Shown piece after piece: positions 1 through 61,532 of a stretch of DNA of 61,532 nucleotides. The stretch is taken from NCBI RefSeq assembly GCF_000310205.1, contig NZ_AMXE01000013.1, positions 1 to 61,532 of the forward strand, written 5' to 3'. Made by a program: the position numbers and the translations under genes. This DNA is from Thauera linaloolentis 47Lol = DSM 12138. Lineage in GTDB: Bacteria; Pseudomonadota; Gammaproteobacteria; Burkholderiales; Rhodocyclaceae. The notes beneath the pieces are model-generated. The model searched no databases. It saw only the letters and a list, made by a program, of their open reading frames with translations, and was not told where the DNA came from. How positions within the stretch are numbered: position 1 is the first letter of the stretch; each line of letters opens with the position of its first letter.

Positions 1-1125
1 AGCCTGTCGGCGCTGGCCGCCAGCGCCGCCCGCAACGCCACGCGCCCGGCGCCCGTGGCGCCAGCGCCGCAGGCCGTCATCCGGCCGTTTTCGCCGCCGC
101 GCATCGAAACCGCCGATTTCGCGATGCGCGCCCGGCCCGCGCCGGCCGCGGCGGACGATTTCGGCAACGCCCGCATGCGCGAGCTGCAGGAAACCAATGC
201 CCGCCTCATGGAAGAACTGTCCGGCATTCGCGGCATGATCGAACGCCAGCTGGCGGGTTTCGCCTGGGGTGAAACCCGCCGCCAGGCGCCCGCCCGTGCA
301 GCCTTGGTGGGCGAACTCCTCGAAGCCGGATTCTCCGCCGCCCTGGCGCGCAAGCTGGCCGAGGCGGTGCCGGAGGACGCGAGCCGGCTCGAGGCGCGCG
401 AGGCCGCGGGCGCCGCGCTCGACCGCATGATGCGCGCCCACGCTTCGGACGACGATGTGATCGACCGCGGTGGCGTATACGCGCTGGTGGGGCCGACCGG
501 CGTCGGCAAGACCACCACCACGGCCAAGCTTGCCGCGCGCTGCGTGGTGCGCCATGGCGCGAGCCGGCTGGCGATGATCACGACCGACGGCTATCGCATC
601 GGCGCGCAGGAGCAACTGCGCATCTACGGCCGCATCCTGGGCGTGCCGGTGTTCTCGGTGCGCGACGCGGCCGACCTGCGTCAGACGCTCGCCGGCCTGC
701 GCAACAAGCACATGGTGCTGATCGACACCATGGGCATGAGCCAGCGCGACCGCATGGTGGCCGAGCAGGCATCCATGCTGGGCGGCGCCGGCGACGTCCG
801 CCGCCTGCTGCTGCTCAATGCCACGGTGCGCGGCGACACGCTCGACGACGTGGTGCGCGCCTATGCCGGGGCGGACCTCGCCGGCTGCATCTTCACCAAG
901 GTGGACGAGGCCGCGTCCCTGGCGCCGGCGCTCGACGTGGCGGTGCGCCACGGGCTCGACATCCGCTATCTGGCCAACGGCCAGCGCGTGCCCGAGGACC
1001 TGCACCTGCCCAACCGTGCCTATCTGCTGCACCGCGCGCTGCGCCAGCAGGGACCGGAATCGCCCTGGCACCTGGATGGCGACGAGGCGGGAATGATGCT
1101 GGCCGCGGCCGGCGGAGGCGCCTGA
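1..1125 (+). CDS. flhF: Flagellar SRP-type GTPase FlhF (5' end outside window)
   Basis: SRP-family GTPase that helps set the place and number of polar flagella and assists assembly of the export gate at the inner membrane. The frame is open from base 1, so the N-terminal basic region starts outside the window. Visible motifs are the P-loop GPTGVGKTTTTAKLAAR, the TTDGYRIGAQEQLRIYGRILGVP block typical of FlhF/Ffh/FtsY, the DTMGMSQRD switch region, FTKVDEA (guanine specificity) and the C-terminal NGQRVPEDL. It is followed on the same strand by an flhG-position gene and fliA, the usual flhF-flhG-fliA order. flhA and flhB, normally upstream, would lie left of the window. Confidence 0.95.
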   Translation, partial: SLSALAASAARNATRPAPVAPAPQAVIRPFSPPRIETADFAMRARPAPAAADDFGNARMRELQETNARLMEELSGIRGMIERQLAGFAWGETRRQAPARAALVGELLEAGFSAALARKLAEAVPEDASRLEAREAAGAALDRMMRAHASDDDVIDRGGVYALVGPTGVGKTTTTAKLAARCVVRHGASRLAMITTDGYRIGAQEQLRIYGRILGVPVFSVRDAADLRQTLAGLRNKHMVLIDTMGMSQRDRMVAEQASMLGGAGDVRRLLLLNATVRGDTLDDVVRAYAGADLAGCIFTKVDEAASLAPALDVAVRHGLDIRYLANGQRVPEDLHLPNRAYLLHRALRQQGPESPWHLDGDEAGMMLAAAGGGA

Positions 1126-1199
1126 GGTGAAACGCGCCCCGCGCCCATTGCGTTCAAGGAAGGCCGGCTTTGCCCGGCCGGCTCCAAAGGAGGCATGAC

Positions 1200-1994
1200 A
1201 TGCTGGACAGACGCGAAGACCAGGCGGCCGGGCTGCGACGCTTGTTCCGCCGTGCGCCTCCCCAGGTCGCGGCGCTGTATGCCTGCGGCCGCCACCGTGC
1301 GCACAACGCGGTGCTGGCGGCGCATCGCATCGCCGGCCATGCCGAACGGGTCCTGATCCTGGACGAAGCCGAAGGCGAAGCCGGGCTGGGCGCGGCGCTG
1401 CAACTGGCAGCGGGCCCCGATCTGCTGCAACTGCTCGATGGCCGCACCACGCTGGCCGAGGTGCTGCAGCCTGCGCCGGGCCTGCTCGGCCGGGTGCCGG
1501 CCGTTGCCGCAGCCCTTGCGCTGCCGCTGCTGGACGATGCCCGCCGAGCCTGCCTCGTCGAGGCCCTGCGCATCCTGCACCGCCATGCCAGCTTCGTGCT
1601 GGTGCACGCCGACGGCGAGACGGCCGGCCAGCCTTCGCCCTTCGCCGCCGCCGCGCCGCGCCGTCTGCTCGTGGCCGAAGCGAGCGCGAGCGGCGCCACC
1701 GAGGCCTACCGCACGATCAAGGCCCTGGCCGCGGCCGGGGCGGGGTCCGTGCATGTGGCGGTGTGCCGCGCCCGCAGCCGCGACGATGCATCGCGCTTCT
1801 TTTCCGGCCTGGATGCGCTCGTCCGCCGCCATGTCGGGCTGCCCCTGACCTGGCTGGGCGAGGCCGAGCGCGACGACCTCGCCGCGGCCCTGACGCAGTC
1901 GGACGCCGCCAGTGCGGCGCGTGCCGCCAGCGCCGCCTTCATGCGTCGGATCGCAGTGAGGGGTGCGGCGGTGAAACCTGTTCGGAGTGCCTGA
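1200..1994 (+). CDS. FlhG/FleN-position protein lacking the ParA/MinD P-loop
   Basis: A 264-residue protein in the slot between flhF and fliA, where FlhG (FleN/MinD-like ATPase, flagellar number control) normally sits. The ATG at 1200 is chosen because a near-perfect Shine-Dalgarno AAAGGAGG lies 6 bases upstream. The sequence is Ala/Leu/Arg-rich with alternating beta-alpha character (VLILDEAEGEAGLG, SFVLVHADGE, VHVAVCRARS), reminiscent of a MinD fold. I see no deviant Walker A (KGGVGKT-type) near the N-terminus and no clear Walker B. It is probably a degenerate FlhG relative that does not bind ATP in the usual way. The assignment rests mainly on position. Confidence 0.6.
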   Translation: MLDRREDQAAGLRRLFRRAPPQVAALYACGRHRAHNAVLAAHRIAGHAERVLILDEAEGEAGLGAALQLAAGPDLLQLLDGRTTLAEVLQPAPGLLGRVPAVAAALALPLLDDARRACLVEALRILHRHASFVLVHADGETAGQPSPFAAAAPRRLLVAEASASGATEAYRTIKALAAAGAGSVHVAVCRARSRDDASRFFSGLDALVRRHVGLPLTWLGEAERDDLAAALTQSDAASAARAASAAFMRRIAVRGAAVKPVRSA

Positions 1995-2119
1995 GCATGC
2001 AGGGCGGCGTGATGCATCCTGCTGGTAATGCGTACGACAGTGCGGGAGAATGCCGGCAATCCACTCCCAATCCAGGTATGCGGGCCGGATCGCGCCGCAA
2101 GAAAATACAGGCCCAATGG

Positions 2120-2887
2120 ATGTACGACGCCCAAGGTAACCTCGACAAGGCCCATCTGGTCGAAGCCTATGCGCCGCTGGTCAAGCGCATCGCCTATCAG
2201 CTCATGGCCAGGCTGCCGGCCAGCGTCGAGGTCGACGACCTGATCCAGAACGGCATGATGGGCCTGCTCGATGCCATCGGCCGCTACGAGGACGGGCTCG
2301 GCGCGCAGTTCGAAACCTATGCCGTGCAGCGCGTCCGTGGCGCCATGCTCGACGGCCTGCGCGACAACGACTGGCTGCCGCGCAGCCTGCGGCGCGACAT
2401 GCGCCGTATCGAGTCCGCCATCCACATGCTGGAACAGGAATACGGGCGGGCGCCGAGCGAAGGCGAACTCGCCGATGCGCTCGGCGTGCCGCTGGCTGAA
2501 TACCAGCACATGCTGCAGGAGGCGCGCGGGCACCAGCTCGTGTATTTCGAGGATTTCGGCCGCGAACAGGACGACGATTTCCTCGAACGGCATCTCGCGC
2601 AGCAGGATGCCAACCCGCTCGATTTGCTGGCGGATGCCGACATGCGGCGGCGCCTGGTATCGGCCATTGAGGTGCTGCCCGAGCGCGAGCAGATGGTGAT
2701 GGCGCTCTACTACGACGAAGAACTGAACCTGCGCGAGATCGGCGCCGTCCTTGGCGTGACCGAGTCGCGCGTGTGCCAGCTCCACAGCCAGGCGGTGGCG
2801 CGGCTGCGCTCCTCGGTGCTCGGCGGCGAGGCCCCGGTGCCCGCGCGGCGCGGCCGTCCGCCCAAGAAGCCGCAACAGCAGGGTTGA
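2120..2887 (+). CDS. fliA: Flagellar sigma factor FliA (sigma28)
   Basis: RNA polymerase sigma factor for late flagellar, motility and chemotaxis genes; held inactive by FlgM until the hook is complete. The 255-residue product has region 2 (YAPLVKRIAYQLMARLPASVEVDDLIQNG..., about residues 15-90), region 3, and region 4 (LPEREQMVMALYYDEELNLREIGAVLGVTESRVCQLHSQ, about 175-235). The frame is open far upstream. I place the start at the ATG giving MYDAQGNLDKAH because this matches the N-terminal length of known FliA proteins; the upstream RBS is weak and an ATG at 2078 is an alternative. A FliA-type promoter is visible in front of flgM in this window. Confidence 0.95.
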   Translation: MYDAQGNLDKAHLVEAYAPLVKRIAYQLMARLPASVEVDDLIQNGMMGLLDAIGRYEDGLGAQFETYAVQRVRGAMLDGLRDNDWLPRSLRRDMRRIESAIHMLEQEYGRAPSEGELADALGVPLAEYQHMLQEARGHQLVYFEDFGREQDDDFLERHLAQQDANPLDLLADADMRRRLVSAIEVLPEREQMVMALYYDEELNLREIGAVLGVTESRVCQLHSQAVARLRSSVLGGEAPVPARRGRPPKKPQQQG

Positions 2888-2920
2888 GGTTCGCGATGAA
2901 CATGCCCGGACTGGATCGCC

Positions 2921-3661
2921 ATGGATAGGATCAGTGTCTTCGGCCTCGTGCTCGGCTTTGCCGCGATCCTGGGCGGGCAGGTGCTCGAAGGGGGGCACGT
3001 GTCCTCGCTGGTGCAGCCGACTGCCTTTTTCATCGTCATCGGCGGCACGCTGGGCGCGGTCATGCTGCAGAGTCCGCTGCGCACCTTCGTCGACGGCGTG
3101 CGCATGGCGCGCTGGGTGTTCGTGCCGCCCGTGACCAGCCCGGCGCGCATGATCGAGCAGGTCGCCAACTGGGGCCAGATCGCACGCAAGGATGGCCTGC
3201 TGGTACTGGAGAACCATGTCGGCAATCTGCGCGACCCTTTCATGCGCAAGGGCCTCCAATTGCTGGTCGACGGGGTGGATCCGGTCCGGCTGCGCGAGGT
3301 GCTCGAAGTGGAGATCGACGCCTGGGAAGCGCAGATGCGGCAATCGACCAAGATCTGGGAGGCGGCCGGCGGCTATGCGCCCACGATCGGCATCCTCGGC
3401 GCGGTGATGGGGCTGATCCACGTCATGGAGAACCTGTCCGACCCTTCCCGGCTGGGGGCGGGCATCGCCGTGGCCTTCGTCGCCACCATCTACGGCGTGG
3501 GCTTCGCCAACCTCGTCTTCCTGCCGATCGCCAAGAAGCTGGCGGCGCAGATCGGCGTGCTGGTGACGCAGCGCGAGATGTTCGTCGACGGCATCGTCGG
3601 CATCGCCAACGGCGAGAATCCGCGCATCATCGCCAGCCGCATGCAGGGCTACGTGGTGTGA
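2921..3661 (+). CDS. motC: Flagellar stator protein MotC (MotA family)
   Basis: Proton-channel stator subunit that couples ion flow to torque on the FliG ring. The 246-residue length and sequence fit the MotC/PomA-like branch rather than E. coli MotA. Four membrane segments lie near residues 7-25, 33-51, 146-165 and 178-200, with a cytoplasmic loop between the second and third. The GYAPTIGILGAVMGLIHVMENL stretch is the conserved third-helix region holding the proline and glycine residues typical of the family. It ends at a TGA 23 bases before the motD start, so the two are a translationally close pair behind fliA, as in pseudomonads. Confidence 0.93.
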   Translation: MDRISVFGLVLGFAAILGGQVLEGGHVSSLVQPTAFFIVIGGTLGAVMLQSPLRTFVDGVRMARWVFVPPVTSPARMIEQVANWGQIARKDGLLVLENHVGNLRDPFMRKGLQLLVDGVDPVRLREVLEVEIDAWEAQMRQSTKIWEAAGGYAPTIGILGAVMGLIHVMENLSDPSRLGAGIAVAFVATIYGVGFANLVFLPIAKKLAAQIGVLVTQREMFVDGIVGIANGENPRIIASRMQGYVV

Positions 3662-3684
3662 GCCACGCCGGCCGGGACCGAGCC

Positions 3685-4566
3685 ATGGCACGCAGACGCA
3701 AGCAGGTGGAAGAGCACGAGAACCACGAACGCTGGCTCGTTTCCTATGCCGACTTCATCACCCTGCTGTTCGCGTTCTTCGTCGTCATGTACTCGCTGTC
3801 CTCGATCAACGAGGGCAAGTATCGCGTGCTGTCGGATTCCATCGTGCAGGCCTTCCGCAGCCTCAGCATCAAGGACAACGGCGAGCAGCTCATCGTGCCG
3901 CCGGTGGCGATGGCGCCGGTCGTCCGGCCCGCGCCGCCCGCCAATACCCAGTTACAGGAGGCGGCCGAGGCCCGCCGCAAGCAGACCGCCGCGCAGATGC
4001 ACAACATGGCGGAGGAAATCCGGCGCGTGATGGGCGCGCTTGCGCAGACCGGCGAGGTCAACGTGTCCGAAGGCGCGTTCGGCATCAGCATCGAGATCAA
4101 CGCCGCGCTGCTGTTCGCGCCCGGCGATGCCGCGCTGGGGACGGCTGCCGCCGATGCGCTGCGTGCGGTGGCGCAGGTGCTGGCGGCATCGGTGTTCCCG
4201 ATCACCATCGAGGGCCACACCGACACCATGCCGATCAACACCTGGCGCTTTCCGTCGAACTGGGAACTGTCCGCCGTACGCGCATCGACGGTGGCGCGGC
4301 TGTTCATCGACAGCGGGGTGCGGCCCGACCGCCTGACTGCCGCCGGCTATGCCGACCAGCGCCCCGTGGCGGACAACGCCAGTGAGGAGGGCCGGCGGCG
4401 CAACCGGCGCGTTACCATCCTGCTGGAGTCGCGCGATGCCGAGCCGGCGCCGGTCGGGCCGTCGCGTATCGCGCCCAACGACCCCATCCGCTCGATCCTG
4501 CCGGAGCCCCCGCCGGCGGTTGAAGCCGGGCAAGCGCCGGAAGCCGCACCGGAAGCAAGCCCGTAG
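3685..4566 (+). CDS. motD: Flagellar stator protein MotD (MotB family)
   Basis: Peptidoglycan-anchoring stator partner of MotC. The N-terminus MARRRKQVEEHENHERW is followed by a single membrane helix (SYADFITLLFAFFVVMYS), whose Asp23 is the expected proton-binding residue. A proline-rich linker and a C-terminal OmpA/MotB peptidoglycan-binding domain follow (about residues 140-265; ITIEGHTDTMPI, ELSAVRASTVARLFIDSGV, GRRRNRRVTILLE). I choose the ATG at 3685, which matches family N-termini; an in-frame GTG at 3658 overlaps the motC stop and would add nine residues. The gene converges on parC. Confidence 0.93.
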   Translation: MARRRKQVEEHENHERWLVSYADFITLLFAFFVVMYSLSSINEGKYRVLSDSIVQAFRSLSIKDNGEQLIVPPVAMAPVVRPAPPANTQLQEAAEARRKQTAAQMHNMAEEIRRVMGALAQTGEVNVSEGAFGISIEINAALLFAPGDAALGTAAADALRAVAQVLAASVFPITIEGHTDTMPINTWRFPSNWELSAVRASTVARLFIDSGVRPDRLTAAGYADQRPVADNASEEGRRRNRRVTILLESRDAEPAPVGPSRIAPNDPIRSILPEPPPAVEAGQAPEAAPEASP

Positions 4567-4574
4567 GGGAGCGG

Positions 4575-4613
4575 CCCGCCGGGCGCGCAGGGCCGGGCGG
4601 GTTTCCGCTTTTC
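4575..4613. terminator. Possible bidirectional terminator between motD and parC
   Basis: A GC-rich inverted repeat (CCCGCC at 4575-4580 pairing with GGCGGG at 4596-4601, 15-nt loop) is followed on the plus strand by TTT and, a few bases later, TTTT. It lies in the 48-bp gap between two convergent genes. The stem is short and the U-tract interrupted, so this is a weak call. Confidence 0.35.
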
Positions 4614-4614
4614 G

Positions 4615-7023
<2,409 letters not shown>

Positions 7024-7206
7024 TGGCGTTGAAGCGGCATCCGGAGGCGGAGCCGCTACGGCTGCGAAAAGGGGGCGATCTTACCCCGAGCGTGCAATCA
7101 GAGGCGAGCCGGTGACCAGGCGTGCGGGAACACGTCAACCAGGCGAGGGGCGCGGGCGGCGGGCAGGCTCATGTAAACGTCCTGGCCCATGGGATGGAAG
7201 GCGCGC

Positions 7207-8181
7207 TCACTCCGCCAGGCGTAGCTGGTGGACCAGTTCGGCCGTGCTGCCGATCGCCAGCTTGCGGTACACCGCCTGCATCTGGTTGCGCACCGTGGAC
7301 AGCGAGCGGTCGAGCTGGCGGGCGATCTCCTTCTGGCTCAGGCCCTTGGCGGCAAGGGCGGCGACCGCGCGTTCGCGTGGGCTGAGTGCGTCGGCCGGGC
7401 AGCGCGGCCGGGCGCGCAGGAACAGCAGGCCGTGCTCGCTGCGGGCGGTGATCACGATGTGCCGGCCGTCGTAGCGGGCTTCTCCGCGCTGGACGCGTTC
7501 CAGCACGGCGGCCGGCAGGTGCTGCCAGGACGGTGAGGTCCATTCTGCGCGCAGCATGTCCTCGAATGTGGGGTCGCGCTGGCAATAGGTACCGGCCGGG
7601 GTGCAGATGGCGTGGCCAGCCCCGGCCAGGTGTGTGGCGTACAGCGTGTGCCGATGCATGCCGTGGTTGATGAACAGCGCCTGAAGGACATGCGGCGAGA
7701 GCAGGGCGAGCAGCGCGCATTCCCGGTCGGTGCAGCGGGCCGACTCGTCCGCCCGGAACAGCGACAGCCAGTGAAAGAAGCCGGTGGAGGGGTTGCCGTC
7801 GGCGCTGATGAAGAAATTGGCCTGCTCGAAGCGGCGGCCGTACTCGCGCAGCGGTGCCTGCTCGCGTTTGCCGAACCAGCTTGGCGCATGGAAACCCCGC
7901 ACCCCCCGTGGATTGCGGGTGAGCTCGGCGGCCGCGGTGTCGAGATGGCGGATGGCCTGATAGCTCTCCAGCATCTCTTGTGGTTGCTCGTGCAGATGGA
8001 TGACCTCGATGTCCAGCCCCGATGCGGTCTGCGTACCGGCGCCCCACATGGCGGAATCGAAGGGCAGGGCCTGCTTCAGCAAGGCCAGGGTGGCATCCTG
8101 GAACTGATCTATCGGGTACGCGTGAGCCAGGCCGTACAGGCGCAGCAGCAGTACGCTCAACTCGGTCGACGAGGGGGGCAT
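7207..8181 (-). CDS. LuxR-family transcriptional regulator (LuxR solo)
   Basis: A 324-residue DNA-binding regulator. The C-terminal 60 residues form a LuxR/GerE helix-turn-helix (LSPRERAVAALAAKGLSQKEIARQLDRSLSTVRNQMQAVYRKL). The N-terminal 250 residues lack the Trp/Tyr/Asp pattern of acyl-homoserine-lactone pockets; they look like the GAF-like sensor of a larger LuxR class and hold no receiver Asp motif. No luxI-type gene is present. It heads a 10-kb island and is divergent from an Rhs-like gene; a perfect 20-bp palindrome lies in the region between them. Two related palindromes precede the other island operons, so this is the likely regulator of the island. Its ligand is unknown. Confidence 0.85.
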   Translation of the reverse strand: MPPSSTELSVLLLRLYGLAHAYPIDQFQDATLALLKQALPFDSAMWGAGTQTASGLDIEVIHLHEQPQEMLESYQAIRHLDTAAAELTRNPRGVRGFHAPSWFGKREQAPLREYGRRFEQANFFISADGNPSTGFFHWLSLFRADESARCTDRECALLALLSPHVLQALFINHGMHRHTLYATHLAGAGHAICTPAGTYCQRDPTFEDMLRAEWTSPSWQHLPAAVLERVQRGEARYDGRHIVITARSEHGLLFLRARPRCPADALSPRERAVAALAAKGLSQKEIARQLDRSLSTVRNQMQAVYRKLAIGSTAELVHQLRLAE

Positions 8182-8239
8182 GTCGCAAGGGCTTCCGTAT
8201 CGCTAGTGAGAATATTCTACACAGCTGCCGGAGGCTGCC

Positions 8240-8261
8240 GGCCGGCACTCCCGGGCCGGCC
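8240..8261. repeat. GC-rich inverted repeat upstream of the LuxR-type gene
   Basis: GGCCGGC and GCCGGCC form seven-base arms around an 8-nt loop, about 60-80 bases upstream of the regulator's start codon. It may be a leader hairpin or a protein-binding site; nothing decides between them. Confidence 0.35.
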
Positions 8262-8370
8262 GATGATTCAGCGGTGCAGCAGCAGGAAGAGCCGCAGCGC
8301 AAGCTGGCGGGGCAACAAGCTGGGCAGATCGATCGGGCAACTGCGTTTGAGCTGGGGAAGCCGACGCCCG

Positions 8371-8417
8371 AATGATGCATATGCATCATTGAGTGAGGTG
8401 GGTCAGTGCGACACAAT
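8371..8417 (+). promoter_or_regulatory. LuxR-box-like palindrome 1 with -10 element
   Basis: AATGATGCATATGCATCATT (8371-8390) is a perfect 20-bp palindrome, the length and symmetry of LuxR-type boxes. A -10-like CACAAT lies at 8412-8417, 21 bases after the box, so the box would be centred near -42, the class II activator position. The downstream gene starts at 8476. Two further copies of the motif, at 16188 and 17195, have the same arrangement. Binding by the adjacent LuxR-type protein is inferred. Confidence 0.75.
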
Positions 8418-8475
8418 CTGCCGGTGGTTTTGTCGATATCTCAGGATTTGTGCAAGCAGAAGGGAAACACACATC

Positions 8476-9156
8476 GTGAAACTGGAAAAGCAGGGATTCG
8501 CCGCGATACTGCTCATGCCTCTGGTGGCGATGGCCGGCGTCGCTTTGCAGAGCGGCGATGCGCTCCCCGTGCTGCATGCTGCTGGCGAACCGCGCCTGCG
8601 GGCGCAGACGTTCGTCCGGACGGAGGTGGAAGCGGTCACGGTGCCTGGTACCGGTACCGTGACCGTCGAGGAAGGGCGCAGCGGGCGGGTCATCTGCGAT
8701 GAACGAGGGCGCATCGTCCGCAAGATCGATGCGGCGGGCCATGTCACCGAACTGATCCATCATCCGCATACCGGCAAGCTCATCCTGATCTTAGATCAGC
8801 GTCTCGGCACGGCGCTTGTTTACCACTACGACGATGATGGCAAGCTGATTCGCGCGCAAGATGCGAACGGTCGCCAGTTCAGGTTCGACTATGGCAGGAC
8901 CGCCAGTGTCCAGCGCCTGGTCGTGACCGGCGGGGAAGGGGTACCGCGTCGCGAGCTTGCGTTCAAATATGGTCCTCACGGCAAGCCGGTGGAAATCCGG
9001 CTCGCGGGCGTGGGCAGGATCGACATGGAATATGACCGGGATGGCGAAATCAGTCGCGTCAGTTCGAGCAAGGGGGCCGAATTGACGCTCCAGGTCATGG
9101 AAACGTTCCGCCATTTCCTTGCCGTGGTGCGGGCTGCTCAAACAGGAATTGAATGA
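8476..9156 (+). CDS. Exported YD/Rhs-repeat-like protein
   Basis: A 226-residue protein with a signal-like N-terminus (MKLEKQGFAAILLMPLVAMAGVA) and two to three degenerate YD/Rhs-type repeats: ICDERGRIVRKIDAAGHVTEL, VYHYDDDGKLIRAQDANGRQF and MEYDRDGEISRVSSSKG. The GTG at 8476 is used because the signal-like segment begins there; an AGAAGGGA stretch lies about a dozen bases upstream. It is far shorter than Rhs/YD toxins, and I see no core PxxxxDPxG motif or C-terminal toxin, so it is more likely a small beta-rich secreted protein than an Rhs effector. It lies directly downstream of LuxR-box-like palindrome 1 and 39 bases before another exported-protein gene. Confidence 0.65.
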   Translation: MKLEKQGFAAILLMPLVAMAGVALQSGDALPVLHAAGEPRLRAQTFVRTEVEAVTVPGTGTVTVEEGRSGRVICDERGRIVRKIDAAGHVTELIHHPHTGKLILILDQRLGTALVYHYDDDGKLIRAQDANGRQFRFDYGRTASVQRLVVTGGEGVPRRELAFKYGPHGKPVEIRLAGVGRIDMEYDRDGEISRVSSSKGAELTLQVMETFRHFLAVVRAAQTGIE

Positions 9157-9195
9157 CGCCTGTCCTTGACGGCGCCTTGCTTCGCAGGAGACATC

Positions 9196-9516
9196 ATGTC
9201 GCTCATCCCGGTCAATCGTCTGTGCATGTTCATCCTGTTGCTTGGCATGATCTGCCCGGGCGTCGCCGATGCGCAATCCCGCTCGCAGTCGCTGTACGCT
9301 TCATGCATGAACGATGCGCGAAAATTGAACGCCGACTGCCGTAAGAGCAATACTTCGCGTGTGTGCAACAGCAACTACCGTCGCAACCAGGACACCTGCT
9401 GGAAATCGTTCATGAATCATGGCAGCAGGGATGCCTACTATGGCGGCAATCCGCCGCGCTACGAACCGGTGCCGATTCCGCGCCGACCGACCTACCTTCT
9501 GCCCGGCAGCCGGTGA
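9196..9516 (+). CDS. Small Cys-containing exported protein
   Basis: A 106-residue protein of unknown function. The ATG at 9196 follows AGGAG at a 5-base spacing. It gives a signal peptide (MSLIPVNRLCMFILLLGMICPGVADAQ) likely cut after ADA. The mature part is short and basic, with four cysteines (SCMNDARKLNADCRKSN, VCNSNYRRNQDTCWKSF) spaced like two helical CX9-10C hairpins, and a Tyr/Pro-rich tail. It is probably co-transcribed with the Rhs-like gene from box 1 and converges on the membrane-protein gene ending at 9531. Confidence 0.6.
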   Translation: MSLIPVNRLCMFILLLGMICPGVADAQSRSQSLYASCMNDARKLNADCRKSNTSRVCNSNYRRNQDTCWKSFMNHGSRDAYYGGNPPRYEPVPIPRRPTYLLPGSR

Positions 9517-9530
9517 TTCAGTCGAGTTCT

Positions 9531-10469
9531 TCACCGTTTCTGTCGACGCTTGAGGGCGGGGGGCCGGCTCAGCCAGGCCATCAGCAGCACCGGCCATTCC
9601 AGCCAGGCGTGGATGCCGGCGGCCACCGCGTACAACTGGCGTGCGCTGGCATGGTCGGCGGCGTAGTAGGCCGTCATCAACGCCGCTGCTGCCCACGTCG
9701 CCAGTTGCAAGCCGCGCGGCAGTACCGGCTGGCCGCTGCGCCGCTGCTCGGCACGGGGCAGCAGCACGATCACGCAGTAGTAATGCAGGCACTGCGCCAG
9801 CACAATCGCCGACAGCACTGCCGAATGCTGCACGCCGCCCCACTGCGGCGGCCATTGCGCCTCCAGCAGCGGCATCTGCATACCCAGCGCCGGGGGCAGG
9901 AACGCCCCGCTCCAGCCGCTGAACGCCACCAGCAGCGGCAGCAGAAACAGGCCGGACACCGCCCAGGCCAGGGCGCGGACGGCAGGGCTGCGCGGCTGTT
10001 CGCGGCGCATGTCCCACACCATCGCCAGCGGGGTGAAGTTGTGCAGCACGGCCAGCACCAGCAAGGCGTGCAGCACGTCGCCGCGCTCCAGCAGCAGCCA
10101 CACCGCCAGTGCCGCCGCCAGCCCGGCCAGCCGCACCCGCCACCCCGCGCCCGCTGGCGCAGCGGCCACGATCAGGCCCAGCGCCAGCAAGGACAGCAAA
10201 TCCACAATCTGCCCCAAGGTGGCCGAATAGGTATCCACCCACACCGCCCCCCGCACCACCGCCTGCGCCAGCAGCACCGCCCACAAGGCCAGCCACCACG
10301 CCCACGGCCAGCGCCCGGCATAGCGGCTGCGCAAAAAGCCCATCTCCCACACCACATGCGGCAGGCCGAACACGGCCAGCGCCGCCAGATACAGCGGCAA
10401 AGGCAGCCACAAAGCACCCAGCAGCATCGCGCCCACGGCCAGCACATGCCAAACGGCAGGCCGGGCCAT
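9531..10469 (-). CDS. Polytopic membrane protein with conserved-looking histidines
   Basis: About 312 residues with seven to nine hydrophobic segments. Histidines sit in or beside membrane segments: FGLPHVVWEMGF, LERGDVLHALLVLAVLHNF, QCLHYYCVIVLL and AGIHAWLEWPVLL. This pattern resembles membrane di-iron or carotenoid-oxygenase-like (Brp/Blh) proteins, but I cannot assign it to that family. The ATG at 10469 is the conservative start; in-frame GTG codons near 10505 overlap the preceding stop and would add about 12 hydrophobic residues. It is the last gene of the eight-gene minus-strand unit that follows palindrome 2 and pairs with the 105-residue membrane protein upstream. Confidence 0.6.
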   Translation of the reverse strand: MARPAVWHVLAVGAMLLGALWLPLPLYLAALAVFGLPHVVWEMGFLRSRYAGRWPWAWWLALWAVLLAQAVVRGAVWVDTYSATLGQIVDLLSLLALGLIVAAAPAGAGWRVRLAGLAAALAVWLLLERGDVLHALLVLAVLHNFTPLAMVWDMRREQPRSPAVRALAWAVSGLFLLPLLVAFSGWSGAFLPPALGMQMPLLEAQWPPQWGGVQHSAVLSAIVLAQCLHYYCVIVLLPRAEQRRSGQPVLPRGLQLATWAAAALMTAYYAADHASARQLYAVAAGIHAWLEWPVLLMAWLSRPPALKRRQKR

Positions 10470-10495
10470 GGCAACCCCAGCCGCCAGCGCCGCCG

Positions 10496-10813
10496 CTACC
10501 ACAGCCACCACCCCAGGCCCAGCGATGCCGCATTGGCCCACAGCGCCCACCCCAGCGCTCGCAGCCCGCCAACGCCCAGCCACCCGCGGTACCACGCCGC
10601 CTCCAGCAGCACCACAATCCCTTCGATCACCCACAGACCCACGCGGTACTGCGCCGGGGCCAGCAGCATGGCCACCGTCCAGGCTGCCGGGTGGGTCAGG
10701 CCATTGATGCCGATGGCCCCCAGCGCCACCCGCGCCGGGGCATGGCGGCGGGCCAGCAGCATCGCCGGGACCTCGCAGGCCAGGGTCACGCCAAAGGCTT
10801 GCCATTGTTCCAT
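10496..10813 (-). CDS. Small three-helix membrane protein
   Basis: A 105-residue integral membrane protein. It begins with MEQWQAFGVTLACEVPAMLL, has a central INGLTHPAAWTVAMLL segment, and a third helix VGLWVIEGIVVLLEAAWY. The pattern E...P, then N..THP..W, then E..VVL.EA..Y looks conserved and is familiar from small uncharacterised bacterial membrane proteins, but I can name no family or function. Its start is 9 bases after the 153-residue gene upstream, and the His-containing membrane protein follows directly, so the last two genes of the operon probably form a membrane pair. Confidence 0.6.
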   Translation of the reverse strand: MEQWQAFGVTLACEVPAMLLARRHAPARVALGAIGINGLTHPAAWTVAMLLAPAQYRVGLWVIEGIVVLLEAAWYRGWLGVGGLRALGWALWANAASLGLGWWLW

Positions 10814-10822
10814 CTGCGGGCC

Positions 10823-11284
10823 TCAGCGCGGCAGGGGAAAACGCGCTTGCAGCACATAGCGTGTAGGCGTGCCGGGCTCACTGCACAGGCGCACCAGGGC
10901 CATGAAGTCCAGCCGCCGCGCCGACCATTCATCCACCACCGCGCCCGACAGCACGGGCTGCCCGCCGGACAGCAAGGCAAAACAGCGGTCGATGGGCAAC
11001 GCAGCAGCATCCGGCAGCGCCCCGGCCTGGGTGAACGCGCCATCCGGCCAGTGCAGGGTGAATGCCGTCTCCACCACCCAGGCTTTCTGCGGGTCTGCCG
11101 GGTCAGGCCGGGCATCGCGCCCAAACGTATCGCGCCCATGCGCGTTCTCGCATTGGGACAGCACGCCGGGGCGGGCGGGGTGAAACAGCAGCAATTGCAG
11201 CGGCGGCGTCAGCACCTGGGCGCAGGCGGCGGGGGCGGCGCAGGCCAGGGCCAAGCCTGCAAGCACCATGTGCTTGCACCCCAT
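10823..11284 (-). CDS. Exported protein of unknown function (153 aa)
   Basis: It has a signal peptide (MGCKHMVLAGLALACAAPAACAQ), then a mature domain of about 130 residues with three cysteines (SQCENAHG, DRCFALL, RLCSEPG) and mixed beta character. The start ATG overlaps the stop of the upstream DUF1566 gene by one base (TGATG), so translation is probably coupled. I recognise no family. Position in the operon suggests a periplasmic partner of the membrane pair downstream or of the DUF1566 proteins upstream. Confidence 0.6.
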   Translation of the reverse strand: MGCKHMVLAGLALACAAPAACAQVLTPPLQLLLFHPARPGVLSQCENAHGRDTFGRDARPDPADPQKAWVVETAFTLHWPDGAFTQAGALPDAAALPIDRCFALLSGGQPVLSGAVVDEWSARRLDFMALVRLCSEPGTPTRYVLQARFPLPR

Positions 11285-12453
11285 CAGCGAACCAGCCGAA
11301 AGTTATGCCGCTGCTGCTTGGGCGCATTCACGCCAAGCTGGGCTTCTGGCACCACTTCCCCATTTTCCTGAACCCGCTGCATCCGGGCCATGTGTTCACT
11401 CAATACGGCGGCCCTGCCGTCACTGGATTGCGTCGCCGTCCAGATATAGCCGCCGGTCAAACCCTCAGGGAAATAACTGGCAGCCTCTTTCAATTCCGCC
11501 CTGTCGGGAACGCGCCAAGGCTGGCCGGTGCGGCGGGCCTCATTCATGGCGTGCACCATCGTTTCGTCCCACGTTTTCTCCCGATGATGACCTGAGCACC
11601 AGCGCCCTTCCCAAAATCCAAGGAAACTATTGCATACCTCCCAGATCAGGCCGGTTTTTCGATCTTTGATTTCACCCACCGTTTTATCGGGCCACTCGAA
11701 CCGCTGGTGAAATTCGCGCCAGGCTGGGAGTTCACTTTGCACCTTGTCATAAGCACGTCGTGCCAACTGATAATCCTCCGAGGCGGCATTTCTCTGCGTC
11801 TTCAGATAATGTTCCAGCCAGCGTACGGCCTCTTCGGCATCACCCATTTCTGTTAAAGCACGTCCTAAAGCATAGGACAAATCAGAAGCGCGATAGCCCA
11901 AAGCCCAGGCTTCCTCCAGGAGATGCACACTGGCAAGAAGTGAGAGGTCTTCCCGTTTTTTTGTCATTTCGATTTCGAACCGGTCTAACAGCAGCCCGAT
12001 CAGTCGTTGATGGTTGGCTGCATCAGCGGACGATGAAAACTTCAGCGGTGCGTCTGTGGGGGCGATATTGGGTTTGCCATAGGGTTTGGTCCAGCCCATT
12101 TTTTCTCTCTGCGCCAAGATTTCTTTATCGATGCGATCCGCCTGTTGCACGAGCTGTATGGCAGACCTTAATTCTTTCGTGCTTTCCAGCCTATCCCTGC
12201 TTTCCTGTCCCGCTTGTTCACGCCGCTCTGTATTGGCGCGGGCTGCCGAGGATTCAAGATCATCGTAATCCGCCCACGCAGCATCTTTCTCCGCCTGGGT
12301 GCTGGGAATCACGGATTCGGTTATCCTTCTTTCTTGCCGCTCGAACTCCTGTTGCTGGGCTGCGGACATCTGGCCAATTGCCGGCTGGGAAATACCCAGC
12401 ATCGCGGCTATGGCGCTGGCCAGTAAAAGGGCCTTTTTGATTCTTGATTTCAT
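11284..12453 (-). CDS. Exported DUF1566 (Lcl C-terminal-like) protein, paralogue A
   Basis: A 389-residue exported protein. The ATG at 12453 follows AAGGAG at a 5-base spacing and gives a signal peptide (MKSRIKKALLLASAIAAMLGISQPAIG). A helical, charged, TPR/Sel1-like middle follows (about residues 25-240; LLEEAWALGYRASDLSYALGRALTEMGDAEEAVRWLEHYL). The C-terminal part has the DUF1566 hallmarks: EIKDRKTGLIWEVC, KTWDETMVHAMNEA and WRVPDRAELKEA. It is similar in architecture, and in part in sequence, to the gene at 14628-15467 in the same operon. The encoding DNA seems visibly less GC-rich than the flagellar genes, which suggests acquisition. Confidence 0.7.
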   Translation of the reverse strand: MKSRIKKALLLASAIAAMLGISQPAIGQMSAAQQQEFERQERRITESVIPSTQAEKDAAWADYDDLESSAARANTERREQAGQESRDRLESTKELRSAIQLVQQADRIDKEILAQREKMGWTKPYGKPNIAPTDAPLKFSSSADAANHQRLIGLLLDRFEIEMTKKREDLSLLASVHLLEEAWALGYRASDLSYALGRALTEMGDAEEAVRWLEHYLKTQRNAASEDYQLARRAYDKVQSELPAWREFHQRFEWPDKTVGEIKDRKTGLIWEVCNSFLGFWEGRWCSGHHREKTWDETMVHAMNEARRTGQPWRVPDRAELKEAASYFPEGLTGGYIWTATQSSDGRAAVLSEHMARMQRVQENGEVVPEAQLGVNAPKQQRHNFRLVR

Positions 12454-12505
12454 ATTGACTCCTTGAATGTTGTAGTGATTTTTACGCGGTAATGGGCAAG
12501 GCACA

Positions 12506-13273
12506 TCAACACGCTGCCACTGCCAATGGCCGCACGGTAAAGCGGTAAACCGCCCCCCCGGCGTGGCGCACGGTGAATGTGTCGGCCCGTTCGCCGGCCC
12601 ACAGGTCTGCTGCGTTCAATTGCAGCAGCACGCGGGCGGGCGCATCGGTTGCTTGCGCCTGGGCGGAGATGCTGGCCACCGCTACCGGCCTGCCCGCCAT
12701 TGCCACCTGCCAGCCGTCGCCGGGCGTGCCAGGCAGGTTGAGGGTGAGGGTGTCGAATGGCGTCAGGGCAACGGGGTCGCTCTGCCGGGCATCGCTCCAC
12801 ACCCAGTCCTGCCCGCGCGGGGCAGGCGGGCGGGGATCGACCTGCACGCGCAGCAGTGCCTGTTCCTTGTCCACCGTCAGCATCAGATAGGCGGCCCCCG
12901 GCAGGCCAGCGCCAAAGTGCCGCCATTCAAGGTGGGCGGGGTAGGTGCCCGCGCTGATTTCTGCGGGGGCCTTGGCGCCGTTGTGGCGGCTTAGGTGCTG
13001 GTAACGCGCGGCATCCAGCGCCGCCACGGCATCGCTGGGCTGGTCGTTGGCATCCACCACCCGCAGCCTGGCGCGGCGCAGCACCAGTACGGAGAGCAGA
13101 TCGCCGGTTCGCAGGCTGACCTCTTGCGGCAAGCGCATCGGCGCTGCACTGAACTGCGCCAATACGGAGACCTGCTGGCGCTGGTCTTTGAGGCTGCAGG
13201 CCCAGGCGCTGGAAGCCGTCAGGCCGAGGGTCAGTGCCACCGCGCAGCATAAGGCGTGTCTGCTGATATCCAT
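12506..13273 (-). CDS. Exported beta-rich protein of unknown function
   Basis: A 255-residue product from the ATG at 13273, where a clear signal peptide begins (MDISRHALCCAVALTLGLTASSAWA); in-frame starts at 13318-13321 overlap the upstream stop and would add 15-16 residues. The mature protein has short beta-type stretches (LLSVLVLRRARLRVVDAND, AAYLMLTVDKEQALLRVQVDP, DTLTLNLPGTPGDGWQVAMAG, ARVLLQLNAADL, AVYRFTVRPLAVAAC), looking like two immunoglobulin-like or pre-peptidase-type beta domains. No catalytic motif is seen. It lies between two genes of the operon and may carry an adhesive or scaffold domain. Confidence 0.6.
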   Translation of the reverse strand: MDISRHALCCAVALTLGLTASSAWACSLKDQRQQVSVLAQFSAAPMRLPQEVSLRTGDLLSVLVLRRARLRVVDANDQPSDAVAALDAARYQHLSRHNGAKAPAEISAGTYPAHLEWRHFGAGLPGAAYLMLTVDKEQALLRVQVDPRPPAPRGQDWVWSDARQSDPVALTPFDTLTLNLPGTPGDGWQVAMAGRPVAVASISAQAQATDAPARVLLQLNAADLWAGERADTFTVRHAGGAVYRFTVRPLAVAAC

Positions 13274-13317
13274 TCCGGTTCGACGCGCCCCTGTCCCATC
13301 CATTGTGCCGAGCCGCA

Positions 13318-14631
13318 TCAATCCAGGAACACCGGGCGTTGCGGTGTCTTGGTGCGTTGCTGCTTCTGTTGCCTGAGCGCGGTGGCGGCATCATTTTGCG
13401 TGGGGGCGTTGGCCATGCGCTTTTGCACGCAGCTTTGTACTTCGACACCGGGCGTGGCACACCGCTGCGCTGCCGTGGCACGGCAGGTGGCGGCGGTTTC
13501 TTCGGCCTCGAACAAGGGCTGGCATTGCCGCGCACGCTCGCCCCAGCGCGCATCCCAGGCGGTCTGGCGTTCTTTTAGCTCGCGGCTGATGCGCTCTTCT
13601 GCTTTCTGCTGGCATGCCCTGTCACATCCTGCGGCCGTCAGGTGCAGTCCCCGGACCGGACGCTGGGGAATGCCCGTGCAAGACGCGCTGGAGGGCAGCC
13701 CCGGCGGCATGGCGCAGGCCTTGCGCACGCAGGCGTCGGCCTTGTTCTGCGCGGCGTTGGCTTCCCGCTCGCAGCTTGCCTGGGCTTCGGCGCGAAAAGC
13801 AGCGGTCATCTGTGCATGCTGGCGGGCCGTATTCATGCGGTCTTGTGCTTCCTCAAGATAATCCGTCCGCGTGGGGGGCGCCTTGGATTTGGGCTTGGCA
13901 CTGTCTGGTTTGCCCGGGTCTTCACGGGGGCAGAAAGCTTCGCGCCCGCCTTGTTCACAGTGCTTGCGGATGGCCGTTTCCAGGTTGCCGATGCTGGCGC
14001 GGGTGCCGGGGCATACCTCCAGCCGCTCCAGCACCACGCCCTTGCGTATGATGTCCTTGGCCTCGGCCGCGGGCGCGTAGATGCGGTGCTTGGCGTCACA
14101 GCGGCTGTGCCAGTTCTGCGGCCTGCGCGTGTCGGCAATCAGGAAGGCATCCCAATCAGGGCTGCCCGCCACATTGAACGATACCTTGCCATCTGGTCGG
14201 GTGGGCGCGCCGGTATCGAAATGCAGGGTCAGATTCTTTGCGCCCTTGATGTGGGCCAGCCCTTCCAGCGTCAGCTCGCTGCCTCGCGCGGCCCGCGCCA
14301 GCGCCGGGGGCAGGCTGGCTACCGGGTAGCTGCGCGGTTTTGCGCCCAGGCCATCGTCGGCCAGCAGGCGCACCGAGGTCAGAGACCATACCAGGCCGTA
14401 ATTGCCCACCGGCTCGCCCATCAGCGCAGAGAGCTTCCAGCGCACCTCCACCTTGCCGCAGATTTCGGGAACTACGGCGGATGCTGTCTTGAAGCAGTTG
14501 TCGTTCAGCGCGTTGGCCGGGCGCAATACGCCTTGCCCGCCCGGTTCAGCCGATGCGCACAGGGCGCTGATACCCCACAGCAGCCAGGCCCAGTGCTTGT
14601 TCGCGGTTTTCATGGGATACGATGGGTTCAT
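13318..14631 (-). CDS. Exported Cys-rich protein of unknown function
   Basis: About 437 residues. The ATG at 14631 overlaps the upstream stop (ATGA), implying coupled translation; an ATG at 14613 starts right at the signal-like segment (MKTANKHWAWLLWGISALCASA). The N-terminal half is beta-rich and globular (ICGKVEVRWKLSAL, NYGLVWSLTSVRLL). The C-terminal half is a Cys-rich helical region (AAFRAEAQASCEREANAAQNKADACVRKAC, CDRACQQKAEERIS, QCQPLFEAEETAATC) like paired CX(n)C helical hairpins. I recognise no family; it is likely periplasmic and disulfide-bonded. Confidence 0.6.
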   Translation of the reverse strand: MNPSYPMKTANKHWAWLLWGISALCASAEPGGQGVLRPANALNDNCFKTASAVVPEICGKVEVRWKLSALMGEPVGNYGLVWSLTSVRLLADDGLGAKPRSYPVASLPPALARAARGSELTLEGLAHIKGAKNLTLHFDTGAPTRPDGKVSFNVAGSPDWDAFLIADTRRPQNWHSRCDAKHRIYAPAAEAKDIIRKGVVLERLEVCPGTRASIGNLETAIRKHCEQGGREAFCPREDPGKPDSAKPKSKAPPTRTDYLEEAQDRMNTARQHAQMTAAFRAEAQASCEREANAAQNKADACVRKACAMPPGLPSSASCTGIPQRPVRGLHLTAAGCDRACQQKAEERISRELKERQTAWDARWGERARQCQPLFEAEETAATCRATAAQRCATPGVEVQSCVQKRMANAPTQNDAATALRQQKQQRTKTPQRPVFLD

Positions 14632-15467
14632 TCGGAGCGGACAAAGCGGAAATACCATTCACTATCTCGATCGAAGGAATCACTGCTTTGCTGGTTAAAC
14701 TTGACGCCGTACTCACTCACGACATACGCCTTCATGTAGTAATCGTTTCTTCCGACCCAGTACTCGCGTTTTTCATTGGTCCAGATCCAAGCGCCGGGAT
14801 TTCCCGCGATCAGTTGTTCGGGCAAATGAGTGGCCAAGGCCTCCAATTCCCCCTTCGTCGGCAAGCGCCAGCGCTTGCCGGTGCGATTGGACAATCTGTC
14901 CGCTTCTGCAACGGATTCAGGCCAAGACTTCGTCGTACCAGGTCCGGAACATTCCCATCCGGTCCAGTTATCTCTGCTGCTGCAGGCTTGCCAGATCAGA
15001 CCTGTCACGCGGTCTTTGATTTCCCCGAAAAATTCCCCGCGATAGTCGGAATGCCACTCCAGGCGATTCCCAAAAGATCTTGTTATGCTCTTCAAGGCCT
15101 GTGCCCGAGTCTCTGCCGTGCTGTAGGCCGACAGCGCTTCTTTGTAGTACTTGGCCTTGGTGCCTTGCTCTTTCAGGTAGTCTCCCAATGCCTCCAGGGA
15201 GGTTCTGATGGCGCCGGCGCGCAGGGCCGCTATACCCAGGTGATAGGAAAAATTGGTGGGCATGGGAGCGCCTGTTTCGCGGGCGTTTTCCAGGTCGTAG
15301 GTGATGTCGATGTAGTGCTGTCTGTCGCCTCTCTTTTTTTCCATCGCGGCAGCCGCTTTTTGCAGCAGGCGGTCGGCCTCCAGTTGCGGCGGCAGTTGCG
15401 CCTGCACACCCGTTGTGGGTATGGCCAGCACGGCCCATACCGACAGGTTCAGAATCTTTGAACGCAT
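14628..15467 (-). CDS. Exported DUF1566 protein, paralogue B
   Basis: A 279-residue exported protein with signal peptide MRSKILNLSVWAVLAIPTTGVQA, then a helical repeat-like middle and a C-terminal DUF1566-type domain: GEIKDRVTGLIWQAC, KSWPESVAEADRL and WRLPTKGELEALA. The shared block GEIKDR.TGLIW..C...W....C.G and W.VP/WRLP..EL make it a clear paralogue of the gene at 11284-12453. An AAGGATT Shine-Dalgarno-like stretch precedes the ATG. It is the second gene of the operon, 20 bases after the lipoprotein gene, and its stop overlaps the next start. Confidence 0.7.
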   Translation of the reverse strand: MRSKILNLSVWAVLAIPTTGVQAQLPPQLEADRLLQKAAAAMEKKRGDRQHYIDITYDLENARETGAPMPTNFSYHLGIAALRAGAIRTSLEALGDYLKEQGTKAKYYKEALSAYSTAETRAQALKSITRSFGNRLEWHSDYRGEFFGEIKDRVTGLIWQACSSRDNWTGWECSGPGTTKSWPESVAEADRLSNRTGKRWRLPTKGELEALATHLPEQLIAGNPGAWIWTNEKREYWVGRNDYYMKAYVVSEYGVKFNQQSSDSFDRDSEWYFRFVRSE

Positions 15468-15487
15468 GGAATCAATCCTTTGATGTG

Positions 15488-16081
15488 TTAATGCGAAGTA
15501 AGGCTATCCTGCGCGACGATTTGCAGCACGGTCACGTCCAGCACGATGGGGCCGCCGTTCCACTTCACCGGGCCGTACCCCGGGCCAAAGGAAAGGTTCA
15601 CCATCTGCCCTTCTTCCACATCCCCGGAATAGAAGATGACGCGCCCGGGGTTGGATGCGTCCGTGGGGGAGACGGTGGCTTCCGGTCCTTTGTCCGTGGC
15701 GATGATGGCGATCTCGCCTTTGACTTTGCCGGTCTTGCGGACATGGTCAGCCCACGCACGCTTGATGGGATCTTCCGTGATGTGGGAGAACGAGGCAGAT
15801 TTCAGGTAGATGGAGAGGGTGTCGCCTTCCTGGAACTTGCCTTTGAGTTTGGAGCGTTGCTTAGGATTCTGGTATTTATCCTCCCAGTCGGCACGCCAGG
15901 TTTCAGGGAGCGATTCCTTTCCAGGGGGCGGTGTCTTGGCGCCGATAAAACGGTAGCCCCCCGTGCCTTCATAGAGTTGCGGGGCGGCGCTGCACCCCCC
16001 GAGCACCAGCGCGGCGACCAGCCCGGCCCAGTTCAGCGCGCGCCGTGGATGAGCGCGATGGATCGTCTTGGAAATGTTCAT
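15488..16081 (-). CDS. Lipoprotein, first gene of the island operon
   Basis: A 197-residue protein with a lipobox (LVLGGC, acylated Cys near residue 30) after a basic N-terminus and hydrophobic segment. The mature part starts SAAPQLYEGTGGYRFIGAKTPPPG and contains a domain of charged beta strands (GDTLSIYLKSASFSHITEDPIKRAWADHVRKTGKVKGEIAII..., then GPIVLDVTVLQIVAQD). No family is recognised. As first gene of the eight-gene unit it sits 116 bases from the centre of palindrome 2 and may anchor the exported proteins to the outer membrane. Confidence 0.65.
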   Translation of the reverse strand: MNISKTIHRAHPRRALNWAGLVAALVLGGCSAAPQLYEGTGGYRFIGAKTPPPGKESLPETWRADWEDKYQNPKQRSKLKGKFQEGDTLSIYLKSASFSHITEDPIKRAWADHVRKTGKVKGEIAIIATDKGPEATVSPTDASNPGRVIFYSGDVEEGQMVNLSFGPGYGPVKWNGGPIVLDVTVLQIVAQDSLTSH

Positions 16082-16158
16082 GTTTTGACGATGGCCGGTT
16101 GTTCAGGGGGGCTTCAGGGTCATCGATGAAGTGGCGGCGGGGCCGCTGAGGCGCTGCC

Positions 16159-16207
16159 ATTGTGGCGGCACGGGGGAGGCGTCGTTCAATGATGCAGATG
16201 CACCATT
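16159..16207 (-). promoter_or_regulatory. LuxR-box-like palindrome 2 with -10 element
   Basis: AATGATGCAGATGCACCATT (16188-16207) matches box 1 at 18 of 20 positions and is a near-palindrome. Reading on the minus strand, CACAAT (16164-16159) follows after a 23-base gap, like the element after box 1. The unit downstream starts with the lipoprotein gene at 16081. Confidence 0.7.
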
Positions 16208-16272
16208 GCAGCGCCAGCGTTTACCGGGGCGGATGCGGCGGCAATGCGTTCCGTGTGCCGCCCGCGGCATCG

Positions 16273-16932
16273 CTACTGCCGCAGTTTTTCCAGCCAGGAG
16301 GCATTGCGGTAGCGGCGCTCGACGGCTTCCGGGGCCATGCACAGGATGGCCTGTCGTGTGGCGACCCGGCGGCCCTGGTAATAAAACCCTTCGCGCTGCG
16401 TTTCCTCACGGCAGATGCCCTCGTGCTGCTCGGGCCTGCCGTCGTAGCTCATCGCCACGGTGCAGGCCTGGCCGATGGATTTGCCCTGGCAGAAACGATC
16501 CGCCGGGGTCTCGGGGAGCGGCGCGCAGTTCCACGGGCGGGAGGCTTCGGCGTCGGCGCAGAGGGCGGCTTCGGCGACGAAACCGTCTTTGGGCAGGCTG
16601 CGCTCGATGAGCGCCAGGCCGGTGCGCTTGCAATACAGGTCGATAGTGAAGGTGGCGCGGTTGATTTCGTTGTCGCAGACGCCTTCGCCGCCGCCGGCCA
16701 AGCGGCTGCCGAGGATGGCGCAGGCGTCGCCGCGAAACTTGCCGGCGCAGAACTGGTCGCTGCGGTCGAAGGCATTGCGGTTCCTTTCGAGACGCTTGAT
16801 GGCTGCTTCCGCCGGGGGCGGCAGTAGATCGGCCCAGGCGAGGCCGTAGTTCAGCGACACGGCAAGGCAGGCCGCGACGTGCGTCCGGTGCCGGAGAAAA
16901 CGGGCAGAAGGGTAAATTCTGGAAAAAGCCAC
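16273..16932 (-). CDS. Exported Cys-rich protein of unknown function (219 aa)
   Basis: The GTG at 16932 follows GAGG and gives a signal-like N-terminus (...THVAACLAVSLNYGLAWA). The mature part is Cys-rich, with at least eight cysteines in blocks that look repeated: DQFCAGKFRGDACAILGS...GVCDNEIN and DRFCQGKSIGQACTVAMS...GICREET. Each block reads FC.GK..G.AC followed by G.C..E, suggesting an internally duplicated disulfide-rich domain. No family recognised. It is preceded by a 40-residue exported peptide ORF and by LuxR-box-like palindrome 3. Confidence 0.65.
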   Translation of the reverse strand: MAFSRIYPSARFLRHRTHVAACLAVSLNYGLAWADLLPPPAEAAIKRLERNRNAFDRSDQFCAGKFRGDACAILGSRLAGGGEGVCDNEINRATFTIDLYCKRTGLALIERSLPKDGFVAEAALCADAEASRPWNCAPLPETPADRFCQGKSIGQACTVAMSYDGRPEQHEGICREETQREGFYYQGRRVATRQAILCMAPEAVERRYRNASWLEKLRQ

Positions 16933-16939
16933 GCGTGCC

Positions 16940-17062
16940 TCACGACCCCGCTAGCCGGCAACGCGCGATTTCCAGTTCGTCGGGCGAAGGCAGTTCGAGC
17001 GCGAAACCGGAGGCAGGCAGGAACAGGGCGGAGAGGGCAACAGCGGGGGCGGTGGCTTTCAA
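16940..17062 (-). CDS. Putative 40-residue exported peptide (TTG start)
   Basis: A short ORF not usually called by gene finders. TTG at 17062 preceded by GAGGCG starts MKATAPAVALSALFLPASGFA, a compact signal peptide, followed by a 19-residue tail LELPSPDELEIARCRLAGS with one cysteine. It ends 7 bases before the next gene, and its stop overlaps that gene's Shine-Dalgarno. It sits 142 bases from the centre of palindrome 3, like the first genes after boxes 1 and 2. It might be a secreted signal or a leader peptide, or be fortuitous. Confidence 0.45.
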   Translation of the reverse strand: MKATAPAVALSALFLPASGFALELPSPDELEIARCRLAGS

Positions 17063-17167
17063 ATTCGCCTCGACGGTAGATGCAAAACGGTACGGGGTGA
17101 CGCCGTGCCGGCAGCCGCTGCAAGGGCCGATTCCCTTGATGCGGAGAGCTGCCGGGAGCGCCGTACC

Positions 17168-17214
17168 ATTGTTACCTACGGCTGTTCGCCGCCGAATAGT
17201 GCGGATGCACTATT
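17168..17214 (-). promoter_or_regulatory. LuxR-box-like palindrome 3 with -10 element
   Basis: AATAGTGCGGATGCACTATT (17195-17214) has perfect 8-base arms AATAGTGC/GCACTATT. On the minus strand AACAAT (17173-17168) follows after 21 bases, the same spacing as after box 1. It lies between the parE stop and the 40-residue peptide ORF. Outer bases, TGC/GCA core and spacing are shared with boxes 1 and 2. Confidence 0.72.
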
Positions 17215-17271
17215 CCCGGGAGGGCGGCAATGTGCTGGCGTGGGGCGCGCCAGCGTGGTGTTCGAGCCGGC

Positions 17272-19260
<1,989 letters not shown>

Positions 19261-19324
19261 GCTGCGGGCCCGTCCGGTTTCACGAAGGGCGCAAGGATAG
19301 CAGAGCTGGATACTGGACGAATGT

Positions 19325-19816
19325 TCAGGCGCTGCCGAGGATGCGGCCGCCGCCGGTGGGCTTGGCGAGGCCGTCGGCGTCGTAGAGCTGCGGATGGTTG
19401 GCGGCCGACAGCAGCACGGTGAGCGCGGCCTGGTTGCCGGCCATGCGTTCGAGGATGAGCTGGCCGTTGAGGGCATTGCGGTCGCGCGCCTGGCGCGCGC
19501 GCGATATCACCTCGTCCCAGCGTGCCAGCACGCGCGGGAGGTTTGCGCAGATCTTGCGGATCGCGGCATCGGACACGCCATGGCCCATGCGTGCCAGCAG
19601 CAGGGAGCGTTCGTCGTGCAGGCGCTGGAGCTGGCGGTAGCGTTCGTTCTTCTCGTTGGCGACATTGACCAGCGCATCGGTGTCGCCTTGCACGAGCAGG
19701 CCTTCCTCACGTTCGAGAATGGCCAGGAATTCGCCGAGCTGCATCGATTCGGCTTCGATCAGCAACGCAAGCCGTTGCTGATCGGCGGAGGGCGTGGGCG
19801 GGGCGGGCTGTTTCAT
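19325..19816 (-). CDS. flgN: Flagellar export chaperone FlgN
   Basis: Cytoplasmic chaperone for the hook-junction proteins FlgK and FlgL. The 163-residue protein is almost entirely helical, with the FlgN pattern of an N-terminal helix LLIEAESMQLGEFLAILEREEGLLVQGD and a central NEKNERYRQLQRLHDERSLLLARMG; the C-terminal GRILGSA tail is typical. It follows flgM in the usual flgA-flgM-flgN minus-strand order and is probably transcribed from the flgM sigma28 promoter and by read-through. Confidence 0.9.
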   Translation of the reverse strand: MKQPAPPTPSADQQRLALLIEAESMQLGEFLAILEREEGLLVQGDTDALVNVANEKNERYRQLQRLHDERSLLLARMGHGVSDAAIRKICANLPRVLARWDEVISRARQARDRNALNGQLILERMAGNQAALTVLLSAANHPQLYDADGLAKPTGGGRILGSA

Positions 19817-19877
19817 CGTATCGTGCGCTTTCAGTGCGTGCGGAGCCGGATCTTACTCCCCGTTGCCCGCCGATGGA

Positions 19878-20174
19878 TCAGCCGCGCGATTCGAGCATGT
19901 CCCTGACGCTGGCGATGAGGCCGTCCGCGATGCGGTTGGCGTCGATCTTGAAGCGGCCTTCGGAGATCGCCTGGCGGATCTCGTCCACACGCTTCTGGTC
20001 GACCTCGGACGATTCCGAAATCGCGCTTTCAGCCTTCTTCATCAGCGTGGCGAGCGGGGAAAGCTGCACGCTGTCGCCACTGGCCTGCACCGGGGCCCTG
20101 CCGGGCTGCGCAGGCGTGCGGGCATCCTGTACCTGCGAGGGAACATAGGCTTTGCCCGTGTTCTCGATTTTCAT
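19878..20174 (-). CDS. flgM: Anti-sigma28 factor FlgM
   Basis: Inhibitor of FliA that is exported through the finished hook, releasing late-gene transcription. The 98-residue product has the typical unstructured N-terminus and the FliA-binding C-terminal helices (DQKRVDEIRQAISEGRFKIDANRIADGLIASVRDML). The ATG at 20174 is preceded by TTTTTGGAGA at a good distance; a TTG further upstream is rejected. A FliA-type promoter is directly visible upstream, giving the usual feedback loop. Confidence 0.93.
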   Translation of the reverse strand: MKIENTGKAYVPSQVQDARTPAQPGRAPVQASGDSVQLSPLATLMKKAESAISESSEVDQKRVDEIRQAISEGRFKIDANRIADGLIASVRDMLESRG

Positions 20175-20188
20175 GATGGTCTCCAAAA

Positions 20189-20208
20189 ACCCATTGACAC
20201 GAATGGGT
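20189..20208. repeat. Hairpin in the flgM leader
   Basis: ACCCATT and AATGGGT form seven-base arms around a 6-nt loop (GACACG), lying just downstream of the sigma28 -10 box and before the flgM ribosome binding site. It would fall at the very 5' end of the flgM transcript and could affect stability or start-site access. Confidence 0.45.
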
Positions 20209-20234
20209 AGACGGCCGCGTTTCGTGAAACTTTA
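20208..20234 (-). promoter_or_regulatory. FliA (sigma28) promoter of flgM
   Basis: On the minus strand TAAAGTTT (20234-20227) is an exact sigma28 -35 box; an 11-base spacer follows, then GCCGTCTA (20215-20208) against the consensus GCCGATAA. Start of transcription would be about 25 bases before the flgM Shine-Dalgarno. The match is among the best that can be expected without experiment. Confidence 0.85.
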
Positions 20235-20274
20235 GTGATTTATTTCACACCCGGCCAAAAAACGCGGTGACGGC

Positions 20275-20985
20275 CTAGAAATCGACATCCACCGCGCCGT
20301 CGGGCCGTACCCGCCCTTGCACGATCTGGCCGTTGCCGAGCCGGATGCGGACCCGTTCGCCGGGGGCCGCGCCGTTCAGGGCCTGGCCTTCGCCCGATAC
20401 CGCAAAGCCCGGCCCGCGCGTCACCACGGGAACGGTCTGCCCGCGGCGCACCGCGTCCGGCAGGCGCAGGCTTCCCGCGCGCAGCGGTGCGCCGGCCGCC
20501 TGGGCAAAGCGCGTGGCGTGGCCGAGCGCCTGTTCGGGCGCGGTCAGCACGTTGTCGGGCAGGGCGCTGAGTTCGCCCTCGCGCATTTCGACGTCGGCCG
20601 CGCCGATGATCTCGGCCGAGCGCAGGGCACGGGTGGTGACCAGGTAGGGGCCGAAGACCTGGACCCGGGCCTGTACCCAGGCCGTCCATGCGGCCGGTGC
20701 GTTGCAGCGCACGCCGACGCTCACCTGCCCCCAGGCGCGGGTGCCGGGCTGGAGAAAGGCTTCGAGCGCCGTACACGGCGGAAGCCGGTTGTCCGGGTCG
20801 AAGGCGCGGACGCCGATCCGTACGTCGCCGGGCAGGCCCTGGACTTCCCGTTCCAGAAAGCCGCGGACGGCCGCTTCGACCGCCTCGGGGGGCTGGTGGG
20901 CGGCAGCAGGGAGGAAGAGGGCGAAAAGCGCGAGGGACGACACGCCGCGCCACAGGGCGGCCGGGCTTGGGGGCGGACGGTTCAT
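20275..20985 (-). CDS. flgA: Flagellar P-ring assembly chaperone FlgA
   Basis: Periplasmic chaperone for assembly of the FlgI P ring. The 236-residue protein starts at MNRPPPSPAALW with a signal peptide ending in PAAA. It has the N-terminal SAF-like region and the C-terminal conserved end (LRAGSLRLPDAVRRGQTVPVV..., FAVSGEGQALNGAAPGERVRIRLGNGQIVQGRV). The frame is open further upstream into the flgB promoter region, but that part is not protein-like. It is divergent from flgB. Confidence 0.92.
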   Translation of the reverse strand: MNRPPPSPAALWRGVSSLALFALFLPAAAHQPPEAVEAAVRGFLEREVQGLPGDVRIGVRAFDPDNRLPPCTALEAFLQPGTRAWGQVSVGVRCNAPAAWTAWVQARVQVFGPYLVTTRALRSAEIIGAADVEMREGELSALPDNVLTAPEQALGHATRFAQAAGAPLRAGSLRLPDAVRRGQTVPVVTRGPGFAVSGEGQALNGAAPGERVRIRLGNGQIVQGRVRPDGAVDVDF

Positions 20986-21063
20986 GGGGCGGATTGCAGC
21001 ATGCCTCTTCCAGCGAGGCAAGCCGCGTGCGGGCAGGGCTGCGGGAAGCTGGCGGCAGGAAGG

Positions 21064-21080
21064 GGGGCAGGTTTTGCCGC
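21064..21080. promoter_or_regulatory. Candidate FlrC/FleR enhancer site upstream of flgB
   Basis: GGGGCA-GGTTT-TGCCGC fits the inverted-repeat pattern (G/C)CGGCA-N5-TGCCG with one mismatch and ends 82 bases before the flgB -24 element. The pattern recurs near the other sigma54 flagellar promoters of this window. Confidence 0.5.
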
Positions 21081-21162
21081 CCGTGTCCGCAAGCGGCAGA
21101 TTTGGGCGGTTTTCCTCCGCCTTATCCGGCGAGGGCGAAAGCGGACCGGGGCTTAGCATCGC

Positions 21163-21178
21163 TGGCATGAAAGCTGCA
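21163..21178 (+). promoter_or_regulatory. Sigma54 promoter of flgB
   Basis: TGGCAT-GAAAG-CTGCA has the -24 GG and -12 GC dinucleotides at the exact 10-base spacing, 68 bases before the flgB start. The consensus is TGGCAC-N5-TTGCW. This would drive the flgBCDEF unit under the sigma54 activator encoded at 45569. Confidence 0.82.
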
Positions 21179-21245
21179 CCTTCCATAGCCATCGATTGCG
21201 TTCCCCATTCGCGGGGCGCGGCACTTCCATCCGCGAGGTAAGGCG

Positions 21246-21662
21246 ATGAAGACCCTGCTCGACAACCAGATGCGCTTCCACCAGGCGGCATTCAATCTCC
21301 AGGCCCATCGCCAGGAACTGCTGGCGTCGAACATCGCCAATGCCGACACGCCGCACTACAAGGCGCGCGACATCGATTTCCGCAGCGCCCTCGACAGCGC
21401 GCTGGGCAATGCGCCCGGCGGCGGCCTGCCCGGCGTGGCGCTCGACACCACGCACCGCGGCCACATCGCCGGCGGCGGCGCACCGGGCGCCGACAGCTTC
21501 ACGCTGTACCGCACCGAACTCCAGTCCGCCGTCGACGGCAATACCGTCAACATGGACGTCGAGCGCGCGGCCTTCGCCGAGAACTCGCTGCGCTACGAGG
21601 CGAGCGTGACCTTCATCAACGGCATGCTGCGTTCGATGAACACGGCGCTCACCGGCCAGTAA
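21246..21662 (+). CDS. flgB: Flagellar proximal rod protein FlgB
   Basis: Rod protein nearest the MS ring and FliE, exported by the flagellar type III apparatus. The 138-residue protein has the N-terminal rod/hook motif ([28 protein letters not shown]) and the C-terminal helix used for packing. It is preceded by a GAGGTAAGGCG Shine-Dalgarno region and is the first gene of the flgB-L series, 11 bases from flgC. Confidence 0.95.
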
Positions 21663-21673
21663 GGAGCTTCATC

Positions 21674-22078
21674 ATGAGCATGCTCAACGTTTTCCAGATC
21701 GCCGGCTCGGCGCTCAATGCCCAGTCGCTGCGGCTCAACACCACGGCCTCCAACCTTGCCAACGCCGACAGCGTGACCACCGAGACGGGCGAACCCTACC
21801 GCGCCAAGCAGGTCGTCTTCGCCGCCCGCCAGATGGCGGGGCCGGCTTCGGTCGGCGTGCAGGTGACCCAGATCGTCGACAGCGCGGCGCCGATGCGGCT
21901 GGTGTACGAGCCGAACAATCCGGCGGCGAACGCCGAAGGCTATGTCGAGATGCCCAACGTGAACGTCGCCGAGGAGATGGTGAACATGATCTCGGCCTCG
22001 CGTTCGTACCAGAACAACGCCGAGATCATGAACACGGCACGGACATTGCTTCAACGTACCCTGCAGATCGGACAGTAA
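21674..22078 (+). CDS. flgC: Flagellar rod protein FlgC
   Basis: Proximal rod subunit. The 134-residue protein has the N-terminal [18 protein letters not shown]-type rod motif and C-terminal [35 protein letters not shown], the signature of rod, hook and filament axial proteins. An AAGGAG stretch precedes the ATG. It is followed by flgD. Confidence 0.95.
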
Positions 22079-22117
22079 GCGCTGTCCGGCAAATGATGCC
22101 GTGAGCAGGAGAGATTC

Positions 22118-22786
22118 ATGACCACCGTCTCGAACAACACGACAGCGGAAAACGTACTGTCCAAGCTGGCCCGCAGCGAACCCGTGCAGGCGGCGGAAGA
22201 GGACATGCAGGGACGTTTTCTCAAGCTGCTGACCACCCAGCTCCAGAACCAGGATCCGATGAATCCGATGGAGAACGCCGAGTTGACCTCGCAGCTCGCG
22301 CAGATGAGCACGGTCGATGGCATCGAGCGCCTCAACAAGATGGTGCAGTCCTTCTTCGATTCGCAGGCTTCGTCCGAGGGCCTGAACGCTGCGGCGCTGA
22401 TCGGGCGCGGCGTGCTGGTCGAGGGCCAGCGCGTGGTGCTGACCGAGGCCGGCGGGATCGGCGGCTTCGAAATCGACGGCCCGGCGGATACCACGACGCT
22501 GACGATCAGGGACAGTTCGGGTCTGGTGGTCAAGCAGATGGTCTTCGACGGCCTCGAGGCCGGCAGCCACAACTTCGTCTGGGACGGCACGGCGGAAGAC
22601 GGCTCGCGCGCGGCCGACGGCGTCTACACGCTGTCCCTGTCGGCGACGCGTGGCGACGACAAGGTCGAGGGGCGCACGCTGCAGTTCGGTGCCGTCACCA
22701 GCATCGTTCGCGGCACCAAGGGCACCGACCTGCAGGTGGGCGACCTCGGCCTGTTCAAGTTGGACGACATCAAGCAGATCCTCTGA
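22118..22786 (+). CDS. flgD: Flagellar hook cap protein FlgD
   Basis: Scaffold that caps the growing hook and is discarded when FlgK joins. The 222-residue protein has the conserved N-terminal FLKLLTTQLQNQDPMNPMENAELTSQLAQMSTVDGIE and the C-terminal FlgD Ig/Tudor-like region (GSHNFVWDGTAEDGSRAADGVYTLSL). A GCAGGAGA sequence precedes the start. flgE follows after 15 bases. Confidence 0.95.
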   Translation: MTTVSNNTTAENVLSKLARSEPVQAAEEDMQGRFLKLLTTQLQNQDPMNPMENAELTSQLAQMSTVDGIERLNKMVQSFFDSQASSEGLNAAALIGRGVLVEGQRVVLTEAGGIGGFEIDGPADTTTLTIRDSSGLVVKQMVFDGLEAGSHNFVWDGTAEDGSRAADGVYTLSLSATRGDDKVEGRTLQFGAVTSIVRGTKGTDLQVGDLGLFKLDDIKQIL

Positions 22787-22801
22787 TCCGGAGCACCGAT
22801 C

Positions 22802-24130
22802 ATGGCATTCCAGCAAGGCCTTAGCGGCCTGAACTCCTCCTCCAAGGCGCTCGACGTCATCTCGAACAACGTCGCCAACGCCAGCACCGTGGGCTTCAAG
22901 AACTCCGGCACGGTGTTCGCGGACGCCTATGCCTCGTCGCTCACCGGCGCCGTGTCGAAAATCCAGATCGGCATCGGCAGCGCGGTGCAGGCGGTGCGCC
23001 AGGCCTTCACCCAGGGCAACGTCACCACCACCAGCAACCCGCTGGACATGGCGATCAACGGCAACGGCTTCTTTGAGATCGAACTGCAGAACGGCGGTTA
23101 CGCGCTGTCGCGCAACGGGCAGTTCGACATCAACAAGGAAGGCTACATCGTCACCTCGCTCGGCGACCGCCTGATGGGCTACCAGGCGATCGATCCGGTG
23201 TCGGGCGACGTCTATGCGCCGGCAACGGCCTCGGTGGATACCTTCCGGCCGCTGATCGTGCCCGCCTCGGGCGTGGGGGCGATAGAGACCTCGGAAATCA
23301 GCCTGAACCTGAACCTCAGTGCCGATGCCGAAGTGATTCCGACGCCGGCGCCACCGGCCGCGGCGATCGATCCGTCGGACCCGCTGACCTACACGTACTC
23401 GACCGGAATCCCGATCTTCGATTCGCTGGGCAAGGAGCACACGCTGTCCTTCTACTTCGTGCGCCGCAGCGACGTCGTCGACACCACGACGGCGCCCCCG
23501 ACCTACAGCGAATGGGATGCCTACACCGTCGTCGACAACGACACCAGCACGCTCACCCACAATTCCACGATCGGTTTCGATGGCGTGGGCCGGGTGGCCG
23601 CGGTCACGCCGCATGTGACGGCGGGCGTCACGCCGCCGACCAACGGCTCGGTGTTCAGCGCGCTGCTGGGGACGGACGCGGTCAACCCGAACGTGTCCAC
23701 GCTGGGGCTGAACGCCATCACGCAGTTCGGCGGCGAGTCGAAACCGCGCGAACTGAAGCAGGACGGGGCCCCGCCGGGAGAAATATCCGGCCTGTCGATC
23801 AGCCGTAACGGCATCATCCAGGCGCGTTACTCGAACGGCGACACCAAGGACGTCGGCATTGTCAACCTGACCACCGTGCGCAACAACAACGGCTTGTCGC
23901 CCATCGGCAACAACTACTGGGTCGAGACGCCGGAGTCCGGCGGCTTCGCGCGGGGCACGCCGGGCAACGGCATGAATGGCGTCATCTCCGCCGGCCAGGT
24001 CGAGGAGTCGAACGTCGACCTGACCCAGGAACTGGTGCAGATGATCATCCAGCAGCGCAACTACCAGGCCAACGCGCAGTCGATCCGCACACAGGACCAG
24101 ATCCTGCAGACGCTGGTCAACCTGCGCTGA
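22802..24130 (+). CDS. flgE: Flagellar hook protein FlgE
   Basis: Main hook subunit. The 442-residue protein has the N-terminal FQQGLSGLNSSSKALDVISNNVANASTVGFK motif, a central D1/D2 region of variable sequence, and the C-terminal GQVEESNVDLTQELVQMIIQQRNYQANAQSIRTQDQILQTLVNLR. The length is usual for betaproteobacterial FlgE. It belongs to the same transcription unit as flgBCD and flgF. Confidence 0.95.
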   Translation: MAFQQGLSGLNSSSKALDVISNNVANASTVGFKNSGTVFADAYASSLTGAVSKIQIGIGSAVQAVRQAFTQGNVTTTSNPLDMAINGNGFFEIELQNGGYALSRNGQFDINKEGYIVTSLGDRLMGYQAIDPVSGDVYAPATASVDTFRPLIVPASGVGAIETSEISLNLNLSADAEVIPTPAPPAAAIDPSDPLTYTYSTGIPIFDSLGKEHTLSFYFVRRSDVVDTTTAPPTYSEWDAYTVVDNDTSTLTHNSTIGFDGVGRVAAVTPHVTAGVTPPTNGSVFSALLGTDAVNPNVSTLGLNAITQFGGESKPRELKQDGAPPGEISGLSISRNGIIQARYSNGDTKDVGIVNLTTVRNNNGLSPIGNNYWVETPESGGFARGTPGNGMNGVISAGQVEESNVDLTQELVQMIIQQRNYQANAQSIRTQDQILQTLVNLR

Positions 24131-24177
24131 TGACGGCAGGGGTTCGTTCCGGGCAGCCCGGGCAGGGGGAGTAGAGC

Positions 24178-24912
24178 ATGGACCGTCTGATCTATACGGC
24201 GATGACCGGCGCCACCGGGACGATGAACCAGCAGGCGGCGGTGTCGAACAACATCGCCAATGCTGCGTCCACCGGCTTTCGCGCACAGATGCACAAGCTG
24301 CGCGGCGTGGAAATCCAGACCGAGGCCTTCCGCTCGCGTTCGTTCGCGGTCGACGCCAGCATTGCCAACGACTTCACCCCGGGGCCGATTCAGTACACCG
24401 GCCGGCCCTACGACGTGGCGGTGGAAGGCAAGGGCTGGCTGGCCGTGCAACTGCCCGACGGCAGCGAAGGCTATACCCGCGACGGCAGCCTCACGCTGAG
24501 CCCCGCCGGCATCCTGCAGACCCGCGACGGGCTGCCGGTGGCGGGCGACGGCGGGCCGATCGCGCTGCCGCCCGATACCGAGATCGTCATCGGCCGCGAC
24601 GGCTCGGTGTCGTCCATCGACCCGAACGGCAACATCGTCAATATCGTCGCCCGGCTCAAGCTGGTGAATCCGCCCGAGGCCGAACTGGTGCGTGGCGATG
24701 ACGGCCTGTTCCGGCTCGCCGGCGGCGCGCCGGCGCCGGCGGACGAGAACGTGCAGGTCGCGGGCGGCTACCTCGAAGGCAGCAACGTCAATGTCGCCGA
24801 CCAGATGGTGCAGATGATCTCGCTCGCGCGGCAGTTCGAGATGCAGGTCCGCATGCTGCAAACGGCCGAAGCCAACGACCGTGCCGCCACGCAGGTGCTG
24901 GCTGCGCGCTGA
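24178..24912 (+). CDS. flgF: Flagellar proximal rod protein FlgF
   Basis: Rod protein of 244 residues with the N-terminal MTGATGTMNQQAAVSNNIANAASTGFRAQ motif and C-terminal GGYLEGSNVNVADQMVQMISLARQFEMQVRMLQTAE. It is the last gene before a 186-base gap carrying a separate sigma54 promoter for flgG, so the flg cluster is probably at least two transcription units. Confidence 0.95.
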   Translation: MDRLIYTAMTGATGTMNQQAAVSNNIANAASTGFRAQMHKLRGVEIQTEAFRSRSFAVDASIANDFTPGPIQYTGRPYDVAVEGKGWLAVQLPDGSEGYTRDGSLTLSPAGILQTRDGLPVAGDGGPIALPPDTEIVIGRDGSVSSIDPNGNIVNIVARLKLVNPPEAELVRGDDGLFRLAGGAPAPADENVQVAGGYLEGSNVNVADQMVQMISLARQFEMQVRMLQTAEANDRAATQVLAAR

Positions 24913-24958
24913 GGCGCGCGCGGGCGCCGATGCCCGCCGTCTGCCCCCTTGCGCATGA

Positions 24959-24974
24959 TTAGCACGGTTTTTGC
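24959..24974 (+). promoter_or_regulatory. Sigma54 promoter of flgG
   Basis: TTAGCACGGTTTTTGC matches the consensus TTGGCACG-N4-TTGC at all positions but one, the first G of the -24 pair. It lies in the flgF-flgG gap, 124 bases before flgG, and is followed by the strong inverted repeat at 25050. Confidence 0.75.
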
Positions 24975-25049
24975 GTTGTTTATCGCGGGATGGCCGTGGC
25001 CGGCAAGGGCCTAGACTGATTCCGTGCAAGAAGCGGCAATCGCCGCCGC

Positions 25050-25072
25050 GTGCCGGCAAGGCCTGCCGGCAC
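25050..25072. promoter_or_regulatory. Candidate FlrC/FleR site downstream of the flgG promoter
   Basis: GTGCCGGCA-AGGCC-TGCCGGCAC is an exact inverted repeat with nine-base arms and the same 5-base spacer as the other CGGCA-N5-TGCCG sites. It lies between the -24/-12 promoter and flgG, a placement like the downstream FlrC sites known in Vibrio. A leader hairpin is the alternative reading. Confidence 0.55.
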
Positions 25073-25098
25073 GGCAACGCAGAACAGAGGACTCCATC

Positions 25099-25881
25099 AT
25101 GATCCGCTCCCTGTGGACCGCCCGTACCGGGCTCGATGCCCAGCAGACTTCGCTGGACGTGATCTCCAACAACCTCGCCAACGTCTCGACCAACGGCTAC
25201 AAGCGCCAGCGCGCGGTGTTCGAGGATCTGCTGTACCAGACGATCCGCCAGCCGGGGGCGCAGACCACGCAGCAGACCCAGGTGTCGAGCGGCCTGCAAA
25301 TCGGTACCGGGGTGAGGCCGGTGGCCACCGAGCGCATCTTCACCCAGGGCAGTCCGCAGCAGACGGGCGGCGCGCTCGATCTCGCGATACAGGGCAACGG
25401 TTTCCTGCAGATCGCGATGCCCGACGGCACCACGGCCTACACCCGCGACGGTGCGCTGCAGCTCGACAACCAGGGCAACGTCATCACCGCCAGCGGCTAC
25501 CAGTTGCTCGACGCCATCCAGATCCCCGCCGATGCCACGCAGATCTCCATCGGCAAGGACGGCACCGTCACCGTCAAGCTGCCCAACCAGATCGAGATGC
25601 AGCCCGTCGGCCAGATCCAGCTCGCCACCTTCGTCAATCCGGGCGGCCTGCAGAGCATGGGCGAGAACCTGTTCTACGAGACGGCGTCGAGCGGCGAGGC
25701 CACGCCGACCGAGCCGGGCACCAACGGCGCCGGCGTCATCAACCAGGGCTACGTCGAGAACTCGAACGTGAATGTCGCCGAGGAACTCGTCAGCATGATC
25801 GTCACGCAGCGAGCCTACGAGCTGAATTCGCGCGCCATCTCGACATCCGACCAGATGCTGGGCCGCCTGACCCAATTGTGA
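25099..25881 (+). CDS. flgG: Flagellar distal rod protein FlgG
   Basis: Distal rod subunit, 260 residues, the standard FlgG length. The N-terminus [36 protein letters not shown] and the C-terminus [44 protein letters not shown] are typical. The start follows an AACAGAGGA Shine-Dalgarno region; the upstream extension of the frame is not used. A 14-base tandem duplication covers its stop codon. Confidence 0.96.
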
Positions 25882-25898
25882 TGGCCCAATTGTGATGA
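25871..25898 (+). repeat. 14-bp tandem duplication at the flgG stop
   Basis: CCCAATTGTGATGG is followed immediately by CCCAATTGTGATGA. The first copy contains the last flgG codons and TGA; the second copy creates a second in-frame-looking stop region and an ATG that extends the flgH frame upstream. It looks like a recent replication-slippage event. Confidence 0.8.
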
Positions 25899-25945
25899 CC
25901 CGCTTGCGAGAGCTCCATCGCCAGGGCCACGCCGTGAGGCCGATG

Positions 25946-26623
25946 ATGAAAACGCTTCTCCCCTCCTGCCTGTTCGCCGTGCTGGCGCTGCTGTCGGGCT
26001 GCGCCTCGATCAATACCGTGCCGCCGACCGCAGTGCACCAGCCCATGAGCGTGCGCCCGGACAGCCGTGCCGGCGCGCAGCCCGCCAACGGCGCCATCTA
26101 CCAGACGGCGCTGGCGCGCCCGCTGTTCGAGGATCGCCGCGCCCGCCATGTCGGCGACATCGTCACGATCAACCTCGTCGAGCGCAACACTGCGACCAAG
26201 AGCGCCAACACCAGCGCCACGCGCAATTCCGAAATGACGGGCGGCATCACGGCGACCTCACGCCTGCCGCTGGGTGGGCTGAACGGCCTCAGCGTCGAGG
26301 CCGGGGTGGATTCCGGCTTCAACGGCACGGGCTCGGCCGGCGCCAACAACGCCTTCAACGGCACGATCACGGTGACGGTCATCGACGTGTATCCGAACGG
26401 CAACCTGCTGGTGTCGGGCGAGAAGGTGCTCGCGATCAACCAGGGCAGCGAGTTCATCCGCTTCTCGGGCGTGATCGACCCCAACACCGTGACCACGACC
26501 AACACCGTGCAATCCACGCAGGTCGCCGATGCGCGCATCGAATACCGCGGCAGCGGCGTCATCGACCAGTCCAACACCATGGGCTGGCTGCAGCGCTTCT
26601 TCCTCGCCGTCCTGCCTTTCTGA
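25946..26623 (+). CDS. flgH: Flagellar L-ring lipoprotein FlgH
   Basis: Outer-membrane L-ring subunit. From ATG 25946 the product is 225 residues, with GAGG placed 6 bases upstream; the adjacent ATG at 25943 and the ATG at 25895 within the duplicated flgG end are alternatives. [19 protein letters not shown] carries the lipobox. The mature part shows [25 protein letters not shown] and [28 protein letters not shown], the FlgH core. Confidence 0.94.
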
Positions 26624-26635
26624 TCGAGATCCGAC

Positions 26636-27763
26636 ATGAGCGCCTTCAAAGCCCTGCTGACACGTGCGCTGGTGGTGGCCGTGGCCGCTGGCATCTTCTT
26701 CGTCTCGGCGGCCGAGGCCGCGCCCGAGCGCATCAAGGACCTGGCCACCATCGCCGGCGTGCGCGAGAACCAGCTCGTCGGCTACGGCCTGGTGGTCGGC
26801 CTGGACGGCAGCGGCGACCAGACCACGCAGACGCCCTTCACCAAGCAGAGCATCGTCAACATGCTCGGCAACATGGGCGTTACCGTACCGCAGGGCACCA
26901 ACATGCAGCTGAAGAACGTCGCCGCGGTGATGGTGACGGCCAGCCTGCCGCCCTTTGCCCGGCCCGGCCAGCCGATCGACGTCACCGTGTCGTCGATCGG
27001 CAATGCCAAGAGCCTGCGCGGCGGCACGCTGGTGATGACGCCGCTCAAGGGCGCGGACGGGCAGGTCTATGCGGTGGCGCAGGGCAACCTCGCCGTCGGC
27101 GGCGCAGGCGGCGCGGCGGGCGGCGCGGCGCAGACCATCAACCACCTGGCGGCGGGACGGATTCCCGGCGGCGCGACGGTGGAGCGCGGCGTCGCCGCGG
27201 CGGTCGGGCAGGGCGACTTCGTCATGGTCGAGCTCAACGAGGCCGACTTCAATACCGCGGGCCGGGTGGTGGATGCCATCAACACTGTCGCGCCGGGCGC
27301 GGCGCGCGCGCTGGACGGGCGCAGCATCCAGGTGCTGGCGCCGTCCGACGTCTCGCGCCGCGTGGCCTTCCTGGGCCAGCTCGAAAACCTGAGGGTGACG
27401 CCGGGCGAACAGACCGCCAGGGTCATCGTCAACTCCCGGACCGGCTCGGTCGTCATGAACCAGCGCGTGACGCTGCAGAACGTGGCCGTGTCGCACGGCA
27501 ACCTGACCGTCACCGTCGATAGCCAGACCCAGGTCAGCCAGCCGGCGCCGTTCTCGCAGGGCGTGACGGTGGCGGCGCAGAACCAGGGCCAGGTGGACAT
27601 CCGTCAGGACGGCGGCAGCATCCACAACGTGCGCGCCGGCGGCAATCTCGCCGACGTGGTCAAGGCGCTCAACGCGCTCGGCGCCAAGCCGATGGACCTG
27701 GTCAGCATCCTGCAGGCAATGAAGGCGGCCGGTGCGCTGCGCGCCGAGCTAGAGATCATCTGA
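26636..27763 (+). CDS. flgI: Flagellar P-ring protein FlgI
   Basis: P-ring subunit around the rod in the peptidoglycan layer. The 375-residue precursor has a Sec signal peptide (cut near AAEAA) and the conserved start [31 protein letters not shown]; further conserved blocks are [18 protein letters not shown] and the C-terminal [32 protein letters not shown]. It needs FlgA, encoded divergently in this window, for assembly. Confidence 0.96.
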
Positions 27764-27771
27764 GGCGGGAC

Positions 27772-28809
27772 ATGAACGCCGGCGTCCAGCTCAACGCCCT
27801 CGACCCCAACTCGTTCGCCGAGCTTCAGCGCCTGGCGCGCACCGAGGGCCAGTCGAACGAAGCGCTGCGTGCGGCGGCGAAGCAGTTCGAGGCGCTGTTC
27901 ATGCAGATGCTGCTGAAGTCGATGCGCGACGCCACGCCGTCGAACAGTCTGCTCGACAGCGACCAGACCCGCATGTACCAAAGTATGCTCGATCAGCAGC
28001 TTGCGCTGAACCTGTCGCAGTCGCGCGGCACGGGCCTCGCGGATGCGCTCTTCCGCCAGCTCGGCGGCAAGGACGAGGGCGCGGGCGGCGCGGATGCGGC
28101 GCTGCCGGGGCAGGGCGCCACGGGCGGCAATGGCGGCTTCGATCTTGCCGGCGCCATCCGTCGGCCGGCAATTTCTGCCGTGGCCGGGCGTGCGGCGCTT
28201 GCCGTGTCGCCGGACAGGGCGGGGGATTCCCCGGCTGGCCTGGACACCGGTTCCGTGGCCGGAAACGCGCTGCTCGAAGCGCGTTTCCGGGAGGCGCTCC
28301 AGCATGTGCGCGACGCCGGCGGCGCGGTCTCGGACAAGGTCCGGGGCTTCGTCGCCGAGCTCTGGCCGCATGCGGTCGAGGCCAGCAAGCGCACCGGCAT
28401 CCCGCCGGCCTTCATGGTGGCCCAGGCGGCGCTGGAAACGGGCTGGGGCGAGAAGCAGTTGCGCCACGCCGATGGCCGCCCCAGCCACAACCTGTTCAAC
28501 ATCAAGGCCGGCTCGGCCTGGAGCGGCAGGACGGTCGACCGCGCGGTCACCGAGTATGCCGATGGCCGCGCCTATACCGAGGCGGCGCGCTTCCGCGCGT
28601 ATTCGTCCTATGCCGAGTCCTTCCGCGACTATGCCGAACTGATGACGCGCAGCCCGCGCTACGCGGGCGTGCTCGGCCAGACGGACGCCGGCGGCTTCGC
28701 GCGCGGGTTGCAGGATGCGGGCTATGCGACCGATCCGCAGTACGCCGACAAGCTCACCCGCATCATCGGCGGCACGACGCTGCGCAGCGCGCTCGCCGGC
28801 ATCGGCTGA
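27772..28809 (+). CDS. flgJ: Flagellar rod-capping muramidase FlgJ
   Basis: Bifunctional protein of 345 residues. The N-terminal rod-cap domain (about residues 1-95; AAKQFEALFMQMLLKSMRDATPSNSLLDSD) is joined by a Gly/Ala-rich linker to a C-terminal glucosaminidase/muramidase domain (about 195-340) with PPAFMVAQAALETGWGEKQL, where the Glu of ALETGWG is the expected catalytic residue, and HNLFNIKAGSAWSG. The linker DNA holds a CGGCA-N5-TGCCG repeat. Confidence 0.95.
   Translation: MNAGVQLNALDPNSFAELQRLARTEGQSNEALRAAAKQFEALFMQMLLKSMRDATPSNSLLDSDQTRMYQSMLDQQLALNLSQSRGTGLADALFRQLGGKDEGAGGADAALPGQGATGGNGGFDLAGAIRRPAISAVAGRAALAVSPDRAGDSPAGLDTGSVAGNALLEARFREALQHVRDAGGAVSDKVRGFVAELWPHAVEASKRTGIPPAFMVAQAALETGWGEKQLRHADGRPSHNLFNIKAGSAWSGRTVDRAVTEYADGRAYTEAARFRAYSSYAESFRDYAELMTRSPRYAGVLGQTDAGGFARGLQDAGYATDPQYADKLTRIIGGTTLRSALAGIG
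28165..28181. promoter_or_regulatory. CGGCA-N5-TGCCG repeat inside flgJ
   Basis: CCGGCA-ATTTC-TGCCGT falls in the sequence encoding the FlgJ linker, about 660 bases before the flgK promoter. It may serve as a distant enhancer or be fortuitous. Confidence 0.3.
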
Positions 28810-28813
28810 TCCT

Positions 28814-28854
28814 GCCGCAGAAATTGCCGGCCGAGGGTTGGCATCTTTCTTGCT
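28814..28854 (+). promoter_or_regulatory. Sigma54 promoter of flgK with adjacent inverted repeat
   Basis: TGGCAT-CTTTC-TTGCT (28839-28854) is an almost perfect -24/-12 element, 39 bases before the flgK start. Directly upstream GCCGCA-GAAAT-TGCCGG (28814-28830) resembles the flagellar enhancer repeat with two mismatched arm positions. It would give flgKL separate sigma54 control from flgG-J. Confidence 0.8.
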
Positions 28855-28892
28855 GATCTCCTGTCAGGAAATCGCAGATCAGGAAGACCATC

Positions 28893-30929
28893 ATGGCTGG
28901 CATGCTCAACATCGGAATGACGGGCCTCAATGCCGCACAGGCCCAGCTCGCCACGACCAGCCACAACATCACCAACGTCAATACCGCCGGCTACCACCGC
29001 CAGACGGTCGGCCAGGGGGCGCTGGAGCCGCTCTTCACCGGCGCCGGCTTCTTCGGCCAGGGCACGCGGGTGTCCTCGGTCACGCGCTCCTACGACCAGT
29101 TCCTGGAGAGCCAGGTCCTGCAGGCCGACAACCGCCGCTCGCAGTATGCCGCCTACGGCGCGCAGATCGGGCAGATCAACAACCTGCTGGCCGACAGCAC
29201 GACGGGTTTGTCGCCGGCGATGGCGAACTTCTTCGCCGGCGTGCAGGAGGTGGCGTCCAATCCCACCAGCCCGGCCGCGCGCCAGGCGCTGATTTCCAAT
29301 GCCCAGTCGCTGGCGACCCGCTTCCACTCCCTGAATGCCCGCATGGAAGAGATCCGCGAGGGCGTGGAAGGCAGCCTCGTGCAGACCGTCGAGTCGATCA
29401 ACAGCTACGCCAAGGCGATCGCCGAGATGAACCAGCGCATCGTCGTCGCCCAGGCGGGCGGTGCCGGTACGCCCGCCAACGACCTGCTCGACCAGCGCGA
29501 CCTGTTGCTGGGCGAACTCAACAAGCTGGTGAAGATCACGGTCGTCGAGGAATCGGACGGCGCGAACGCCAGCGGCGCGGTGTCCGTATTCATCGGCTCG
29601 GGGCAGTCGCTGGTGCTGCGCGGCGCGGTGTCGACCTTCGAGGTGATCCCGAGCGCGAGTGATCCGGAGCGCGGCGCGGTCTCGATGGTTGCGCCGGGCG
29701 GCAACAGGATCGAGCTGGCCGAGTCGCTGCTCACGGGCGGGACGCTGGGGGGGCTGCTGGAGTTCCGCCGCGTATCGCTCGACGCGGCGCAGAACGAGCT
29801 GGGCCTGATCGCGCTGGGCATCACCGAAACCTTCAATGCGCAGCACAAGCTGGGCATCGATCTCGAAGGCGTCTTCGGCAAGAATTTCTTCAAGCCGATC
29901 ACGCCCACCGTCGTGCCGGCCACGGCCGGCGTCGCCACCAGCATCACCGACGTGAGCGAGGTGCGGGCGAAGGACTATCGCGTCGCCGTCGACAACATCG
30001 GCGGCACGGTGAAGCTGTTCGCGGGCGACGAGGAGGTGGCGTCGCAGGCCCTGCCGGCGACCTGGCCGGTGACGCTCGAGGGCGGCGGCCTGTCCGTCAC
30101 CGTCCCCAGCGCGGCGAGCATTCCCGAGAAGGGCCTGCTGATCCAGCCGACGCGCGATGCCGCGAGCCATATCTCGGTGGCGATCACCGATTACCGCGAA
30201 ATCGCCGCCGGCGGCCCGGTGTCGGTGAGCGCGCCGCTGGTCAACCAGGGCACGGGCAAGCTCGCCGACATCGATGTCCGCAGTATCGCCGGCATGGACG
30301 GGGCGGGTGACGGCAAGCCGGATTTCGCGTCGTTTTCCGCCAGCTTCAGCGGCACCAGCCTGTCGGTGCCGGCCGGCTACACGATCGAGCGCCTGAGGCA
30401 GGATGCGACGAGCGGACAGTGGGTGGCCGACACGGCCTATCCGAGCGGGAGCGCCACGACCTTCGATCCGGCCACCGATTCTTCGGGGGCGCAGTTCCGC
30501 ATCACCGGGCCGGGCGGCTATGCGTTCGACTTCAAGTTCAGCGGCTCGCCCGAGTCCGGGGACAGCTTCGAGTTCGCGTCGAACGCCGCCGGCGTGGCCG
30601 ACAACCGCAACGCCGTCGCGCTCGGCGCGCTGCAGACTTCGAAGGTGATGCTGGCCGACGGCAGCGGACGGCCGACCGCCACCTTCCAGTCAATCTATGC
30701 CCAGACCGTGACCACGGTCGGCAACAAGACCCGCGAGGTCCAGGTCAACGAGTCCGCCCAGCAGGCGCTGCTCGACCAGGCGACGGCGTCGCGCGACAGC
30801 GTATCGGGTGTCAACCTGGACGAAGAGGCGGCCAATCTCGTCCGTTTCCAGCTCGCCTATCAGGCGTCGGCGCGCGTCATGACCGTGGCGCAGCGCCTGT
30901 TCGACGAACTCATCGCCATCGGCCGCTGA
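28893..30929 (+). CDS. flgK: Hook-filament junction protein FlgK (HAP1)
   Basis: First hook-filament junction protein, 678 residues. The N-terminal MLNIGMTGLNAAQAQLATTSHNITNVNTAGYHRQ and the C-terminal SRDSVSGVNLDEEAANLVRFQLAYQASARVMTVAQRLFDELIAI are the conserved coiled-coil ends; the large central part is the variable surface domain and explains the length. Secretion depends on FlgN, encoded in this window. Confidence 0.96.
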   Translation: MAGMLNIGMTGLNAAQAQLATTSHNITNVNTAGYHRQTVGQGALEPLFTGAGFFGQGTRVSSVTRSYDQFLESQVLQADNRRSQYAAYGAQIGQINNLLADSTTGLSPAMANFFAGVQEVASNPTSPAARQALISNAQSLATRFHSLNARMEEIREGVEGSLVQTVESINSYAKAIAEMNQRIVVAQAGGAGTPANDLLDQRDLLLGELNKLVKITVVEESDGANASGAVSVFIGSGQSLVLRGAVSTFEVIPSASDPERGAVSMVAPGGNRIELAESLLTGGTLGGLLEFRRVSLDAAQNELGLIALGITETFNAQHKLGIDLEGVFGKNFFKPITPTVVPATAGVATSITDVSEVRAKDYRVAVDNIGGTVKLFAGDEEVASQALPATWPVTLEGGGLSVTVPSAASIPEKGLLIQPTRDAASHISVAITDYREIAAGGPVSVSAPLVNQGTGKLADIDVRSIAGMDGAGDGKPDFASFSASFSGTSLSVPAGYTIERLRQDATSGQWVADTAYPSGSATTFDPATDSSGAQFRITGPGGYAFDFKFSGSPESGDSFEFASNAAGVADNRNAVALGALQTSKVMLADGSGRPTATFQSIYAQTVTTVGNKTREVQVNESAQQALLDQATASRDSVSGVNLDEEAANLVRFQLAYQASARVMTVAQRLFDELIAIGR

Positions 30930-30948
30930 GCCGGGCAGGGAGAGCATC

Positions 30949-32151
30949 ATGCGTATTTCGACCAACATGATCTACGACCGCAGCGTGAGCTCGATTCAGC
31001 AGCAGTGGTCGGGCCTCCTGCACACGGCGCAGCAGGTATCCACCGGCCGCCGCGTGCTGACGCCCGCCGACGATCCGATCGCATCGGCGCGCGCGCTCGA
31101 GATCGGCCAGACGCAGGCGGTCAACAAGCAGTTCGGCGAGAACATCGGTTACGCCGACGATGCACTGAAGCTGCTCGAATCCCGCCTGGAAGGGGCGGGC
31201 GAGATCCTGCAGTACGTGCGCACGCGCGCGGTGCAGGCGGGCAACGGCGACAGTACGATGAAGCCGGAGGACCTGCGTTCGCTGGCGGTCGACATGAAGG
31301 CGCAGTTCGAGGCCATGCTCGCTTTGGCCAACAGCCAGGATGGCATGGGCGAGTACATCTTCGGCGGCTATCGTGCGCAGATGCAGCCCTTCAATGGCAA
31401 CGAGGCCGGCGTCAGCTATGCCGGGGACCAGGGCGAGCGCAGCATCCAGGTCTCGGCCTCGCGCTACATGGCGATCAGCCTGCCCGGTTCGGATGTGTTC
31501 GACCGCACGCTGACGCTCGATACCGAGTCGATCAAGATCTACGGTGCGCTCGACAACGAAGGCGACGCCGCGCCCACGCTGGCCGCCGTCGACCCGGCCG
31601 CGGTCAGGCAGGCCACGCGCTACCAGTTGGTCTTCGACGAGGGGACGGGCAGCTATGACGTCACCCGCATCGGGCAGGACGGCAACGAGGTGCCGCCGGC
31701 GGTCACGCTGATGCCGCCCGGCGCCACGATCGACGGCCTGGAACTGTCGCTGCCGGCCACCGGCGTGGCCGACGGCGATGCGTTCGAGATCTACGTGCCG
31801 TCGACCAGCATGCTCAACAACATGGCCATGTTCGCCGCCACGCTGGAAAAGCAGAACGGAGTGTCGGGCATGACCGGGGCGGTCGCCTTTGCGCTGGAAA
31901 CCTTGGACGCCGGCCAGGAGAACATCCTCAAGGTGCGCGCGCAGATCGGCTCGCAACTGACCGAGACCCAGGCGCTGGCCGACCTCGGCAGCGACCTCGA
32001 CATACAGTACGCGGCGACGCTGTCCAACCTGCAGGACGTCGATTACGTCGAGGCGATCTCGCAGCTCACGCAGCGGCAGACCTACCTGCAGGCGGCACAG
32101 CAGTCCTTCATGAAGGTGTCGGGCCTGTCCCTGTTCAATTTCCTGAACTGA
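30949..32151 (+). CDS. flgL: Hook-filament junction protein FlgL (HAP3)
   Basis: Second junction protein, 400 residues, flagellin-like at both ends: MRISTNMIYDRSVSSIQQQWSGLLHTAQQVSTGRRVLTPADDPIASARALEI at the N-terminus and LSNLQDVDYVEAISQLTQRQTYLQAAQQSFMKVSGLSLFNFL at the C-terminus. A GGGAGAG stretch precedes the start. The lipoprotein gene follows after 8 bases. Confidence 0.95.
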   Translation: MRISTNMIYDRSVSSIQQQWSGLLHTAQQVSTGRRVLTPADDPIASARALEIGQTQAVNKQFGENIGYADDALKLLESRLEGAGEILQYVRTRAVQAGNGDSTMKPEDLRSLAVDMKAQFEAMLALANSQDGMGEYIFGGYRAQMQPFNGNEAGVSYAGDQGERSIQVSASRYMAISLPGSDVFDRTLTLDTESIKIYGALDNEGDAAPTLAAVDPAAVRQATRYQLVFDEGTGSYDVTRIGQDGNEVPPAVTLMPPGATIDGLELSLPATGVADGDAFEIYVPSTSMLNNMAMFAATLEKQNGVSGMTGAVAFALETLDAGQENILKVRAQIGSQLTETQALADLGSDLDIQYAATLSNLQDVDYVEAISQLTQRQTYLQAAQQSFMKVSGLSLFNFLN

Positions 32152-32159
32152 GAGTCATC

Positions 32160-32732
32160 ATGCGCGCCCTGCCCGCACTGGCGGTTTCCCTCCTTGCCGC
32201 GCTCACCCTGGCCGGCTGCGCTTCGGCGCCCGCCCCCGAACAGGCCGCGCCGGGACCATCCGCGCCGTCCGCCCAGGCTCCGGAGCAGAAGCAGGAGGCG
32301 TCCAGGCTGTCGCGCGGGCTGGACGAGGCCGAGCGCTTCGCCGCCGACTACGGCGGCCCGGTGGCCGCGATCGCCGGCGGACTGATGATGCTGGACGATC
32401 TGAAGATGCTCGAGCCGGAGTACCTGGCCGGCGGCCTGGTGGCGTTCGCGATCTACGATCCGTTCGCGCCGACATGGCGGGTCGACGTGCGCGAGGCCGG
32501 GGGCGACCGCGTGCGCATGGCGCTGCGCATGAAGTCACTGTTCACCGGCGGTGATGGCGAGGCGCGCCAGGTCTTCCTGCGCAACGCGCGGCAGATGGTG
32601 GAGGCGGGCGGTTTTGCCGGCTACGAGATCGTGCACTACGAGGAAGGCGTCGAATCGACGCGGCCGTTCGCGCGCCGCTACGCCAACGCCGAAATCCAGC
32701 TCCTGCGCTCGCGCATCTTCCCGGCCTTGTGA
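32160..32732 (+). CDS. Lipoprotein of unknown function after flgL
   Basis: A 190-residue lipoprotein (LTLAGC lipobox, Cys near residue 20) with a Pro/Ala-rich linker, then a small domain (LDEAERFAADYGGPVAAIAGGLMMLDDLKMLEPEYLAGGLVAFAIYDPFAPTWRVDVREAGGDRVRMALRMKSLFTGGDGEARQVF...). I know no family name. It is 8 bases after flgL and ends convergent with fliR, so it is very likely part of the flgKL unit and may be an outer-membrane flagellar accessory. Confidence 0.75.
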   Translation: MRALPALAVSLLAALTLAGCASAPAPEQAAPGPSAPSAQAPEQKQEASRLSRGLDEAERFAADYGGPVAAIAGGLMMLDDLKMLEPEYLAGGLVAFAIYDPFAPTWRVDVREAGGDRVRMALRMKSLFTGGDGEARQVFLRNARQMVEAGGFAGYEIVHYEEGVESTRPFARRYANAEIQLLRSRIFPAL

Positions 32733-32747
32733 CCCGCCCCCTCCGGC

Positions 32748-33557
32748 TCAGCGCGGCGGGGGCGGCGCCTGCAGGGGCGCGAGCAATTCGAGCATGCGGT
32801 CGATTTCGTCGAAGCCGCGCTCGAACAGGCTCTGCAGCACCGGGGCGAAGTTGGTCATGATCAGCAGCACGCCGACGAAGCCGGCGGTGAGCGTCACCGG
32901 AAAGCCGACCGCGAACAGGTTGAGCTGCGGCGCCGCGCGGGTGAGCACGCCGAGCGAGACGTTGGCCACCAGCAGCACGCCGATCACCGGCAGCGACAGC
33001 AGCAGGCCGGCGGCGAAGACGGCGGCGCCGGCGCGGGCGATGTAGCCCCAGCCGTCGGCGCGGATGGCGTCGGTGCCCACCGGCAGCCATTCGAAGCTGC
33101 GCACCAGCACCTCGATCATCAGCAGGTGGCCGTTCACCGCGAGGAACAGCAGGGTGGCGATCAGGCTGAGGAAGTCCGACAGCACGGCGGTCTGCCCGCC
33201 CGCGTCGGGGTCGAAGAAGATGGCGAAGGACAGGCCCATCTGCATGCCGATCAGCGCCCCGGCCATATCCACCGCGGCGAACACGAGGCGCATCATGAAG
33301 CCCACCGCGATGCCGATGAAGATCTGCTGGCCGAAGATGGCGAGCCCGAGGCCGGAGCCCGGCGCCACCTCGGGCATCGGCGGCATCGCCGGCAGCAGCG
33401 CGATGCCCACGCCCAGGCCGATGGCGAGCCGCACGCGGGCGGGAGCGCCGCGGTTGGAGAATACCGGCGCCGAGGCGAACAGGCCCAGCAGGCGCGCCAG
33501 CGGAAACATCGCCGCGGCGAGCCAGGCGTCGAGCTGGGCGGCGCTTACGCTGAGCAT
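32748..33557 (-). CDS. fliR: Flagellar export gate protein FliR
   Basis: Core component of the flagellar type III export gate in the inner membrane. The 269-residue protein has six or more membrane segments; FASAPVFSNRGAPARVRLAIGLGVGIALLP and IGMQMGLSFAIFFDPDAGGQTAVLSDFLSLIATLLFL are the typical FliR regions. Last gene of the minus-strand fliLMNOPQR series; flhB is not adjacent here. Confidence 0.95.
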   Translation of the reverse strand: MLSVSAAQLDAWLAAAMFPLARLLGLFASAPVFSNRGAPARVRLAIGLGVGIALLPAMPPMPEVAPGSGLGLAIFGQQIFIGIAVGFMMRLVFAAVDMAGALIGMQMGLSFAIFFDPDAGGQTAVLSDFLSLIATLLFLAVNGHLLMIEVLVRSFEWLPVGTDAIRADGWGYIARAGAAVFAAGLLLSLPVIGVLLVANVSLGVLTRAAPQLNLFAVGFPVTLTAGFVGVLLIMTNFAPVLQSLFERGFDEIDRMLELLAPLQAPPPPR

Positions 33558-33591
33558 CGGTGCGGGGGAGGCGGGGGCAGGACGCGCGGCC

Positions 33592-33861
33592 TCAGCCGAT
33601 CATCGTCGGGATGGATTCGAACAGCCGGCGCATGAAGTCGGTCAGCACGGTGATCATCCACGGGCCGGCCAGCACCAGCGTGACGAAGATGGCGATGAGC
33701 TTGGGCACGAAGGTCAGCGTCATCTCGTTGATCTGCGTCGCGGCCTGGAAGATGCTGATGATCAGGCCGGTGACGAGCGCGGCGAGGAACAGCGGCGCCG
33801 ATACCATCAGGGTGACTTCGACGGCCTGGCGGCCCAGTTCGATGACGGAGGTGGGAGTCAT
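33592..33861 (-). CDS. fliQ: Flagellar export gate protein FliQ
   Basis: Small gate subunit of 89 residues with two membrane helices, matching the FliQ family throughout (MTPTSVIELGRQAVEVTLMVSAPLFLAALVTGLIISIFQAATQINEMTLTFVPKLI). It lies between fliP and fliR in the standard order. Confidence 0.96.
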   Translation of the reverse strand: MTPTSVIELGRQAVEVTLMVSAPLFLAALVTGLIISIFQAATQINEMTLTFVPKLIAIFVTLVLAGPWMITVLTDFMRRLFESIPTMIG

Positions 33862-33886
33862 GGTCGGTTCCTCTCGGTGCCCCGCG

Positions 33887-34651
33887 CTAGACCGCGAAGC
33901 TCTGCACCAGCGAGCCGATCAGCAGCGTCCAGCCGTCGACCAGCACGAACAGCATGATCTTGAAGGGCAGCGACACGATCACCGGCGACATCATCATCAT
34001 GCCCATCGACATCAGCACCGACGCGACCACCATGTCGATGATGATGAAGGGAATGAAGACGATGAAGCCGATCTGGAAAGCGGTCTTGATTTCGGAGGTG
34101 ACGAAGGCCGGGATGATGACGCGCATCGGCAGGTCCTCGGCCTTTTCCACCGGCGGCACCTTGGCCAGCCCGGCGAACAGCGTCAGGTCGGGTTCGCGCA
34201 CCTGCGCCAGCATGAAGGTCCTGACCGGCACCGAGGCGCGCTGCAAGGCCTCGTCGAACTGGATCTGGCCTTCGGACATGGGCAGGTAGGCGTCGGTATA
34301 GACGCGCTCGGCGACCGGCGCCATGATGAAGAAGCTCAGGAACAGGGCCAGGCCGAGCAGCACCTGGTTGGGCGGCGAGGTCTGCGTGCCCATGGCCTGG
34401 CGCAGCAGCGAGAACACGATGATGATGCGGGTGAAGCTGGTCATCATCAGCACCATGGCCGGGATGAAGCTCAGCAGCGTCATCAGCAGCAGCGTCTGGA
34501 TGGTCAGGCTGTAGGTGGTGCCGCCCCCCGGCGTGGCCGTGCTGGTGATCGCCGGCAGCGCCTGCGCCTGCACGATCAGCGGCAGGCCGGCCAGCGCCAG
34601 TGCCAGGCCCGTGCGCAGCAGGGGCGATGGACGGTGGCGTTCAGCGCGCAT
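33887..34651 (-). CDS. fliP: Flagellar export gate protein FliP
   Basis: Gate subunit made with a cleavable signal peptide. The 254-residue precursor has four membrane segments and highly conserved stretches: [83 protein letters not shown] and [14 protein letters not shown]. Its start overlaps the fliO end by 11 bases. Confidence 0.97.
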
Positions 34652-35087
34652 CGCGGCGCTCCATCGCTTGCTTCAGCCAGGCCGGAAAGGAGCGCTGGGG
34701 CGAGGGCGGAGCGCCGCCCCCGGTGGCCGGCGGCAGGTCTTCAGGCCTCATCTCGTGCAGCTTGGTGACCGAGCCCGGGGCCACGCCGAGCACCAGCACC
34801 TGTTCGCCCAGGCGCACCAGCACCACCCGTTCGCGCGGTCCCACCGCCGCCGCGCCCAGGACCTTGATCGCGGCGGCGCTGCCGCGCGGCGCGGCCAGGC
34901 GGCGGATCAACCACAGGCAGGCCAGCAGCAGGGCGATGACGACGGCAAGGCCCGACAGCATCTGGAACAGGCTGCCGGCCAGTTCGGCGGGCGCGGCGTT
35001 GCCCGAGGGCGCCGCCGCGGCCTGCGCCAGTGCATCGGCGGCGCCCAGCGACAGCAGCGGCAGGATCAGGAAGCGCGAACGATGCAC
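34641..35087 (-). CDS. fliO: Flagellar biosynthesis protein FliO
   Basis: Small membrane protein that helps assemble the FliP ring. The 148-residue protein has an N-terminal hydrophobic segment, a second near residues 35-60 ([24 protein letters not shown]) and a cytoplasmic FliO domain ([40 protein letters not shown]). Between fliN and fliP. Confidence 0.92.
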
Positions 35088-35100
35088 GGCGGCCCCGCGT

Positions 35101-35574
35101 TCAGTTGCGGATCTTGCGCATGCGTTCGGCCGGACTGATGATGTCCGTCAGGCGGATGCCGAACTTGTCGTTGACCACCACGACCTCGCCCTGCGCGATC
35201 AGGGTGCCGTTGACCAGCACGTCCATCGGCTCGCCGGCCAGGCCGTCCAGCTCGACCACCGAGCCGTGCGCCAGTTGCAGCAGGTTGCGGATCGTCAGTT
35301 TGGTGCGCCCCAGCTCCACGGTGATCTGCACCGGGATGTCGAGGATCATGTCGAAGTCGTTCAGCGAGCCCTTGGCGGGGCTGCCGGCGCCGAATTCCTC
35401 GAATATCTGGCTGGCCGGGCGAGCCTGGTAGGGCGAGTCTTCCATCGCCGCGGCGGCGAGTTCGGCGGCGACGCGGGCGGCTTCGCTGTCGCCGCCCTGG
35501 CTGGCTTCGCTCACCGCCTGCTCCTGCATCGCGGCAGCCCAATCGTCATCGGAAATCTGGTCGTCGTCAGCCAT
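35101..35574 (-). CDS. fliN: Flagellar motor switch protein FliN
   Basis: C-ring component. The 157-residue protein has an acidic N-terminus (MADDDQISDDDW) and the conserved C-terminal SpoA domain (MILDIPVQITVELGRTKLTIRNLLQLAHGSVVELDGLAGEPMDVLVNGTLIAQGEVVVVNDKFGIRLTDIISPAERM). The start lies inside the end of fliM. Confidence 0.96.
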   Translation of the reverse strand: MADDDQISDDDWAAAMQEQAVSEASQGGDSEAARVAAELAAAAMEDSPYQARPASQIFEEFGAGSPAKGSLNDFDMILDIPVQITVELGRTKLTIRNLLQLAHGSVVELDGLAGEPMDVLVNGTLIAQGEVVVVNDKFGIRLTDIISPAERMRKIRN

Positions 35575-36577
35575 TCTGGCCTCCAGCTAGCAAGGGTGAG
35601 GGCTCCTCTTCGTGTGTGAGGATGCGTTCCACCCGGATGGCGTATCGCCCGTTCTTGGTTCCCTGCCTGCACTCGAACACCGGTACGCCATCGATCTCGG
35701 CCGACAGAACCTCGGGCACGTTCAGGGGAATCACGTCGCCGACCCGCATGTCGACGATGTCGCGCAGGGTGACGCGCGCCGTGCCGAGGTTGCAGTACAG
35801 CTCGACGTCGGCCGCGCGCAACTGGCGCGACAGCAGCTTGATCCAGCGCCGGTCGGAGGTGATGTGGTCGCTCTGCATCGTCGAGTAGAGCAGGTCGCGG
35901 ATCGGCTCCAGCATCGAGTAAGGGAAGCACACGTGCATCTCGGCCTGGGCGCCGCCGATCTCGAGCGAGAAGGTCGTCGCGATGACGATCTCGGAGGGCG
36001 TGGCGATGTTGGCGAACTGCGAGTTCATCTCGGAGCGCACGTATTCGAACTCGAGCTTGAACACCGGCGCCCAGGCCTTTGTGTACTCGGCGAACACGAC
36101 GTCGAGCATGCCCTGGATGATGCGCTGCTCGGTCGGCGTGAAGTCGCGGCCTTCGACCCGGGTGTGGAAGCGCCCGTCGCCGCCGAACATGTTGTCGACA
36201 ACGAGAAAGACGAGGTTCGGGTCGAAGACGATCAGCCCGGTGCCGCGCATCGGCTTGGCCGTGACCAAGTTGAGGTTGGTGGGCACGACCAGGTTGCGCA
36301 CGAATTCTGCGTACTTCTGGACCTTGATCGTGCCGACGGAGACTTCGGTATTGCGGTGTACATAGTTGAAGAAGCCGATGCGCAGATAGCGCGCGAAGCG
36401 CTCGTTGATCAGCTCCATCGTGGGCATGCGCCCGCGAACGATGCGCTCCTGCGTGCCCAGGTTGTAGGGGCGCACGCCCTCGGTCGATTGTTCCTCGACC
36501 TCGGGCTCGTCGGATTCTCCGGTCACGCCCCGCAGCAGGGCGTCGACTTCTTCTTGGGAGAGAAAATCCGAGGACAT
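35567..36577 (-). CDS. fliM: Flagellar motor switch protein FliM
   Basis: C-ring switch component that binds CheY-P. The 336-residue protein starts with the CheY-P binding peptide FLSQEEVDALLRGV. The CheC-like middle domain (RIVRGRMPTMELINERFARYLRIGFFNYVHRNTEVSV, about 45-230) and the C-terminal SpoA domain follow. It overlaps fliN by 8 bases and is 12 bases from fliL. Confidence 0.96.
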   Translation of the reverse strand: MSSDFLSQEEVDALLRGVTGESDEPEVEEQSTEGVRPYNLGTQERIVRGRMPTMELINERFARYLRIGFFNYVHRNTEVSVGTIKVQKYAEFVRNLVVPTNLNLVTAKPMRGTGLIVFDPNLVFLVVDNMFGGDGRFHTRVEGRDFTPTEQRIIQGMLDVVFAEYTKAWAPVFKLEFEYVRSEMNSQFANIATPSEIVIATTFSLEIGGAQAEMHVCFPYSMLEPIRDLLYSTMQSDHITSDRRWIKLLSRQLRAADVELYCNLGTARVTLRDIVDMRVGDVIPLNVPEVLSAEIDGVPVFECRQGTKNGRYAIRVERILTHEEEPSPLLAGGQNG

Positions 36578-36589
36578 GGCGTTTGTCCG

Positions 36590-37165
36590 CTACTGGATGA
36601 TGAAGGAGTTGAACAGCACCGCCTGGATCGGGCCCGTCGAGGTGGTGCGGCCGCGGGCATCGGTCTGGACCGGGAAGCCGAGCGCTGCGTTGGTCTCATC
36701 GACGATGCTGGCGGCCAGCAGTTCGCGGCCTTCGGTGGTGAACAGTTCCGACGGCAGGCGGCTCGACAGCAGCAGGTTGATGCGGTGCCGGATCTCCGGC
36801 ATGTAGCCCTTGAGGCCGTCGCCGGTCTTGGCGTCGGCGACGCGCAGCACGATCACGGTCTGCAGGTAGTGGTCGCCCTCGTCGCGGCGCAGGTTCACCG
36901 TGAAGGGGTCCAGCGGCACGAAAGTGGGGGGCTTGGACAGATCCACCACCGGGGTGGGCGGCGGCGCGGGCGGGGTGACGACCGCCGACGTGGCGGCGCC
37001 GTCCTCGCCCCCCTTGTCCTTGTTCTTGAGCAACAGCAGTACCGCGAGGCCCGCCATGGCGATCAGCGCCACGAGCAGCACGATGACGATGGCGATGAGC
37101 AGCTTGCTCTTGCCCTTGGGGGGGGCTTCTCCGCCCGCTTCCGGTTTGGTTGGCGCCTTGGCCAT
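36590..37165 (-). CDS. fliL: Flagellar basal-body-associated protein FliL
   Basis: Inner-membrane protein that surrounds or supports stators. The 191-residue protein has a cytoplasmic start MAKAPTKPEAGG, one membrane helix (about 20-42), a Pro-rich linker and a periplasmic stomatin-like FliL domain (FVPLDPFTVNLRRDEGDHYLQTVIVLRVAD). The start is fixed by AGGAGG eight bases upstream. It heads the fliLMNOPQR unit behind a likely terminator. Confidence 0.93.
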   Translation of the reverse strand: MAKAPTKPEAGGEAPPKGKSKLLIAIVIVLLVALIAMAGLAVLLLLKNKDKGGEDGAATSAVVTPPAPPPTPVVDLSKPPTFVPLDPFTVNLRRDEGDHYLQTVIVLRVADAKTGDGLKGYMPEIRHRINLLLSSRLPSELFTTEGRELLAASIVDETNAALGFPVQTDARGRTTSTGPIQAVLFNSFIIQ

Positions 37166-37222
37166 GCGATCCTCCTGATACCTTGCCAAAATTATCCCGG
37201 AAGATCGCACGCCGCGAAGCGT

Positions 37223-37247
37223 GGAAAAGTGGGGCAGAGCTGCCCCA
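37223..37247 (-). terminator. Terminator between fliK and fliL
   Basis: TGGGGCAG and CTGCCCCA (37230-37237 and 37240-37247) form an eight-base stem with a tight loop; on the minus strand it is followed by CTTTTCC. It lies just after the fliK stop, so fliK may end a transcript (fliFGHIJK) and fliL begin another. Confidence 0.6.
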
Positions 37248-37258
37248 ATTCAAGCGCT

Positions 37259-38521
37259 TCAGACGAAGGTGTCGACCAGTCCGTCGTGTTGCTGCTGCCA
37301 CACCGCGGGCTTGCCGCCGGCAGTATCCGCGAACGTCTCGCCGCTGCCGCCCGCGTGGCGGCCTTGTCCGCCGCCATCGCTGCCCGCGCTCCGGTCTTCG
37401 GAGGTGCTGACGTCGGCCTGTCCCAGGCTGATGCCGGACTGCTGGAGTATCTCGCGCAAACGCGGCAGCGCCTGCTCGAGTGCGTCACGCGCGGCCTGAC
37501 TGGAGGCGACGAACTGCGCCGTGGTCTGGTCGCCGCTGAGCGAGATCGACACCTCCAGCTTGCCGAGGTTCGGCGGCGTCAGCACCAGCTCGGCCTTGCT
37601 CTCCGCGCGGCCGAGCATCCACCGTACCTGGTTGCCGACGTCTTCGGCCCATGCATGCTGGCTTGCGGGCGTCTGGACCGGCAACTGCGGCGTCGACGGA
37701 GCCGGTGCGTGCCGCAGCACGCCAAGCAGGTTCGCACCATGATGCCCTCCCGATGCCTGGGCGGGCTGCTGGATCGCCATGTCGCCGTCCCCGGCCTGCA
37801 GCGCCGCGGCCGTTCCCGCGGCCTTGTCGGCGATGGCCGCCATGATCGGCAGGCGCCCCTGCACCGACTGCGCCGCGGTGTCGGCATCCGCGCCGGCGTT
37901 CGCCAGTCCCGTATCGTCTTTCGGCAGCAGGCCGGCATTCTGAAGCGATTTCCCGGTGCTGTCACCCGCCGCCAGGTCGCCGTCGGCCTCGCCGGCGGCG
38001 CTTGCCGTTTCCGAGCGCAGGGCGGCAATCGCTGCCGGCAGGCCGGCAATGGCGGCGGCATCGGCGGTGCCGGCGGCATCCGTGCCCTCTTCGGCCGGCG
38101 CCGTCCCGGAGTCGTGAGGCGAGTCGGGGTTTCCGCGCTGGCCGTCGTTGCCGCTGGCCGTGCCGTCCGTTGCGGCGGCGGTTTCGGCCGTGCCGCGTCC
38201 CGCGTCCGCGTCCGGGGTTTGCGGCTGGGCGCGTTCCGGTTCCTGCGCTGTGCTGCGCTGTGCGCTGCGATCGGCTTCCCGCTGCCGTACGGGCGAGGCG
38301 GTGCGCGGTGAGGCGTCGCTGGCGCGTGTGGTTTGGGTTTGAGCCGGTTGGGCGTGTGAAGCGTGCAACTGGTTCTGCAGCGTGCGCGAGAAAGAGGCCT
38401 GTTGCTTGCCGGGGCCGATCAGGCCGGCCAGGCCGGTAGTCATCGCCTGGTCGGACAGCTTGCGCCCGGCGGTACCTTGCAGGCCCTGGGCCAGGCTGGA
38501 GGAGGAAACGGATGCGGGCAT
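37259..38521 (-). CDS. fliK: Flagellar hook-length control protein FliK
   Basis: Secreted ruler that switches export specificity when the hook is complete. About 420 residues from MPASVSSSSLAQGLQG; an ATG at 38542 adds seven residues. A long low-complexity Ala/Asp/Gln-rich region (typical of FliK rulers) precedes the conserved C-terminal Flg_hook domain: ASQHAWAEDVGNQVRWMLGRAESKAELVLTPPNLGKLEVSISLSGDQTTAQFVASSQAARDALEQALPRLREILQQSGISLGQADVS. Confidence 0.93.
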   Translation of the reverse strand: MPASVSSSSLAQGLQGTAGRKLSDQAMTTGLAGLIGPGKQQASFSRTLQNQLHASHAQPAQTQTTRASDASPRTASPVRQREADRSAQRSTAQEPERAQPQTPDADAGRGTAETAAATDGTASGNDGQRGNPDSPHDSGTAPAEEGTDAAGTADAAAIAGLPAAIAALRSETASAAGEADGDLAAGDSTGKSLQNAGLLPKDDTGLANAGADADTAAQSVQGRLPIMAAIADKAAGTAAALQAGDGDMAIQQPAQASGGHHGANLLGVLRHAPAPSTPQLPVQTPASQHAWAEDVGNQVRWMLGRAESKAELVLTPPNLGKLEVSISLSGDQTTAQFVASSQAARDALEQALPRLREILQQSGISLGQADVSTSEDRSAGSDGGGQGRHAGGSGETFADTAGGKPAVWQQQHDGLVDTFV

Positions 38522-38614
38522 GGTCTGGCGCCTCTGGAACATGGATGAGCAGGGCTCTCAATGCAAAAGGCGTGCCACTGGGCATGCGGGTCGGCGGAAG
38601 CTCCGCCGTGGCGC

Positions 38615-39079
38615 TCAGTCGTGGGAGGGGCCGTCGCCGTCGAGGCTTGCTCGCCCGCGCCGCGCCGCATGCTCGTCGGCCATCTTCTGTTCCTGGCGGG
38701 CTTCGATGCGGGCGAGGCCCGCCTGATGCCGCTGCGACAGGGTGTCGAAGGCCTTGAGCTTGTTGCGTTGCGTGAGCCATTGCTGCTGGCCCTGCGCCGT
38801 CTGCTGATGCGACTGCTCGACCATCTTGCGCTGGGCGAGAATGGCATCGTCCAGGCGCGCGATGAAGGCGCCGTAGTTGCGCCAGGCATCCGGGCTGAGG
38901 CCCTCGCGGGCGGCTTCGACGAAACGCTGGTTGTACTCGCGCCGGTAGTCTTCGAGCATCTGCAGCTTTTGCGCCACGTCCCGTTCGGCGGCGACCAGTT
39001 CGCCCAGGCGGCGGGCGGCGTCGTCGGTGCGGGTCTGGGCGAGGTCGAGGAGGGGCTGCAGATGGAAGCGAGTATTCAT
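38615..39079 (-). CDS. fliJ: Flagellar export protein FliJ
   Basis: Coiled-coil central stalk of the flagellar export ATPase. The 154-residue protein is one long helix hairpin (FHLQPLLDLAQTRTDDAARRLGELVAAERDVAQKLQMLEDYRREYNQRF...), as expected of FliJ, and stands between fliI and fliK. A 115-base gap separates it from fliI. Confidence 0.92.
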   Translation of the reverse strand: MNTRFHLQPLLDLAQTRTDDAARRLGELVAAERDVAQKLQMLEDYRREYNQRFVEAAREGLSPDAWRNYGAFIARLDDAILAQRKMVEQSHQQTAQGQQQWLTQRNKLKAFDTLSQRHQAGLARIEARQEQKMADEHAARRGRASLDGDGPSHD

Positions 39080-39194
39080 GGGAGCCGCATAGCCTCGTTT
39101 CTGGCGCCCCGGAGGGCAGTATGACTCCGTATTCTAGCCGCTGTGCGCGGTTTGGCACTTTTCTCGTGCCGCGGGCGCGCGGACGATGTCACGC

Positions 39195-40592
39195 TCACGC
39201 CGAGAACACCTGTGCCAGCTTCTGCAGCGCGCCGTCGTAGGGCTCGCGCTCGTTGATGCCTTGCTGCAGGAAGGCCTCGAGACGCGGGTAGAGCTGTACC
39301 GCCGTGTCCAGCACCGGGTCGCCGCCCGGCTGGTAGGCGCCCACCGCGATCAGGTCGCGCGAGCGCTGGTAGCGCGAGAAGAACTGCTTGAACTGGCGCA
39401 CGACGGCGAAATGGTCGTCGCCGACGAGGCCGTGCATGGCGCGCGAGATCGATTGCTCGATGTCGATGGCCGGATAGTGGCCCTGGTCCGCCAGGTTGCG
39501 CGACAGCACGAAGTGGCCGTCGAGGATGGCACGCGCGGCGTCGGCGATGGGGTCCTGCTGGTCGTCGCCTTCGGCGAGCACGGTGTAGAAGGCGGTGATC
39601 GAGCCGCCGCCTTCGGGGCCGTTGCCGGCGCGCTCGACCAGCGCCGGCAGGCGGGCGAACACGCTCGGCGGGTAGCCGCGCGTGACGGGGGGCTCGCCGA
39701 TGGCCAGCGCGATCTCGCGCTGGGCCATCGCGTAGCGCGTCAGCGAATCCATGATCAGCAGCACCTGCTTGCCCTGGTCACGGAAGTACTCCGCCACCGT
39801 GGTCGCATACGCTGCGCCCTGCATGCGCATCAGCGGGCTGGTGTCGGCCGGCGCGGCCACCACCACCGAGCGCGCCAGGCCTTCCGGTCCCAGGCTGTGG
39901 TCGATGAATTCCTTGACTTCGCGGCCCCGCTCGCCGATCAGGCCGACGACGATGACGTCCGCCGCGGTATAGCGCGCCATCATGCCGATGAGCACCGACT
40001 TGCCCACGCCGGAGCCTGCGAACAGGCCGAGGCGCTGGCCGCGGCCGACGGTGAGCAAGGCGTTGATCGCGCGGATGCCGACGTCCAGCGGCTGCTGGAT
40101 CGGCGCGCGCGTCAGCGGGTTGATCGGGCGTCCCTGCAGCGAGCGTGTCTCCTGCGTGGCCAGCGGCCCGGCGCCGTCGAGCGGGCGGCCCGCGCCGTCG
40201 ACGACACGGCCGAGCAGGGCATTGCCCACTGGCAGATGCTTGGCGCGGTCGGCGGCGCGGCGGCGCGGCCCGATGCGCTTGCCCGGCACCAGCCGCGGCA
40301 TGCCCATTTCCATCGGCAGCACGCGTGCGCCGGGGGCCAGGCCGAAGACGTCGTCGGTCGGCATCATGAACAGCTTCTCGCCGCTGAAGCCGACGACCTC
40401 GGCCTCGACCGCGCCGCCGCCCGGCACCAGGATCCGGCAGCCCGAGCCCAGCGGCAGCTTGAGTCCGGCCGCTTCCATGACGAGTCCGTTGATGCGCGTG
40501 AGCCGGCCCGAGACCTCGAAGGTGCTGGCGTCCCGCGCCAGCCGGCGGCCGTCGGCTAGGAAGTCCCGCCACAGCTCGCTGCCGTGCTTCAT
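39195..40592 (-). CDS. fliI: Flagellum-specific export ATPase FliI
   Basis: Hexameric ATPase of the flagellar type III apparatus, related to F1-beta. The 465-residue protein shows Walker A in [20 protein letters not shown], Walker B in [28 protein letters not shown], and [15 protein letters not shown]. Its start overlaps the end of fliH by 4 bases. Confidence 0.97.
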
Positions 40593-41455
40593 GCGGTGTC
40601 GCCCCGGCCGTCCGCCGGGCTGCCATCGCCGGCGTCGGCGGCCGCTTCGGCTCCGGTGTCCGTGGCCTCTCCGTCCGCCGCGCCCGTGCTGTCCGCTGCC
40701 GGTTCGCCCCCGTCGTCGGCCGGGGAGAAGCGGGCGTGTTCGCGCCCGAGCGATTCCAGCACCCGCCGCCAGCGGGTCTCGAGCGTGGCGTCGACCTGGG
40801 CGCCCTGGGCGTCGATGCGGCAGTCGCCGCGCTGCAGGCCGAAGTCCTCCTGCAGGCGGTGGCCGGCGTGCGACAGCTGTTCCCCCATGTGCTCGCGCAC
40901 CAGCGCGAGATCGTCCGGATGCAACCGGATCTGCGCGTGGCCCTGCGGCAACTGCTGCAGGGCGGCGCGAACGGTGTCGAGGATCGTTGCGGGGTGGAGC
41001 TGCAGGGTGTCGTGGACCATCTGCCGCGCCAGCTCGATGGCGAGCGCCATCAGTTCCTCGGCCACCTCGCGGTCGATTTCCGCCAGCGACTGGTCGAGCC
41101 GGTCGGCGAGCGACAGGAGGCGCGCGGCCTCGGCTTCGGCTCTCGTCCGGCCTTCCTCGTAGCCCTTGCGCTCGCCCTCGACCAGCCCCGCAGCCAGGCC
41201 GGCCTCATGGCCTTCGCGCCGGCCTTCTTCATGCGCGGCGTTGCGGATGTCCTCATGCATGCGCTCGATTTCCTCTGCCGTGGGCAGCTTGAAATCGGGC
41301 GGCAGGTCGTAGGCCGGTTCCGGCGTTTCGGCGACGGGCTCGGGTTCGGCAGCGGCGGCGGTTTCCTGTGCGGGCCCGGCCTCGTCCGGAGCGCCGAAGT
41401 CCTGCGGTGTCCAGCGCTGGTAGGCGCCCACGGCCTGGTGGCGGGAAATGCTCAC
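40589..41455 (-). CDS. fliH: Flagellar export regulator FliH
   Basis: Peripheral stalk and regulator of FliI. The 288-residue protein has a charged coiled-coil middle ([59 protein letters not shown]), containing the Gly-spaced GxxxG-like repeats typical of FliH, then the C-terminal domain ([38 protein letters not shown]). The acidic C-terminal tail is longer than usual. A 60-base gap separates it from fliG. Confidence 0.92.
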
Positions 41456-41515
41456 GGCACGCTCCCGGGCGCGGGCGAGGCTGGCAGGCCTGTGCGCGTG
41501 AGGTGTGGGGCGTGA

Positions 41516-42517
41516 TTAGACGAAGCCATCGTCGCCCCCCTTGCCGGCCATCATCACCTGGCCTTCTTCCGCCAGGCGGCGGACGATCTTGAGGATTTCC
41601 TTCTGTTCCGCCTCGACCTCGGACAGGCGTACCGGGCCGCGGGATTCGAGGTCTTCGCGCAGCATCTCGGCGGCGCGGCTCGACATGTTCTTGAAGATCT
41701 TCTCGCGCAACTCGGGCTGCGCGCCCTTGAGGGCGACGATGAGCGAGTCGGACTGGACCTCGCGCAGGATGGTCTGGATGCCGCGGTCGTCGATGTCGAG
41801 CAGGTTCTCGAACACGAACATCTCGTCCAGGATCTTCTGCGCCAGCTCCGGATCGTATTCGCGCACGTTGTCGATGACGCTCGTTTCGTGCGCCGAACCG
41901 ACGAAGTTGAGGATTTCCGCTGCGTGGCGCACGCCGCCCATCGACGCCTTCTTCACCGTCGAGGCGCCGGCCAGCATGCGTGTGAGCGCATCGTTGAGTT
42001 CGCGCAGGGCGGCGGGCTGCACGCCGTCGAGGGTGGCGATGCGCAGCACCACGTCGTTGCGCAGGCGGTCGTTGAAGTGCTTGAGGATTTCCCCGGCCTG
42101 GTCGAATTCGAGGTGGACCAGGATGGTGGCGACGATCTGCGGGTGCTCGTTCTTGATGAGGTCGGCGGCCGTGCCGGCGTCCATCCACTTCAGGCTCTCG
42201 ATGCCCGCGGTGTCGGACCCCTGGATCATGCGCGCGAGCAGGTGGCTGGCGCGCTCGTCGCCCAGCGCCTTGGTCAGCATCAGGCGCAGTTGCTCTTCGT
42301 CCGACTCGATCAGCGCGCCCTTGCCGAAGTGCTCGATCATCTCGATCAGCAGCGGGTCGACCTTGCTGCGGGACTGCGGCGGCATGCTCGCCATCTTCAT
42401 GCCGATGCGCTGCACTTCGCGCGGGCCGAGGTGTTTCAGCACTTCGGCCGCCTCGTCGGCACCGAGCGTCATCAGCAGCAGGGCGGCCTTTTCCAGCCCT
42501 TCTTCGGGTGTCGTCAC
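41516..42517 (-). CDS. fliG: Flagellar motor switch protein FliG
   Basis: C-ring protein that interacts with the stators. The 333-residue product starts at GTG 42517 (overlapping the fliF stop as GTGA, with AGGAGG seven bases before); the long upstream frame is not coding. The N-domain (EEGLEKAALLLMTLGADEAAEVLKHLGPREV), middle EHPQ motif (KNEHPQIVATILVHLE) and C-domain with its torque helix (LLDIDDRGIQTILREVQSDSLIVALKGAQPELREKIFKNMSSRAAEMLREDLE) are intact, including the DDRG charges. Confidence 0.96.
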   Translation of the reverse strand: MTTPEEGLEKAALLLMTLGADEAAEVLKHLGPREVQRIGMKMASMPPQSRSKVDPLLIEMIEHFGKGALIESDEEQLRLMLTKALGDERASHLLARMIQGSDTAGIESLKWMDAGTAADLIKNEHPQIVATILVHLEFDQAGEILKHFNDRLRNDVVLRIATLDGVQPAALRELNDALTRMLAGASTVKKASMGGVRHAAEILNFVGSAHETSVIDNVREYDPELAQKILDEMFVFENLLDIDDRGIQTILREVQSDSLIVALKGAQPELREKIFKNMSSRAAEMLREDLESRGPVRLSEVEAEQKEILKIVRRLAEEGQVMMAGKGGDDGFV

Positions 42518-44223
42518 TTGCGGCCCTCCTCGGCCACGCCCATCCATTCCTTGAGCAGGTTGGCGACGGTCTTGGGATCGTTGCGGGCCAGCTCGCGCGC
42601 CCGGGCGAGGCGGCTTTCGTAAGTGTCGGCCTCTTCGCCCGACAGCGACACGAGCACGCCGTCCTCGTCCTCGCCGCCGGGCTCGCCGTCCAGGGCGGAA
42701 GCGGCCTGGGCGTCCTTGTCCTGCTTCTCCTTGGGCGGCACCACGGTGCGCAGCAGCGGGCGCAGCACGCCGAAATACACGAACAGGATCGCGATCAGCA
42801 CCAGCAGCCAGTTCAGGCCCTCGCGGCCGAGCTCGACCATTTCCGGGTCCTTCCACAGCGGCAGCACGGCATCGCCCGTGTCGCCGGCAAAGGCGTTGTT
42901 GGCGACGTTGATGGTGTCGCCGCGGTCGGCACTGTAGCCCACCGCCTCGCGCACAACATTGGTGATGCGGGCGATTTCCTCGTCGGTCAGCGGCACCCTG
43001 GCCGGGGTGCCGTCGGGGCCGGGAATGCTGCGGTTGTTGACGACGACCGCCACCGACAGGCGCTTGATCTGGCCGACGGCCTGCTTGATGTGCTGGATGT
43101 TGCGGTCGACCTCGTAGTTGAGCACCGCGCTGCGGTTGCTGCTGGCGACGCCCTGCGTGCCCGGCTGGCCCGGCCCGACCGCCGGCACGCTGAGCGGGGC
43201 GGTGGCGGGTACCGGCGGCTGGTTGGTGAGCGCACCGGGGATGCCCTGCGGTCCCTGCAGCGGATTGATGATCTCGGTGGTCTGCTGGCTGCGGATCGCC
43301 TGGTCGGGCGAGGGATTGGGCTTGTAGGTCTCCGCGGTCTGCTCGACCTGGTTGAAATCGACGTCGGCCGTCACCTGGGCGCGGAAGTTGTCCTTGCCGA
43401 AGAGCGGCACGAGGATGTTGTCGATACGCTCGATGAGGCCTTCTTCCACCATCCGCACGTACTGCAGCTGGTTGGCATTGAGCCCGGCACGCATCAGCGG
43501 GTCGGCCTGCTCGGTGAGCAGCTTGCCGCTCTGGTCGATGATCTTGACGCCTTCGGCCGTCATGCGCGGCACGCTGGACGACACCAGATGCACGATGCCG
43601 GCGACCTGGCTCTCGTTGAGCACGCGGCCCGGGCGCAGGTTCACCATCACCGACGCGGTCGGCTTCTGGTCGTCGCGCAGGAAGGCGGTCTGCTTGGGCA
43701 TCGCCAGATGCACGCGGGCGCTGTCCACGGTGGCGATCGACTGCACGGTGCGCGACAGCTCGCCTTCCAGTGCGCGCTGGTAGTTGACCTGCTCGTTGAA
43801 CTGCGAGATGCCGAGCTTCTGGCCATCCATCAGCTCGAAGCCGGCCAGTCCGCCCTTGGGCAGGCCCGCGGCGGCCAGGCGCAGGCGGGTTTCGTGGACC
43901 TGCGCGCCGGGCACCAGGATCGCATTGCCGTTCGGCGACATGCGATAGGGCACGTTCTGCTGCTGCAGTGCGGAGATGATCTGGCCGCCGTCGCGTTCGT
44001 CGAGGTTGGAGAACAGCACCGCGTAGTCGGGCGGACGGTTCCACATCAGCAGGCCCGCGACCAGCGCGATCGCCAGCGCGATCGCGGCGGCGGCGGCGAT
44101 CTTCTGCTGCTGCGACAGGGCATTGATGTTCTGCAGCGCCTGCTGCAGGCGGGATGCCGCCGCGGGCTCGGCGGCGGGCGCGTCCCCGATGGGCATCTCG
44201 GCGGTGTTTTCGGCAGCGGCCAT
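42514..44223 (-). CDS. fliF: Flagellar MS-ring protein FliF
   Basis: Inner-membrane ring that founds the basal body. The 569-residue protein has two membrane helices (about 40-60 and 440-460), ring-building motif domains between (PPDYAVLFSNLDERDGGQIISALQQQNVPYRM...), and a C-terminal FliG-binding tail. Start chosen at MAAAENTAE, with AAGGA upstream; an in-frame ATG at 44307 would add 28 residues. First gene of the minus-strand fliFGHIJK unit. Confidence 0.95.
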   Translation of the reverse strand: MAAAENTAEMPIGDAPAAEPAAASRLQQALQNINALSQQQKIAAAAAIALAIALVAGLLMWNRPPDYAVLFSNLDERDGGQIISALQQQNVPYRMSPNGNAILVPGAQVHETRLRLAAAGLPKGGLAGFELMDGQKLGISQFNEQVNYQRALEGELSRTVQSIATVDSARVHLAMPKQTAFLRDDQKPTASVMVNLRPGRVLNESQVAGIVHLVSSSVPRMTAEGVKIIDQSGKLLTEQADPLMRAGLNANQLQYVRMVEEGLIERIDNILVPLFGKDNFRAQVTADVDFNQVEQTAETYKPNPSPDQAIRSQQTTEIINPLQGPQGIPGALTNQPPVPATAPLSVPAVGPGQPGTQGVASSNRSAVLNYEVDRNIQHIKQAVGQIKRLSVAVVVNNRSIPGPDGTPARVPLTDEEIARITNVVREAVGYSADRGDTINVANNAFAGDTGDAVLPLWKDPEMVELGREGLNWLLVLIAILFVYFGVLRPLLRTVVPPKEKQDKDAQAASALDGEPGGEDEDGVLVSLSGEEADTYESRLARARELARNDPKTVANLLKEWMGVAEEGRK

Positions 44224-44300
44224 GACGGCGGGTCCTTGGGGTCCACTTTTTCGGATGGACGCATTGTCACGCGGTGCCGGCAAGGGCGGTCGCGTGAATA

Positions 44301-44317
44301 GCGGCATTTTTTGCCGC
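44301..44317. promoter_or_regulatory. Inverted repeat between fliF and the sensor kinase
   Basis: GCGGCA-TTTTT-TGCCGC is an exact six-base-arm repeat with 5-base spacer, between the divergent fliF and flrB-like genes. It is the clearest member of the CGGCA-N5-TGCCG set and lies downstream of the fliF -24/-12 element. Confidence 0.55.
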
Positions 44318-44327
44318 CTGTTTGCCG

Positions 44328-44343
44328 GCTAAGATAGCGCCAA
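44328..44343 (-). promoter_or_regulatory. Candidate sigma54 promoter of fliF
   Basis: On the minus strand TTGGCGCTATCTTAGC has the -24 GG and -12 GC at the correct spacing with two mismatches elsewhere (A to G, T to A). It lies 105 bases before the fliF start and overlaps the leader of the divergent sensor-kinase gene. Confidence 0.5.
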
Positions 44344-44345
44344 CC

Positions 44346-45568
44346 ATGACTAGAGTGCAGGGCGTGAATACGGAACCCCGCCAATCTCCTGCCGGATCGC
44401 CTGCCGCGCCGCTGGATGCCGCACAGCTCGCCGAGGCTTTTGCGCTGTTCAACCGCGCGTCCGAGGAGCTGTCGACCGCCTACAACGCGCTGCAGGCGCA
44501 GGTCGGGCAGCTCACCGAGCGCCTTTCGGTGCTGATGGGGGCGCTGCCTGCGGCGGTGGTGGTGGTCGACCGCGCAGGGGCCGTGGTGCAGGTCAATCGT
44601 GCCGCGGAAGCGCTGTTCGGCGGCACGCTGGTCGGCACGGCCTGGCGCTCGGCATGGGCGCGCCTGCAGGCCACCGAGACGCCGGGCGAGTTCACGCTTG
44701 CGCTGCCGGCGCCAGGCGCATGGGGCGCCGGCGAGGAGCCGCGGCGGCTGTCGCTGTCCGAATCCGCGCCGGAGTCGGGCGACGAGCGCATCATCCTGCT
44801 GCACGACATCACCGATACCCACCGCATGCGCCTCGCTTCGGAGCGCAACGAACGGCTCGCCGCAATGGGCGAGATGGTCGCCGGCCTGGCGCACCAGTTG
44901 CGCACGCCGCTGGCCGCCGCGCTGCTGTACACCGGCAACCTGCGCCAGCCCGAACTCGACGCCGCACAGCGCAGCCGCGTGGCCGACCGCGCGCTGGAGC
45001 GCCTGCGCTATCTCGAACGCCTGATCCGCGACATGCTGCTGTTCGCCCGCGGCGACAGCCTCGGGCGGCAGCGCTTCCATGTGTGCGAGCTGGCGGCGGA
45101 GCTGGCCCATACGCTGGAGCCGCTGGCGAAGGCGCGCCAGATCGCGTTCGAGGCGAATTGCGGCTGCGGCGACACCGAACTCGTCGGCGACCGCAAGGCC
45201 CTGGGCGGCGCGCTGACCAATCTGCTCGAGAATGCCATCCAGGCCAGCGAGGCCGGCGCCTGCGTGCGTTTCGACGTCGCGACCGTCTCCGCGGCCGAAA
45301 GCGGCCTCGGCATGGACGCCGTGCGCTTCGCCGTCAGCGACGCGGGGCGCGGCATTGCGCCCGAGCTCCAGGAGCGGCTGTTCGAGCCCTTCTTCACCAC
45401 GCGCGCCGAAGGCACCGGCCTCGGGCTCGCCATCGCGCGCGGCGTGGCCCGCGGCCACGGCGGCGACATCCTGCTGCGCTCGGCCCCCGGGCAGGGCTCC
45501 ACCTTCACCCTCAGTCTGCCGCTGTCGCTCGACGCGCCGGCAGGTCCGACTCCATTGCCCCCGCCATC

Positions 45569-45572
<4 letters not shown>
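44346..45572 (+). CDS. Flagellar sensor histidine kinase, FlrB/FleS type
   Basis: Cytoplasmic histidine kinase of 408 residues for the flagellar two-component system. An N-terminal PAS domain (about 60-150; ALPAAVVVVDRAGAVVQVNRAAEALFGG) is followed by the H-box MGEMVAGLAHQLRTPLAAALLYTGNL and the ATPase N, G1 and G2 boxes (NLLENAIQAS, VSDAGRGIAPE, EGTGLGLAIARGVARGHGGDI). No membrane segment. Its stop overlaps the regulator gene (ATGA). The ATG at 44346 is used. Confidence 0.9.
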
Positions 45573-46996
<1,424 letters not shown>

Positions 46997-47019
46997 CCGG
47001 CGGGCGAATTGCGCAGCAG

Positions 47020-47035
47020 TGGCACGAGCCTTGCT
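47020..47035 (+). promoter_or_regulatory. Sigma54 promoter of fliE
   Basis: TGGCAC-GAGCC-TTGCT is an exact match to the sigma54 consensus TGGCAC-N5-TTGCW, 103 bases before fliE and 24 bases after the regulator's stop codon. Confidence 0.88.
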
Positions 47036-47137
47036 CTGCTAGACTGACGTCAACAGCGACAAACAGAGCGACACAGGCCGGGGAACCGAAGATCGACAGA
47101 CAGATCACAGGCCGGAAACCTGGACCGGAGAGCGAGC

Positions 47138-47461
47138 ATGGACACCCGTGGAATCGACCAGATGTTGAGCGAACTGCGCTCGGTATCCCAGGCTGCACAG
47201 AGCAAGCCTGTGGAAACGGCTGCGCCCGCGGCAGGCGGTGTCAACTTCGCCGATGTGCTCGACAACGCCCTCAAGGACGTCAGCGCGGCCCAGTCCGAGG
47301 CGCGCCAGATGGCGCAGGAATTTTCCGCCGGCGATCCCAACGTGAATCTTCAGGACGTGATGGTCAACCTCCAGAAGGCCAACCTGTCCTTCCAGCAGAT
47401 GGTGCAGGTACGCAACCGGCTCGTCACCGCGTACCAGGACATCATGAACATGCCCGTCTGA
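47138..47461 (+). CDS. fliE: Flagellar MS ring-rod junction protein FliE
   Basis: First exported protein, joining the MS ring to the rod. The 107-residue protein has the conserved C-terminus GDPNVNLQDVMVNLQKANLSFQQMVQVRNRLVTAYQDIMNMPV. It is separated from the fliF-K unit and transcribed in the opposite direction, behind the two-component genes with its own promoter. Confidence 0.95.
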   Translation: MDTRGIDQMLSELRSVSQAAQSKPVETAAPAAGGVNFADVLDNALKDVSAAQSEARQMAQEFSAGDPNVNLQDVMVNLQKANLSFQQMVQVRNRLVTAYQDIMNMPV

Positions 47462-47492
47462 GGGCACGTCTCCATGCGGCACGACGATCCAG

Positions 47493-50453
47493 CTATGGCG
47501 CCGTCGGTGCTTTGCCATTGGCAAGGATCGTGAGCACGCTGGCCCGGTCTTCCTTCGACATTCTATCGAGCGCAGCATACCCAGCCAGGCGGCTGGCCAG
47601 AATTTCCCGATCGTCGAGACGGCTCATGAGCTGCGGTGGGTAGATGAACGCTCCTTTATCCCACTCCGCAGGTGAGGGCAGTGGGAGTTTCACGCCTTGC
47701 AGATTCAGAAGCAGTTGGCGGTCTCCGCCTGCGGCCTCTTGGATAGTGAGCTTTGGTTTTTCTCCCCAGCGAAACAGACCCAGCAGCGTCTCTTCTGCAG
47801 CGGCATGCTCTCCCTCGGAGAGTGAGATATATGCACCATCCGTGTTCGCCTTGAAAAAACGGTCGTAGATAAGGCGATAAATGAAGTTGTTCGATGCGCA
47901 GTCGTTGACCTGTTGCATCAATTCCGGGCAATCCTTTTCCTGCCCCTTGAGGATGAGCATCAAAACATTGCGGCGCAACCACGGGTTATTGGGATTGTCC
48001 TTGAGCAGCTTTTGAGCATCCTCGAAAACTGTCTGGCTCACGCCGTCTGGCGGTGCGCTTCTCCATTTTCCTTCCTTCGCGTTCCAAAGAAAGGAATAGA
48101 TGTACCAAGCTGTGAAGTCCCCGTACAGCATGGCTTGCTGTGCAATGCTCACATCCACCACCATCATGGTGTCGCTAAGCAAACCTTGGCCGTAATGATC
48201 CCGGCGTAGGCTGCCAAGCTCTTCCATTGTGTATGATCCGGGCGCGTGCTGTCCCTTGGCGAACATGATTGGCCGTTCGATGAACAATGTGTAGCGTACC
48301 AGTTCACCAATCTGGTCCCGGATCAGAGGATCGGCAAGAAAGGCGTTGGTGACTCTCGCAGCACGAGCTTCAGCCTCCTTCGATCCGGTGGGCTCTTCTC
48401 TATATGGTGGAGTGCTTGTGCAGAGGTAGTTCTGAAGTCTGCGGCCCAGCACTGTATGTCCGCGGCAATATTCCAGCGGCTGGTGGGCGCTGATGCTGTC
48501 CAGGGCTCGGATTCGCTGGAGCATTCCTTGCACCCCAGCAACTGGCCTGGTCATCAATGCATATGCATTGCCGAACCCACCCCAGCCAGGCTTGTTCTTG
48601 GTCTCGTACGACCAGGCGCTTTGGAGTAGGCCCAGCGATGGCAAGTACAAGTCATTCTTGTAGTATGCGAGTGCAGATAAGCCGTAGACGAAGGCGCCTG
48701 TCTCATCTTGCGTAACTTTTGGGTTCGGCACGCCCAGTCCGCCGAACTGCGTCTCGACCGATGCAATGGTCAATGGATTGCCGGCAAGGCCACCAACGTT
48801 CTTGAAGCTGGAGAACCTGTTGTTCAAAGCATGGTAGCAACTGTACGCTTTGTCCCCGTGAGATTCAGTGTAGTCGATTACCGACTGCAGATCCCAGAAG
48901 CGCTGCCGTGTGGTGTCGTAGCGGGCACGCCCATTGTTTGCGGGTGTCAAATGCAGGTTCTGCGCGCTCCAGGCGGCATCGCATACCTGAATGTCCTTCC
49001 AGATTCCTTGCCGCTGCAAAGCCGAAAGCGTTGCCAGTTCGAAATCAATTCGATCAAAACGCGCATGTGCCTCCCGCCTCAGAGTTTGGACATCGCGCGA
49101 CAATGCGTCGATTGCCTCCAAGGTTTGCACCTGAAGCTCGATCACCTTGTCGAGCTTCTGATTGATCTGCTCGAAAGCTTGCATGATCTGGCGGATATAC
49201 ACTGCCATGGGATCTGGCTTGCTTCCTCCACCGAAAACACCTGCCACAGAAGCAATGGCGCCGAGGTAATTCCCGTTGAAGGCGTACGTGAGTGCCGACG
49301 TGGCTGCTGATCCATACTGAACCGCAGCGTTCAGTTCCTTGCTCTCGGCGCCAAAGGCTCCCATGATTGTATTCAGGTCGCGTGCGTAGCTCACAAACTC
49401 AGCTGCTGTACTCGTAATCTCCTGCTGGCGGGCTTGGACTTGCAGGGCTGCGCGTAGGTGCTCTCTCTGTTTTTCAGTGAGCCCGGGTTTGGCACCCCCA
49501 TCCAGCATCGCCAATCGAACCGCTGGGGGCTGCTGATCGAAAAGCACGTCCTGAATGATCTGCACCTGTGCGGCAGTCGCCTGTTGATCCCTCGCCAAGT
49601 CAACCATGCTGGTCTTGAGCGAGTCCAGGTCGTCTCGCATGCCATCCATGGCAGCCTCAAGCCGCATCGCAGCCGCCGCACTCCTGGTGGCAAAACTGCT
49701 GAAGGCCTTGGTATGGGCGACCAACTTCTGCTCGACATCAGCAGCGGTTGACGCCGCTTGGCCGGCTACCCGAATGGCCGCCACCGATCCTTGCGCAAAC
49801 GAGTTCCGAACCGCCGTATCGAGCAATTTTTTCGCCTGCGCGTCGTTGGCCATCTTTTCTTTCATCCGCGAGATGGCGCCTGTCGATTGCTCGAAAAAAG
49901 TTGCTGCCTCATCGTACTTGCCGGCCCCCAGAAGCGCGTCCATGGTCTGCCGCTGATCGCCATTCATCTGATCCAGTCCGCGGCTCAGTGCAGCAGACGC
50001 TTTCCCCTGTGTGTCCGCAACGATCCAATCCCGTGCCATGTCGTTGGCGCGAGATGCAAGAACGCCTATTGGAACGGTCACTACCGTCCCTACACCTGTG
50101 GAGCTACCTGCTGCTGTACCGGCAACGATCGCGACTTCAAACGATGAATGCAGCAAATCCGCTGAATACCGGATATCGCGCATTCGAGCATGGTAGCTTT
50201 CAAGCAAGGCGGTGCCTTGGGAACCGATACGCTGTGCCTCGGGCACGGATACGAATGGTTTCTGTGAGTCGGCAATAAGCTCGATCGTGTTGACGGCGAA
50301 CTCGACTCCAGCAACGGCAAGAGCTGCGGTGGCTTTGTCCGTCAGCGGTCTGAGTTGTGCTGATGTCGTCTGCGCAAACGCTGGGCGTGCCCAGATGGTG
50401 CCGACGGCAACAGCAACTACAAATGCAACAGGAGTCATTCGTGGGCAAGTCAT
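47493..50453 (-). CDS. Large exported protein of unknown function (986 aa)
   Basis: A 986-residue protein with a signal peptide (MTCPRMTPVAFVVAVAVGTIWARPAFAQ). The N-terminal half is mostly helical, with alanine-rich and heptad-like segments, a hydrophobic stretch near 400-425 (ATSALTYAFNGNYLGAIASVAGVFGGG) and a following coiled coil (QIMQAFEQINQKLDKVIELQVQTLEAIDALSRDVQTLRREAHARFDRID). The C-terminal half is globular, with scattered Cys residues. Long helices around a hydrophobic hairpin recall alpha-helical pore formers, but no family is recognised. The start overlaps the end of the preceding exported-protein gene (ATGA), so the two form a unit. The codon composition is more mixed than in the flagellar genes. 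Confidence 0.75.
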   Translation of the reverse strand: MTCPRMTPVAFVVAVAVGTIWARPAFAQTTSAQLRPLTDKATAALAVAGVEFAVNTIELIADSQKPFVSVPEAQRIGSQGTALLESYHARMRDIRYSADLLHSSFEVAIVAGTAAGSSTGVGTVVTVPIGVLASRANDMARDWIVADTQGKASAALSRGLDQMNGDQRQTMDALLGAGKYDEAATFFEQSTGAISRMKEKMANDAQAKKLLDTAVRNSFAQGSVAAIRVAGQAASTAADVEQKLVAHTKAFSSFATRSAAAAMRLEAAMDGMRDDLDSLKTSMVDLARDQQATAAQVQIIQDVLFDQQPPAVRLAMLDGGAKPGLTEKQREHLRAALQVQARQQEITSTAAEFVSYARDLNTIMGAFGAESKELNAAVQYGSAATSALTYAFNGNYLGAIASVAGVFGGGSKPDPMAVYIRQIMQAFEQINQKLDKVIELQVQTLEAIDALSRDVQTLRREAHARFDRIDFELATLSALQRQGIWKDIQVCDAAWSAQNLHLTPANNGRARYDTTRQRFWDLQSVIDYTESHGDKAYSCYHALNNRFSSFKNVGGLAGNPLTIASVETQFGGLGVPNPKVTQDETGAFVYGLSALAYYKNDLYLPSLGLLQSAWSYETKNKPGWGGFGNAYALMTRPVAGVQGMLQRIRALDSISAHQPLEYCRGHTVLGRRLQNYLCTSTPPYREEPTGSKEAEARAARVTNAFLADPLIRDQIGELVRYTLFIERPIMFAKGQHAPGSYTMEELGSLRRDHYGQGLLSDTMMVVDVSIAQQAMLYGDFTAWYIYSFLWNAKEGKWRSAPPDGVSQTVFEDAQKLLKDNPNNPWLRRNVLMLILKGQEKDCPELMQQVNDCASNNFIYRLIYDRFFKANTDGAYISLSEGEHAAAEETLLGLFRWGEKPKLTIQEAAGGDRQLLLNLQGVKLPLPSPAEWDKGAFIYPPQLMSRLDDREILASRLAGYAALDRMSKEDRASVLTILANGKAPTAP

Positions 50454-50995
50454 TGCTGTTGCCCATTACGTAGTGAGTCGCTGGTGCCACGCACAGCGTC
50501 TATGAAAGCCGGGTCAGCCAACAGTTTTGCCGCTACCACTGGAAGCAGCGCCTCCTGCAGGATGGGGTTGGCTGCCAACTCGGAAGGTGCTGCCTTCACT
50601 TCCTCAACGAGCGTCTTCAGCGAATCATCGCGCCAAGCCGACGCCTTGGCGTTTGCTGCGTCATATGCTTTTCTTGTTTCCTCAAGCTTGGCTGTGTTGG
50701 CAGCCAGTTCCTGGCGCAATTCCCGAATTTGCTGGAGCAGTGCATTCTGAGTAGTCAACTGCTTTCCCAACAGAGTCGCCGATACCGCATCGACCGGGAG
50801 GAACTCGTCGTCGCTCGCAGACGTATTCCAGAGGCCATCTCGTCTTGTAATGCAGCCTCTTCGTGCATCGAACGATGTTGCTTGTTTTTTGCCCACATCA
50901 GCCAAAGATTTGCATAGCTCTGTTAGCTCAGAACTCTGCGCTTGGGCGAACTGTGCAAAGCTTCCAAGCACAAACAACACAAGTATTCTTCGCAT
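50450..50995 (-). CDS. Small exported coiled-coil protein (181 aa)
   Basis: A 181-residue exported protein with signal peptide MRRILVLFVLGSFAQFAQA, a short Cys pair region (LCKSLADVGKK, RRGCITRRDG), and a coiled coil (LLGKQLTTQNALLQQIRELRQELAANTAKLEETRKAYDAANAKASAWRDDSLKTLVEEV). A strong AGGAGGG Shine-Dalgarno precedes the start. It is followed with a 4-base overlap by the 986-residue gene, so they are translated together and probably interact through the coiled coils. No family known. Confidence 0.7.
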   Translation of the reverse strand: MRRILVLFVLGSFAQFAQAQSSELTELCKSLADVGKKQATSFDARRGCITRRDGLWNTSASDDEFLPVDAVSATLLGKQLTTQNALLQQIRELRQELAANTAKLEETRKAYDAANAKASAWRDDSLKTLVEEVKAAPSELAANPILQEALLPVVAAKLLADPAFIDAVRGTSDSLRNGQQQ

Positions 50996-51211
50996 GACAT
51001 ACCCTCCTCTGTTCCTGGCAATGTACGTATGAACATGCCACCTGACTCGAAGCAGATCAAGTGGCCACTGTAGCCCTCGCTACAGCACTATTGAGCCGGC
51101 AAGCAAAAAGAATCCTGGAGCTGTTCGCAAGTAGCCAGATGCAGGCGCACGCAAGCTGCAGCAAGGCGTTGATGAGGTGCCCTACGTTTTCCGTCTTCCA
51201 ACTGGCCGTCC
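50996..51211. other. Gap between the exported pair and the IS3 remnant
   Basis: A 216-base stretch that holds the upstream region of the 181-residue gene and the broken end of the IS3 element. On the minus strand a short reading frame resembles a hydrophobic helix (LINALLQLACACIWLLANSS) but has no start or partner. CTGTAGCCCTCGCTACAG at 51068-51085 is an inverted repeat (CTGTAGC/GCTACAG). No clear promoter is seen. Confidence 0.4.
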
Positions 51212-51904
51212 TCATGCTGCCATTTTTTGCTGATTCTGTCGTTCGATCCAGTTCTGCAATCCACGCATGGCGTAAGCGGCCAGGCGGGCCTGGTAAGCCT
51301 GGCTGGCGTATTGACTTCCCCGATCGGAGTGGAACAGCACGCTCGGTCCTGGGCGCCGGCGAAACCATGCCATCGACAGCGCATCGAGCACCAGATCGGT
51401 CGTCATCCGTGGTTTGATCGACCAGCCGATCACTTCGCGGTTGAACAGGTCGATCGCCACCGCCAGGTACAGCCAGCCCTCGGCGGTGGCGATGTAGGTG
51501 ATGTCGCCCGTCCATACCCGATTGGGCGCCTGAGGCGCGAACTGGCGCTCGAGCACATTCTCCGCCACCGGCAGGTGATGCCTGGAGTCGGTCGTCGCCT
51601 TGTAGCGCCGCTTGTGCCGTGCCCGAATGCCGTTCTCGCGCATCAGTCGCTCGATGCGCGGCAAGCCGATCCGGTAGCCACGCCCACGCAACTCGGCGTG
51701 GATGCGTCGTGCCCCGTAGGCCTGCCGGACCTCCTGATGAACCGTGCGGATCAGTACCAGGGCCTGCGCATCGGTCAGGCGCTTGCGCTCCGGCGTCCCG
51801 CCTCCTCGCCAAGCCCGAAAGCCGCTCTGGCTCACCGATAAGGCCTCGCACAGGACAGGCAACGGAAAGGATCTGCGCTGCGTCTCGATCCAGGCATATT
51901 TCAC
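51212..51904 (-). pseudogene. IS3-family OrfB, truncated at the 3' end
   Basis: Integrase-like transposase part of an IS3-family element. It starts at GTG 51904 (MKYAWIETQRRSFPLPVLCEALSVSQSGFRAW), overlapping the orfA stop. The HTH_21-type region and two of three DDE residues are present (WTGDITYIA and FHSDRGSQYAS), but the frame leaves the family after LAAYAMR and runs 16 unrelated residues to a stop, so the third acidic residue and the right end are lost. Non-functional alone. Confidence 0.9.
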
Positions 51905-51940
51905 AGCAGCTCCTTCGCGAAATATGCCGTCGCTTTCCTA
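51901..51940 (-). pseudogene. 3' end of the interrupted IS3 orfA
   Basis: AGGAAAGCGACG... reads RKATAYFAKELL and stop, the usual C-terminus of IS3-family OrfA. It is separated from its N-terminal part at 53522-53820 by the IS110 element. Its TGA overlaps the orfB GTG start (GTGA). Confidence 0.85.
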
Positions 51941-53288
51941 AGAAACACCTGACTCAACCGGCTGTAGCGAGAAGCCGAAGTGGGCGGCCCGACGTTGCAG
52001 CTGCTTGACGACCCGCTCGCGGTAGCGCTGCTCGTACTGCTCGGCACCAGGATCCTCGTACTGCATTCCGAATCGCATCGCCCGGTAGAAGAGGACGGCG
52101 ATCTTGCGTGCCGTGGCCGTCAGCGCCTTGGCCTTTCCGATGCGCGCGGCCAACCTGCGGTAGAACGCCCCCAGCGCGGTTTCGGTACGCCCGACGGTGG
52201 TTGCCACCAGTCGCAGTCGCGCGGCCACGCGGCTGTTGCTTTTGCGAGTGCGCGAGGACAGCACCTTGCCGCCACTGATTTTGCAACCCGGCGCCAGCGT
52301 CAGCCATGACGTGAAGTGCTTCTCCGTGGGCCATCGGCTCATGTCCGTGCCGCATTCGGCGATCAAGGCAAGCGCCACGCTCGGCCCAATGCCATGGATG
52401 CGGGTCAGATCCATGCCCGTGAGCTGGTACAGCAGCCCTCGCGCATCGAACTTCGGCGCGTTGGTCTGCTTGGTGCGGTGGCGCGGTTTGGCCAGAGGCT
52501 CCGACGGTTCGACCTTGTCCGCGCACAACATCTGCAGCGCACGCTCGATCTGTGCATCGCAGTCAACAATGCGGTCCTGGTAGAAGTCGAACAATGCCAG
52601 GGCTTGGGACAGCGCGAACACGTGCTCGGGCTGATAGTTGCCCACCATGGCCGCGCGAATCGTCTGGGTGCTCTCGCGACACCGGACATCGCGCATGCTC
52701 GCCAGGACATCGGGGTCGCGCTCACCGGCAACGATGGCGCGCACGATCCTCAGCCCGGTCACCCCGCTGATGTCGCTGATGACATGGTGTAGCTGCAGGT
52801 TCATGTGGATCAGCGCCTTTTGCATGTGCTGCATGTGCGCCGCGGCGTACTCGAGATGCCGTTCGCGAATGCGCATGTAGGCGCGTAACGCCGCTATCTC
52901 GCGCGTCGGGCGGAAGCTGGCGCGCAGCAAGCCCGCAGGCATGCAGACGTTGCAGCCACTGGGCGTCGTTGACGTCGCTCTTGCGACCGGGCACAGCCTT
53001 GCAGTCCCTCGCGTTGGCCAGCACCACCGCCAACCCGCGATCCTCCAGGATCTCGTACACGGGGATCCAGTAAACGCCCGTGGACTCCATCGCCACCGTC
53101 TTGATCCCCAGCGCCACCAGCCAATCGGCCATGCGCTCGATATCGCCCGTGAAGCTTTGGAACGTCTGTACCGGATCGTCGCTCAGTTCCGGTGGCACGG
53201 CCGCGACCTGGATGCGCGAGCCGATGTCGATGCCCGCCGCCCGATCATTGACGATGGGCAGGCCGAGCGCCTTTGCTTTCTTGGACAT
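51938..53288 (-). pseudogene. IS110-family transposase with a one-base frameshift
   Basis: DEDD-type IS110 transposase. The N-terminal RuvC-like part (RAAGIDIGSRIQVAAVP, VAMESTGVYWIPVYEILEDRGLAVVLANARDCKAVPGRKSDVNDAQWLQRLHACG) is in one frame; the rest (GLLRASFRPTREIAALRAYMRIRERHLEYAAAHMQHMQKAL...) and the C-terminal Tnp_IS116/IS110/IS902 region (LTRIHGIGPSVALALIAECGTDMSRWP) are in another. Removing one C of the CCC at 52932-52934 restores one long protein. CTAGAGGAGG precedes the start. The stop codon TAG is supplied by the IS3 target sequence. A sequencing error cannot be excluded. Confidence 0.88.
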
Positions 53289-53521
53289 GGCAGCCTCCTC
53301 TAGGCAAGGTGCCAGACAGGGGAGCGGTTCAAATCAATTTCCTAAACGGGGTCGCACGAGGCGCCACCACAGCTGGGTCCGCTGATTCCCCACGGGCCAA
53401 GTTTTTTGACGGGGACGAAAGCCTCCAAAAAGCTGACGGCCACGGTCTGGCTCAGGCCAGTGTAGGCAGCACCCGTGTTTCTTTCCATCGGGACGGGGCG
53501 CCGCCGCGAAAGACGTTTTTT
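51941..53521 (-). mobile_element. IS110-family element inserted into IS3 orfA (1581 bp)
   Basis: Both junctions can be read. On the minus strand the IS3 sequence GAGATC-CT is followed by the element, which ends in GTTT-CT and rejoins TAGGAAAGCG. Removing one CT-to-CT unit restores GAG ATC CTT AGG AAA GCG (EILRKA), the normal OrfA sequence. So the core dinucleotide is CT and the length 1581 bp. There are no terminal inverted repeats, as is usual in this family. The transposase is frameshifted. Confidence 0.85.
53289..53521 (-). ncRNA. Candidate bridge-RNA region of the IS110 element
   Basis: The 233-base non-coding end upstream of the transposase is where IS110-group elements encode the bridge RNA. 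TTTTTG (53403-53408) pairs with CAAAAA (53426-53431) around a G/C-rich loop, suggesting a stem-loop. The call rests on position; no target-binding loops were assigned. Confidence 0.4.
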
Positions 53522-53820
53522 AGGATCTCATTTTCCATCTCGAGGCGCACCACCTGAGCGCGCAACCGGGACAGCTCCATCTGCTCGGCAGTGATCTGCT
53601 TGGCGCCGGCCGGATTCAGCTTGCCCGCCTTCGCCGCCTTCGCCGCCTTCGCCGCCTTCGCCGCCTTCGCCGCCTTCGCCGCCTTGGCCCAGTTGCGCAG
53701 CGTCTGCTCAACCAACCCCAGTTCCTCGGCAACACGGGCAATGTTGCCGACCTCGTCAGCTCGCTTGACGGCCTGCTCCTTGAACTCAGCCGTGTACTCC
53801 TGCTTCGGGATGCGCTTCAC
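53522..53820 (-). pseudogene. IS3-family OrfA, 5' part, with expanded repeat
   Basis: HTH-type OrfA of an IS3 element. MKRIPKQEYTAEFKEQAVKRADEVGNIARVAEELGLVEQTLRNW is the N-terminal HTH and AKQITAEQMELSRLRAQVVRLEMENEIL the leucine-zipper. Between them an AKAA-type run of seven lysines replaces the shorter KAAKAGKL usually found. After EIL the frame enters the IS110 element and reads through to 53452. Confidence 0.88.
53629..53687 (+). repeat. 9-bp tandem repeat in IS3 orfA
   Basis: GCCTTCGCC repeats in tandem, about six to seven copies (Lys-Ala-Ala on the minus strand). It changes length in multiples of three codons, so the frame is preserved. Confidence 0.85.
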
Positions 53821-53896
53821 GTCGTTCTTCCTCTCGTTGTGTCGATCCTACGACGACTACGTTGGAAGACGAAATTCATGGGGCAGCTCATCACAG

Positions 53897-53910
53897 GTCT
53901 TATATAGGAC
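53897..53910. promoter_or_regulatory. Palindromic operator candidate upstream of glcB
   Basis: GTCTTATATAGGAC is a palindrome with one mismatch (ideal GTCTTATATAAGAC). I recall palindromes of this type before TCA- and glyoxylate-cycle genes in betaproteobacteria, linked to GntR-type regulators, but cannot verify it here. It lies 7 bases outside the IS3 end and 112 bases before the glcB start, so the IS insertion has not removed it. Confidence 0.5.
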
Positions 53911-54021
53911 TTTTGCCCTTTGGCCTTGACCGGAGCACGAATCGGTCGCATCCTCGCGGTCGCCCGCGCTGCATGATTGCCGCGCCGGGTTTTCCGTGAA
54001 CCATTCCAGAGAGTGCGTAAC

Positions 54022-56205
54022 ATGACCGAGAGAGTGAACTGCCACCGCCTTCAGGTGGCTGCGAATCTGAAGCGTTTCATCGAAGAAGAGGCCCTGCCGG
54101 GCACGGGCGTAGATGTCGCCGCCTTCTGGAAAGGCTTCGATGCGCTGGTACACGATCTCGCGCCCAAGAACCGCGCACTGCTCGCCGACCGCGACCGCCT
54201 GCAGACCGAACTGGACAACTGGCATCGCGCCAATCCCGGCCCGATCGCCGACATGGCCGCCTACCGTGCCTTCCTCGAATCGATCGGCTACCTGTTGCCG
54301 CAGCCGTCCGGCGTCAAGGTCGATACGCCCAACGTCGACAGCGAGCTGTCCTCGCAGGCCGGCCCGCAGCTGGTGGTGCCGGTCATGAACGCCCGCTACG
54401 CGCTCAATGCCGCCAACGCCCGCTGGGGCTCGCTGTACGACGCGCTGTACGGCACCGACGCGATCCCCCAGACCGACGGCGCCGAACTCGGCAAGGGCTA
54501 CAACCCGGTGCGTGGCGCCAGGGTCATCGCCTTCGCGCGCAATGTGCTCGATCAGGCCGCGCCGCTGGCCGGCGCCTCGCACGCCGACTCGACCGCCTAC
54601 GCGGTGGTCGGCGGCAAGCTCACCGTCACGCTCGAGAACGGTTCCACCGTCGGCCTGCAGCAGCCGGAGAAGTTCGTCGGCTACCAGGGCGACGCCGCCG
54701 CGCCGAGCGCCGTGCTGCTCAAGAACAACGGCCTGCACATCGATGTCCAGATCGATCGCGGCGGAGCCATCGGCAAGACCGACGCCGCCGGCATCAACGA
54801 TCTGGTCATGGAAGCCGCGGTGTCCACGATCATGGACTGTGAAGATTCCATCGCCGCGGTCGATGCCGACGACAAGGTCGTCGTCTATCGCAACTGGCTG
54901 GGCCTGATGCAGGGCACGCTGACCGAACAACTGGAAAAGGGCGGCAAGACCATCACTCGCCGCCTCAACGCCGACCGCGAATACACTGCCGCGGCGGGCG
55001 GCAGCCTGCGCCTGCACGGCCGCTCGCTGCTGTTCATCCGCAATGTCGGCCACCTGATGACCAACCCGGCGATCATCGACGGCGAAGGCCACGAGATCCC
55101 CGAAGGCATCCTGGACGGCGTGGTCACCACGCTGATCTCGATGCACGACATCGCGCGCAAGGGCAATTCGCGCACCGGCAGCATGTACATCGTCAAGCCG
55201 AAGATGCACGGCCCGGCCGAAGTCGCCTTCGCCGACGAACTGTTCAGCCGCGTCGAGGACCTGCTCGGCCTGCCGCGCCACACGGTGAAGATGGGCATCA
55301 TGGACGAGGAGCGCCGCACCTCGATCAACCTGATGGCCTGCATCGCCGCGGCCAAGAGCCGCGTCGCCTTCATCAATACCGGCTTCCTCGACCGCACCGG
55401 CGACGAAATGCACACTGCCATGGAAGCCGGCCCGATGATCCGCAAGGGCGACATGAAGACCAGCGCCTGGATCCAGGCCTACGAACGCAACAACGTGCTG
55501 GTCGGCTTGACCGCCGGCCTGCGCGGCAAGGCCCAGATCGGCAAGGGCATGTGGGCCATGCCCGACCTGATGGCGGCGATGCTGGAGCAGAAGATCGCTC
55601 ACCCGAAGGCCGGCGCCAACACCGCCTGGGTGCCGTCGCCGACCGGCGCGACGCTGCATGCGCTGCACTACCACCAGGTCGATGTCGCCGCCATCCAGCA
55701 GGAGATGGAGAAGATCGATCTCGCCGCCGAGCGCGATGCGCTGCTTGGTGGCCTGCTGACCGTGCCGGTCGCCGTCAAGGCCGACTGGAGCGCCGAAGAG
55801 CGCCAGCAGGAACTCGACAACAACTGCCAGGGCATCCTGGGCTACGTGGTGCGCTGGGTGGAGCAGGGCGTGGGCTGCTCGAAGGTGCCCGACATCAACA
55901 ACGTCGGCTTGATGGAAGACCGCGCCACGCTGCGCATCTCCAGCCAGCACATCGCCAACTGGCTGCGCCACGGCGTCGTCAGCGCCGAGCAGGTCGATGC
56001 CACGTTGCGCCGCATGGCTGGCGTGGTCGACGGCCAGAACGCCGGCGACGCGGCCTATCGGCCGATGGCGCCGAACGTCGATGACTCGGTCGCCTACCAG
56101 GCCGCCCGTGCGCTGATCTTCGAAGGCTGCGCCCAGCCCAGCGGCTACACCGAGCCGCTGCTGCACCGCTATCGCCAGGTGTTCAAGGCGAAAGCCGCGG
56201 CCTGA
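54022..56205 (+). CDS. glcB: Malate synthase G (GlcB)
   Basis: Condenses glyoxylate with acetyl-CoA to malate in the glyoxylate and glycolate pathways. The 727-residue length is that of the G isoform. Active-site regions are seen: [16 protein letters not shown] (Arg), [12 protein letters not shown] (Glu, Mg), [15 protein letters not shown] (Asp, Mg) and [33 protein letters not shown] (Asp base, Cys). The ATG at 54022, with GAGAG before it, starts [16 protein letters not shown], matching family N-termini; an in-frame ATG 45 bases earlier is not used. IS material lies 131 bases upstream and two hairpins follow. Confidence 0.96.
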
Positions 56206-56216
56206 TCGGGATGACG

Positions 56217-56280
56217 GGGCGGCGCTTCTGCCGCCCATGCCATCGAGGAAGCGCCGGCCCGAGGGCCGGCGTTCGCTTTT
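56217..56280 (+). terminator. Tandem hairpin terminator after glcB
   Basis: GGGCGGC/GCCGCCC (56217-56223, 56230-56236) is a first stem with a 6-base loop. CGCCGGCC/GGCCGGCG (56252-56259, 56264-56271), tetraloop CGAG, is a second, followed by TTCGCTTTT. The second has the form of a rho-independent terminator. Confidence 0.75.
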
Positions 56281-56386
56281 GCGGCGTGTGCCGCGTGCCG
56301 GCGCGGACCATGCGCCGCCCGCGCTACAATGCCGGGCGCAGCACCCCGCGCCGGAGTGCGCCACCTTCCGGCTCAACGATTCCGCC

Positions 56387-56902
56387 ATGACCCTGCACGC
56401 CGTTTCGCCCCTGTCCCGCCTGCACCTCGACATCGACCGCCGTGTCGATGCGATCCGCGCCGCGCATTCCGACTGGCCGTGCGGCAAAGGCTGCGACGAT
56501 TGCTGCCGGCGCCTGGCCGGCGTGCCGCGCCTGACGGCCGGAGAGTGGGCCTTGCTGAGATCGGGGCTGGAGGCGCTCGACGCATCGCGCCTGCGGGAGA
56601 TCCGGCAGCGGATCGCAGCGCTCGGCGATGCGCCGGCCGCGCCGCTCACCTGTCCGATGCTCGACCGCGAAAGCGGCGCCTGTCCAGTGTATGCGCAGCG
56701 TCCGGTCGCGTGCCGGACCTACGGTTTCTACGTCCAGCGCGATCTGGGCCTTTACTGTTCCGACATCGAGGCGAGCGCGGCGCGGGGCGTGCTGGCGGAC
56801 GTGATATGGGGCAACCAGGATGCCATCGACCGCGCGCTCGCGGTTGATGGGGAAGCGCGCAGCCTGTCGGAGTGGTTCGCACATTGGCACGGCAGCCCTT
56901 GA
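56387..56902 (+). CDS. YkgJ-family cysteine-cluster protein
   Basis: A 171-residue protein with the conserved Cys pattern of the YkgJ (UPF0153, putative zinc- or iron-chelating) family: WPCGKGCDDCCRRLAGVPRLTAGEW, TCPMLDRESGACPVYAQRPVACRTYGFY and LGLYCSDIE. The ATG at 56387 is chosen because homology-like sequence begins there; the frame is open further upstream. It is a single gene behind the glcB terminator; its job in the cell is not established. Confidence 0.82.
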   Translation: MTLHAVSPLSRLHLDIDRRVDAIRAAHSDWPCGKGCDDCCRRLAGVPRLTAGEWALLRSGLEALDASRLREIRQRIAALGDAPAAPLTCPMLDRESGACPVYAQRPVACRTYGFYVQRDLGLYCSDIEASAARGVLADVIWGNQDAIDRALAVDGEARSLSEWFAHWHGSP

Positions 56903-57049
56903 AGGCGTGCGGGCCGTGCACCGTGCGGGCGCCTGCCGCCGTGCTTCATCCTTCGTGCGGGGCCGTGCCCCGTATGCCCCGGACACATCCTTTCTCCATG
57001 AACATCGACTCGCCGCCCGCGGGGCGGATCGATTCCAGCGCAGCCTTCC

Positions 57050-58228
57050 ATGCCCGTACAACATAGCGTCCTGCTTGCCGTCCTGATCGTCGCGCTGACG
57101 TCGGTCGGCCCCCTGTCCACCGACTTCTACCTGCCGGCCCTGCCCGAGATCGCGCGGGTGCTGGGCACCGACACCGCCGGCGCGCAGCTCACGCTGTCGG
57201 TCTATCTGCTGGGCTTCGGCGCCGGGCAGCTCCTGATCGGCCCGCTGTCGGACCGCTTCGGCAGGCGGCCGGTGATGTTGTGGGGCTCGCTGGTGTTCGT
57301 GCTGTCGTCGGCGGCCTGCGCGCTGGCGCCGACGATCGAAACGCTGGTGGCGGCGCGCCTGGTGCAGGCCTTCGGCGCCTGCGTCGGCCCGGTGCTCGGG
57401 CGCGCGGTGGTGCGTGACGTGTATGGCCCGCACGAGGCGGCGCGCGTGCTGTCGCACGTGTCGACGGCCACGGCGCTGGCGCCGCTGGTCGCGCCCATCT
57501 TCGGCGGCTGGCTGAGCGCCCATTTCGGCTGGCGTTCGACCTTCGTCGTGCTCACGCTGTACGGACTGGCGCTCGGCGTCATGGTGTGGTCGGTGCTGAA
57601 GGAGACGAACCGCCATCCCGATCCGGACGCGATACGCCCCTCGCGCATGCTGGCCAACTACGGCGTGCTGCTGGCCGACCGGACCTATCGCGGCGCGCTG
57701 CTGACCGGCTGCGGCGCTTTCGCGGCGCTGTTCGCCTTCATTTCCGGTTCGCCCTTCGTCTATATCGAGCTCTACGGCATGTCGCCGCAGCGGATGGGCC
57801 TCGCCTTCGGCGCCAACGTCACCGGCTTCATCGTCGGCAGCGTGCTGTCCGCGCGGCTGTCGCGGCGGCTTGGGGCAGGCTGGATGATCCGCAGCGGCGT
57901 GCTGCTCGGTGCGGCCAGCGGGCTGCTGCTGGCCGGGCTGGCACTGGCCGGCGTGGATCACCCGGCGGCGGTCATGGGGCCGATGTGGGGCGTGACTGCG
58001 GCGGTCGGCCTGCTGCTGCCGAACGCCACGGCGCTGGGTCTGGCGGGCTATCCGAAGATGGCCGGCTCCGCCGCGTCGATGATGGGGTTCGCGCAGATGG
58101 GGCTGGGCGCCGGCGCAGGCATGATCGTCGGCCATGGGGTGCAGGCCAGTGCGACGCCGCTGGCGCTGACCGTGGCTGCCGGCATGCTGTTCAGTCTGGC
58201 GATGTGGGCCCTGCTGCTGCGCCGCTGA
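57050..58228 (+). CDS. MFS exporter of the Bcr/CflA type
   Basis: A 392-residue inner-membrane transporter with 12 predicted helices. Family features are the start LLAVLIVALTSVGPLSTDFYLPALPEIARVLGTD, motif A GPLSDRFGRRPVMLWG, and RLVQAFGACVGPVLGRAVVRDVYG, typical of the drug-resistance Bcr/CflA group of 12-TMS exporters. The substrate cannot be told from sequence. It converges on modE. Confidence 0.9.
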   Translation: MPVQHSVLLAVLIVALTSVGPLSTDFYLPALPEIARVLGTDTAGAQLTLSVYLLGFGAGQLLIGPLSDRFGRRPVMLWGSLVFVLSSAACALAPTIETLVAARLVQAFGACVGPVLGRAVVRDVYGPHEAARVLSHVSTATALAPLVAPIFGGWLSAHFGWRSTFVVLTLYGLALGVMVWSVLKETNRHPDPDAIRPSRMLANYGVLLADRTYRGALLTGCGAFAALFAFISGSPFVYIELYGMSPQRMGLAFGANVTGFIVGSVLSARLSRRLGAGWMIRSGVLLGAASGLLLAGLALAGVDHPAAVMGPMWGVTAAVGLLLPNATALGLAGYPKMAGSAASMMGFAQMGLGAGAGMIVGHGVQASATPLALTVAAGMLFSLAMWALLLRR

Positions 58229-58253
58229 GCCGGCGCAGCCAGGGGCGGATCGT

Positions 58254-59066
58254 TCAGGCGGGCACGCCGACGATCACGCTGGAAGCCTTGAAGATGGCGC
58301 TGGCCGACTTGCCGACGGCCAGTTCGAGATGGGTCGCGCTTTCATTGGTGACGATCGCCGCCACGCTGCCGCCGCCCGGCAGGTCGATCACCACTTCGGT
58401 GTTGACCGCGCCCGGCTGCACGCGGGAGATGGTGCCCGGCAGCCGGTTGCGGGCGGAAAAGCGCGCGCCGCTGTCGTCTGTCACGATGATGATGGAAGAC
58501 GACTTGATCAGCGCGAAGGCTTCCGCGCCCGGCCGCAGGCCCAGGCCCTCGGTGCTCTCGTGGGTGACGATGGCGACGATCCGGTGCCCGCCCGCGACTT
58601 CGAGCTCGACCTCGTCATTCACCGCGCCTTGCTTCAATGCGCTGACCTTGCCCAGGAACTGGTTGCGTGCGCTGGTCTTCATGCTCATTCTCCTGATCAG
58701 TAGATAATCGTCGGCGATGCCTTCCGCCTGCTGGCTGAGATGGTCGACGAAGCGGCGGTGTTCCTGTGCGATCAGACGGAAGTTCGCCACCAGTTGCTCG
58801 GCGCGGCGCGTCAGCCGGGTGCCGCCGCCGCCCTTGCCGCCGGTCAGGCGTTCGACCAGCGGTTCGCCGGCGAGGTTGTTCATCGTGTCGATCGCATCCC
58901 ACGCGGCCTTGTAGCTCATGCCGATGGCTTTGGCCGCCTGCGTGATGGAGCCGCATTCCGCGACCTTCGACAGAAGCTCGATCCGCCCCGGCCCGCCAAG
59001 GTTGGCGCCGCCGACCGTCATCCAGATCGCCCCCTGCAGTTCGATGCCCTTGTTGTCCGTTTCCAT
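58254..59066 (-). CDS. modE: Molybdate-responsive regulator ModE
   Basis: Molybdate/tungstate-sensing transcription factor, 270 residues. The N-terminal LysR-like winged helix (RIELLSKVAECGSITQAAKAIGMSYKAAWDAIDTMNNLAGEPLVERLTGGKGGGGTRLTRRAEQL, about 28-95) is followed by two Mop/TOBE domains (about 130-195 and 200-268; SARNQFLGKVSALKQGAVNDEVELEVAGG and SARNRLPGTISRVQPGAVNTEVVIDLPGG), the usual ModE architecture. Start is 9 bases after the ABC ATPase gene, with GAGGTGA overlapping that stop, so it is the last gene of the transporter operon. Confidence 0.95.
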   Translation of the reverse strand: METDNKGIELQGAIWMTVGGANLGGPGRIELLSKVAECGSITQAAKAIGMSYKAAWDAIDTMNNLAGEPLVERLTGGKGGGGTRLTRRAEQLVANFRLIAQEHRRFVDHLSQQAEGIADDYLLIRRMSMKTSARNQFLGKVSALKQGAVNDEVELEVAGGHRIVAIVTHESTEGLGLRPGAEAFALIKSSSIIIVTDDSGARFSARNRLPGTISRVQPGAVNTEVVIDLPGGGSVAAIVTNESATHLELAVGKSASAIFKASSVIVGVPA

Positions 59067-59075
59067 GTGCCCGCG

Positions 59076-59924
59076 TCACCTCGTCGAATCCGAATCGGAG
59101 TCAAGCATACCGGCCTGAGCGCCGGAAGGGTAAGCGGAACCGGCCGCGATGAGCCGTGCGTCCACCCCGTAGAGCGCCGCCAGCGCCGGCGCATCGACGA
59201 TCTCGCGCCCGCCGCAGCGGACGATGCGGCCGGCTTTCAGGAAGGCGACGCGGTCGGCCACGCGCAGCGCGTGTTCGGGCTGGTGCGTCGACATCAGCAC
59301 CGCGATGCCGCGCGCGCCGAGTGTGGCGATGCGTTCGAGCACGCGCAACTGGTTGCCGAAATCGAGGCTCGAGGTCGGTTCGTCAAGGATCAGGATGCGC
59401 GCCTCCTGCGCCAGCGCGCGTGCGACCAGGGCAAGCTGGCGTTCGCCGCCCGAGACCTCCATGCACGAACGCCCCGACAGATGGGCGATGCCGAGCGCCT
59501 CCAGCGCCTGGCCGGCGATCTGCCGGTCTCGCGCCGAGGGCTGGGCGAAGCGCGCCATGTGCCCGGTGCGCCCCATCAGCACCAGATGTTCGATGGTGAA
59601 CGGAAAGGGCAGCATCTGGCCCTGCGGCACGTAGGCGAGCATGCGCGCCAGTTCGGCGCGCGGCCATTCGGGCAGGGCGCGGCCGCCGACTCGCACCGTG
59701 CCCTCCAGTGCCGGCAGCAGGCCGAGCAGGGTGCGGAACAGCGTGGTCTTGCCGCTGCCGTTGGGGCCGAGCAGGCACAGTATCTCCCCGGCGCGGACCT
59801 GCAGGTCGATGCCCCGCCCGACACAGGTGTGGCGATGGCCGGTGGCGAGGCCGACGGCTTCGAGGGCCGGAGAAGGCGGTGCGGCGCTGGGCTCCGCGGT
59901 GGGGGTGGCACCCGCCGGATTCAC
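59076..59924 (-). CDS. FecE-type ABC transporter ATPase (likely Mo/W or metal-chelate)
   Basis: ATP-binding subunit of an FecCD-type importer, 282 residues from GTG 59924, which overlaps the permease stop (GTGA). Walker A LLGPNGSGKTTL, Q-loop AYVPQG, signature VSGGERQLALVARAL, Walker B ILILDEPTSSLD and the H-loop STHQPEHAL are present. FecE/BtuD/MolC branch by overall look. Together with modE downstream this suggests a molybdate/tungstate role rather than iron or B12. The N-terminal 25 residues are Pro/Ala-rich and unusual. Confidence 0.9.
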   Translation of the reverse strand: MNPAGATPTAEPSAAPPSPALEAVGLATGHRHTCVGRGIDLQVRAGEILCLLGPNGSGKTTLFRTLLGLLPALEGTVRVGGRALPEWPRAELARMLAYVPQGQMLPFPFTIEHLVLMGRTGHMARFAQPSARDRQIAGQALEALGIAHLSGRSCMEVSGGERQLALVARALAQEARILILDEPTSSLDFGNQLRVLERIATLGARGIAVLMSTHQPEHALRVADRVAFLKAGRIVRCGGREIVDAPALAALYGVDARLIAAGSAYPSGAQAGMLDSDSDSTR

Positions 59925-60886
59925 GAAGTACGCCCGCTTCTGGCCAGCAGCCACAGGAAGACCGGGGCGCCGACGATGGCGGTGAGGACGCCCAGCGGCA
60001 GCTCGACGCTCGCGGCCGAGCGCGCGAGCGTGTCGGCCGCGACTAGAAAGGCGCCGCCCAGCAGGGCGGAGGCGGGCAGCAGGCGGGAGAACTCGGGACC
60101 GGCCAGCAGCCGCGCGGCGTGCGGGACGACGAGGCCGATCCAACCGATGATGCCGGCGATCGACACCGCCGCTGCGGTCATCAGCGTCGCGCAGGCGACC
60201 AGCGTGAGGCGCAGGCGGACGACGTCGATGCCCATGCTCGCCGCCTCGTCGTCGCTCAGCGTCAGCAGGTTGATGCGCCAGCGCAGCAGCCACATCGGCG
60301 CCAGGCCGCACAGCATCAGCGGCGCGGCGATGGCGAGGTCGCCGGCGGTGATGGCGTTCAGCCCGCCCAGCAGCCAGAAGGTGATCGACGGCAATTGCAC
60401 GCTCGGGTCCGCCAGCACCTTGACGAGCGAGATGCCGGCGCCGAACAGCGTGCCGACCGCGACGCCGGCCAGCACCAGCACCAGCACCGGATCGTGGTGG
60501 CGGACCCGGGCGGCGACCGTGTAGACGCTGCCGACGGCCAGCAGCCCGCCGATGAAGGCCGCCGCCTGCACCACGGCCATGGGCTGGCCAAGCAGGATGG
60601 CCAGCGCCGCGCCCAGGCCGGCGCCGGCCGACACGCCGAGAATGTCGGGCGACACCAGTGGATTGCGGAACATGCCCTGGTAGGCGGCGCCGGCAACCGA
60701 CAGCGCCATGCCGACGAGCAGCCCGGCGAGGATGCGCGGCAGGCGCAGTTTCCACACCACGACACCGGCCTCGCCGTCGGCACGGGGGCCGGCCAGCAGC
60801 GCCGACAGCGCATCGCCGATGGCGAGCGGATAGGCGCCGGAGACGAGCGCGACCGCCGCCACCAGCACGACGGGCAACAGCAGCAC
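59921..60886 (-). CDS. FecCD-family ABC transporter permease
   Basis: Inner-membrane permease with eight or more helices, of the BtuC/FecCD/MolB family: LRLPRILAGLLVGMALSVAGAAYQGMFRNPLVSPDILGVSAGAGLGAALAILLG and the coupling region LRWRINLLTLSDDEAASMGIDV, then GIIGWIGLVVPHAARLL. GTG 60886 gives 321 residues. A good Shine-Dalgarno (GGGAGG) instead sits before a CTG at 60925, which would add 13 residues and give a more typical N-terminus; the start is uncertain. Confidence 0.9.
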   Translation of the reverse strand: MLLLPVVLVAAVALVSGAYPLAIGDALSALLAGPRADGEAGVVVWKLRLPRILAGLLVGMALSVAGAAYQGMFRNPLVSPDILGVSAGAGLGAALAILLGQPMAVVQAAAFIGGLLAVGSVYTVAARVRHHDPVLVLVLAGVAVGTLFGAGISLVKVLADPSVQLPSITFWLLGGLNAITAGDLAIAAPLMLCGLAPMWLLRWRINLLTLSDDEAASMGIDVVRLRLTLVACATLMTAAAVSIAGIIGWIGLVVPHAARLLAGPEFSRLLPASALLGGAFLVAADTLARSAASVELPLGVLTAIVGAPVFLWLLARSGRTS

Positions 60887-60980
60887 GAGCGGGTGAAGAC
60901 CGTGGCGGCGGATGCCTGAATTCAGGATGCAGCCCTCCCGTCGGAGCGCACCCCGCCTGCACGCGGCCGGGCCGGGACGT

Positions 60981-61532
60981 TCATGCCGCCGCGATGCTGC
61001 GCGCGAGCAGTTCGCGCGGGGGCACGTGGCCGTAGAAAAGGCGGTGGAACGCCTGCGCCTCGTCGATCCAGTCCGTTGCCGGCTGCCGCGGGCTCAACAC
61101 CTCGCGCAGCCAGCGCACGCCGATCAGCCGATTGACGCTCGGCGGCCCGTCCAGCCAGCCGAACGGCAGGTTGGGGGCCAGGAACAGGCGGCCGGCGCGC
61201 ACCGCGGGCAGCGCATTCCAGGCGGCGTCGCGGCGGGCGAGGGCGGCGAATTCCGCGTACTGCGTGACGATGGCGTCGGGCGCCCAGGCCAGCAGCTGTT
61301 CCAGCGACACGCGAGCCAGGTTGCCGCTGCCGCGGGCGGCGTTCACCGCGCAGGCCGCTTCGATGCACTCGCTATTGACCGAGCCGGGCAGGGGTGTTTC
61401 CAGTCCGTCGGCGCCGCGTGCGAGATAGACCTTCTGGCCGGCCTGCGGGGCGGACGGCGGGCAGGCCGCCAGCACGGTCTCGGCATGGCGGGCGAGCGCC
61501 TCGCCGCGCTCGCCCGCGCCCAGCAGGTGGCC
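60981..61532 (-). CDS. Periplasmic substrate-binding protein (C-terminal part only)
   Basis: Binding protein of the FecCD-type importer, running off the right edge. In the frame, GHLLGAGERGEALARHAETVLAA at the right edge and KVYLARGADGLETPLPGSVNSECIEAACAVNAARG, SLEQLLAWAPDAIV, and PAVRAGRLFLAPNLPFGWLDGPPSVNRLIGVRWLREVL fit the TroA/BtuF-like fold of FecB/MolA-type proteins. A GTG at 61475 is internal and is not the start. The N-terminal half and signal peptide lie outside the window. Confidence 0.88.
   Translation of the reverse strand, partial: GHLLGAGERGEALARHAETVLAACPPSAPQAGQKVYLARGADGLETPLPGSVNSECIEAACAVNAARGSGNLARVSLEQLLAWAPDAIVTQYAEFAALARRDAAWNALPAVRAGRLFLAPNLPFGWLDGPPSVNRLIGVRWLREVLSPRQPATDWIDEAQAFHRLFYGHVPPRELLARSIAAA

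Follow-up and report, generated by a model that had tools for sequence, protein, structure and literature searches.

A putative LuxR-type regulator and three promoter palindromes in an exported-protein island between parE and parC of Thauera linaloolentis

Results

The window analysed here is a stretch of 61,532 nucleotides from Thauera linaloolentis 47Lol = DSM 12138, in which the gap between parE and parC holds an island of about 10 kb with its own regulator gene and three boxes. We consider it likely that the regulator encoded at 7207–8181 acts locally to activate three promoters whose −35 elements are poor and which serve genes for exported and membrane proteins. The island was missing from all 20 parE–parC regions fetched from the same genus, and it marks this gap as an insertion hotspot in the genus.

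Three palindromes and their downstream elements

The three 20-bp dyads reported in the initial annotation at 8371, 16188 and 17195 all conform exactly to AATRRTGC-N4-GCAYYATT. Scanning the window with up to three mismatches recovered exactly these three sites, each with 0 mismatches. Box 1 (8371–8390, plus strand, AATGATGCATATGCATCATT) is a perfect dyad that pairs at 10/10 positions. Box 2 (16188–16207, reading AATGGTGCATCTGCATCATT on the minus strand) and box 3 (17195–17214, reading AATAGTGCATCCGCACTATT on the minus strand) pair at 8/10 positions; the arms of eight bases are perfect in box 3 and contain one mispair in box 2. Box 3 is one base off the TGCA-NN-TGCA core.

As had been claimed, one box lies ahead of each of the three units of the island and points at it, and each is followed by a (C/A)ACAAT element. 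These −10-like elements are CACAAT at 8412–8417 (plus strand, 21 bases past box 1), CACAAT at 16159–16164 (minus strand, 23 bases past box 2) and AACAAT at 17168–17173 (minus strand, 21 bases past box 3). The chance of MACAAT at +20 to +24 in either direction is 0.0016 per random window position. A −35-like hexamer in which the TT end of the box is followed by GA occurs at box 1 (TTGAGT, 17 bases upstream of CACAAT) and at box 2 (TTGAAC, spacer 19). Assuming that the −10 hexamer begins at −12, the box centres fall at about −43 to −46, in agreement with the class II position originally proposed, and the predicted promoters have the class II layout, with the dyad over the −35 region and the −10-like element at the distances given. 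Two other roles for the palindromes were rejected: that of intrinsic terminators by inspection, as the arms are A+T-rich and the boxes lie upstream of genes, and that of recombination sites by inference, as no recombinase was seen among the island ORFs.

Exact boxes are confined to the island in its own genome

In the 4,199,939 bases of the genome, 45 sites matched with up to three mismatches (reversed control pattern, 18), three with no mismatch, none with one, three with two and 39 with three. All three exact sites in this 4.2-Mb genome are therefore those of the island, which bears out the expected exclusiveness, and a global regulator was rejected since there are no further sites with 0 or 1 mismatch. 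Likewise, 28 other genomes of the genus, when scanned, contained no site with one mismatch or fewer.

A looser pattern, TNRTGCANNTGCAYNA, is not exclusive to genomes with a relative of the regulator. It occurs at 71 sites in 35 genomes with such a relative (reversed control, 18) and at 47 sites in 45 congeneric genomes in which none was found (reversed control, 9). There are three matches in the T. linaloolentis genome; because box 3 cannot match TNRTGCANNTGCAYNA, at least one of them lies outside the boxes. Conservation of the motif without the regulator, an outcome that the initial annotation had counted against its proposal, was thus observed in part: the looser core is also seen in congeneric genomes where no relative was detected, and two Acidiferrobacteraceae loci carry an exact box with CACAAT and no regulator relative in the 8 kb covered.

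The regulator

The predicted LuxR-type regulator (P0001; 7207–8181, minus strand, 324 aa) consists of a ligand-domain-like part (residues ~1–180), a second domain (~185–260) and a GerE helix-turn-helix (265–318). The C-terminal GerE family, PF00196, matched P0001 above its cut-off (E = 1.3e-12) and was present in 24/24 members of alignment A1. Modelling suggests that the N-terminal part has a LuxR-type ligand-domain fold, with the ligand domains of LasR, CepR2 and CviR as the closest folds. The 16 families that P0001 hit at E 0.1 or below did not include the autoinducer-binding domain PF03472, nor did 25 of the 26 families, those listed for 24 relatives at E 0.01; P0001 was not recognised as an AHL-type LuxR by sequence. 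Six residues of TraR that contact the AHL (W57, Y61, D70, P71, W85 and G113) are given in PMC4338825, and D81, nearly invariant in the regulator family, might correspond to D70.

No clear luxI was found, in line with the earlier statement on this point. A PF00765 search of the genome gave two matches, both on other contigs. One, an OlsB-like acyltransferase, fell below the cut-off of 24; the other, a GNAT/FeeM-like ORF of 290 aa, exceeded it with 27.4 bits. The name “LuxR box” is not supported in its classical sense: the box sequences contain no CT-N12-AG and are not classical lux boxes. PMC4338825 gives CT-N12-AG for the classical lux box and, for other groups of LuxR solos, palindromes without it.

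Boxes upstream of relatives of the regulator

A perfect TGCA-NN-TGCA core was found upstream (up to 300 bp, or 30 bases into the gene) of 18 of 33 regulator relatives from 31 genomes, which are not independent of each other; the relatives from genomes G179, G084 and G198 are additional to the 33. Shuffling in two-base blocks gave an expectation of 0.32 per 33, and the same core was found upstream of 0/23 other GerE-type regulators. Seventeen of the 18 cores, which come from four genera (g43, g55, g73 and g84), lie close to the start used, at most 63 bases ahead of it and at most 8 bases past it (nine starts are approximate). For the G179 relative, too, a perfect core stands 87 bases ahead of the first aligned codon. 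These upstream cores provide independent support, at the level of sequence, for the proposed assignment of the regulator to the boxes.

The residue X of the recognition helix TVR-X varies with the box. It is N, T or S in 16/16 box-bearing members in which the helix was read and N (N299) in P0001 itself, and 8/8 members with H, F or Y have no perfect core. Seven members with N lack the core upstream; one of them, G302, carries a box at the neighbouring gene. If G302 is counted among the box-bearing members, the association between helix residue and box has a Fisher p of 0.0008 by gene and 0.06 by genus. G062, at 32% identity the relative nearest in sequence, has an H helix and no perfect core upstream.

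Candidate target promoters in other genomes came to light only through scans for the motif and its core. In G302, whose relative is ~30% identical, a box with one mismatch and CAGACT at 21 bases precede a neighbouring PEP-CTERM gene. G179 has three boxes with CATACT, CATACT and CATGCT at 20 bases, two of them ahead of TonB-receptor-like genes. In the two Acidiferrobacteraceae, an orthologous promoter carries the exact box with CACAAT at 21 bases, and both elements are conserved between them. Across nine collected target promoters, the best −35 hexamers agree with TTGACA at 3–4 of 6 positions and the −10 elements also score 3–4 of 6. A search for repeated dyads at 15 loci of regulator relatives returned G+C-rich pairs, none of them box-like. 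Some regulator relatives adjoin catabolic-looking genes, as judged by eye. The loci around the relatives contained no relative of the island cargo, so that the link between regulator and cargo rests on position.

Cargo of the island

By inspection, the cargo appears to be largely exported. Past box 1, on the plus strand, are a 226-aa protein (8476–9156) that matches RHS_repeat (2.3e-8) and YD repeat (5.3e-8) and has a signal-like N-terminus by eye, and a 106-aa protein of no family (9196–9516) with a signal-like N-terminus and several Cys residues. Rhs/YD toxin proteins have a long YD shell followed by a C-terminal toxin domain; the product of 8476–9156, with 226 aa and matches to RHS/YD-repeat families only, was rejected as one of them.

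All remaining genes are on the minus strand. The first gene past box 2 encodes a 197-aa lipoprotein (15488–16081; lipobox LGGC by eye). It is followed by five proteins with signal-like N-termini: a 279-aa Lcl_C-domain protein (14628–15467; 3.8e-12), a 431-aa Cys-rich protein (13318–14613) and a 255-aa protein (12506–13273), both of no family, a 389-aa Lcl_C-domain protein (11284–12453; 1.5e-9) and a 153-aa protein with no Pfam family (10823–11284). The two Lcl_C paralogues are 35.7% identical over 199 columns. Two proteins judged by eye to be membrane proteins come last, one of 105 aa with an NGLTHPAAW motif (10496–10813) and a polytopic one of 312 aa (9531–10469), whose start was re-assigned from a 424-aa ORF. 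Past box 3, the first ORF considered has 40 codons, a TTG start and a signal-like N-terminus (16940–17062), and next to it lies a 219-aa protein (16273–16932) with a signal-like N-terminus and, as seen by eye, two repeats that contain Cys; its AlphaFold model (pLDDT 50.6) was too poor for use.

When four cargo proteins were combined into one query, a search of 399 order-level genomes found one outside relative, a 38% match to the 16273 protein in G449, where it adjoins a relative of the 105-aa protein. Queries with the two membrane proteins in 369 class-level genomes returned, outside their own genome, three weak matches; by eye, the one in G785 lies within an antiporter-like ORF and the one in G960 is antisense to another ORF, and the third (G836) gave no match on re-comparison of the fetched locus. 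In 60 other genomes, relatives of P0007 matched in the Lcl_C part only, and no solved relative of P0007 was found by sequence. In a plasmid search with P0002, P0006, P0009 and P0010, P0006 and P0009 had no match, P0002 had three weak matches and P0010 one. The description “undescribed system” stands for the cargo only insofar as most of it is without a family and has almost no relatives in the data searched.

Discussion

In the model that we favour, the regulator would act as a one-component protein that binds the three 20-bp dyads (core RTGC-N4-GCAY), probably as a dimer. Each dyad would overlap the upstream edge of a poor −35 promoter with the −10-like MACAAT 21–23 bases downstream, and this overlap and spacing would place the bound regulator in the class II position for activating RNA polymerase. 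The three units would be switched on together: the YD-repeat protein with the small exported protein; the lipoprotein with both Lcl_C proteins, other exported proteins and the pair of membrane proteins; and the signal-like mini-ORF with the Cys-repeat exported protein. The trigger may be a small molecule, other than a self-made AHL, held in the LuxR-fold N-terminal domain or in the second domain. Binding, dimer formation, activation, the ligand, the extents of the operons and export are what we infer in this model.

The same regulator could instead repress from these boxes, the dyad over the −35 edge blocking polymerase until a ligand frees it. The −35-like TTGAGT and TTGAAC at boxes 1 and 2 would fit such a role, and the position of the relatives' cores close to the start would suit autorepression; however, the nine target promoters are poor in both elements and the spacing of 20–23 bases is the one that class II activation requires, which makes repression rather unlikely. 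We regard it as quite improbable that another regulator encoded elsewhere binds the boxes and that the island gene is a bystander. The core does occur where no relative was found, in congeneric genomes and in the two Acidiferrobacteraceae loci of 8 kb, and between two of the G179 boxes lies a gene for a protein of 373 aa that looks LuxR-like at its C-terminus by eye and had no Pfam match at E 0.01, but the confinement of exact boxes to the island and the contrast between the island regulator's relatives and the other GerE-type regulators argue against a bystander.

The regulator might also be a classical LuxR solo that eavesdrops on the acyl-homoserine lactones of neighbours, to which the modelled likeness to LasR, CepR2 and CviR would point; we hold this reading to be quite improbable. 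Palindromes that arose by chance and have no function are scarcely credible. Shuffling the window 100 times gave at least three sites with up to three mismatches in 8/100 cases (mean 0.92 sites), a control that counts inexact matches, whereas the real three are exact, are clustered in one island and share a downstream element; moreover, the core is conserved upstream of the regulator's relatives, and conservation of the box together with its −10 element is seen in the two Acidiferrobacteraceae.

Beyond local activation in the island, the chances are about even that a subfamily of LuxR-type regulators, built on a GAF/LuxR-fold ligand domain and in some members also a second domain, has an operator class of its own, RTGCA-NN-TGCAY. 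This operator would be read through the N/T/S helix residue, with H/F/Y members using other sites. Different lineages would have recruited the subfamily for local regulons of envelope and exported proteins: in T. linaloolentis the island with its three promoters and nearly orphan genes, elsewhere PEP-CTERM or TonB-receptor-like genes. A palindrome spotted by eye becomes a regulator–operator pair that is open to testing, with a proposed specificity residue, and the operator core offers a means to find target genes for one group of LuxR-type regulators. One switch would govern about a dozen proteins, mostly exported and almost without relatives, so that their function can be approached through the inducer and then through what is exported.

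Comparison with known systems

A limited literature search found no description of an RTGC-N4-GCAY operator; among the matches listed for the motif strings, none concerned LuxR by title, and there was no match for LuxR with GAF, PAS and an exported-protein operon or for PEP-CTERM with a LuxR promoter palindrome. In class II LuxR-type promoters the lux box lies near −42.5; the island dyads resemble these in their centre, their overlap with −35 and a weak −10, and differ in having RTGC-N4-GCAY in place of CT-N12-AG. TeiR-type regulators combine a sensor domain with a LuxR helix-turn-helix at catabolic loci, and the island regulator is like them in its general layout, the feature compared here. 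Lcl_C (PF07603) is known from the Legionella collagen-like protein. Two island proteins share its C-terminal Lcl_C; they have no collagen-like part that we could see, and one has weak TPR-like matches upstream. Compared with the LuxR solos surveyed in PMC4338825, the island regulator lacks a PF03472 match, has an extra domain ahead of the helix-turn-helix, and would recognise a different half-site at three promoters rather than at one neighbour. It is like these solos in being a one-component protein with a modelled LuxR-type ligand fold, a GerE helix-turn-helix and no clear luxI, and in having a 20-bp dyad ahead of the −10 element of genes nearby.

Three matching boxes and their putative promoters

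The initial annotation had proposed three 20-bp dyads in the island between parE and parC, and the pattern AATRRTGC-N4-GCAYYATT was matched exactly at 8371 (box 1), 16188 (box 2) and 17195 (box 3). The -10-like element assigned to each dyad was also confirmed, as CACAAT at 21 bases for box 1, CACAAT at 23 bases for box 2 and AACAAT at 21 bases for box 3. Each box is oriented towards one unit, namely the RHS/YD-repeat gene, the lipoprotein operon, and a 40-codon ORF with the 16273 protein (219 aa; 16273–16932, minus strand), and boxes 2 and 3 act in the direction of the minus strand. At boxes 1 and 2 the best -35 hexamer matches at 4/6 positions, so that both basal transcription and repression are possible.

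The motif is not common genome-wide: in the organism's own genome (4,199,939 bases in 220 contigs), no site other than the three island boxes had fewer than 2 mismatches. There were 3 further sites with 2 mismatches and 39 with 3, and the reversed pattern gave 18 in all. Of these 42 sites, 11 were examined (in 12 loci, two of which shared one site), and none of the 11 had an (A/C)ACAAT element at 20–24 bases. Allowing up to 1 mismatch, the motif was not found in 28 other same-genus genomes, and the exact motif in 297 family genomes occurred three times in the own genome and once in one other genome.

The box core accompanies relatives of the regulator

Of 297 family genomes, 33 (own included) contain relatives of the N-terminal part of the island's regulator, P0001 (7207–8181, minus strand). 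The core TGCA-NN-TGCA was scanned for at 33 regulator genes of this group (start coordinates approximate for nine) from 31 genomes, of which 29 are among the 32 other family genomes and two (G041, G060) belong to other families; the window's own gene was excluded, and the weakest relatives, in G179, G084 and G198, lay outside the sample. In 18 of the 33, a perfect core was present in the 300 bp upstream of the gene or in its first 30 bases, compared with 0.32 per set in shuffled upstream regions of the same genes. None was seen near the GerE-type regulators of other groups (0/23 loci read, 25 given), though a longer stretch was scanned. One of the 18 cores (L041) is 285 bases away with 1/5 further flanking pairs and is probably due to chance; the other 17, in relatives from 4 genera that are not independent, have 3–5 of the 5 pairs in 15 instances and 2 of 5 in two. 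Outside the 33, a perfect core also lies 87 bases ahead of the first aligned codon of the G179 relative. In the relative closest by sequence, that of G062, no perfect core lies upstream. Overall, we regard box and regulator as a well-supported regulator–operator pair. A further locus (L064 1255–3272, in G154) has a tandem pair of regulators from this group, with one perfect core before the first gene.

The recognition helix was read in 31 of the 33 scanned relatives. The residue after TVR was N, T or S in all 16 box-bearing relatives read, and the 8 relatives with H, F or Y were all without a box. Seven relatives have N yet no upstream box; in one of these, G302, a box precedes the neighbouring gene. 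The association of residue with box gave a Fisher p of 0.0008 with genes as units and 0.06 with genera as units, G302 being counted as box-bearing. The residue in P0001 is N.

The initial annotation had suggested checking whether the motif occurs only with this regulator, and the outcome was mixed: in the own genome no site with 0 or 1 mismatch lies outside the island; the looser core is no marker of the regulator. This relaxed pattern matched 71 times across 35 genomes with a regulator relative (reversed control 18) and 47 times across 45 congeneric genomes in which no relative was found (reversed control 9). Three such matches are in the own genome and, since box 3 cannot match, at least one lies elsewhere. 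The loci surrounding the regulator's relatives contained no relatives of the cargo.

Candidate target promoters in other genomes

In G302, a PEP-CTERM gene follows the regulator, with a one-mismatch box and then CAGACT at 21 bases. G179 has three boxes with CATACT, CATACT and CATGCT, each at 20; two precede TonB-receptor-like genes, so called by Pfam at L244:7783 and from a near-identical start in L245. A fourth G179 site showed, by eye, no -10-like element at spacing 20. Two Acidiferrobacteraceae MAGs carry an exact box with CACAAT at 21 in orthologous places (L095 6037–6083; L126 322–368), the bases between the two elements differing between the MAGs; a glycosyltransferase gene lies downstream of the box in L095. 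For a -10-like hexamer that matches at 4 of 6 positions and stands 20–23 bases away on either side, the background rate is 0.03 for the window, 0.06 for L244 and 0.12 for L095, and therefore single sites weigh little and it is the set that counts.

A contig scan for the motif with ATTGT returned 76 stretches with one match each. G+C exceeded 0.45 in 11, no relatives of the island proteins were found in the 76 at E 1e-3, and we take most of them to be chance. In two Saccharibacteria contigs (L131, L134), AATAGTGC-TAGC-GCAC(C/T)ATT is separated by 22 bases from an ATTGT, which may reflect a conserved but unrelated element. Two PEP-CTERM-rich loci contain repeated copies, with mismatches, of a second class of dyad, AATAGTCC-N4-GGACTATT, at 8365 and 10989 in L068 and at 7433, 11434, 13550, 16489 and 18385 in L069. 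This class has the geometry of the boxes with TCC replacing TGC, and merges into a -35-like TTGAC upstream of L068 8307 and L069 11315.

The parE–parC gap and the island products

Of 29 same-genus genomes, counting the own, 27 had a parE match at E 1e-150, and 20 of the 26 other regions were fetched (L170–L189). parE adjoins parC in all 20, at distances of 35 bases to about 3.1 kb (tblastn ends). Neither the 12 island queries (E 1e-4) nor the re-assigned membrane proteins had a match in these regions. The gap contents vary across species, including by eye VapBC-like pairs and a cation-efflux protein; thus the gap (7023–17272 in the window) looks like an insertion hotspot in the genus.

GC3 exceeds GC2 in all 13 island ORFs. 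By inspection of the translations, every product except the regulator has a signal-like N-terminus (one with a lipobox) or is a membrane protein. Pfam families in the cargo are RHS/YD repeats in the first gene and Lcl_C in two paralogues; the remaining products were above no Pfam cut-off, and the cargo genes are nearly orphan. The 424-aa ORF at 9531–10805 is better read as two genes, 9531–10469 and 10496–10813. The 105-aa membrane protein encoded by the latter (minus strand) has a relative in G449 (24/39 identities in the BLAST segment; alignment score exceeding that of shuffled sequences by 13 standard deviations), whose gene directly follows that of a 16273-protein relative (L194 9376–10515). 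This adjacency of a box 2 operon gene and a box 3 unit gene argues that the two units function jointly. Within 20 kb around the G449 pair there was no regulator relative at E below 0.2, nor any box with 2 or fewer mismatches; the membrane-protein gene has one box-like site with 3 mismatches at its start (L194 10125). As the simplest guess, the cargo would form an inducible cell-surface or secreted assembly, its parts putatively being the lipoprotein, the Lcl_C and Cys-rich exported proteins, and the two membrane proteins.

Comparison with known systems

The boxes had been described as LuxR boxes, a label that we do not follow: the island box is no lux box, given as CT-N12-AG in PMC4338825, which also mentions palindromes of other LuxR solo groups without CT-N12-AG. 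The island operator sequence was not found in the papers searched. On own-genome contig C9, L204 1009–1881 (minus strand) encodes a FeeM-like GNAT protein that scores above cut-off for PF00765 and could be the source of a non-AHL acyl signal. The regulator is of the GerE type; by sequence it falls outside the QS-domain LuxR proteins, and its predicted fold fits them. The island system would work in the manner of a LuxR solo that has a local regulon.
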